Source: a virus | IMG/VR virus record: IMGVR_UViG_3300044998_000113 | Span: 1-30,575 of that record | DNA length: 30,575 nucleotides | Reading direction: 5' to 3' (one strand) | Part shown: piece after piece, positions 1-30,575 of the stretch | How positions within the stretch are numbered: the stretch's first letter is position 1 | Layout: each line of letters opens with the position of its first letter | Program-made: the position numbers and the translations under genes | Notes under the pieces: generated by a model | The model's input: the letters and a program-made list of their open reading frames with translations, nothing else | What the model was told of the DNA's origin: nothing | Database searches by the model: none

Positions 1-126
1 ACTTCGCGCGGCTCGTACTACTTCTGCGCAAAATTTATCGTAAGGTGCTTCACCCTTTTGCCCCTTGGATAACCATAGGTGTAGCGTGCGACGTGATACG
101 CCAGCCGCTTCGGCTGCTGCGGCTAT
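1..126 (-). CDS. Helix-turn-helix protein, partial (cut by left window edge)
   Basis: The 42 visible residues contain a clear helix-turn-helix (AAAEAAGVSRRTLHLWLSKG) followed by GEAPYDKF, the pattern of phage DNA-binding proteins of the terminase-small-subunit or transposase-like HTH type. The frame is open to the window edge. It begins just after the TAA stop of the VRR-NUC gene and has no in-frame ATG, GTG or TTG before the conserved part. The only candidate start is ATA at 126-124, preceded by GGGGGGAG with about 9 bases between. It may therefore use a rare ATA start, or be a 5'-damaged gene. The DNA-binding fold is read from the sequence; the biological role is unknown. Confidence 0.6.
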   Translation of the reverse strand, partial: MAAAAEAAGVSRRTLHLWLSKGQKGEAPYDKFCAEVVRAARS

Positions 127-129
127 TGA

Positions 130-447
130 TTACGTCTCCCCCCTACACCACCGCTCCAGTTCCTCCACCTCCCGCACGCAAAGATACACCCCGCCGCGGG
201 CCTCGATCATGTCGCGGAACTCCTCTTGTGCCTCGCTCAGTTTATTCCGCCCCACCTTGCACTCGATCTCCAATCGCCGGCCACCGTCCAGGATGCCCGT
301 GATGTCCGCCGCACCGGGCCGGCCGAATCGCACGAACCGTGTACCGACTTTAACCGCTCCCGTGTTCTGCCTCCACGCCTCGATTCCGTGGGCGTGGAGA
401 AGCTGAAGGCAGGCATTGACAAGGGCGGTTTCGGTGGGCTTACGCAT
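130..447 (-). CDS. VRR-NUC domain nuclease
   Basis: Small stand-alone VRR-NUC protein (105 aa), a PD-(D/E)XK-type nuclease family common in phages and thought to act on DNA branches or recombination intermediates. The catalytic core is visible: GRPGAADITG (Asp48), then EIECKVGRNK (Glu62, Lys64) and SEAQ (Gln74). The start at 447 has an AGGGTG ribosome-binding site 7 bases upstream, and the usual N-terminal helix (TETALVNACLQLLHAHGI) follows directly. A longer frame to 546 would add a Cys-rich stretch that is really the overlapping upstream gene read out of frame. The start overlaps the stop of that gene by 8 bases, suggesting coupled translation. Family call is confident; the substrate is not known. 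Confidence 0.88.
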   Translation of the reverse strand: MRKPTETALVNACLQLLHAHGIEAWRQNTGAVKVGTRFVRFGRPGAADITGILDGGRRLEIECKVGRNKLSEAQEEFRDMIEARGGVYLCVREVEELERWCRGET

Positions 448-616
448 CGGTTTGCACCCTATTCCATTCCGCCAAGAGCACCCGCAGCCGATACCGAAGA
501 TGGCTGAAATGCACCGTGTCACCTTGGGCGAGTGCCATTGCGTCAAGTTCCCAAAGCACGGTCGTTAAATCGGTTATCAGTTTAGAAACTACCGTATCTG
601 TTTTGGTCTCGCTCAT
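440..616 (-). CDS. Small helical protein, 58 aa, unknown function
   Basis: A short gene running from ATG at 616 to TAA at 440. The protein begins MSETKTDTVVSKLITDLTTV and ends AEWNRVQTDA; it looks soluble and helical, with no membrane segment or known motif. Support comes from its packing: its ATGA start overlaps the TGA stop of the MazG gene upstream, and its stop overlaps the VRR-NUC start by 8 bases, exactly as in other gene junctions here. A GGGGGA stretch lies about 8 bases before the start. No function can be assigned. Confidence 0.72.
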   Translation of the reverse strand: MSETKTDTVVSKLITDLTTVLWELDAMALAQGDTVHFSHLRYRLRVLLAEWNRVQTDA

Positions 617-1308
617 CGGCTTCCCCCGTCCCCGTGGATCACGCCGCGATCCTTGCGGTCGGAGAGTTTGGCTACGTTGGCGTCGATCACGTCTTGCATG
701 GTGAAGCCCGCCGCGTTGCAGAGTTCGGCGACGTACCAGAGCACGTCACCTAATTCGTGCCTGAGTTTTTCAAGATCGGCAGGAGTAATCACGCCGTCGG
801 CATCTCGCAGAATGCGCTTGCGCCACTGGGCTACTTCGCCAGCTTCGCCGCACAGCCCCAGCGGCAAGTAACTCCAACAATTCGCCCACGGATACACCGC
901 CGTGGTGCGACAAAAGGCTTGGTATTCACGCAGGGTCATGGGGTCTCTTTCGTGTTGTGGGTGCCGTAAGGGGGAACACGTGTTCCGGGCCACCTCCTTG
1001 CGTTGCCATGCCGAAAGCAAAGACCGCAGTCGGTCACGGCATGTCCTAAATCGCCCCTCATCGCCCCATTGTTTGGCCATACTGTCCATCACCATGAGCA
1101 CCGATGCCACCTCGTTGGTGAAGCCATCCACCAGGCCACCCACCACCACTTCGAGATTGGCCAGAATACTGGCATCCTCAATAATCTCGCCCTCGTCGAT
1201 GTCGTCGGTGGGTGCACCCATCGCAGCCTCTTGGGCGGCGCGTTCCCAGTCGCTCCATTCGTGGAGGATCACTCGGCACGCTTCTTTGATCGCTTCTTGT
1301 CCGTTCAC
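613..1308 (-). CDS. MazG-like nucleotide pyrophosphohydrolase with N-terminal extension
   Basis: The C-terminal ~108 residues form a MazG-like domain: GEAGEVAQ supplies the ExxE pair (Glu155, Glu158) and HELGDVLW the ExxD pair (Glu185, Asp188), which bind Mg2+ in this all-alpha NTP pyrophosphohydrolase superfamily. Phage MazG proteins trim nucleotide pools or alarmones. The GTG start at 1308 is chosen because AAGGAGG stands 6 bases upstream. The N-terminal ~120 residues (VNGQEAIKEACRVILHEW on) are helical and unrecognised. The join (RNTCSPLRHPQHERDP) looks unlike folded protein, and an ATG at 939 with GAAAGAG before it could start a stand-alone MazG. So this is either a fusion, or two genes after loss of a stop. 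Confidence 0.82.
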   Translation of the reverse strand: MNGQEAIKEACRVILHEWSDWERAAQEAAMGAPTDDIDEGEIIEDASILANLEVVVGGLVDGFTNEVASVLMVMDSMAKQWGDEGRFRTCRDRLRSLLSAWQRKEVARNTCSPLRHPQHERDPMTLREYQAFCRTTAVYPWANCWSYLPLGLCGEAGEVAQWRKRILRDADGVITPADLEKLRHELGDVLWYVAELCNAAGFTMQDVIDANVAKLSDRKDRGVIHGDGGSR

Positions 1309-1350
1309 TTCGTTTCCTCCTTCTCTGCCCAACGTGGGGGAAAGCCCATC

Positions 1351-1509
1351 TCACATTCTCACGATTGAAAGAAACGCGATTAAAAGCAGGGTCGAATAGA
1401 TCACAAATCCGACCACAGCGATAGCCACTTGGCCGATGTTGTTTGTTGGTTCGACGTCGCGTTGGCGCACGTGGTGAAGGGTGTGGTGAGCACGGGGTGA
1501 GTAACTCAC
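1351..1509 (-). CDS. 52-aa single-span membrane protein, copy 1 of a paralogous pair
   Basis: GTG start at 1509, stop TGA at 1351, 52 residues. A basic/polar N-terminus starting MSYSPRAHHT is followed by one strong membrane helix (QVAIAVVGFVIYSTLLLIAF) and a short tail SIVRM. It is clearly related to the 52-aa protein at 7664-7822: same length, same MSY start, and a matching helix pattern (V[VI]GF..Y.TL...A....R). GGAGGAGAATC before the GTG is the ribosome-binding site and also encodes the end of the upstream KLPPA peptide; stop and start overlap as GTGA. Possible roles include a holin/antiholin-like or exclusion protein; none is shown by the sequence. Confidence 0.78.
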   Translation of the reverse strand: MSYSPRAHHTLHHVRQRDVEPTNNIGQVAIAVVGFVIYSTLLLIAFLSIVRM

Positions 1510-1562
1510 GATTCTCCTCCGATCTCGTCATCGTCCTTCGCTGGGGGTAGTTTTCTGGTCAT
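1506..1562 (-). CDS. Candidate mini-peptide KLPPA..DDEIGGE, copy 1 (internal start)
   Basis: An internal ATG at 1562 with AAGGAG upstream would give the 18-residue peptide MTRKLPPAKDDDEIGGES, in frame with the 116-aa protein. The matching peptide at 7819-7878 is a separate reading frame with its own ribosome-binding site, and 12 of 14 aligned positions (KLPPA..DDEIGGE) are identical. The codons differ at synonymous positions (Leu CTA/TTG, Pro CCC/CCG and CCA/CCC), which points to selection on the peptide. Its stop overlaps the GTG of the 52-aa membrane protein. Whether it is made alone here, or only as the tail of the larger protein, is open. Confidence 0.45.
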   Translation of the reverse strand: MTRKLPPAKDDDEIGGES

Positions 1563-1856
1563 TGGTTGATTCTCCTTTTGACTCGCCAACAAGTACCAGG
1601 CCCCACGGGCCGCGTCTTTATGGCCTTCGATGTCTTGATTTGATTCGGCCTCGTCCATCGCGTCAAATTTCTCCCACACGGCTTGCCACTCGGCGTCGGG
1701 GTGGTCGGTGGCTCGCCAGACTAGGTAACGGTCCCAAACCTTAGTCACCACCTCGTCAATCGCCTCTTTCCAGTTGGCCTTCTCCGGCGTTTCCCCTGTG
1801 GGCGCAGTCCTTCCACGGCTCAACTCCTTAAGGAGTTGATTATAGTTGTTTTTCAT
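1506..1856 (-). CDS. Hypothetical acidic protein, 116 aa, ending in the KLPPA..DDEIGGE motif
   Basis: Starts at ATG 1856 behind a strong AGAAGGAGT ribosome-binding site. It is a soluble, Trp- and acid-rich protein (WDRYLVWRATDHPDAEWQAV; FDAMDEAESNQDIEG) with no family I recognise. Its last 18 residues (MTRKLPPAKDDDEIGGES) closely match a separately encoded peptide at 7819-7878 and have their own ribosome-binding site (AAGGAG about 9 bases before the internal ATG at 1562), so that peptide may also be made alone. It is the first gene after the iteron array. The first codons contain an 18-bp palindrome that could compete with the ribosome-binding site. Confidence 0.75.
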   Translation of the reverse strand: MKNNYNQLLKELSRGRTAPTGETPEKANWKEAIDEVVTKVWDRYLVWRATDHPDAEWQAVWEKFDAMDEAESNQDIEGHKDAARGAWYLLASQKENQPMTRKLPPAKDDDEIGGES

Positions 1857-1866
1857 ACTACTCCTT
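1821..1866 (-). promoter_or_regulatory. Possible RBS-sequestering hairpins at the start of the 116-aa gene
   Basis: Bases 1821-1838 are a perfect 18-bp palindrome (CAACTCCTTAAGGAGTTG) inside codons 7-12 of the gene starting at 1856. In the mRNA its ACTCCTT (1836-1830) is also a perfect 7-base complement of the gene's own ribosome-binding site AAGGAGT (1866-1860). Two exclusive structures are therefore possible: a local hairpin (7-bp stem, TTAA loop), or pairing that covers the ribosome-binding site. Such an arrangement could act as a translational switch. This is inferred from base pairing only. Confidence 0.35.
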
Positions 1867-1929
1867 CTGGTATACTATCCCCTAGTTGTGGTATCCTTGG
1901 TTCTTCTGGTCGGGACCGAAATCGAGTTT

Positions 1930-2174
1930 CGAGTGTCGACGAGTGTCGAATCGAGTGTCGAACGCCATTTTGAGCCGTATCCCCAGTCTTTTATGCGGTT
2001 TGGTGGTCGAGTGTCGAAGTGTCGACAAATTCCCACGAGGTTTGTAACCGGCCATGATTTTCTCTCTATTATCCTTACCTCGTTCGACACTTCGACACTC
2101 GAAGTTAAGTTGTGTCTGCCACTATAGTTAAGTCGAGTTTTGTTCTCGACACTCGTTTCGACACTCGACACTCG
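1930..2174. other. Probable replication origin: inverted iteron array
   Basis: The largest gap between genes (1857-2175) holds eight exact copies of the 10-mer CGAGTGTCGA. Four are in one orientation (1930-1939, 1940-1949, 1952-1961, 2008-2017) and four inverted as TCGACACTCG (2092-2101, 2146-2155, 2158-2167, 2165-2174), plus several shorter partial copies. A 19-bp arm at 2007-2025 is exactly the reverse complement of 2084-2102. Between the two clusters is a 58-base stretch with AT-richer pyrimidine tracts (ATTTTCTCTCTATTATCC). It begins one base after the stop of the primase-helicase gene. Iterons beside a replication gene are typical of phage and plasmid origins; the initiator is not identified. 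Confidence 0.7.
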
Positions 2175-2175
2175 A

Positions 2176-4650
2176 TTAGCCACTTTTGGACCCTACCGGT
2201 TCGCGGGCGTGGAAGACCTCCACGGGCCAGCCACCGCTTTCATTCTTGTTTGTTTTGGTTAGACCCATACCACGCTCTACCATGTCGCTAATCAATTGCT
2301 TGGCCGCGCTACGGGTAGTCACGCCGGCCACCTTATGCCGCATCAGGTCCCGCACCGAAGCTGACCCACCATGAGCCAATACCCAGCGATAGGCGCGATC
2401 GGCTTGGTGGTCCGCTTTCTGGGCACCAATGGCGTGAAAGACTCGCCTGGCCCCCGACTTGAAATACTCCACTAAGGCCGCGCCAGCCGTCATGTCGAAC
2501 TCGTCGATGTCACTGCCGGCCACCTCATCGCACGCCCAGCGAATCCAGTGGATCACCAAGGCGAACCGGGCCATATAGCTTCGCAGCTTGCTCCACGGCG
2601 ATTTCCATTCGGTCGGGAATTCGCTGCTCGCCTGTTCGTCGGCGTGCTCGTTGTACCACCGCTCCCAGATCGCTTCGGCTCCGGGCGTCAGTCGGCAAAC
2701 GTAGGGCCTCAAATCTTCGCCATCCTGCATCATGGCCATCGACCAGAGCCGTTCCACGGTGGCCCGCCAATAGTGCCGGAGATGATCCGGGATGGCCACT
2801 TTTCGCCAATGAGCCGGTGGCGAAGTGTCCGGGTAGACCCAGACAAAGCGGTGGAGAAATCCATCCTCTCGCCCCTTGTCCTCGACCATCGCGGACAACA
2901 TATCCGGCTGGGTTCCACCCAAGATGGTAAGCCACGGCTTGGCGACGAATGATGGGATACTCCCCGCTTTCTTGCGGTCGCACAGGTGCGATTGATGACT
3001 CCACGCCGACAGGTAGAATTGCCGATCCGATCCTTTGCCCCCGGCCTTGTACTGATTTAGCCCCATCGTGAGCGAGCTTAGCTCGTCCTTGTACAAACCG
3101 ATCCCCCGTGGATTTTCGGCCAGCACGGCAGCCAGGGCTTCGACCGTGGTATCGGTGGTGACCAGCCGCATAAGCGGGGGCACGTCGGGCTTAGGGGGGA
3201 TCGTCCCACCTGATTTGACGGCTTGGCGTTTCTCCATTTCCCAGCGTTCCACTTCGGCCTCGGCATGGCGTTTAGCCGCTTCCCAGGCCTTGTGGGCTTC
3301 GCGCTGGATCGCAAACACGGGGGCCATGATGGCCTGTAATACGGGTGACTTGCCGGACCCCGGATCACCGACAATCGCCATATAGATCGCTGACGATTCG
3401 TGCCATTCGTGGGTGATAGCGATGGTCTTGGTGTAGCCCATCGCCATTGCCGCCACGGCCAGCATGGGCCCCGCGACGAACTCCACGGGTGCCGACGCCG
3501 CGTCAGCCATTGACATAGCCAGGTCACGCAGCGATGATGGCAGCGCATCCAGGGGGAATTCACCGGGGTGATAGACCACGGGCGGCGGTAGTTCATCCTC
3601 GTCCAGAATCGGCGTTACCGTAGGTGCGGGCCGTTCGTTGAGCAGGTAGCCACGGTTGACTGCCTTCTTCTCGGCGTCCTCCAGTTTGTGTAGCAGCTCC
3701 TTCTCGCTCCACGGTGGCGAGCACTTCGCGGAGTATTCGCGCATCAGAGGCAAAGCCTCCTCCTTGGTGAGCGCGAATCCCTCAAGCAAAATGCACGCCG
3801 CGCGGAAGCAGGGTATTGACCCGCCCTGCCCAGAAATCCCTGGGTCAACCTTGTCTAGGTAGGCGCGTGCTCGGGCAATCACATCGGGCGTGGTCTTGCC
3901 GGTGGCGGCGGTGGGGCGTTGTTCGATCATTCGCTGGATCGCTGCCCATCCGGCGATCGCGGCGTTAGCTTCTCCTTGGGTCACCGAAATAATTTGGCTG
4001 CGTCGGTGTGGCCGCTCGTCCGTGGCAATTCCTTTGCGCGACAAGGTGCCGTAGAGCTTCCAGATTCGCGCCGCGTTGTAAATGCTCGTGTCGATCCCAA
4101 CTGCTGGAGTACCGTAGGTCTTCGCCAGCCGAGTCAGAAACGTCTTGAGCGTGGACTTCGTTTCTTCGTTGTTTTCTGCGTCAATCCGGTAGCACAGGTG
4201 CCACCCGTTACCGGAATCGGCCACTACCTCGGTAGTCGCCCCTAGAATCTGCCGCACGCCAGCGCGGCACGTCTCCATCACTTGGCGGGCGGTTTCCTTT
4301 TCGTCATCGGTCGATGACACCTTGGCCGGGCGGCGCGGGTCAAAGTCGATCAGAAGCCACCGCCGGGCCGTAATGTCGTCGTCCTTGGTCAGGGCGTGTT
4401 GGGGTCGGCGGGTGAGCTTGTCCGCCGAACGTCGGTGAAGCGACTGGCTTACCGGGTTCGGCGTGAAATAGCAGCCCATCGCGGATGATTCGGCCTGGAT
4501 CGCTGCCGTGGCTAAGCGGTCCAGGGAATGCCTCGAAAAGAACCCCGACGACACCTCATGGTCCGGGTGAAGGATGCGCAGCTCGGTGAATTGGTCCTCA
4601 CCGAGGAACACCTGCAACCCGTTGATGATGGTGTCGGCGTGGTTCGTCAT
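2176..4650 (-). CDS. Replicative primase-helicase (AEP-like N-terminus, DUF3987-like ATPase)
   Basis: An 824-aa protein likely to prime and unwind DNA at the phage fork. The N-terminal third has features of an archaeo-eukaryotic primase/PrimPol fold: RWLLIDFDPR (metal acidic pair, Asp102 and Asp104), DSGNGWHL (145-152), and IDTSIYNAARIWKLYGT (187-202). A middle helical stretch (about 255-340) resembles the C-terminal part of such primases. The C-terminal half is a DUF3987/YfjI-type P-loop ATPase with Walker A GDPGSGKSP (428-436), Walker B GIGLYKDE (516-523), and ILGGTQPD near 576-583 as a likely sensor. The ATG at 4650 follows the SSB-like gene's stop by 2 bases, and the iteron array lies immediately downstream. 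Domain assignments are from motifs; activity is inferred. Confidence 0.87.
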   Translation of the reverse strand: MTNHADTIINGLQVFLGEDQFTELRILHPDHEVSSGFFSRHSLDRLATAAIQAESSAMGCYFTPNPVSQSLHRRSADKLTRRPQHALTKDDDITARRWLLIDFDPRRPAKVSSTDDEKETARQVMETCRAGVRQILGATTEVVADSGNGWHLCYRIDAENNEETKSTLKTFLTRLAKTYGTPAVGIDTSIYNAARIWKLYGTLSRKGIATDERPHRRSQIISVTQGEANAAIAGWAAIQRMIEQRPTAATGKTTPDVIARARAYLDKVDPGISGQGGSIPCFRAACILLEGFALTKEEALPLMREYSAKCSPPWSEKELLHKLEDAEKKAVNRGYLLNERPAPTVTPILDEDELPPPVVYHPGEFPLDALPSSLRDLAMSMADAASAPVEFVAGPMLAVAAMAMGYTKTIAITHEWHESSAIYMAIVGDPGSGKSPVLQAIMAPVFAIQREAHKAWEAAKRHAEAEVERWEMEKRQAVKSGGTIPPKPDVPPLMRLVTTDTTVEALAAVLAENPRGIGLYKDELSSLTMGLNQYKAGGKGSDRQFYLSAWSHQSHLCDRKKAGSIPSFVAKPWLTILGGTQPDMLSAMVEDKGREDGFLHRFVWVYPDTSPPAHWRKVAIPDHLRHYWRATVERLWSMAMMQDGEDLRPYVCRLTPGAEAIWERWYNEHADEQASSEFPTEWKSPWSKLRSYMARFALVIHWIRWACDEVAGSDIDEFDMTAGAALVEYFKSGARRVFHAIGAQKADHQADRAYRWVLAHGGSASVRDLMRHKVAGVTTRSAAKQLISDMVERGMGLTKTNKNESGGWPVEVFHAREPVGSKSG

Positions 4651-4652
4651 GA

Positions 4653-5276
4653 TTAGAACGGCACCTCGTCGCCCGTGGTTTTGGATTTAGCGAAGGGCAT
4701 TTGCTCATCGTCGCCCGGCGGTTGGCTCAGGGGCGATGATCCCGCGGCAATGGCGTTTGGGTGCCGTTTCTTGGGTGGGGGTTTGAGCGGTGCGGCAGGG
4801 GCGTTCTTGCCGTTGAGCGCGCGCAACATCATGTTCCATTGGGTGGCTTGCGCGCCGAAATCTTTCTTGGCGATGCCTTGGCCACCGACCGGAGCATCGG
4901 GTCGGTTGATCCAAGCAACCTGAAGGCGAGTCTTCCCCTGCCACTCGCTTTCTTTCACGGTGATTTGCACCTCCAAACCCCCTAACTCTAGTGTGTTCAG
5001 GCTGGCCAAATCCAAGCCGTCCCAACCAAAGACTTCCATGAGTTGCTTAATGGTGGTTTCGTTGGGCACCTCCTTCCCGTCGGTGCGTTTGAACGGGTAA
5101 TGGTACCCGCGCAAGTTTTGCCCATACTCGGTCCAGTCGTGCCACTTACCCCCCGAATAGTAGGCCGTCGCCTCATACTGGACCACGAAGGTAGGTAGCC
5201 CACTCTTCGAGGTTGACATGCCCCATTCACTCACCTTGGCCTTGAAGACGCCAGGTCGGTCAATGCAATCACTCAT
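4653..5276 (-). CDS. Probable single-stranded DNA-binding protein
   Basis: A 207-aa protein with a beta-rich N-terminal two thirds (FKAKVSEWGMSTSKSG; LEVQITVKESEWQGKTRL), a Pro/Lys/Ala-rich flexible linker (APAAPLKPPPKKRHP), and an acidic tail ending GDEVPF. That tail imitates the acidic, Phe-terminated tip (DDxPF) by which bacterial SSB proteins recruit partners. It sits between a Sak4-like recombinase and the primase-helicase, the usual place for a phage SSB. The OB fold is not proven from the sequence, so the call rests on tail, layout and context. Confidence 0.68.
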   Translation of the reverse strand: MSDCIDRPGVFKAKVSEWGMSTSKSGLPTFVVQYEATAYYSGGKWHDWTEYGQNLRGYHYPFKRTDGKEVPNETTIKQLMEVFGWDGLDLASLNTLELGGLEVQITVKESEWQGKTRLQVAWINRPDAPVGGQGIAKKDFGAQATQWNMMLRALNGKNAPAAPLKPPPKKRHPNAIAAGSSPLSQPPGDDEQMPFAKSKTTGDEVPF

Positions 5277-5298
5277 CGGTTAGTTCTCCACTAAGGGT

Positions 5299-6177
5299 TC
5301 AATCACGGAATAACAGTTGCCACAAGGTATCGTCGCCGTCTGGATACGGCATGGGTTGGCCAATGGTCCGGCTCTTGGCCATGCACCACGGCAGTTCCAC
5401 CGGGTAAATCGTTCGCGTTCCACTGCCGATAGCGACACCATCGGCATTTACGCCCACGTCATAGCCGACGAAAAATAGATGGTCGCTCCACTCCTTGACG
5501 GCCAAGCGGATGGAGCTTTTTTGGCTGTTCGGGTGTTGGAGCTTCGGCTCCCAGCGCAGGTAGTCTTCCCCAGTTGGATTGGGGACTGTGTTCACAATAT
5601 CGTGGCAAATCACGATCACGTTCCGCCCGGCCTTGACGTGCGCGTCCAGGTCTGCCAACAGGAAAAGGAACGTGTCGTAGGTATGCTGGATGCCTTTGCC
5701 GAAGCCATAGTCCTCGATCCGGCTCACCCGATGGCCCTTTTCGTGGCGCACGTTCGCCACGGTCCAGTCCGTGGCCAACAGTTCCGCCCGGGACCCCGAA
5801 TCGATCACAATCGTTTGGCATTCACTCCAGATTGGCGCATGCAACGCCCCGCGAAGATCGTCCCAAGACTCGATCCCATCGACAGGGCGCACCATGTCGG
5901 CCACGCCATGCTCTTTGAGCCGGTCTTGCAACAGGCCCAGCGTATTTTCCATATCGACGTACCCGATGGGTCGTCGCTTCCGCGCGGCCAAACAAGCCAG
6001 CGTGGACTTGCCAATTCCGCCCGTGCCATAGATCACAATCCGTTGGGCATCAGCGGGCTTGATCCGGCCAAGGCTGTATTGCTTGGTCGTGGTGGTGGCC
6101 CCATTCGCCTTCGCGGGGAGCGGTGGCGGTGGTTTGCTCATCTTCGGTGGTGGTGGGGGCAGTCGGGTTTCAGTCAT
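5299..6177 (-). CDS. Sak4-like RecA-family recombinase (AAA_24 ATPase)
   Basis: A 292-aa RecA-fold ATPase. A Pro-rich N-terminus (about 1-28) precedes Walker A GTGGIGKST (51-59), an acidic GYVDMENTL (72-80), and Walker B TIVIDSGSR (122-130). NVIVICHDIV resembles the sensor strand of phage NTPases annotated as AAA_24. Members with this size and position are Sak4-type recombinases that promote annealing or strand exchange together with SSB. The SSB-like gene follows after 22 bases and a PD-(D/E)XK nuclease precedes it, completing a recombination set. ATG at 6177 follows AAAGGAG; an internal ATG at residue 13 is less likely. ATPase fold is confident; the Sak4 role rests on context. Confidence 0.8.
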   Translation of the reverse strand: MTETRLPPPPPKMSKPPPPLPAKANGATTTTKQYSLGRIKPADAQRIVIYGTGGIGKSTLACLAARKRRPIGYVDMENTLGLLQDRLKEHGVADMVRPVDGIESWDDLRGALHAPIWSECQTIVIDSGSRAELLATDWTVANVRHEKGHRVSRIEDYGFGKGIQHTYDTFLFLLADLDAHVKAGRNVIVICHDIVNTVPNPTGEDYLRWEPKLQHPNSQKSSIRLAVKEWSDHLFFVGYDVGVNADGVAIGSGTRTIYPVELPWCMAKSRTIGQPMPYPDGDDTLWQLLFRD

Positions 6178-6189
6178 GCTCGGCTCCTT

Positions 6190-7149
6190 TCAAACGGACA
6201 CTAGGGACAGTTCAGGGTGACAATTGGTGAGTTTGACGAATCCCAGCGGCACCGTTTCTGAGGCGTCGATGCCATTGGAACAAAGCTCGAAGTAATCGCA
6301 CCGGTAGGGGTGCAGGCAGGCGTTGGTATTGCGGTACCAGCGGCCGTACTTCCGGCACGTGGATAAGGTCTTGTGTTGATCCCAGAGTTCGGCTTGAAAC
6401 TCGGTCAAGTCGGCTTCCAGGCGGGGAATTTCTCGGCGGCCGAAGTAGAAGTCAGGCCGTGTCCCCAGGTCGGTGGTGAGTCGGTCGCCAAACTCTTCGG
6501 GACTTTCCCGCCGCCCCGTTTTGCGGTCCACGATCTTTGGCGCGATGCTCGGCTTGCGAATCACGTCATAGAGCACAGTCTGTACGTCGTGCCCCAGGGC
6601 GCGGGCAGCAAGCATATACAGGCTAATTTGCTGGTCGAGCCGCAGCCGCGCCCAGTAATCGGACCCGGTGTCAAGCGAATCTGATGTCGTTTTGTGTTCC
6701 ATGATGGCGAGCCGACCATCAGGTAGACGGATGATCTTGTCGATTTTCCCCGCGACCATTGCGGTCGTGGATTTGTGGCCCGTAGTCGGATTGACGAGGG
6801 GCAGTTTGAATTCTTGCTCGGTGGCAACGACTTCGATTCCATCGTTTTCCCACCGCCAAAAGTACCCGTGGAGCAAGCGGAGCACGGTCACGCACTCAAC
6901 CTCCCATTCCACGGTGTCGCCACACGCTGGCGGGCCAGCGTATTCGCGTTGCACCGCGTTGGCGATGGCGGACCAGTCATGGCCTTGGGCGTGCATATCC
7001 AAACCTATATGCACGGCCGTGCCAATCCGTAGTGGCTTGGACTCGTACCCTTCGGGCCGGATGCCGAGTTCGTAGGCGAAATAGTGCTTCTTTAAGCAGG
7101 TCTTCGCCGTGGCCATTCTCGAATGCGTCAACAGTTCCATTGCTACCAT
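6190..7149 (-). CDS. PD-(D/E)XK exonuclease, RecB/Cas4-like, with Fe-S cysteines
   Basis: A 319-aa nuclease of the RecB/AddB/Cas4-like type. GTAVHIGLD (His47) matches motif I. The active site is GKIDKIIRL (Asp137) and MEHKTT (Glu151, Lys153), followed by LDQQISLYML (Gln173/174). One Cys near the N-terminus (Cys18) and three near the C-terminus (Cys278, Cys284, Cys290) fit the split four-cysteine Fe-S cluster of Cas4 and AddB. Phage versions resect DNA ends for annealing recombinases, which fits the Sak4-like gene 12 bases downstream. ATG at 7149 is used because AGGA is well spaced upstream; the reading frame extends further, but those residues are not family-like. Confidence 0.87.
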   Translation of the reverse strand: MVAMELLTHSRMATAKTCLKKHYFAYELGIRPEGYESKPLRIGTAVHIGLDMHAQGHDWSAIANAVQREYAGPPACGDTVEWEVECVTVLRLLHGYFWRWENDGIEVVATEQEFKLPLVNPTTGHKSTTAMVAGKIDKIIRLPDGRLAIMEHKTTSDSLDTGSDYWARLRLDQQISLYMLAARALGHDVQTVLYDVIRKPSIAPKIVDRKTGRRESPEEFGDRLTTDLGTRPDFYFGRREIPRLEADLTEFQAELWDQHKTLSTCRKYGRWYRNTNACLHPYRCDYFELCSNGIDASETVPLGFVKLTNCHPELSLVSV

Positions 7150-7422
7150 CGTCCTTTCCTGGTTGACGAAAACATCAAACAACAACGACGCGAAGAAGGT
7201 CCCGCGAACCGCCCCGACTGGGGAATCACCAGGGGAGCGGTACACCACGGCAGCCGGTTTTTCTGCCGTTCGCGGGATGGTGGTTCAAGGAAATCTCTCC
7301 AGTTCGTTGAGGTCAAAACGCAAGGCTCAGGACTCGCACCCGACCAGCGGGGCATGACTCCCGCCAGGACACTGGTCACCTTGCGCAGTGGTGGCGCTCC
7401 ACTGGGTTATTTGCCCATAGCA
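7150..7422. other. Intergenic stretch without a convincing gene
   Basis: About 270 bases lie between the truncated protein at 7423-7626 and the exonuclease start. Open frames on both strands look like chance translations, and I see no tRNA fold or terminator. A small plus-strand stretch at about 7200-7240 would encode RTAPTGESPGE, similar to RTAPTGETPEK in the minus-strand protein at 1506-1856; the nucleotide match is only partial. The stretch may be the decayed 3' part of the truncated gene beside it. Confidence 0.4.
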
Positions 7423-7626
7423 CTATCCTCCGCTACGACGTGGCCCTGTGACGCTGGCCGAAGCGACAATCGGCCAATCAGTGGCATCCCCCAGCACGTC
7501 GTTACCGGTCTCGTATCCGACGTGCCACATACATTCCAGCAGGCCGACGGCATAGGCCTCAGGGATGCCTAATTCGTGGACGAGCCGCCGAAATTTGGGA
7601 TGCGTGAGCAGTGATGGCTTGGCCAT
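7423..7626 (-). pseudogene. Truncated replication-like protein (N-terminal fragment)
   Basis: Starts at ATG 7626 with a GAGGT ribosome-binding site. The first ~50 residues (MAKPSLLTHPKFRRLVHELG; LLECMWHVGYETGNDVLGDA) look like the start of a phage protein family that I remember as 150-300 aa long, often annotated as DnaD- or replication-like, continuing as a basic, wHTH-type protein. Here the frame drifts after VLGDATDWP into ASVTGPRRSGG and stops at 67 aa, and no matching continuation is visible in the next 270 bases in any frame. I read it as a 3'-truncated gene, though a genuinely short protein cannot be excluded. Confidence 0.55.
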
Positions 7627-7663
7627 TGACCTCACTCCGCTAGCTCTGCCTCTATTGTTACCT

Positions 7664-7822
7664 TCAGAGACACCTAATCATTGCGACATACGCCAATATC
7701 ATCAGGGTCGCATATAGAGCAAACCCAATGACCGCGACGACAGCCGTGGTATATTTGTCCCGCGACGCGAGCACGCTCTCACGGCGCCGCGCGTAATATC
7801 CTGAGCGAGTGCAGTAGCTCAT
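7664..7822 (-). CDS. 52-aa single-span membrane protein, copy 2 of a paralogous pair
   Basis: ATG at 7822, stop TGA at 7664, 52 residues. A basic N-terminus (MSYCTRSGYYARRRESVLAS) precedes a membrane helix (AVVAVIGFALYATLMILAYV) and the tail AMIRCL. It has the same length and pattern as the protein at 1351-1509. GGAGGGGAGGG is the ribosome-binding site and also encodes the end of the KLPPA peptide upstream, whose TGA overlaps this ATG (ATGA). The arginine-rich N-terminus predicts a cytoplasmic N-terminus. Function is unknown; a role at the host membrane is the only safe inference. Confidence 0.8.
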   Translation of the reverse strand: MSYCTRSGYYARRRESVLASRDKYTTAVVAVIGFALYATLMILAYVAMIRCL

Positions 7823-7878
7823 CCCTCCCCTCCGATCTCGTCGTCTGGTTCCGCGGGCGGCAATTTTCCCATACTCAT
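7819..7878 (-). CDS. Mini-peptide KLPPA..DDEIGGE, copy 2 (separate frame)
   Basis: A 19-residue reading frame (MSMGKLPPAEPDDEIGGEG). It starts at ATG 7878, where ATGA overlaps the stop of the tandem-repeat frame, and AAGGAG stands about 10 bases upstream. It ends by overlapping the ATG of the 52-aa membrane protein. It matches the end of the 116-aa protein at 1506 in KLPPA..DDEIGGE, with synonymous codon changes between the copies. An acidic, Pro-containing leader could couple translation, bind the membrane protein, or both. The last residues are partly dictated by the embedded Shine-Dalgarno sequence. Confidence 0.55.
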   Translation of the reverse strand: MSMGKLPPAEPDDEIGGEG

Positions 7879-8433
7879 CGTCGTCGGTCTCCTTGTTTGG
7901 CCGTCGTATGCAGGTCGAGGCAGTGGCGGCGCAGCCATGCTGCCCACTTGGGCGACTGGCAGGCTGCCTGCTCGGCCTGCCTCTGGACCTTTGGCGCCAG
8001 CAGGTCGCTGCACCAGCGGCGCAGCCAGGCTGCCCACGCTGGCGATTGGAATGCCACCTGCTCGGCATGCCGCTGGACTTCCGGCGACAGATCGCGGCAG
8101 TAGCGCCGCAGCCAGGCCGCCCACCGCGGGTCCTGACAGGCCACCTGCTCGGCCTGCCGCGCGATGGACTCAGGCAGGTCGCTGCACCCGCTGCGCAGCA
8201 ACGCTGCCCCAGCAGGCGACTGGCAGGCGACCTGTTCCGCCTGCCGCTGCCGCTGCCGTTAGCACGATCGAGTCGTCCACGATGGCCTGCGGCACGGGCG
8301 TGCCGCCCAGCTGGCCACCGATTACCCATCTGGCGTGCTGGTCGGGCTCAGGCCCCTCCGCCAGAAATACGGGGGCATCGGTGCCCGCCAGGGTGGCGAG
8401 GGTTTGCCAAGCTAAAACGGTGGTTTTTTTCAT
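7875..8433 (-). pseudogene. Tandem-repeat protein interrupted by a frame change
   Basis: Two overlapping frames seem to be halves of one protein. The upstream part starts at ATG 8433 (MKKTTVLAWQTLATLAGTDA) behind AAGGA and is sensible to about IVDDSIVLTAAAAA. From about 8258 the sense passes to the +1 frame, which has no start codon of its own before a TTG at 8201. It carries four repeats of 29-30 residues with consensus QAEQVACQSPxWAAWLRRxCxDL, and it ends GDRRR at 7875. The switch lies in a CGGCAG-repeat tract (8242-8260), a likely slippage spot. It may be a frameshift mutation, a sequencing slip, or recoding. The repeats suggest a helical scaffold; no function is known. Confidence 0.6.
7911..8258. 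repeat. Four tandem DNA repeats of 87-90 bp
   Basis: Repeat units begin with CAGRTCGC-like sequence at 7911, 8001, 8088 and 8175 (spacing 90, 87, 87). They share GCGCAGCCAGGCTGCCCA and CACCTGCTCGGC blocks. All spacings are multiples of three, so the array keeps one frame and encodes the QAEQVACQ...WAAWLRR repeat. The units differ by many point changes, so this is an old protein-coding repeat and not a CRISPR or recent amplification. Confidence 0.8.
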
Positions 8434-8449
8434 TGTTGGTTTTCCTTCT

Positions 8450-8520
8450 GCCGGCTTGGCCGGCGGGATGTCATGCGGAGGGGGCTACCCACCCCTCTTG
8501 CCGCATTACCGCCTAGGCGG
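8450..8520. other. Hairpin-rich gap between two early genes
   Basis: Three inverted repeats lie close together. GCCGGC-TTG-GCCGGC is at 8450-8464. A two-part stem pairs ATGCGG (8473-8478) with CCGCAT (8501-8506) and AGGGG (8479-8483) with CCCCT (8492-8496). The 12-bp palindrome CCGCCTAGGCGG (8509-8520) contains the stop codon of the 71-aa gene. None is followed on the minus strand by a T-run, so a classic terminator is unlikely. They may attenuate, or protect mRNA ends, between the 71-aa gene and the repeat-protein gene. Confidence 0.45.
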
Positions 8521-8728
8521 TGAATTTCTGGGCGATTTTCGAGCCCAGAAACGACCGCACTTCGTCGATCTCCAGGCCACCGTCGCCGTCAACTTCGTCA
8601 GCTTCCACGCTGGCCAACGTAGCGGCCAGCGTCTCCATCCACGTAAAGAAAAACCCGCCGTTTTTCCCGTGGACATAGCCGAATTTCCGCCCTTTTTCCG
8701 TTATCCCTTGGTTTAGTTCGATGGTCAT
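8513..8728 (-). CDS. Small hypothetical protein, 71 aa, first gene of the early promoter
   Basis: ATG at 8728 has AAGGAA 8 bases upstream; longer versions of the frame would begin inside the promoter leader. The protein (MTIELNQGITEKGRKFGYVH onwards) has a beta-type N-terminal half with FFFTW and an acidic middle (VEADEVDGDGGLEIDEVRSF). The DGDGGLEIDE stretch recalls a degenerate EF-hand loop but lacks a clear full motif. No family is recognised. It is the first gene behind the promoter and operator at 8785-8813 and so probably the first early product under Xre control. Confidence 0.72.
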   Translation of the reverse strand: MTIELNQGITEKGRKFGYVHGKNGGFFFTWMETLAATLASVEADEVDGDGGLEIDEVRSFLGSKIAQKFTA

Positions 8729-8784
8729 CTTCTCGATTCCTTTTGCGGGGTTCGTCGAAAGGCTCATTTGCTCTCGACACTATA

Positions 8785-8813
8785 AATATACCCCAGGGGG
8801 TATAGAACGTCAA
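8785..8813 (-). promoter_or_regulatory. Sigma70 promoter with a perfect operator palindrome (early leftward)
   Basis: On the minus strand TTGACG (8813-8808), a 17-base spacer and TATATT (8790-8785) form a near-consensus sigma70 promoter for the gene starting at 8728. The spacer and the -10 are covered by the perfect palindrome TATACCCC-CT-GGGGTATA (8804-8787). A dimeric repressor bound there would block RNA polymerase. The Xre gene lies immediately upstream at 8828-9040, and related TATACCC half-sites occur at its own promoter. Confidence 0.8.
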
Positions 8814-8827
8814 GTGAATCTTTGAAA

Positions 8828-9040
8828 TTATTCCGAAATCTTTTCCGCCCCCAAAAGCTGACCAAGAGTACACCTAAGCGCACGGGTCAACGCCAACATC
8901 GTGTCGGCCTGGACGCGCAACATATCGCGGGTCCCGGATTCCCATTCGCTTATCCGATGTTGTCTGACGCCAACCATGTCGGCTAGGGCACTTTGCGAAT
9001 ACCCCCGTGATTCGCGAAGCTTGCGGAGTTGGTTTTTCAT
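8828..9040 (-). CDS. Xre-family repressor (HTH_3)
   Basis: A 70-aa single-domain lambda-repressor-like HTH protein. KLRESRGYSQSALADMVGV (helices 1-2) and RQHRISEWESGTRDM (recognition helix 3 and helix 4) match the Xre pattern, followed by LALTRALRCTLGQLLG. No C-terminal dimerisation or protease domain is present. The start at 9040 (MKNQLRKL) has GAGGA five bases upstream; the much longer open frame runs back through the promoter into the preceding gene and is rejected. Promoters with related operators lie on both sides (9074-9102 and 8785-8813), so autoregulation and control of the leftward early genes are likely. Confidence 0.9.
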   Translation of the reverse strand: MKNQLRKLRESRGYSQSALADMVGVRQHRISEWESGTRDMLRVQADTMLALTRALRCTLGQLLGAEKISE

Positions 9041-9060
9041 TCGGTCCTCGTCAAAAGAAA

Positions 9061-9102
9061 ATACCCCGGTGTGAATATACCCAGCCGTTGCACGGACAGC
9101 AA
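9061..9102 (-). promoter_or_regulatory. Sigma70 promoter of the Xre gene with TATACCC half-sites
   Basis: On the minus strand TTGCTG (9102-9097), a 17-base spacer and TATATT (9079-9074) give a good sigma70 promoter. GGGTATA overlaps the -10 (9082-9076) and a second GGGGTAT lies near the start point (9067-9061). Both match half of the palindrome at the neighbouring early promoter, as two direct half-sites. This fits autorepression at lower affinity than at the palindromic site. Confidence 0.72.
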
Positions 9103-9129
9103 GAGAAAAGACTACCATAACGCGACCGG

Positions 9130-9678
9130 TCACGGCACCACGACAAACCGCCATAGCGGCACGTGGGGCGGCAACCTGCCCGCGTAGTAGTCCTCGTCCG
9201 GCAGAATCTCCCGCAGCCGCTTCAAGGCCTGCCGGCGAACCGGTACGAAATAGTAATCGCACCGGGCGTCTCGCACGGCATCCCAAACCGTGAAGAGTAG
9301 GTCCGTCTCAATCAACGCCCGGCGATACTCACCACGACATAGATAGTCGAGACGTTGCCGACCCTCCAGATAGTTCCGGTAGTCCCGATTGAAGGCCAGC
9401 AGCTCGTTGACAACGGCCCGGTCGGGGAACCGCTCGGCATCCACCAGGCGGGGAGCGTCCACCAATTCGGCCTGTCGCTTGCGGATTAGGGCCAGGTCGG
9501 TGGCGAAGTCCTTGGCCTCGGCAAGAATGTACTTGGTTTCGCGGGGGTCAAGCAGCTCCCACTCCACGGCTAAGGCAAGCATGGGCCAGCGGAGAAAGGG
9601 GAAGGAGGAATCGCCAAGTGACGTAGGGGCGTCACAGGTCAGCAGGTGGGCGGCAAGAATCCAGTCGAGCCAGGTCAT
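9130..9678 (-). CDS. Hypothetical protein, 182 aa
   Basis: ATG at 9678 overlaps the stop of the methyltransferase gene (ATGA), with AAAGG upstream, so the pair is translationally coupled. The protein begins MTWLDWILAAHLLTC and is mainly helical, soluble, and rich in Arg, Leu and Asp (DFATDLALIRKRQAELVDAP; FNRDYRNYLEGRQRLDYLCR). I see no known motif. Its position behind the DNA methyltransferase might suggest a link to DNA modification, but nothing in the sequence shows it. It is the last gene before the Xre promoter. Confidence 0.75.
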   Translation of the reverse strand: MTWLDWILAAHLLTCDAPTSLGDSSFPFLRWPMLALAVEWELLDPRETKYILAEAKDFATDLALIRKRQAELVDAPRLVDAERFPDRAVVNELLAFNRDYRNYLEGRQRLDYLCRGEYRRALIETDLLFTVWDAVRDARCDYYFVPVRRQALKRLREILPDEDYYAGRLPPHVPLWRFVVVP

Positions 9679-10652
9679 GACGCCTTTCCAAAAAGCTCCG
9701 TTTCCGCCTCGGTCAAACAGTGCGGCGAGAACCATAGGCGTTCCCGCTTCGAGTTAGCGCGGCCACGTTTGTTGCTTTGATTCGCGTAGCCACCCTGCGT
9801 TTTCCATGCGACCACGGACCAACCTTCGGCCTCAAGCGAATCATGCTCACCCTCGTACCCGGCCAGGCAAATCCGCATCATCGGATCGGTGCCACGCTCC
9901 AGGCACCACGCCCGCACGTCATGGGCCACGGTCTTGGATTCCACGGCGTACAGAGCGTTGCATCGCCCGGCCTCTGCGCTATACGGTGGGTCCAGAAATA
10001 CGCCCGTGAGGCCCTTCTGTGTCGTTGTGGAATAACTCCCGCATACTCGCTGCCAGTCGCCACAGCACACGCCCACCATGCGGAGTCGGTCTTGGATTTG
10101 GCGGAACCAACCGACGAGAAAATCAAGGCGGGCAGCGCAGGTGGTAAATTGGCGTTGCGTGTGAACGCCCCTTGGAGTGGTTACGCAAGGCATTTTTTTT
10201 GATTTCGTCGCTCCCCACCTCCCGCCGATCCAACATCCTGCCCCCCAAACCCACCATCCGGCAATCTTCGCGTCGTAAAGGTCAGGATCGGCCATGATGC
10301 GTTCGCGGAACGCCTTGATTTCGTCTGAATGAACCAACCACCAATGGCGCGCGTGTAAGTCGGCCTCGTTTATCGGCCAATTGGCGTGGTGCGCCACGGC
10401 AGCGGGGTCGGCCTGGACCGCTCGCCAGAAATTGGCAATATGACAATTCATATCGTTCACGGTTTCCCATCGCGGCTTGTGCGGTCGGCCTAAGAGCATG
10501 GCAGCGGACCCGCAAAACGGCTCGATAAAGTTGTCCACATCACCCAGCCGGGACCAAACCAAAGAAGCCACTTTCGACTTACCTCCGAAGTAGGGGAAAG
10601 GGGCTTTGAGGGTTTGCGTTTTTGCGGTCTTGGTCTTGGTCTTGGTCATCAT
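9675..10652 (-). CDS. D12-class N6-adenine DNA methyltransferase (Dam-like)
   Basis: A 325-aa methyltransferase that would place methyl groups on adenine N6, probably to protect phage DNA from host restriction. Motif X-like PYFGGKSK (20-27), motif I FIEPFCGSAA (42-51, AdoMet binding) and motif IV DPPY (221-224, catalytic) are in D12-class order. A Lys/Thr-rich N-terminus (MMTKTKTKTAKTQ) precedes the fold. The start is one of two adjacent ATGs (10652 or 10649) after GGGGG; the first overlaps the TGA of the acetyltransferase gene. An A8 run at codons 150-154 (about 10193-10200) is a possible slippage site, but the frame is intact. No restriction endonuclease gene is adjacent, so it looks like an orphan methylase; the target site is unknown. 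Confidence 0.92.
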   Translation of the reverse strand: MMTKTKTKTAKTQTLKAPFPYFGGKSKVASLVWSRLGDVDNFIEPFCGSAAMLLGRPHKPRWETVNDMNCHIANFWRAVQADPAAVAHHANWPINEADLHARHWWLVHSDEIKAFRERIMADPDLYDAKIAGWWVWGAGCWIGGRWGATKSKKMPCVTTPRGVHTQRQFTTCAARLDFLVGWFRQIQDRLRMVGVCCGDWQRVCGSYSTTTQKGLTGVFLDPPYSAEAGRCNALYAVESKTVAHDVRAWCLERGTDPMMRICLAGYEGEHDSLEAEGWSVVAWKTQGGYANQSNKRGRANSKRERLWFSPHCLTEAETELFGKAS

Positions 10653-11119
10653 CACGTCAACCCCCGGTGAAATTCGTAGCCGTCCCGCTCTGCGTAATAC
10701 CCCCACCGAATCGTCGTGCACCGGAACCCACAAGCCCGGTAAAACCACTGGGCCGCTAGGTTTTCTTCGTGCACGATGACGCCCACCCGCGTCCAGGTTT
10801 TATCCTCAATCGTGATAATCGAATCGAGTAACGCGGTAGCGATGCCGAGCCGTCGGTACCGTGTATCCACGGCGAGATTGACCACCTGGATCAAATCATC
10901 GACGCAGCCGAACACAAGGTAGCCAATCGCCGCGTTATCCCGTCGCCGGGCGGCAACGACGATGCCGTGTCGCTTCGGTTCGGATAGCAGCTTGCTCCAT
11001 ACTTTCGCGTCCCAACGAAGGCCGACCGGAAACGCCCCGCGTTCGATCCGGATGAACGCATCGAGGTCTTCGGGTTCGACGTGCCGCAAGGTAATTTTCA
11101 TTCGCTTGGTGTGTTGCAT
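10652..11119 (-). CDS. GNAT-family N-acetyltransferase (RimI-like)
   Basis: A 155-aa GNAT fold. MKITLRHVEPEDLDAFIRIE is the typical opening strand and helix; VNLAVDTRYRRLGIATALLD (80-99) holds the acetyl-CoA pyrophosphate loop RRLGIA; and ENLAAQWFYRACGF is the usual C-terminal NxxAxxFYxxxGF-like motif. The start at 11119 has GAGGCGAGG upstream and overlaps the preceding gene by 22 bases; an internal ATG at 11101 begins the conserved fold but lacks a good ribosome-binding site. Acceptor substrate unknown. In phages such enzymes may modify host proteins or nucleobases; beside a DNA methyltransferase, base modification is a speculation. Confidence 0.9.
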   Translation of the reverse strand: MQHTKRMKITLRHVEPEDLDAFIRIERGAFPVGLRWDAKVWSKLLSEPKRHGIVVAARRRDNAAIGYLVFGCVDDLIQVVNLAVDTRYRRLGIATALLDSIITIEDKTWTRVGVIVHEENLAAQWFYRACGFRCTTIRWGYYAERDGYEFHRGLT

Positions 11120-11436
11120 GTTCCTCGCCTCCGCAAGGCCAACGCGATGAGTAAATACGCCGCGCCGTCCATTAGATCATTCTCAATGGTGTCATTCGCT
11201 AAACTCCCGCGTTGAATGTATTTCTTCATCCTTTGGACCTTGTCGAAGAACCGCACCATTGCCCCAAGCCACGGTTCCATTCCCAGGATTTTGGCCCCGG
11301 CCACGATGTTTTCAAAGGAGTCGGCCTCATCGCCGTAATCACATCCCTTGCGTAGGTGTAAATCCCGCATTTCGTCAAGAATGGCCAGATAGATGGAGTC
11401 GCCCTGGGGCCTTGTCGTGGGCTTAGTAACGTGCAT
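11098..11436 (-). CDS. DUF1599/MazG-like phage protein
   Basis: A 112-aa helical protein that resembles the DUF1599 (nucleotide-modification-associated, MazG-like) group in RKGCDYGDEADSFENIVAGA, EPWLGAMVRFFDKVQRMKKY and ENDLMDGAAYLLIAL, which supplies the acidic pair. Known relatives are predicted to hydrolyse or modify nucleotides. The start at 11436 (MHVTKPTTRPQ) has GGGG upstream; a longer frame would start with TTG inside the terminator tail. It is the first gene after the late terminator, so it needs its own promoter or readthrough; GGGTATTCT at about 11461-11453 on the minus strand is a weak -10 candidate. Confidence 0.75.
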   Translation of the reverse strand: MHVTKPTTRPQGDSIYLAILDEMRDLHLRKGCDYGDEADSFENIVAGAKILGMEPWLGAMVRFFDKVQRMKKYIQRGSLANDTIENDLMDGAAYLLIALALRRRGTCNTPSE

Positions 11437-11467
11437 TAACAACCCCGTGGCCAGAATACCCTTCCCC

Positions 11468-11505
11468 AAAAAGAAAAGAACCCCGGTGGGCGTAACTCAC
11501 CGGGG
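11468..11505 (-). terminator. Strong rho-independent terminator ending the late block
   Basis: Read on the minus strand: stem CCCCGGTG (11505-11498), a 9-base loop, the perfect partner CACCGGGG (11488-11481), then TTCTTTTCTTTTT (11480-11468). It lies 29 bases beyond the stop of the Ig-like protein gene at 11534 and separates the structural and export genes from the methyltransferase cluster. Confidence 0.93.
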
Positions 11506-11533
11506 CGGGCCTGGGGGTAGCGAGCCAGGCCTG

Positions 11534-11845
11534 CTAGTCCACTGCGACAAACGCGACGCCCGCCGGAGATGGTGCGGGCAGTGACTCCATCACCTCCACC
11601 TCGATGCTCGCCGTCTCGGATCGCCCGCCCATGTCACTCCACGCGCCATGCACGGTGGTGCGGCCAGCAGCCAGGCCATGCAGCTCGACGCGATTGCCGG
11701 TGATCGTCATCGTGACCACTCCATCTGGCTCAGCCAGAGCGGCGAGAGTGCCCGGCGGCAGCGGCTCAGTGTATTCGCCTCGGCCCTGCCGCATCCGCTG
11801 CACTAGATCTACCGTCTTGGTCTCGCCGACGAGAATACGGATCAT
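11534..11845 (-). CDS. Small Ig-like (Big_2-type) domain protein
   Basis: A 103-aa beta-rich protein. Alternating strands and ITGNRVELHGLAAGRTTVHG resemble bacterial Ig-like Big_2 domains (the G..V.GLAAG.ttV pattern) found in phage surface and tail proteins. No signal peptide is visible. Its ATG overlaps the stop of the preceding membrane-protein gene (ATGA), and it is the last gene before the terminator at 11468-11505. Likely a decoration or adhesion domain on the virion or cell surface; this is inference from the domain pattern alone. Confidence 0.6.
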   Translation of the reverse strand: MIRILVGETKTVDLVQRMRQGRGEYTEPLPPGTLAALAEPDGVVTMTITGNRVELHGLAAGRTTVHGAWSDMGGRSETASIEVEVMESLPAPSPAGVAFVAVD

Positions 11846-12321
11846 TTGGCCACCTCCTGGAACTGCACGCTGGATTGGCCCGCCCGTTTGGCGGCGAGCT
11901 TGGTCTCCACGCGAAACTGGAAATCGGCGGCGGCTTCGGCCACGTCGTCGTTAACGATTTCGGTGGCGGCCGCGAGCGCCCGATCCACCGTCAGTCGCTC
12001 GCGCCGGGCACGGATCATGCTGTTGAGCGTCGCGTAATCGGCGGGGAGCACGGGCGCAGATGTTGGCGCGCTGTCGCCGGCAGTATGTGCCGCTGGTTCT
12101 GGTGCCGATGCCGATGGCGGCGATGGCGCTGGCTGCCATATTTTGGCGATCCATCCATGCCGCCACGCCGCGACAATCGCCGCCCCGATCAATGCGAGCA
12201 CGGCCAGACCCAGCCATCCGCCTGGCACCTGACCCGATCGTATCGCGAGGTCCGCAGCCATCCACGCGGATTGGGCCGCGGTCTCGATAGGCTGCTGTTG
12301 GTGCTGCGCGAACAATATCAT
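11842..12321 (-). CDS. Membrane protein with Pro/Ala-rich linker and helical C-terminus
   Basis: A 159-aa protein. One transmembrane helix (GGWLGLAVLALIGAAIVAAW, about 34-53) follows a 33-residue N-terminal segment; then comes a Pro/Ser/Ala linker (APSPPSASAPEPAAHTAGDS) and a charged helical region that could be a coiled coil (MIRARRERLTVDRALAAATE). It overlaps genes on both sides by 4 bases. It belongs to the run of exported or membrane proteins from 14.7 to 11.8 kb. A spanin-like bridge or membrane anchor is conceivable; the family is not recognised. Confidence 0.7.
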   Translation of the reverse strand: MILFAQHQQQPIETAAQSAWMAADLAIRSGQVPGGWLGLAVLALIGAAIVAAWRHGWIAKIWQPAPSPPSASAPEPAAHTAGDSAPTSAPVLPADYATLNSMIRARRERLTVDRALAAATEIVNDDVAEAAADFQFRVETKLAAKRAGQSSVQFQEVAK

Positions 12322-13226
12322 CGCCGTGACCCTCCACGGAATGCGATCAGGAGCAGCACGCCGGCCAGCGCAAATACCGCACCGGGCAGTAGCCAGTTGC
12401 CGTTGCCCGAGTCAGCGGCATGATTCGGTACGCGCGACCGGTCGAAATGTGGATTGGGTTTGCGCACCACGCCAACCGCCGCCTCCATATTAGCTCGGAG
12501 GTCTTCCGGCCGATCACATGCCCATAGTGCAGTGCCGTCCATCGAGGAACGGAATGCCATCGCGGTAAATGGCCCCTGGCAGTCGTAGCGCATCTCCGGC
12601 GCCAAGAACCACTCATCGCCCCGGTAGTAGGTGATGGTGTAGTCCGCAGCCAGGTCTTTGAGCGGGCCATCAAGTAGACTCATCGCTCGCTTGCGGGTGG
12701 CCTCGTCCCGGGCGCATATCATCAGGCGCGGGCGTTGGGCTTGCGCTGCGAGCGTCCCGCGCAGCAGGTCGCGTAGCTCGCCCTGCGTGATGGGGCCATC
12801 CCGGCCCGTGATGAGCGTGTCGAATCCCGGTGGCATCGGATGCGCGTCGAGATCGACGCCGTAGTTTTTGCGCGGCGCGGGCGCGGTCGATGTCACCTGG
12901 GTTTTCTCGTCGCCGTGCGCGACGAGCATATTTCCCGCCGGCATTGGCCGGGCCGCCGGAGGAATGTAGCCCACCGGTGGCGCGGCCGGTAGCTCACTCG
13001 GAGTGGCCTCCCACTGACCGGGACCCGTGCGACGATAGTATCCCTCCCCGGACACCAGATTGCCCGCCTGCACGCCGCCGACGATCCACGCCCATTGATC
13101 TCCCGTGCGCACCCAATGAGCTACGGGGGTCACTGGCGTAGGCCACGATGGAGATGGAGTCGGTGCCGGGCAGCGACCGTCCGCACGCTGGCACACTAGC
13201 GCCGCCATCAGGAGGAGCGCGCACAT
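12318..13226 (-). CDS. Exported protein, 302 aa, with C-terminal membrane anchor
   Basis: The N-terminus (MCALLLMAALVCQRADGRCP) looks like a short signal or lipoprotein-type signal peptide. A Pro-rich stretch and a W/Y-rich repeat-like region (WAWIVGGVQ; EGYYRRTGPGQWE) follow, then a central domain with NYGVDLDAHPMPPGFDTLI and RPRLMICARDEATRKRAMSL, and a C-terminal helix (NWLLPGAVFALAGVLLLIAF) ending in GGSRR, a stop-transfer pattern. From memory, proteins with a NYGVD-type motif sit beside the same cysteine-peptidase family in planctomycete prophages; that link is not verified here. GAGGTG precedes ATG 13226. It probably works with the peptidase just upstream. Confidence 0.72.
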   Translation of the reverse strand: MCALLLMAALVCQRADGRCPAPTPSPSWPTPVTPVAHWVRTGDQWAWIVGGVQAGNLVSGEGYYRRTGPGQWEATPSELPAAPPVGYIPPAARPMPAGNMLVAHGDEKTQVTSTAPAPRKNYGVDLDAHPMPPGFDTLITGRDGPITQGELRDLLRGTLAAQAQRPRLMICARDEATRKRAMSLLDGPLKDLAADYTITYYRGDEWFLAPEMRYDCQGPFTAMAFRSSMDGTALWACDRPEDLRANMEAAVGVVRKPNPHFDRSRVPNHAADSGNGNWLLPGAVFALAGVLLLIAFRGGSRR

Positions 13227-13235
13227 GATGTCACC

Positions 13236-13913
13236 TCACTCGTTGCTCGGGACCGGCGGCGGTCCGGGACGCGGGAAAAATATGGCCCATGCCTGCCCTG
13301 CACCATAGACGGAGTCCACGAAAGCTGCCTCATTCATCCATTCGATGGATTTTGGGAAGTTGTTGTCGAGAATCGCCCACAGCTTGCGCGGCCCGGAGCG
13401 TGCGGCCACGCAATTGACCATGTGGGCAATGCGCTGTCCACCGTATCGCCCAGTCGGCGAGTGGGAGTACGTGACGCACACGAGGTGCCCAGCCTGCACG
13501 GCTTCCGCGAGCAGCTCGACGAGCTGCCGATCTCGGCTCCGGTCTTGCGCCTGGTAATAGTCGGGCACGTCACCATGCTTGCGGCAAAATTGCGCTAGCA
13601 TGTGGCTCACTTTCTCGGGATACCCGCCACCTGGCTGGGTGGTCATCCACGCTTGCAGGCCGTCTAGCTCCGGGATTGCGTGCCACCGTCCGCTATGCTC
13701 AATGGAGGTGAATACACAGAGGCCAGCACCATCGCGGCCACCCGTGTTTTTCATGTGCAGTGTGGCCGGTAGGTCGCACTGCACTTCCGTCCCGTCATCG
13801 AGTCGCGGCCCAGCGACGACGGCGAAACCCGCCGCCGTCATACGCGAGTCTGCCGGCGACAGGCTCGTGACGAATACAAGCGTAAGGGCCAGAGTCAGAG
13901 CGCGGATAATCAT
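13236..13913 (-). CDS. Exported papain-like cysteine peptidase (lysis candidate)
   Basis: A 225-aa protein. MIIRALTLALTLVFVTSLSP is a clear signal peptide. The mature part has the cysteine-peptidase order: GAGLCVFTSIEHSGRW (nucleophile Cys), RIAHMVNCVAARSG (His), and WAILDNNFPKSIEWM (Asp/Asn). ATTQPGGGYPEKV-like sequence lies between (MTTQPGGGYPEKVSHMLAQF). The fold is the C39/NlpC-P60-like papain group, which includes cell-wall peptidases. The start at 13913 overlaps the preceding membrane-protein gene; a longer frame from 14201 is an out-of-frame reading of that gene. Best candidate here for the cell-wall lytic enzyme, since no muramidase or amidase is visible. The triad is seen; the lytic role is inferred. 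Confidence 0.78.
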   Translation of the reverse strand: MIIRALTLALTLVFVTSLSPADSRMTAAGFAVVAGPRLDDGTEVQCDLPATLHMKNTGGRDGAGLCVFTSIEHSGRWHAIPELDGLQAWMTTQPGGGYPEKVSHMLAQFCRKHGDVPDYYQAQDRSRDRQLVELLAEAVQAGHLVCVTYSHSPTGRYGGQRIAHMVNCVAARSGPRKLWAILDNNFPKSIEWMNEAAFVDSVYGAGQAWAIFFPRPGPPPVPSNE

Positions 13914-14137
13914 GGAGCGTCCCTCCGCGTGAGATACCGATACCCGATCATCAGCACGGCCACCGCCAGAAACGTGAGCGGCAGCCACCACGCCGCGAAT
14001 AGCCAGGCCACCGGGGCAGACAGGATGAGTAGCACGAGCACCAGCGCGAATAGCACGCCCCAGAGCGTGCCGGTGATGATCCGCCAGAGTGCGGCCGGGG
14101 CCGCAAGGATCGTGGACCAGACGGCGGGCCAGTTCAT
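13910..14137 (-). CDS. Small two-span membrane protein, holin-like
   Basis: A 75-aa protein (MNWPAVWSTILAAPAALWRI onward) with two hydrophobic segments (WGVLFALVLVLLILSAPVAW and LPLTFLAVAVLMIGYRY) and a short basic tail YLTRRDAP. Size, topology and place directly before the exported peptidase fit a holin. ATG 14137 has GGGGGTG upstream and overlaps the stop of the previous gene; its own stop overlaps the peptidase start. No family match is claimed. Confidence 0.72.
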   Translation of the reverse strand: MNWPAVWSTILAAPAALWRIITGTLWGVLFALVLVLLILSAPVAWLFAAWWLPLTFLAVAVLMIGYRYLTRRDAP

Positions 14138-14658
14138 CGCGCACCCCCATTTGCCGCCAGCCTGCGCACGGCCGCGACAAGCAGCAGCATCGTGATACCA
14201 TGCACGCCAGCTACGCCCATGAGACCCCACCAGAGCCACGTAGCGTAGACGCCAAATATGGAGAAATTTAGGTTCAGATCAAATAAACCCTCGACTTTGC
14301 GGCGATTCGCGCGCAGCCATCGGAGGTCATCATCAAATAGACCAGGTGGATCGCTGGGCTTTGCACGCCGGCGGTCATCGACCTCGACCTGGATGGGGTG
14401 GGCACTGGTCTGGAGCCAATAGCCATTGCCGAGACGGGCGCTGTCCAGGCCGGGTAATCGCTCTGGCGCCGTGCCGCACATGCAATCAGTACAGGTGCAG
14501 TCCACGCATGCGCATACCGGGGAGCGGATAGGGCGTGGCGGCCCGGCCCACCTCGATGGCGCGCACACTACCGCCATAATCGTCATCAACAGCACGATGT
14601 TGCTGCCGCACCCGATGATGGTCGCGCCGATGCTGCGCTGCTCTTGCTGCTGCGACAT
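14134..14658 (-). CDS. Membrane protein with a CxCxxC cysteine cluster
   Basis: A 174-aa protein. The N-terminal transmembrane helix (IIGCGSNIVLLMTIMAVVCA, about 14-33) is followed by a striking cluster CACVDCTCTDCMCG (Cys49, 51, 54, 56, 59, 61), a polar region with several DDR/RRR patches, and a C-terminal hydrophobic segment (about 138-165, FSIFGVYATWLWWGLMGVAG) ending NGGAR. The cysteines could bind metal or form disulfides outside the membrane. ATG 14658 is chosen because GGGAG is 7 bases upstream; another ATG two codons earlier is possible. Unknown function, within the export cluster. Confidence 0.7.
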   Translation of the reverse strand: MSQQQEQRSIGATIIGCGSNIVLLMTIMAVVCAPSRWAGPPRPIRSPVCACVDCTCTDCMCGTAPERLPGLDSARLGNGYWLQTSAHPIQVEVDDRRRAKPSDPPGLFDDDLRWLRANRRKVEGLFDLNLNFSIFGVYATWLWWGLMGVAGVHGITMLLLVAAVRRLAANGGAR

Positions 14659-14680
14659 GGCCATTCTCCCAGTTGGGCGG

Positions 14681-15112
14681 CTAGTCCAAGTTCGCGAAGT
14701 ATCGCGCCAGCGTATGCCGAAACACCCGGCACATAACGATAGTGCGGACGTCCGTCCAGCGATACACATACACCCCACGCGGATGGTCCTGATCGTCATC
14801 GCCACATGAGATAGGTGGCGGCAGAGTGACGTGGCGTAGCATCGTGGACTCTGCACATCCGATCAGCCGAGCTAGATCGAGCCGCGTGACGGTATACTGT
14901 GGATCATCCTTGGCGTTTTGGTCATGATGGCGTAGCGCTTTGAGCTTGCGTTCCAGCGCCGCCAGCAACTCACCCAGCCCGATCACCATGTCACTATCGC
15001 GATTCGCGCGATTGTCGCTCGCAGGGAATAATGGGCGACGAGCCGCAGCGCGTGCGGCTAACATCTTGATTTTCGCTTCAGACGGTCGATCATGCCGTGC
15101 ATATCGTGCCAT
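14681..15112 (-). CDS. Possible DNA-binding protein (MerR/AlpA-like helix-turn-helix)
   Basis: A 143-aa protein starting at ATG 15112 with a clear GGAGGG ribosome-binding site. The N-terminus is basic (MARYARHDRPSEAKIKMLAA), the middle helical (LGELLAALERKLKALRHHDQ), and the C-terminal part has YTVTRLDLARLIGCAESTML followed by a two-strand wing-like YVYRWTDV, which resembles AlpA/excisionase or MerR-type winged HTH domains. A longer open frame to 15331 is rejected because it overlaps the zinc-ribbon gene and lacks a start signal. The hairpin element at 15137-15157 lies just ahead of its ribosome-binding site. A regulator within the late genes is possible. Confidence 0.65.
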   Translation of the reverse strand: MARYARHDRPSEAKIKMLAARAAARRPLFPASDNRANRDSDMVIGLGELLAALERKLKALRHHDQNAKDDPQYTVTRLDLARLIGCAESTMLRHVTLPPPISCGDDDQDHPRGVYVYRWTDVRTIVMCRVFRHTLARYFANLD

Positions 15113-15130
15113 GGTCCCTCCGCTCGGATC

Positions 15131-15157
15131 ATACCACGTCTTGCGTGCCGCAAGACG
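15131..15157. repeat. Hairpin element copy C (CTTGCG/CGCAAG), intergenic
   Basis: Read on the minus strand, CGTCTTGCG-GCA-CGCAAGACG (15157-15137) is a perfect 9-bp stem with a 3-base loop, followed by TGGTATGAT. It lies in the 46-base gap between the zinc-ribbon gene and the gene starting at 15112. It matches two other copies at 21040-21070 and 26654-26684 in the stem CTTGCG...CGCAAGACGTG and the following TA. TATGAT here looks like an extended -10, but it would put the start point inside the ribosome-binding site. Confidence 0.7.
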
Positions 15158-15158
15158 A

Positions 15159-15512
15159 TCACTCGGCCCACAGGCCCAGCGGGCAGCGCATCGCCAAGAA
15201 GCGTGATTTGCGCGGCATATAGCAGCCACAGGCCTGGCAGGTCGTGCCATGCAGTTGCGGGCACCCCTGACAGATGGCCCAGCGAGCGGCGGCGATCGGG
15301 GCCGCCACTTGCGCCCCGGCGCTCGCGGCAAGCCGCGTCAGAGACCGTACCGCCTCGACGGCGATCACGCTCAGCGGTGCCGGCCCACGCTCCCATGCCT
15401 GCCTCACACGGTCGTCGGTCGGATGCTCGGCCCAATAGCGGGCCCGGCCCACGTGGCGCCGCTGGTGCCGCACACACCACCCATCGTCGGCCATGACACA
15501 AGGTGGAATCAT
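15159..15512 (-). CDS. Zinc-ribbon phage protein
   Basis: A 117-aa protein. The C-terminal 40 residues hold a Cys pattern of a zinc-binding tail-region protein: CQGCPQLHGTTCQACGCYMP, then RCPLGLW at the end. I recall the same CxxC...CxxCGC...CPxGkW arrangement in small proteins at the end of tail operons. The N-terminal part has another Cys/His set (GWCVRHQRRHVGRARYW). The ATG at 15512 overlaps the stop of the preceding gene (ATGA); an alternative ATG at 15494 would drop six residues. Zinc binding is inferred from the cysteines; role unknown, perhaps a structural clip in the tail tip. Confidence 0.72.
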   Translation of the reverse strand: MIPPCVMADDGWCVRHQRRHVGRARYWAEHPTDDRVRQAWERGPAPLSVIAVEAVRSLTRLAASAGAQVAAPIAAARWAICQGCPQLHGTTCQACGCYMPRKSRFLAMRCPLGLWAE

Positions 15513-16318
15513 TCCGCCACCGTTATTGATACTATCTGAAATCCGTATTGTACCCTATCACCTGGCAGGATGACATTCGGCTGCGTCCACCAGGTGAGAT
15601 TGCGGCCGTTGTATCCGCAGGTCGGCACCGCGAACGACGACCACTCGGCGACGTAAGGATCGCACGCTGTCAGGCCGACCCCGAATGCGCGATAATCACC
15701 GAATCCCTGCGGCCAAAACTCCAATTGGCGCAGGCGACAATGGTACGACAGCCGGAATGTATGGTCCCAGGTGCCCAATGGCCCGCTCGACATCAGATCG
15801 GGCGCCACCCATACCCGCTCGGATTTCAGCGTCTCGTCTCCGCTCCACCACAGGCAGGCGCCAGTCGCCGCGCTGCCCGTCAGCGTGGCCGACAGCGTCA
15901 TCGTGCCGAGACCGGGGTAGCAGGGCAGCGTATATTGCAGTGTCAATGAGAGCGTGCCCGGAAAATCCGTGGCCCGGTCCGTGCAGTCAGGCGCGCAATC
16001 ACACGGCGGCGGCTCGCACGATAGCGGCTCACTCGCGACGAGCAGCTTGCCGCTACTTGGATGTCTCGCGATGGGCTGGGCCATCACCATGGTATGGAGA
16101 GGCACCTGCCCCGCGCCATTGTGCTCTTGCGACGGCGATGCGACGAGCAGCTTGCCGTTGCTCGGATGGCGGGCCACCGGCATAGCGCCGACCATTTGCC
16201 CGCTCGGGAGCGGCCCCGTCGAGCACCACCCGCCGAGTGACGCGACGAGCAGCTTGCCGCTGCTCGGATGGCGGGCCACCGGCATGACCCGGCGCAGCTC
16301 ATCGACCGGGATGGTCAT
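15509..16318 (-). CDS. Distal tail or fibre protein with three PVARHPSSGKLLVAS repeats
   Basis: A 269-aa protein. Three near-identical 16-residue repeats (MPVARHPSSGKLLVAS at 12-27, MPVARHPSNGKLLVAS at 46-61, QPIARHPSSGKLLVAS at 81-96) are joined by variable 18-19-residue linkers. After Ser100 comes a Cys-rich hinge (CEPPPCDCAPDCTDRATDFP) and a beta-rich domain of about 150 residues with Trp and Cys (ACLWWSGDETLKSE; YHCRLRQLEFWPQGFGDYRA). Cys-rich openings of this kind recur, as far as I remember, in planctomycete phage tail proteins. The start at 16318 overlaps the stop of the upstream gene; the longer frame is the shadow of that gene. A receptor-binding or tail-tip role is inferred from position. 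Confidence 0.72.
   Translation of the reverse strand: MTIPVDELRRVMPVARHPSSGKLLVASLGGWCSTGPLPSGQMVGAMPVARHPSNGKLLVASPSQEHNGAGQVPLHTMVMAQPIARHPSSGKLLVASEPLSCEPPPCDCAPDCTDRATDFPGTLSLTLQYTLPCYPGLGTMTLSATLTGSAATGACLWWSGDETLKSERVWVAPDLMSSGPLGTWDHTFRLSYHCRLRQLEFWPQGFGDYRAFGVGLTACDPYVAEWSSFAVPTCGYNGRNLTWWTQPNVILPGDRVQYGFQIVSITVAE
16035..16285. repeat. Three 44-bp coding repeats
   Basis: Copies lie at 16242-16285, 16140-16183 and 16035-16078. The first two differ at one base (GCGACGAGCAGCTTGCCGYT...); the third is more diverged at its PVARHP end. They encode the ARHPSSGKLLVAS repeats. Near-identity at DNA level suggests recent duplication or gene conversion, and offers homology for repeat-number change. 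Confidence 0.88.
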
Positions 16319-16614
16319 GGGTCGTTGGGGTCCATGTGATAGTGAGTGCCCGGCAACGCCGTCCACTGGGCGTTGATTGCGTGCCAATAGTACAGGGTGC
16401 CTTCCTGGACTCGGACATTGCGCGTCCCGCCCGGAATCGGCCAAGCGATCGTAATCACGGTCTCCGAGGATGCCTTGAACCACATCGGCTCTCGGGGCAT
16501 CGGCACGCGGGCGACGGGTGGCATGGTGGCGGGGACGAGCGTCTGCTCCACGAGGTGGACCGCACGACGAATGCGCTCGGCATCCTCCACCGTCCATGTC
16601 ACCAGGTCCGCCAT
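16315..16614 (-). CDS. Small tail-region protein, 99 aa
   Basis: A soluble protein (MADLVTWTVEDAERIRRAVH onward) with an N-terminal helix and then a beta-rich part (VITIAWPIPGGTRNVRVQEG; LYYWHAINAQWTALPGTHYH). It overlaps both neighbours by 1-4 bases, so it belongs to the tail transcription unit. I recognise no family. Placed between a tail-fibre-like structural protein and the repeat-bearing distal protein, it is probably a minor virion protein. Confidence 0.68.
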   Translation of the reverse strand: MADLVTWTVEDAERIRRAVHLVEQTLVPATMPPVARVPMPREPMWFKASSETVITIAWPIPGGTRNVRVQEGTLYYWHAINAQWTALPGTHYHMDPNDP

Positions 16615-17111
16615 TACTGCGCCTCCTCTCGGAGGGTGGCTACGGCGTAGAGCCCTTGCCCCAGCGACCCCGTGCCGGCGGAGACCGTAACGACGACCTC
16701 GAATACATCACCGGCGACGTAGGTAGATGTGGCAATCGTGGCCGTTTTTTTTCCATAACCGGACTCGGCGTTGCTTAGGCCGACGGTCCCCGTGAGAATT
16801 GTGGACCCGTTTTTTAATAGATCGACCGTGATGGTCGAGTCGCCCGTCAATGCCACCCTCGTCCCGATGGCAAATTCCGTGAACGTGCCCGTCGCTCCGC
16901 GCGCGATATGTATCACGCGCCGATCGGCCGCTGGTGTGGTCGTCATACCCTGGGAGTAGACGGGCTGATATTGGTGCTCAAGTTTTGCAGCGCTGATGTC
17001 GGCGCCGGCCTGAACCGCGTCATCGGTGATCGAGCCGGCCGCCGCCCGGAATCCCCTGGAGGTCAGGTCACCGTCGACGTGGAGATCACCACGATGGATT
17101 GTCTGGCTCAT
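16614..17111 (-). CDS. Tail-fibre-like structural protein, 165 aa
   Basis: Opens with HRGDLHVDGDLTSRGFRAAA, a typical fibre or spike entry of short strands, and continues SITDDAVQAGADISAAKLEH. A beta-sandwich-like domain follows (RVALTGDSTITVDLLKNGST; VAGDVFEVVVTVSAGTGSLG). From memory, proteins with the AAKLEHQYQPVY segment occur beside tape-measure genes in planctomycete phages. GGAG precedes ATG 17111. Likely a virion protein of the tail tip or fibre; structural role inferred from pattern and place. Confidence 0.75.
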   Translation of the reverse strand: MSQTIHRGDLHVDGDLTSRGFRAAAGSITDDAVQAGADISAAKLEHQYQPVYSQGMTTTPAADRRVIHIARGATGTFTEFAIGTRVALTGDSTITVDLLKNGSTILTGTVGLSNAESGYGKKTATIATSTYVAGDVFEVVVTVSAGTGSLGQGLYAVATLREEAQ

Positions 17112-17122
17112 ATGCTGCGCTC

Positions 17123-17965
17123 CTATGTGAGGCCCAGCGGGCCGAATGGTAGCTCTCGGTAGACGCGAAACTCAATGACGTTCGGCTGTTCGCCGTGCGG
17201 CAACTTGCGGCCGGCGCCGTCCAAATGCACGGGCTTAGCCACGCGCTGCGCGTAGTCGTCGAGGATTTCTTGGTGGCGGGCGGGCGGACCGGCGTCGATC
17301 AATTCGCGGAAACCAGCATCAACTACTTGTAATTTCCACGTTTGGTAATTGACCTCAATGACATAGCTCATGGCCCAGTAGCGCGTGCCGCGGTCAAACG
17401 TCTCTTCGCCGCTGATTGCCTCAATTTTGCAGGTGTAAGGGGCAAAACCACGGAAACTGTCAGAATTGATCGCATCCGCGTAGGTCAGCACCTGGGTCGG
17501 CGAAAAACTGGCGACGTTTTTCTTGAATGTCAATACGGGACGAGACTGGTCGATTTGCAACCCCTCGAATGGGTCACCAGCCGAATTGACCAGCCCGAAT
17601 CCGTCGATCGTGACCGTGGGAATTACGCTGAGTTTTCGGAACGAAAAGCTGAGCTTGACGGGTTCTTGGAGGGGGTCACTCTCCTCTTGCTCCGTCTGCC
17701 CGCGCGTCCCGTAGGTGAGGCGCACCTCCCAGATATAGGGGTTCTCGTCATCTTGCTTCGCGGCGCGCTTCTGCAATTTCGCGGCGGCGTAGTCGGGATG
17801 ACTCGATCCGATCAGAGGGATTGAGGGGTGAGTGAGCACGTCCAGAAACGTCGTGTCGAGAGAGTCCGTCTCCGCCCACATGACGCGCGTTGGCGAACTC
17901 GTCTGCTGGTAATCCTGGTCACCAGCACGATCACGCCACGTCTCATGCACGCTCACGATAGCCAC
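17123..17965 (-). CDS. Conserved distal tail protein, 280 aa
   Basis: Directly follows the tape-measure gene (2-base gap), the usual slot for a distal tail or baseplate-hub protein. It is beta-rich and soluble, with segments VRLTYGTRGQTEQEESDPLQ, VNSAGDPFEGLQIDQSRPVL and GTRYWAMSYVIEVNYQTWKL. I recall similar proteins (an NSAGDPFD-like motif, then a hydrophobic Y/W-rich strand) at this place in planctomycete phages, but cannot name a family. The start MAIVSVHETWRDRAG at 17965 is followed by a coherent fold. Role inferred from synteny. Confidence 0.75.
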   Translation of the reverse strand: MAIVSVHETWRDRAGDQDYQQTSSPTRVMWAETDSLDTTFLDVLTHPSIPLIGSSHPDYAAAKLQKRAAKQDDENPYIWEVRLTYGTRGQTEQEESDPLQEPVKLSFSFRKLSVIPTVTIDGFGLVNSAGDPFEGLQIDQSRPVLTFKKNVASFSPTQVLTYADAINSDSFRGFAPYTCKIEAISGEETFDRGTRYWAMSYVIEVNYQTWKLQVVDAGFRELIDAGPPARHQEILDDYAQRVAKPVHLDGAGRKLPHGEQPNVIEFRVYRELPFGPLGLT

Positions 17966-17967
17966 GT

Positions 17968-19884
17968 CTATGGCCCTAGTCGGAATGGGATGATGGCGGC
18001 CCCACCTTCCGCGAGTTTCGCTAGATGGTCGGCCATGATTTCTTGTTTGCGCAGCTGCTGTTGCTGGATTTGCCGGAGCACATCCTGCGGATCGTTGCTG
18101 GGGCTGCCCTGCTGATGCTGGACGGCCGCGCTGAATGCTTCGGCGCTGCCGGCAATCAGGGCTTGGTTCGGGCGGTAGGCACTCACGCCGTCCTTGGCCA
18201 GCTTGCCGAAGGCATCGAAGGAGGCCGCCTCGAACTGACCACGAGTGAGATGCCCGGCCTCGAATAGCTCTTGCAGTTCGCGCATCTGCTGGGTGTAGGT
18301 CTCCAGCGGCGAGCGCGTATCCTCGACGATCTTGAGCGCCTTTTTGCGCAGCTCAGCATCGCGTTTGACCACGGCGGCGGCGTACTGCTCCATGCCGGCG
18401 TCAAAGGCCTCTGCTTGCGCTTTCATCTCAATCATCATGGCATCGCGGGCCGTGGCCGTGGCCCCAATGCCGCCGGCAAGTGAGGTGGGCGCACCCGTCG
18501 TGGCGAAGTCGGCGCGCATGCCCGCGAACACCGCGCGCGTTTTCTCGGCGCCTTGGCCGAACTCAAAATTCCGCAAGCCAGCGCCTAGGTCGTACGCGCG
18601 GCGGCCCTGATCAGCAAAGGCTGCGGCCATCGCCCGCGATTGCTCCGCGAAAGCGTGCATCGACTCGCCGCCCTGACCAAGCCAATTCATCAGCACGGCC
18701 ACGCCGTCGACCACTTGCGCAAATCCACTCACGATCAGCGCCAGGCCCTGATTCAGCGGCATGATGACATACTGTGCGAGGACGCCGCCGAAGACGCGCA
18801 TGCCCTCCGCCACGTAGCTCACGCCGACACCCAGCGTCTCAAAAAACGCCAGGCCAAACTCGCGCCCCTGCGCCAGCCCGGTCGTGTACTGCCCGAGCTG
18901 GTCGATGAGCGGCTGGACCAGTGGACTGATCGCCCGCCAGCCTATGGCGAGCACCTCGAATAGCGGCTCGGCAAAGCCGCGCACCGCCTGAAACGCTGCG
19001 CCTACCGCGTCCATCGCCGGCACGATGGTCGCCTCGACGATCGCACGCACCGAGCCGAGATTGCTGCGGATCGCGTCGGTGAACGCAATCAGCGACTGCA
19101 TACCTTGCTGCACGCCCATCGCCTGCATGACCTCTTCGGCGAGTCCGCCGAGCGTCATGCCGATGTTGTCTTTAAGCGTTGAAAACATGCCCAGCGTCGT
19201 CGTCGATTGGCGCTGCATCAGGCCACCGAACTCCCGCTCCATCCCCTGGAGGATCGCTACCACGCCGGTAGACGCGGAGATAGCGCCGGACTCCAGCATT
19301 TTTTCCATCTCGCCGCGCGTCACGCCCAGCGCCTGCGCGACGTACCCGCGTGCGTCGATGCCCGCCTCAGTGAGCTGATTCAATTCCTGCGTGGCTAGAT
19401 TGGTGCGGCCCTTCATCTGGCCGATGGCGCGGCCGATGCGCTCGAGTCCCTCGGCCATTCCTTGCGGCGATGCCGACGCTGCATCACCGATGATCCGCAG
19501 CATCGGAATAATGTCCGCCGCCTCGAAGCGGAATGCCAATAGCTGCTGCGCGCTGGCTCGCACCTGTGGCAACGAGAATGGCGTCTCCGCCGCAAGCCGC
19601 GTCAAATCATCTAGCATCGCTTTGGCCGCGTCACCCGATTTAAGCAACGTCTCAAACGCGATGTGCGCCTGCTCCGCGTTGACGGCGAACGTAACGCCGG
19701 TCTGCATCGTCTGCATCATCGACCCGACGCCCAGCATCGTGCCAGACAAACGCGCGATGCCGCCCAGCGTGTCGTCGATGGAGCGCACGAACATGGTCAG
19801 ATCGTTGCGCGCCGACGTAAGTCCGGCCGACAACCCCGCCGTATTGGCGCTGAGCATGATTGCGAGATTGCCGATTGTCGCCAT
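17968..19884 (-). CDS. Tape measure protein
   Basis: A 638-aa tail-length-determining protein. The N-terminal domain (MATIGNLAIMLSANTAGLSA; NAEQAHIAFETLLKSGDAAK; GRAIGQMKGRTNLATQELNQ) matches the tape-measure domain seen in siphovirus TMPs. Hydrophobic segments (about 250-420) would insert in the host membrane, and a charged helical C-terminal part (ALKIVEDTRSPLETYTQQMR) follows. At the empirical ~0.15 nm per residue it predicts a tail of roughly 95 nm. It follows the frameshifted chaperone pair at once (ATG 19884, one base after the GT stop), as in other siphoviruses. No lytic transglycosylase or peptidase insert is visible. Confidence 0.92.
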   Translation of the reverse strand: MATIGNLAIMLSANTAGLSAGLTSARNDLTMFVRSIDDTLGGIARLSGTMLGVGSMMQTMQTGVTFAVNAEQAHIAFETLLKSGDAAKAMLDDLTRLAAETPFSLPQVRASAQQLLAFRFEAADIIPMLRIIGDAASASPQGMAEGLERIGRAIGQMKGRTNLATQELNQLTEAGIDARGYVAQALGVTRGEMEKMLESGAISASTGVVAILQGMEREFGGLMQRQSTTTLGMFSTLKDNIGMTLGGLAEEVMQAMGVQQGMQSLIAFTDAIRSNLGSVRAIVEATIVPAMDAVGAAFQAVRGFAEPLFEVLAIGWRAISPLVQPLIDQLGQYTTGLAQGREFGLAFFETLGVGVSYVAEGMRVFGGVLAQYVIMPLNQGLALIVSGFAQVVDGVAVLMNWLGQGGESMHAFAEQSRAMAAAFADQGRRAYDLGAGLRNFEFGQGAEKTRAVFAGMRADFATTGAPTSLAGGIGATATARDAMMIEMKAQAEAFDAGMEQYAAAVVKRDAELRKKALKIVEDTRSPLETYTQQMRELQELFEAGHLTRGQFEAASFDAFGKLAKDGVSAYRPNQALIAGSAEAFSAAVQHQQGSPSNDPQDVLRQIQQQQLRKQEIMADHLAKLAEGGAAIIPFRLGP

Positions 19885-20564
19885 TTATGCTCCGCCAAAA
19901 ATCATCTTGATCCGTTCGCGAATTTGCGCTGCTGTCATCCGCTTGATTTGGCCGTTTTTCAGCCAGGGAAAGAAATCCTCGGGCTTCGCCACCCGGCTGC
20001 CCTTGCCCCGCATCGCATTCGCGATGGCCGCTAACACCATGCCGAACCGGCGGTCCATCGCGTTGTCGCCCAGCGGCTCCAACTGGAAAAAGGCGAACCA
20101 CTCAGCGATCTGTCGGGACGTCAGACAGGCGTTGAGATGGTCCGGGTGGGCGACTCCGAGTCGGAGGCAGATCGCGAACAATTGCCGCCGCTCGGGTCGC
20201 CGTCGGAGTTTTTTGCGAGGTCATCGATGTCGGCCCGCGTGAAACCGTTCAGGCGCGACGCCCTCGTCATGATGAGCTGGAGTGGGCGCGAGTCCTTTTC
20301 GGCAAGCTTCGGCGCGTCATCGTCGTTGAACAGACGATTGCCATCGGCATCGACCACGCACCGCGCGGCGATGAATGCCTTGACGTGCCGCATGCCACGG
20401 ATGCCGCCATGGTCCGCAATCGCCTGCTCTAAATCATCGCGCTCCAGCCCTGAGAGCGTGCGCACATAGACCTTGCCATCCCAGTGAGGCAGGACGACCT
20501 CTTCGCGCGGCAGGTGTTGCGCGTCCGGCTGGGCCAGGATGTCGTCGCGGGTCAGTACCTTCAT
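19885..20564 (-). CDS. Tail assembly chaperone GT fusion (by -1 frameshift)
   Basis: The T frame (19885 to about 20208) has no ATG or GTG start and continues the upstream chaperone after a -1 slip at 20214-20208. The fused product would be about 226 aa: G residues 1-119, then LRRRPERRQLFAICLRLGVA and the DUF4035/T-like part (RQIAEWFAFFQLEPLGD; MRGKGSRVAKPEDFFPWL). In lambda, gpG and gpGT chaperone the tape measure and recruit tail-tube subunits. The arrangement just ahead of the tape-measure gene is the same. An independent TTG start at 20181 is possible but has no ribosome-binding site. Confidence 0.85.
20121..20564 (-). CDS. Tail assembly chaperone G
   Basis: The unshifted product, 147 aa, beginning MKVLTRDDILAQPDAQHLPR at ATG 20564 with GGAG upstream. 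A conserved core follows (VYVRTLSGLERDDLEQAIAD; ARCVVDADGNRLFNDDDAPK), typical of phage tail chaperones. The slippery heptamer sits in codons 117-119 (GCA AAA AAC). The residues after it (SDGDPSGGNCSRSASDSESP) look like low-complexity read-on, as expected for the zero frame after a frameshift site. A longer N-terminus to 20609 would reach into the intergenic gap and is rejected. Confidence 0.87.
   Translation of the reverse strand: MKVLTRDDILAQPDAQHLPREEVVLPHWDGKVYVRTLSGLERDDLEQAIADHGGIRGMRHVKAFIAARCVVDADGNRLFNDDDAPKLAEKDSRPLQLIMTRASRLNGFTRADIDDLAKNSDGDPSGGNCSRSASDSESPTRTISTPV
20208..20214 (-). other. -1 programmed ribosomal frameshift site A AAA AAC
   Basis: On the minus strand the zero-frame codons are GCA AAA AAC, giving the classical X XXY YYZ heptamer A AAA AAC. 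Slipping back one base joins the G frame to the T frame, which is open from this point to 19885. Position near the end of G, before the tape measure, matches the known tail-chaperone recoding sites. Confidence 0.88.
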
Positions 20565-20601
20565 GGATGCTCCATTGGTAGGTAGGTGGGGTCGCGCGGA
20601 A

Positions 20602-21006
20602 TCACGCATCCACCCAAGCCGTGATGGTGTCGACGGCGATGGTCATGCTGATGACCATGCCATCGTCCTCGGGGATCTCGGTATCCAGCGACGTGAGAAA
20701 TCCGGAGAAGGCTTGCGTGCCGCCTTCGGCGCCCGGCACGACGATCTTCCAGTTTTTCACCTCACGGCGCATGCCATTGAGCAGCGCCCACGTCGACTTC
20801 TTGAACTCCAACTTGACGTCCAGGTCCTTGCCTTTGGCGAGGCCGGGAATCTTGCGGATCAGCGCATTAGGGGTCGTGAGATACGGCCGCTCTTTGGCGC
20901 CGACCTCCCACCCCGCCATGCCGCCGAGCGAGACGACCTCACCCAGGGAAACAAAGCCCGGACCAGGCTCGTCGACCTGGAGGTCAACACCATAGCTGTG
21001 CTGCAC
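20602..21006 (-). CDS. Major tail tube protein
   Basis: A 134-aa protein. The GTG start at 21006 is chosen because AGGAGGTG stands five bases upstream; an ATG frame extending to 21069 would translate the hairpin element. The product (MQHSYGVDLQVDEPGPGFVS onward) is beta-rich, with a central helix around KKSTWALLNGMRREVKNWKI and a strand-rich end (MVISMTIAVDTITAWVDA), the layout of siphovirus tube proteins. It lies between the DUF3168 terminator and the tail chaperones, the classical tube position. The very strong ribosome-binding site suits the large number of copies per virion. Confidence 0.85.
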   Translation of the reverse strand: MQHSYGVDLQVDEPGPGFVSLGEVVSLGGMAGWEVGAKERPYLTTPNALIRKIPGLAKGKDLDVKLEFKKSTWALLNGMRREVKNWKIVVPGAEGGTQAFSGFLTSLDTEIPEDDGMVISMTIAVDTITAWVDA

Positions 21007-21039
21007 TGGACACCTCCTGCGCTTGCGTGTGCGGATCGC

Positions 21040-21070
21040 ATCGACGCTAGCACGTCTTGCGTCACGCAAG
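21040..21070. repeat. Hairpin element copy B (CTTGCG/CGCAAG), ahead of the tail tube gene
   Basis: On the minus strand the palindrome CTTGCGTGACGCAAG (21070-21056) is followed by ACGTGCTAGCGTCGAT (21055-21040). Thirty of 31 bases match the copy at 26654-26684. It lies in the 75-base gap between the DUF3168-like gene and the tail tube gene, and would form a 6-7 bp hairpin in the mRNA leader about 50 bases before the tube start. Confidence 0.75.
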
Positions 21071-21081
21071 CGGGCGGAGTC

Positions 21082-21483
21082 CTATGGCTGCGCGTACCAG
21101 ATCACGATGTCCATGCGGACACCACGTGCGCCGGTCGGCTGACCCGGCACGACTGGACCAGGCTCGTCGGCATGATCCTCCACAAAACACGCATGCGATG
21201 GGAAATCACCCAGCGGCGTAGTGCGGCCATTGAGCGCGGCAAATACGGCGTCCTGGAGTTGCTTGACGTCCGCGTAGGTGGCCGCGTGGAGGTTGAGTTG
21301 CACGCGGATTTTCCCGCCGGTCCGCGCTCGATCCAGTGAGCGACGTAGCGGAGCATCCACCAGCAGATAGGTGATCCGTGGCAAGTCCGCCGTGCCGGGA
21401 TACGGCTCGATGCGATCCTCGATGAGCGCGGCGACGGCACCATCAGCGCGCAGGGCGTAGACGAGTCCTTGTTCGACGGTCAT
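21082..21483 (-). CDS. Tail terminator/completion protein (DUF3168-like)
   Basis: A 133-aa protein with the DUF3168 layout: an N-terminal helix (MTVEQGLVYALRADGAVAAL) and ALIEDRIEPYPGTADLPRI, the conserved start of these alpha/beta proteins. LDRARTGGKIRVQLNLHA is the central strand, followed by TYADVKQLQDAVFAALNGR helix and a C-terminal strand VRMDIVIWYAQP. Such proteins cap the tail tube and fix its length. ATG 21483 overlaps the stop of the gp10-like gene (ATGA). The order gp10-like, DUF3168, tube is standard in HK97-type phages. Confidence 0.87.
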   Translation of the reverse strand: MTVEQGLVYALRADGAVAALIEDRIEPYPGTADLPRITYLLVDAPLRRSLDRARTGGKIRVQLNLHAATYADVKQLQDAVFAALNGRTTPLGDFPSHACFVEDHADEPGPVVPGQPTGARGVRMDIVIWYAQP

Positions 21484-21992
21484 TTCGCTAGCTCCCGCGA
21501 GATCAGGTCCCAGGCGTGCGATTGGAACGCCGCGATAGCGGCTTGCGCGGTGGTGTCGAGGGCGGGCCGCAAAAACGGCCGCGCCGCTACACCAGGGTGC
21601 ATGACGCCGCGTTGGCGGCGTTTGCGCAGTGATGATCCCTTGCCCACCGTATGCGGCCGCGAGCCGAATTCCACCAGGTGCGCGTACTTGGTTGGGTTTC
21701 GTCGCACCAATTTGCCCTTGACGCGCACCAATCGCCGGAATCCCGTCCGTGGGCCGATCGCCACCACGACGGTGCCTTTGTTTGGATATGTCTTCGTTTT
21801 TTTGCCTAGTGATTTCCGTAATAGCCCCGTTTCCACGGGCGCCCGTTGCTTGGCGGCGCGCAGCGTCAGCGTCGAGGCAGAGGCGAGCGCCCGACGAGCA
21901 ATAGCGCGCTGACGGCCCGGCGAGAATTTCGCCAGCGCCCGTTGCAGCTCACGCCCGCCGCTCATCTTATATTGCACGCTAAACGCCATCGC
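21480..21992 (-). CDS. HK97 gp10-like neck protein
   Basis: A 170-aa protein of the HK97-gp10_like family, a head-tail joining or tail-completion component. Typical marks: ELQRALAKFSPGRQRAIARR at the start, RAAKQRAPVETGLLRKSLGK (the APVxTGxLRxS motif), YAHLVEFGSRPH (the Y.xxvEfGt motif) and AARPFLRPALD near the end. The start at 21992 has GGAGG upstream; a much longer frame is the shadow of the preceding gene. Basic loop RVKGKLVRRNPTKYAHL precedes the EFG motif. It overlaps both neighbours. Confidence 0.92.
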   Translation of the reverse strand, partial: AMAFSVQYKMSGGRELQRALAKFSPGRQRAIARRALASASTLTLRAAKQRAPVETGLLRKSLGKKTKTYPNKGTVVVAIGPRTGFRRLVRVKGKLVRRNPTKYAHLVEFGSRPHTVGKGSSLRKRRQRGVMHPGVAARPFLRPALDTTAQAAIAAFQSHAWDLISRELAK

Positions 21993-22314
21993 TGGCCTCC
22001 ACGCAGGCAATCTCAGTCCATTCGCGCCGCCCATCTGGATCACGGACCGCCGTAATCGCCAGCTTGCGGCCGCGCCACGCCACAGACCATCGGGCATCGA
22101 GGATCGGCAGAAAACGCAGAGTGATGCGGTAGTCGTGGTCGCTCTCCTGGCGGTCGGCTCGTGCGGACTCGCTGCCGCCCAGTGACTCCACCTTGCCCCA
22201 CACCTCCGTATTAGCTGGGGGCACGCCCGTGCGCTCGCCATATACATCCGCATAGCCACCGGGCGGGGCTAGTAGCGTGATGCGCTCGCGCAGCTCGCCG
22301 GCTGACCGGATCAT
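21979..22314 (-). CDS. Head closure / head-tail joining protein
   Basis: A 111-aa protein matching the phage head-tail joining group (SPP1 gp16-like, Phage_H_T_join): MIRSAGELRERITLLAPPG opens the protein (the GxLRxRItl pattern), VWGKVESLGGSESARADRQE is the central strand with an ARADRQ loop, and SDHDYRITLRFLP and WSVAWRGRKLAITAVRDPDG complete the beta-barrel. An excellent AGGAGGT site lies 5 bases before ATG 22314. It seals DNA in the head after packaging. It precedes gp10-like in the classical order. Confidence 0.88.
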   Translation of the reverse strand: MIRSAGELRERITLLAPPGGYADVYGERTGVPPANTEVWGKVESLGGSESARADRQESDHDYRITLRFLPILDARWSVAWRGRKLAITAVRDPDGRREWTEIACVEASDGV

Positions 22315-22733
22315 CGCCGTACCTCCTGTAGCTCGACGGTGATTGGTTGCAGCGCCATGGCGCGCAGACAATCGCGGAAACCACACTCGCGGCCAATGAG
22401 CGTCGCCGACTCGGGGTGGTTGGTCGCCAGCAAAATGCTGGGCTCGTCCTCTATCGGCTCACTCACGCGCCACCAGTAGATGCCTGATGATATGCGACCA
22501 GCCCCGGCCTCTGCCTCGAACCGGCCCCGCATCGTGCTATCGACCGTGCCACTCACGCCGACATGCGTGGCGGGAAGCGTGCCGGTCGCCGAAAGGCGCA
22601 CACCGCCCGATTGGAGTTCCGCCGCGCCGCCAGGCCCAACAGCGACCATCAGCATCCGCATGGCGGTCTGCGATGCGCTCGCGACGATCAGATGATAGCG
22701 CTGCGTATGAGTCATCACGGTGGCGTATCCCAT
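22311..22733 (-). CDS. Hypothetical protein in the head-tail region, 140 aa
   Basis: Beta-rich protein (MGYATVMTHTQRYHLIVASA onward; GVRLSATGTLPATHVGVSGT; RISSGIYWWRVSEPIEDEPS) with no family I recognise. It sits between the LamG-like gene and the head-closure gene and overlaps both. It could be a fibre or decoration chaperone. A second ATG (MTHTQRYHLIV, six codons in) is an alternative start. The surrounding late genes suggest a minor virion protein. Confidence 0.62.
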   Translation of the reverse strand: MGYATVMTHTQRYHLIVASASQTAMRMLMVAVGPGGAAELQSGGVRLSATGTLPATHVGVSGTVDSTMRGRFEAEAGAGRISSGIYWWRVSEPIEDEPSILLATNHPESATLIGRECGFRDCLRAMALQPITVELQEVRR

Positions 22734-23500
22734 TTAGCTCGCGCGTAGTCTACCCATGCAGTGACATCGCCATCAGAGAGGTAGCTGTCATAGAGACATA
22801 TTTCGCCGATCCGCAGATTGCCGTAGCTCGCAGCACTCGTGAGACGACCCACATATAGGTGGGTCATGGCGCTGACGCTGCCCGTCATGGAGGTGGCGGA
22901 TGGGCCGCTCCCGTCGCGCATCACACGCGCCCGCGTCGCATCCATCCGGCCACCGTACAGGCTCCAGCCTGCGTAATCCCCGGTCGCGATCTGGGACGTG
23001 ATGTATCCGGTATTCGTCCACCGCCCATCTATCGCGGCCACCGTATTACTCTGATACAGCATCCCACCACGGGACGGGGACACAGAAACGGAGTAGTCAC
23101 AATCCACAAACCACGCCGTACCACTCACACGCTGGCACACCGCGAGCATCGTGAGCGCCGACCGGCCGCTCAAGAGATTGCTGCCGGTGAGAAAATCATC
23201 GACGCCGTCGAATTGTGCGACATTTCGACCATTTTGATACGCTGTCTTTAGTGTTGGTCTCGCCGCTGACGTGCCCTGAAGCAGGTGGATAGTAGCCGAT
23301 GGCGCCTTATTATTCACGCGCCCAATCGGGTCGTTGTTCGCGACGGCTGGCGTGCTGGCACCAGTGTTTTGCCACGTCGTTGCGTCGTCAGAAAAATCAT
23401 ACCACCCGATTAGGCCAGCTATGTCGGTGGGAGACCACGCACCCGTGCCGTCGGGTGCGGCGCGGACTGACCCGATCGCAAGACCCATCGATAGCTGCAT
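22715..23500 (-). CDS. LamG-like / concanavalin-type virion surface protein
   Basis: A 261-aa protein. The segment IAGLIGWYDFSDDATTWQNT is the usual opening of a LamG/concanavalin A-like lectin domain in phage proteins (a GL.gWYDasd pattern). FDGVDDFLTG, a calcium-site-type strand, and LRIGEICLYDSYLSDGDVTA, the last strand (iGEi.lYd..Ls), complete the sandwich. Such domains bind sugars and occur on capsid or tail fibres. ATG 23500 has GAGG upstream. Location among connector genes is unusual and suggests a head or neck fibre. The fold is recognisable; the ligand is not. Confidence 0.8.
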   Translation of the reverse strand: MQLSMGLAIGSVRAAPDGTGAWSPTDIAGLIGWYDFSDDATTWQNTGASTPAVANNDPIGRVNNKAPSATIHLLQGTSAARPTLKTAYQNGRNVAQFDGVDDFLTGSNLLSGRSALTMLAVCQRVSGTAWFVDCDYSVSVSPSRGGMLYQSNTVAAIDGRWTNTGYITSQIATGDYAGWSLYGGRMDATRARVMRDGSGPSATSMTGSVSAMTHLYVGRLTSAASYGNLRIGEICLYDSYLSDGDVTAWVDYARAKWDTPP

Positions 23501-23507
23501 ACGCGCC

Positions 23508-23774
23508 TCAGTAGTACGCCACGATGCCGGTGGCAGTGGTCCCGGTTGAGAGCACTCGTGAGACTCGGATGGGATGGATGATTCCAGCGGCCAAGGCGCC
23601 ATCGGGGAGGATTACCGTTGCGCCGCCCATCATGCGGACCGCTACCGCTCCGCCGCTCGCGATGCCCAGCCCACGTGTCACACCATCCGGTAGATCATTG
23701 TCATCGTCCGGCGTCACGAGCGCCGCATGAATGGCCGGCGAGTCCAGGCCTGTGGCGCGATACTCGATGCTCAT
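23508..23774 (-). CDS. Spike-base-like small structural protein, 88 aa
   Basis: Matches in pattern the spike-base family known from gene transfer agents and related phages: SPAIHAALVTPDDDNDLPDG (the P.D..dLP opening), TRGLGIASGGAVAVRMMGGA, and the ending HPIRVSRVLSTGTTATGIVA (the P.rv.rVl.tGTTAtgI pattern). In gene transfer agents it supports head spikes. The LamG-like gene follows at once, so this pair may form a surface spike: base plus sugar-binding tip. The ATG at 23774 overlaps the stop of the connector gene (ATGA). The earlier frame is a shadow of that gene. Confidence 0.75.
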   Translation of the reverse strand: MSIEYRATGLDSPAIHAALVTPDDDNDLPDGVTRGLGIASGGAVAVRMMGGATVILPDGALAAGIIHPIRVSRVLSTGTTATGIVAYY

Positions 23775-24352
23775 AGGTACTCTCCGATCGCATAGGGCCA
23801 GAGCAGGTGACGGACACCGACCGGCAAGCTGTCGAGCGTAGTGGGCCGCATCCCCTCCGGGTGCTCCAGCCACGCGGCGACCATCTGGAGTATGGCTGCC
23901 TTGATGGCCGCCGGCACCGCCGCCGGCGACTCATATCCGGCCCGGTATGTCACGCGGACCGCATCCACCCAGCCGGCCCCGATACTCGGCCAGCTCACCG
24001 CCGGAATAGGCGATAGCGTTGGCAGCAGCACGCCCTCATCGACCTGATAGCTGTCCTCGTCCCACGTCTGGAGGTCTCCTGTCCCATCCCGATATTGCAC
24101 CTGTAGCACGGCCTGGAGCGGTGGACGGGGCAGCCGGATGGGCGCACCATTCGCCGGCCAGCATGGGCTCTGGAGCCGATACGTGGCCGTACCGAGCTGT
24201 CTCCCAGTGGCCACCTCCGCCACTTCCGTGGCCGCCGCCAGCAATAGCCTGATGTGAGCGTCGAGATGGCTGTGATCAATGCGGGCCGCCGCTTTGACGT
24301 CCGCCACGTCCACGGGGTACGTGTGTGCTGGCGTGACCAGTATCAGGCTCAT
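23771..24352 (-). CDS. Head-tail connector protein (phiE125 gp8 / HK97 gp6-like)
   Basis: A 193-aa connector adaptor. The N-terminal helices (SLILVTPAHTYPVDVADVKA; AHIRLLLAAATEVAEVATGR) carry the usual 'vkaharid..d..i..li.aA...vE..tgr' design. PRPPLQAVLQVQYRDGTGDL and VRVTYRAGYESPAAVPAAIK are the conserved strands of the phiE125 gp8 family, and the end LEHPEGMR is typical. It forms the ring beneath the portal to which the tail attaches. ATG 24352 (MSLILV) is the first codon of the conserved part. Confidence 0.9.
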   Translation of the reverse strand: MSLILVTPAHTYPVDVADVKAAARIDHSHLDAHIRLLLAAATEVAEVATGRQLGTATYRLQSPCWPANGAPIRLPRPPLQAVLQVQYRDGTGDLQTWDEDSYQVDEGVLLPTLSPIPAVSWPSIGAGWVDAVRVTYRAGYESPAAVPAAIKAAILQMVAAWLEHPEGMRPTTLDSLPVGVRHLLWPYAIGEYL

Positions 24353-24363
24353 CGGTACCTCGC

Positions 24364-24789
24364 TTACGTCCCCTGCGTCGACTGGGGACATAGACGCGGA
24401 TGGCCGAGTATCGCCGCCACTGCGATGGGTGCATCGCCAGTATTATTGCTCGGTGTGATCGTGAGGCGGACGTACCGCTTTGTGCCCTTGTAGCCGAGTT
24501 TGCGCTGCTTGTTGTCATCCGCGAACGTGAAGCTCGCAAGGGCCAGCGTCCCGATAAGATCGTCGCTGGTGACCGCAGCCGCATCGCTCAGATCGCTTGC
24601 GTCGCCATGGTGCATCGTGACCGCGAAGGTCGCGTCAGCATCGGCGAGCGTGCCCGTCTGAATGATCCAGGTGAGCGACTCGTACCCGGCGGTATCGACG
24701 ATCTGGCTCACGAGCGCCGTATTGTCCGTGGCCACGACGGGGCTCAGACCCCTCACTACCTTGATGTCGGAACACAAATCCTGAAGCAT
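24364..24789 (-). CDS. Minor head protein, possibly decoration protein, 141 aa
   Basis: Contains ALVSQIVDTAGYESLTWIIQ, TGTLADADATFAVTMHHGD and LASFTFADDNKQRKLGYKGT, then KRYVRLTITPSNNTGDAPIA: a beta-sandwich protein commonly found just downstream of major capsid genes in siphoviruses (an uncharacterised conserved phage protein). GGAG lies about 10 bases before ATG 24789. Position and fold suggest a capsid-associated protein. Its exact role (cement, decoration) is inferred. Confidence 0.75.
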   Translation of the reverse strand: MLQDLCSDIKVVRGLSPVVATDNTALVSQIVDTAGYESLTWIIQTGTLADADATFAVTMHHGDASDLSDAAAVTSDDLIGTLALASFTFADDNKQRKLGYKGTKRYVRLTITPSNNTGDAPIAVAAILGHPRLCPQSTQGT

Positions 24790-25013
24790 TAGCGTGGTCT
24801 CCGTCTTGGCTGGGGTCGCGGTGGTGGCGTTGCTGGTGCCAGCATCGCACACTCACCCCGGTTGGCTGGAGCAATCGGCTCGGCATAGCCAGCCGCCACG
24901 AAGCGGCGGGCCTCATCATCCGGCATCTCGATGTCGTCGCCGGGCCAATAGCTGAACCCGGCGCCAACGATGTGCTCGATAATTCTCACCAACATGGCGG
25001 TGTAATCCTTCAT
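24789..25013 (-). CDS. Small head-region protein, 74 aa
   Basis: ATG at 25013 overlaps the TAA of the capsid gene (TAATG). The sequence EHIVGAGFSYWPGDDIEMPD followed by DEARRFVAAGYAEPI is a pattern I know from small proteins after capsid genes in many phages (a 'G.sy.pGd.v.lpd.eA..lv..G.aepv' motif). The C-terminus is Pro/Arg-rich and disordered (APATPPPRPQPRRRPR). Function unknown; probably a minor head or maturation factor. Confidence 0.8.
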   Translation of the reverse strand: MKDYTAMLVRIIEHIVGAGFSYWPGDDIEMPDDEARRFVAAGYAEPIAPANRGECAMLAPATPPPRPQPRRRPR

Positions 25014-26347
25014 TATGCCGCGTTGGCGAGATATTTAACGGGCGCGGTCCCAGCGTCCAGCAGCTTGCCATCGCTGCTCATAATCGCGACAAACCCATCC
25101 TGGTCGTACTCGCCGTAGCGCTCGACCAGGCGCTTGAGCCGCACCGTACCCACGTCACGGATTTTGTATTTGCTGAAATCCCCAAACAGCATCACCTTGG
25201 CGTTGCTGGCCAGGGCGGAGGCCATGGAGTTGTTGACCCACACGGGGTAGCCGCGCAGACGTGGCGGCTGGCCTGCCTGCGTCGAGTCCTCCCAGAGGTA
25301 TCGCCCCTGCGAGTCCTTCAGCTTGCGCACGACCGCAATAATCGCGTCGTGCATCATGAAGCCCACCGATGGACCACGCCGATACGCAGGGTCAACGGAA
25401 TGGATCAGGTCGATGATCTCGTCGTGCGTGATTGCAGACGCGGACGCGGCGGTCTTTCCGAGTGTCGCATCGGTGACGATGCCAGTAGGCTCGGATGCAC
25501 CACTGCCGACCGTAAATGCCCGATTCTGACGCCGCCCGATGCGCTCGCCGAGTAGCTCGGCAATCGTCTGCACCAGATCAAACGCCGAGTCCCGCAGCAG
25601 ACGATTCGAGACGCGCACGATTTTCGAGGAAAATTCGTAGGACCCAAGTTTTTTCTGCTGGACGGCGACGTCCTGCTCGTTGTGCGCGCGGTTCTCCCCG
25701 ATTACCTCTCCCTCATTCGAGGAATCGTTTGCCATCGGCCACGCGATGTCCTCGCCGGTGTCGGTGCGGATGATGTCGGCCACCTGGCGCATCGCGTCCC
25801 ATTGCAGCATGGCGATTTCGAGCATAGACACGAAACCGGTCGGCACCAGATACCCGCCTGCTGGGGCCGGCGTCGTCCCCATGGCCCGCGCTTGCACGCG
25901 GCGGGTGCGGTAGTCGTGATTCGACCACAGCGGGATTTCCAGCGTCCGACTGCGTGGCTTGATGCCGCAGCGTTGGGCCGCCTCAAGCTGGCGCTCGGTC
26001 GGCTCCTCGTCGTATTGCGCCAGCGCCCACGCCTGGATAGCGAGGCAGCGATCCTCTTCCGTTGGCGCGCCGTCGCCGTCGCGGCTCGCTGGCGGTCCGC
26101 CAGTATCCTCACGGCCAGGCAATACGTGATGCGGCTGCCGATCGATCGCCGCGCGAGCCTCCGCAGCGGCATGCAGCACGTCGATTTGCCGACTCAGCAC
26201 CGCGTGACGCGCGTTGAGGCTGTCCCACGTCGCGCGTTCCTCAGACGTAAAATCAGGCTTGTCGGGGCCGAGCGTATCGGCCATTTTGGTGATGTTCGCG
26301 GACACCTGGCCGCGCTCTTCAAGCAACTGCTTCAACTCCAATGGCAT
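25013..26347 (-). CDS. Major capsid protein, HK97 fold
   Basis: A 444-aa HK97-type capsid precursor. An N-terminal helical scaffold/delta domain (MPLELKQLLEERGQVSANIT to about residue 90) precedes the mature part (APAGGYLVPTGFVSMLEIAM). EFSSKIVRVSNRLLRDSAFD is the spine-helix region, GSGASEPTGIV and DSTQAGQPPRLRGYPVWVNN are signature HK97 loops, and VMLFGDFSKYKIRDVGTVRL is the last strand set. ATG 26347 lies 2 bases behind the protease stop with GAGG upstream. The prohead protease presumably removes the delta domain. Confidence 0.95.
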   Translation of the reverse strand: MPLELKQLLEERGQVSANITKMADTLGPDKPDFTSEERATWDSLNARHAVLSRQIDVLHAAAEARAAIDRQPHHVLPGREDTGGPPASRDGDGAPTEEDRCLAIQAWALAQYDEEPTERQLEAAQRCGIKPRSRTLEIPLWSNHDYRTRRVQARAMGTTPAPAGGYLVPTGFVSMLEIAMLQWDAMRQVADIIRTDTGEDIAWPMANDSSNEGEVIGENRAHNEQDVAVQQKKLGSYEFSSKIVRVSNRLLRDSAFDLVQTIAELLGERIGRRQNRAFTVGSGASEPTGIVTDATLGKTAASASAITHDEIIDLIHSVDPAYRRGPSVGFMMHDAIIAVVRKLKDSQGRYLWEDSTQAGQPPRLRGYPVWVNNSMASALASNAKVMLFGDFSKYKIRDVGTVRLKRLVERYGEYDQDGFVAIMSSDGKLLDAGTAPVKYLANAA

Positions 26348-26349
26348 AA

Positions 26350-27030
26350 TTAGGTCCTCGAAATGGTTGCAATTGCCCGCGCGCGGGCTAGGTGCTGATA
26401 CCTGATCCATGGCTTGCTGCGCCGTGTCCGCCACGCCGCATAACGCTCTCGCGTTTCGTCATCACTATCCCAGGCTGACCGCACGCCGGCGGTCGTGGCC
26501 TCATAGGCCGGGTATGTCACTGGCCCGACATCATAGAGGGTGTCCACCGCATGAATCTCGCGGATCAGACGGTCGCCCTCCTCGACCCACACCACCTTGC
26601 CATTTGGCCGCGTCGAAAAACTAAAGCTTGAGCCGGTCAGGTCTCCACGCGCAATCGACGCTAGCACGTCTTGCGTTACGCAAGGCGGGTTTTCACAGGA
26701 AATCTCGTATGCCAGCCCAACGCGGTCCACGGCGAGCCGGAGCGTGCCGGCCGTGCTGCGCCCGAGCAGATGATCGGGATTGTGGTTGAACAGCGCACGC
26801 ACGTCGCATTCCTTCACCGCGCGATCAAACGCCGTCGGCATGATCCGCTCGACGAGGTCGTCGTACAGGAGGTATTCAGTGCGCGCCGTACCATCGTAGA
26901 ACACGGCCGCGTAGCCAGTGATGGTGCGAGCATGACCGTCGCCGGCAGCACGCACAGCGGCGACGCCAATGGCAGCCAGAGAGGCCGGAGCATAGCTGCG
27001 GCGCTCAATCAGTCGAGTCGGGGTCGGCAT
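26350..27030 (-). CDS. Prohead protease (HK97-type, peptidase U35)
   Basis: A 226-aa serine protease that processes the capsid precursor. TITGYAAVFYDGTARTEYLL is the typical opening strand pair; ALFNHNPDHLLGR (79-91) has the catalytic His83; GDLTGSSFSF (129-138) holds the catalytic Ser; and IHAVDTLYDVGPVTYPAYEA is the conserved last strand. It begins 26 bases inside the end of the portal gene. Its codons 117-126 (CVTQDVLASI) coincide with hairpin element copy A, so the DNA there serves both as code and as repeat. Confidence 0.93.
   Translation of the reverse strand: MPTPTRLIERRSYAPASLAAIGVAAVRAAGDGHARTITGYAAVFYDGTARTEYLLYDDLVERIMPTAFDRAVKECDVRALFNHNPDHLLGRSTAGTLRLAVDRVGLAYEISCENPPCVTQDVLASIARGDLTGSSFSFSTRPNGKVVWVEEGDRLIREIHAVDTLYDVGPVTYPAYEATTAGVRSAWDSDDETRERYAAWRTRRSKPWIRYQHLARARAIATISRT
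26654..26684. repeat. Hairpin element copy A (CTTGCG/CGCAAG), inside the protease gene
   Basis: On the minus strand CTTGCGTAACGCAAG (26684-26670) is a 7-bp-arm palindrome followed by ACGTGCTAGCGTCGAT (26669-26654). It is identical to copy B at 30 of 31 positions. It lies about 310-340 bases ahead of the capsid start, inside the protease coding region, whereas copies B and C are intergenic. Confidence 0.75.
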
Positions 27031-28288
27031 CGGATGGCTCCTTGGTGGATGGCTCAGGCGCAGCGTCGAGAGACTCGAGCGCCTGGCTTTGGACGCTGAT
27101 GGTGTACTTGGCGCCGTGGCCGTCTGGGATCGGGTTGAGATTGAGTTTGGCGCGGACCTCGTCGCGATTCATGAAGCCCTTATCGAGCGCGACCGCGTAG
27201 AAGCGGCCTTGGGCGTCGAGGTTGGCTCGCACGAGCGCTTCGCGCGTGAATTCGACAATGTGACTATCGCGTTCTTTTTCTTCTTCCGAGAGCAGTTTTG
27301 TGGCGCATTCCTCTTCCCACTGCACCAGCCACGCATCGAGGCAATCATCCAGAAATGACTGATTTTCCTGTTCGAGCGAGTTGTAGGCTGTGCGCGCACT
27401 GTCACCGAGCTTGTGCGGCGGCACGCCAAAGAAATTTGCGATCTCCCTTACCTCAAATTGCCGTGACTCGATGAGCTGCGCGTCGCGGGCACTGATGGAG
27501 AGGGCATGGGCCTTGAGGCCCTCTTCTAGGATGGCGGTCCGATGCGCGTTCTCGACCCCCGTGTGCATCCGCTCCCAGCCGGAGCGCAGATTGGCTCGCG
27601 CCTGCTCGCTGAGCTTGCCGGGATGCTCCAGCACGACGAGCGGCTTGGCACCGTTGCGGAAAAATACGGCGCCATGTCGCCGCATCCCCACGCCGTGGCC
27701 TATCGCTTCGGCTGCGGCCTCGATCACTGGATAGCCGACCAGGCCGTCGAAGCTCATCCCCCGGATATGCAGGATGTTGTCGGGATAGTGTCGGGCCATC
27801 GTGCCTGCGCGGTCCGTGACGTACCATAGGCGGCCGTTTTCGCGCACGGGATAGGTGCTCACGGAGTCGAGTGGATACAGACCCGTGCAACGGCCGGCGG
27901 CATCGCGGTCGATGTAGGCGTAGCCGTTGCCATGCAGCAGGGCATGGGCCTGGAGCGCGCATTTAAAATCGTAGGCTTTCAGCGCGCTGTTTGGCGCTCG
28001 CCGCAAATAGGAGTAGCTGGGATGGCGGGTATCTCGCTCCTTACCGCTGCCCGTGCGGCGGTAGATATGCAGTGGGAGCTTGGCCACCGACGTAGCAATC
28101 AGATTCACCGCGCGCCATACTGCGGAGTAGGTCAGAGCCACCTTGCGATTGACTCGCACTCCGGTGAGCGTCGATGCGCCGAAGGCATCGACTGCCCATA
28201 CGCCTGGATCGCTCAGACTCGTGCGAGGATTCTCGATGGATCGGGCCTGGCCTAGCAACCACTGTAGCGCCGTGCGCCAGATGCTCAT
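27005..28288 (-). CDS. Portal protein (HK97-type)
   Basis: A 427-aa portal. Family marks: LTYSAVWRAVNLIATSVAKL and PLHIYRRTGSGKERDTRHPS at the start; ALLHGNGYAYIDRDAAGRCT (the conserved GNaya.i.rd motif); LHIRGMSFDGLVGYPVIEAA (the i.H.r..s.dG..G.spl pattern); ARDAQLIESRQFEVREIANF and FGVPPHKLGDSARTAYNSLE (clip and crown contacts); and MNRDEVRAKLNLNPIPDG near the end. Its ATG overlaps the terL stop (ATGA). It forms the dodecameric gate through which DNA enters and leaves. Confidence 0.96.
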   Translation of the reverse strand: MSIWRTALQWLLGQARSIENPRTSLSDPGVWAVDAFGASTLTGVRVNRKVALTYSAVWRAVNLIATSVAKLPLHIYRRTGSGKERDTRHPSYSYLRRAPNSALKAYDFKCALQAHALLHGNGYAYIDRDAAGRCTGLYPLDSVSTYPVRENGRLWYVTDRAGTMARHYPDNILHIRGMSFDGLVGYPVIEAAAEAIGHGVGMRRHGAVFFRNGAKPLVVLEHPGKLSEQARANLRSGWERMHTGVENAHRTAILEEGLKAHALSISARDAQLIESRQFEVREIANFFGVPPHKLGDSARTAYNSLEQENQSFLDDCLDAWLVQWEEECATKLLSEEEKERDSHIVEFTREALVRANLDAQGRFYAVALDKGFMNRDEVRAKLNLNPIPDGHGAKYTISVQSQALESLDAAPEPSTKEPSDADPDSTD

Positions 28289-30036
28289 ATGACCTCCAGC
28301 TCTTGCGAGTCATAGACACTACCGCCCACCGATGTAGCGGCGCCAGAAATCCCAATGGCATTCAGCAGCGCTACCAGGCCGTCGATGCGGCCCGTACTCC
28401 GCCCCTTGCTTGGCTTGACGTTGCCCGCGGCGTCTTCGTCGCACGCTGCGTTGGCGACGTTGAGCCTGAGCACTGGGTGGCCCGCGTGGGCCAGCTTGCG
28501 GTCGGCGACGAGTGCGACCAGTTTTTTCGCTGGCTGGCTCATCGAAGCAAAACCTTGGCGAAAATACTGTACATCCATCCCGTCCTGCTGGAGTTGGAGC
28601 GCTAGTTGGGTTGCGTTCCACGGATCGATGCCGATGCCACGGATGTGGTACCGCTCTGCGAGCGGTGGCGTGTGGAGTGCGTCATCATCGTCGGCGACTG
28701 GCCAGCCAGTCAGCAGCCGCCGGATGGAGTCGTAATCAACGGCGTTGCCGGGCGTCAGCGTCAATAGTCCCAGATCGGCCCAGCGGGTGTAGGGCGTGCG
28801 ATCCTCTTGCTCTCGGGCGCGCGCCGTTTCGCGCGGCATAAAAAACCAGCAGAGCACCGGATGCCGACCATCCGGCCGCGCGTCGAAGTAGAGCACTAGC
28901 GCTGTGAGATCGGTCGTGGCCGAGAGGTCGAGACCTGCCCAGCACGACTCGCCCTCCAGCAGGCGGGCGAGATCGTCGGCGGCGTGGTCGCCCGTGTTGG
29001 CGTCCCACAGATCCATGTCGATCCACCGCTTGGCTTGCTCCGTCGGCAGATTCAGCCGATAGCGACGGAATGCGTTTTGTTTCCCCGGCGTGATGCGGGC
29101 CTGCGCGCACTGCTCACGGAGTTCATCGAGTTGCACGGTGACGCCAAGGCTTGGATTTCCCTTAATCCACGTGCTTTCATCCGTCCAATCATCGCCATCA
29201 TCAGGACAGGCAATGTACGCGAATCGCGAGTCGTCGAAGCCATCATCATCCGGGCCACGCGCGAGCACCGCACGAATCGCCAGCTCACGCAGCTCCCACC
29301 AAATTGAGTGGCGGTCATAGCCGGCGGTGGTGGTGATGAGGGTGAGCGGCTGCGTGCGTGCGCCGCTCGCGGTCTCCATGACGTCCCAGAGGTGACGATC
29401 TCGCCAGGCGTGGACCTCGTCGGCCAGCACACCATGCGGATTGAGACCATCCATCGTGTTGGCATCCGCGCCCAACGGCTCATATTTGGAATTTGTCTTG
29501 GCGTGATATAAGTTATCTTTGAAAACCGTGACACGCTGGGCGAGCGATGGCGAACTTCGGACCATCCGCTTTGCCTCTTCGTGGGTAATGCGGGCCTGGT
29601 CGCGTTTTGTCGCGACGGTGTATACCTCAGCGCCGCTCTCGCCATCGAGAAGGAAAAGCTTGTGCCCCACGCCAGCGGCGAACGTAGTCTTGCCATTCTT
29701 CCTCGCAACCTCCATGTGGCCCACGCGAAATCGCCGGCGACCGTCGCGGCGCAGCCATCCAAAGAGATTCCCGAGCACGAAATGCTGCCATGGCTGCAAC
29801 TCAAACGTCTCCCCGGCCCATTGTCCCTTCGAGTGCCGCAACAGCTTGAAAAAATCAACGGCCACGCTCGCGGCCACATGATCGTAGCGCAGCCCACGAC
29901 GATGGCCGTGTGCGAGATCAGCCAAATGCCGGTCGCACGCTGCCCGCACGTACTGGCCTGCGACGATTTGGCCGCCCGCGACACTCTCCGCGTACCGCGT
30001 GACCGGACAAGTGCTATGGGGTTTTCGTCGCGCCAC
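28285..30036 (-). CDS. terL: Large terminase subunit (Terminase_1 type)
   Basis: A 583-aa packaging motor. The ATPase has an adenine-binding FELQPWQHFVLGNLFGWL (78-95), Walker A EVARKNGKTTFAAG (109-122), Walker B GVLADEVHAW (202-211) with the catalytic Glu, and the coupling motif LITTTAGYD (233-241). The C-terminal RNase H-like nuclease shows Asp370 (WAGLDLSATTDLTAL), Asp471 (GIGIDPWNAT) and Asp552 (GRIDGLVALLNA). GTG at 30036 overlaps the terS end by 23 bases, with GGAG 10 bases upstream. Length is normal for the family. Nothing is missing. Confidence 0.96.
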   Translation of the reverse strand: MARRKPHSTCPVTRYAESVAGGQIVAGQYVRAACDRHLADLAHGHRRGLRYDHVAASVAVDFFKLLRHSKGQWAGETFELQPWQHFVLGNLFGWLRRDGRRRFRVGHMEVARKNGKTTFAAGVGHKLFLLDGESGAEVYTVATKRDQARITHEEAKRMVRSSPSLAQRVTVFKDNLYHAKTNSKYEPLGADANTMDGLNPHGVLADEVHAWRDRHLWDVMETASGARTQPLTLITTTAGYDRHSIWWELRELAIRAVLARGPDDDGFDDSRFAYIACPDDGDDWTDESTWIKGNPSLGVTVQLDELREQCAQARITPGKQNAFRRYRLNLPTEQAKRWIDMDLWDANTGDHAADDLARLLEGESCWAGLDLSATTDLTALVLYFDARPDGRHPVLCWFFMPRETARAREQEDRTPYTRWADLGLLTLTPGNAVDYDSIRRLLTGWPVADDDDALHTPPLAERYHIRGIGIDPWNATQLALQLQQDGMDVQYFRQGFASMSQPAKKLVALVADRKLAHAGHPVLRLNVANAACDEDAAGNVKPSKGRSTGRIDGLVALLNAIGISGAATSVGGSVYDSQELEVI

Positions 30037-30523
30037 GATTGCACAACTCCTCGAATGGGTCCACCGTCTTCGGCTCGGTTTGCGCCTGCACGCGCAGGCG
30101 CGCGAGCGGCGTCAACCCAAACTCACCTAGGTACGCCTTCACCCTCGCGAACGCATCGCGCTGCATTTTCACCGCCGGGTGAGTGCGCAATACAGTCTGT
30201 CCGGTAGGCTCACCCGACCGCGTGTATATCTCCGATTCAGTGATGCGACCTTCGCGCTCGATCGTTTCGGTTGCCCATTGCAGCTCAGCCCATGCCTGGC
30301 AATAGGCGGTGAGCGCAGCACGATCGACCAGCGTGATGAGTTGCCCGCGCTGCAACTCAGTGAGGATGCGATACCACTCCTCACGCGCCGACGGCGACAG
30401 CCATTCGGGGCACTCCGGTATCGCGACGGCCTGCTGTGTGCGCGTGCGCGCTCGGCGCTTGCCAGGATTTCCTTGCTGCTTTTCGACTCGCCGGTCCTTT
30501 GGCGGCGGCCCTCTTTTGCCCAT
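30014..30523 (-). CDS. terS: Small terminase subunit (P27-like)
   Basis: A 169-aa protein with the P27 pattern: GKRGPPPKDRRVEKQQGNPG (the 'RG..P.p...l...GnpGkr' opening), IPECPEWLSPSAREEWYRIL, and TLVDRAALTAYCQAWAELQW. THPAVKMQRDAFARVKAYLG precedes EFGLTPLARLRVQA (the family's 'eFGltPssR.r' end). It recognises phage DNA for packaging. ATG 30523 has AAGGAG upstream. The first gene visible in the late unit; its promoter is not identifiable in the 52 bases before the window edge. Confidence 0.93.
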   Translation of the reverse strand: MGKRGPPPKDRRVEKQQGNPGKRRARTRTQQAVAIPECPEWLSPSAREEWYRILTELQRGQLITLVDRAALTAYCQAWAELQWATETIEREGRITESEIYTRSGEPTGQTVLRTHPAVKMQRDAFARVKAYLGEFGLTPLARLRVQAQTEPKTVDPFEELCNRGATKTP

Positions 30524-30575
30524 GGCGACTCCTTGACACGGAAATTTTCAAAACCTGCGGCCGAATTTGTTGTGG

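Follow-up and report, generated by a model that had tools for sequence, protein, structure and literature searches.

T4 Imm and similar superinfection-exclusion proteins are small membrane proteins encoded in the early region of phage genomes, and the Hok toxin carries its hydrophobic helix at the N-terminus. Gene pairs translated by termination-reinitiation share an exact ATGA or GTGA overlap, with the Shine-Dalgarno sequence of the second gene lying inside the first, and often encode subunits of one complex (PMC10666635, PMC6728339). Overlaps of 4 nt provide tight coupling, which is lost within about 20 nt, and genes for subunits of heteromeric complexes show an excess of such overlaps (PMC10666635). 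In the Hok/Mok-Sok system the 52-aa, one-helix membrane protein Hok has its translation tied to an upstream ORF and is present in multiple copies (PMC8309996). The locus described here resembles the termination-reinitiation pairs in its overlap and internal Shine-Dalgarno sequence, but its first gene specifies no more than 18-19 residues, and one phage carries the whole pair twice. With Hok/Mok-Sok it has in common the 52-aa one-helix protein, the tie to an upstream ORF and the multiple copies; in contrast, there is no sequence similarity, no antisense RNA is indicated at copy A, the helix is C-terminal, and the overlap with the upstream ORF is just 4 nt, that ORF showing conservation at the protein level. 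Imm-like exclusion proteins are likewise small early-region membrane proteins, but no sequence match was found in PHROGs or phage genomes, while the likeness to phage holins and antiholins is confined to small size and membrane location, the cassette lying outside a lysis cassette and having no family match.

The DNA analysed (the window) is a 30,575-base linear IMG/VR virus record. Its right part carries the TerL, TerS, portal, HK97-type capsid and tape-measure genes, and its left part is a minus-strand replication block encoding a PDDEXK nuclease, an AAA_24 ATPase, an SSB-like protein, a DUF3987 primase and a MazG-like protein. The two-part unit which the original prediction had placed at 1351-1562 and 7664-7878 was recovered at both positions, on the minus strand, which that prediction had not given (Table 1). 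The two copies, A and B, bracket the replication genes (PDDEXK, AAA_24, SSB-like and primase). No close relative of the phage was found in the collections searched, where the best TerL match was 50% identical and primase relatives showed 35-37% identity.

Table 1. Features of the two units and of the reading frames preceding them, in window positions.
Feature	Position	Strand	Remarks
Copy A acidic peptide MTRKLPPAKDDDEIGGES, 18 aa	1506..1562	-	ATG preceded by AAAAGGAG; TGA overlaps next start
Copy A 52-aa single-helix membrane protein	1351..1509	-	GTG start inside the peptide's GTGA overlap
116-aa ORF	1506..1856	-	Last 18 residues are peptide A
Copy B acidic peptide MSMGKLPPAEPDDEIGGEG, 19 aa	7819..7878	-	ATG overlaps repeat-ORF TGA; TGA overlaps membrane-protein ATG
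Copy B 52-aa single-helix membrane protein	7664..7822	-	ATG start
Tandem-repeat ORF, 29-30-aa repeats	7875..8201	-	Ends in ATGA overlap with peptide B
GACGAGATCGGAGG, copy A	1516..1529	-	Codes DEIGG; holds membrane-protein GGAGG; anti-SD duplex -9.5 kcal/mol
GACGAGATCGGAGG, copy B, identical to copy A	7829..7842	-	Anti-SD duplex -11.7 kcal/mol

The predicted lengths and overlaps of the acidic peptide and the membrane protein were confirmed in both copies. Each unit displays the geometry of an RTGA coupled pair, in which the peptide TGA overlaps the membrane-protein start, in the same direction, by 4 nt (GTGA in A, ATGA in B) and the Shine-Dalgarno sequence of the second gene lies in the first: the GGAGG for the membrane protein sits inside the IGG(E) codons of the peptide, a few nt upstream of each start. 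AAGGAG is found ahead of the peptide ATG at the right distance in both copies, and the Shine-Dalgarno duplexes at all four starts range from -8.5 to -11.7 kcal/mol. Both membrane proteins have, as proposed, one hydrophobic helix, located C-terminally, and the shared motif V[VI]GF..Y.TL...A....R; the common MSY start held literally for copy B (ATG, MSY...), while copy A begins with GTG (VSY..., read as M). An AlphaFold model of the copy A membrane protein gave a confident helix over residues 21-51, mostly with pLDDT above 90, and a loose N-terminal part. The net charge of the N-terminal part, by K/R/D/E count, is +1 in A and +4 in B.

Similarity between the copies is confined to the unit, with only short chance matches outside it; a tblastx segment upstream of the unit lies in a frame different from that of the 116-aa ORF and was taken as chance. 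The flanks are thus unrelated, as had been claimed, but the 116-aa protein is not the separate neighbour it was thought to be, since the frame of peptide A is open upstream to an ATG at 1856 and the peptide forms its end in frame. A low-confidence model of this ORF is helical to about residue 95, with a disordered tail. In copy B, by comparison, the repeat ORF that precedes the peptide (8201-7875) uses a different frame, and its TGA and the ATG of the peptide overlap; here the peptide is clearly free-standing. Peptide A may arise from an internal start, form a protein tail, or do both, and the AAGGAG preceding the peptide ATG in both copies argues that it is also made alone. Of the suggestion that the pair moves or is kept as a unit, the second half stood, the two parts having stayed together between unrelated flanks, and mobility was not supported, as no copy was found elsewhere in the collections searched. 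The repeat protein before copy B is split (8170-8433) into ORFs of 87 and 108 aa in different frames, which meet at a GGCAGC repeat near 8262; the frame change there is genuine or stems from an error in the sequence.

Both peptides contain KLPPAxxDDEIGGE, with 12 of the 14 residues identical. The corresponding codons differ at 12 nucleotides, seven of them silent and the other five confined to two codons; 6.4 unchanged residues would be expected, and none of 50,000 simulations with random placement of the differences reached 12. The same comparison gave P = 1.4e-4 for the first nine core codons, which lie upstream of the Shine-Dalgarno part, and 0.002 for KLPPA alone. For the core, dN was 0.12 with dS saturated, differences over 15 peptide codons were distributed 4/2/9 by codon position, and the peptide similarity was matched by none of 20,000 shuffles. 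As seven of the 12 core differences are silent, selection acts on the peptide as a protein, at least in part, and this silent-change pattern led us to reject a purely nucleotide-level conservation of the Shine-Dalgarno sequence for the KLPPA block. The conservation of GACGAGATCGGAGG is over-determined, because it also serves as the Shine-Dalgarno sequence of the next gene. Two diverged copies in one genome provide an internal comparison in which the peptide is seen to be kept as protein, with no related genomes needed, and on this sequence evidence we regard the duplicated coding micro-cassette as real.

The membrane-protein alignment scored 74 against a mean of 26 (sd 5) in region-preserving shuffles, none of 20,000 reaching 74. 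Residue identity in the helix is no higher than the nucleotide differences predict (nine observed, 8.4 expected), and the helix differences by codon position (10/3/13) spare only second positions, a pattern suggestive of conserved hydrophobicity. The helix may therefore have kept its hydrophobic character while its residues were free to diverge.

The unit has no relative in IMG/VR, 84,980 prokaryote genomes, 50,697 phage records, plasmids, Pfam, PHROGs, NCBIfam, PADLOC or the PDB, in keeping with the original view that it belongs to no described family (PHROGs, Pfam, NCBIfam and PADLOC). Degenerate DNA patterns spanning peptide, overlap and helix, run against IMG/VR and/or the 84,980 genomes, returned only chance matches, three inside unrelated genes and 16 in genomes without a coupled membrane ORF, and tblastn against phages and plasmids gave nothing beyond two Listeria-phage matches at E = 6. 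A profile of the two membrane proteins found no match in 43 virus records, while both window copies, as controls, scored E about 1e-33. Weak matches to AmoD in the PDB (E = 1.5) and to SecE (E = 0.075) were taken as generic helix matches, and no third diverged copy was found within the window.

Related phages were represented by 166 loci (1.88 Mb in all) fetched via primase, TerL and capsid, nearly all of them from phages linked to this one by such a gene, and the unit was absent from every one. A generic scan for a Shine-Dalgarno-led acidic ORF of 12-40 codons with an RTGA overlap to a Shine-Dalgarno-led one-helix ORF of 38-80 aa yielded exactly two units in the 30.6-kb window and none in the 1.88 Mb, figures that measure rarity rather than an unbiased probability, the scan having been defined after both units were seen; with the acidity and second Shine-Dalgarno conditions removed, there were eight matches. 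Recurrence in related genomes, which the original prediction had proposed as its check, was thus not found, which formally is the outcome that the prediction had named as refuting it. As the collections contain nothing closely related to the fragment, however, absence elsewhere is weak evidence against it, and with only 5 of the 166 loci sharing early genes with the window, and distantly, the outcome carries little force. Across the collections compared, which contain no true relative, the unit shows as lineage-specific; it may yet recur in such relatives.

The best reading of the locus is a translationally coupled cassette, specific to this lineage, that lies on both flanks of the replication genes and encodes a putative membrane effector together with an acidic partner or leader. 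From its layout we infer the following course of translation. Ribosomes would load at the AAGGAG of the peptide, make the 18-19-residue product, stop at the TGA of the RTGA overlap and reinitiate there, aided by the GGAGG in the IGG codons, to yield the 52-residue membrane protein with its one C-terminal helix, whose basic or neutral N-terminal part is probably cytoplasmic. Peptide and membrane protein would thereby be produced in constant proportion and, because the peptide is also kept as a protein, it may act on its companion or together with it, for instance through binding to the cytoplasmic part of the membrane protein; that the acidic peptide binds the basic N-terminal part is speculation. 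Their position on either side of the replication genes makes it plausible that the cassettes are expressed early and modify the membrane of the infected host, for instance to exclude superinfecting phages or to inhibit a complex in that membrane, and the two copies may have diverged towards different partners. We hold this explanation as a whole, that is, a coupled cassette whose peptide acts on or with the membrane protein in an early host-membrane role, with moderate confidence, mindful that the unit recurred nowhere in the collections searched and that in copy A the peptide may be present chiefly as the end of the 116-aa protein. Doubtful, though worth stating, is the wider proposition of a new phage micro-operon family, in which an 18-residue acidic peptide bearing the KLPPAxxDDEIGGE signature is produced at a constant ratio to a 52-residue membrane protein that it controls, the pair having been duplicated and diversified around the replication genes and one copy serving also as the tail of a soluble protein. 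Coding peptides of fewer than 20 residues are usually missed by gene finders, and if the peptide does control its membrane partner, the pair would rank among the smallest phage devices made of two proteins; until recurrence or activity appears, the cassette is of moderate interest.

The main rival takes the short ORF as a regulatory leader, the product of which has no partner and the conserved residues of which matter within the ribosome, setting the frequency of reinitiation at the membrane protein, for instance by slowing translation at the two prolines or along the acidic stretch. The extreme shortness of the ORF, the location of the second Shine-Dalgarno sequence inside it and the capacity of both conserved blocks to act co-translationally are consistent with such a leader. 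However, PPA is not known as one of the strongest motifs for stalling, no mRNA structure was demonstrated whose folding a paused ribosome could switch, and in copy A the sequence doubles as the tail of the 116-aa ORF. We consider a leader unlikely, and the reinitiation geometry together with the protein-level conservation of the peptide leads us to favour a partner or regulator made in fixed ratio.

The open frame of the whole 116-aa ORF, protein-like up to about residue 95, would also fit KLPPAxxDDEIGGE being the C-terminal tail motif of a soluble protein, copy B being a remnant in which only the tail is left as an ORF. This is improbable given that AAGGAG is suitably spaced from the peptide ATG in both copies and that, in B, an unrelated ORF in another frame ends exactly on that ATG. 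Slightly less probable again is a unit resembling type I toxins, in which translation of a membrane toxin shorter than 60 aa would depend on an upstream frame, as that of Hok does on Mok, and would be silenced by antisense RNA. Size, single helix, coupling to an upstream ORF and duplication all recall Hok, and copy B contains a promoter-like site on the plus strand (7728-7755), but inside or directly beside copy A there is no antisense promoter-like site, the nearest on the plus strand (1157-1185) lying about 170 nt past the 3' end, and the helix is at the wrong end of the protein for Hok. Nor was there an Rfam match or any similarity to a described toxin family in Pfam, NCBIfam or PADLOC, and the toxin-antitoxin role floated originally is left unsupported, no antisense-RNA antitoxin being indicated for copy A.

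A small holin or antiholin, also raised in the original prediction, would suit a small one-helix membrane protein in a phage none of whose genes is assigned to lysis, but it is disfavoured, and to our minds very improbable, as both copies lie among replication genes and not beside endolysin or spanin genes, other membrane proteins lie in the 11.8-14.7 kb region, and no holin family in PHROGs or Pfam was matched. The Hok-like and holin readings are both weaker than the leader. Decaying duplicated sequence without function, to which the lack of relatives and the weak residue constraint in the helix might point, is equally improbable in view of the silent-change pattern in the peptide and the intact ORFs, Shine-Dalgarno sequences and overlaps in both diverged copies.

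Several further features of the window were recorded. Small proteins that are secreted or membrane-bound and match no family are clustered at 11842-14661, a possible lysis region that includes a two-helix protein of 75 aa (14137-13910) and a 225-aa protein with an N-terminal hydrophobic stretch (13913-13236). The AAA_24 protein (5299-6177) has a proline-rich N-terminal start, MTETRLPPPPPKMSKPPPPLPAK, that partly resembles the KLPPA block. A 67-aa ORF at 7423-7626 resembles only the N-terminus of the replication-initiator family phrog_9474 (E = 0.018) and may be truncated, and a Cro/CI-type HTH regulator (8828-9040) lies directly upstream of the copy B operon. Between the primase and the copy A operon, AGTGTCGA occurs ten times at 1932-2172, five in each orientation, in an array whose two halves mirror each other about position 2054 (pair sums 4097-4102; chance about 7e-4) and which is possibly a replication origin or an operator array. 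The sole further copy in the window, where about one stray copy is expected by chance, is at 8774-8781 and adjoins a promoter-like site (8813-8785) ahead of the copy B operon.
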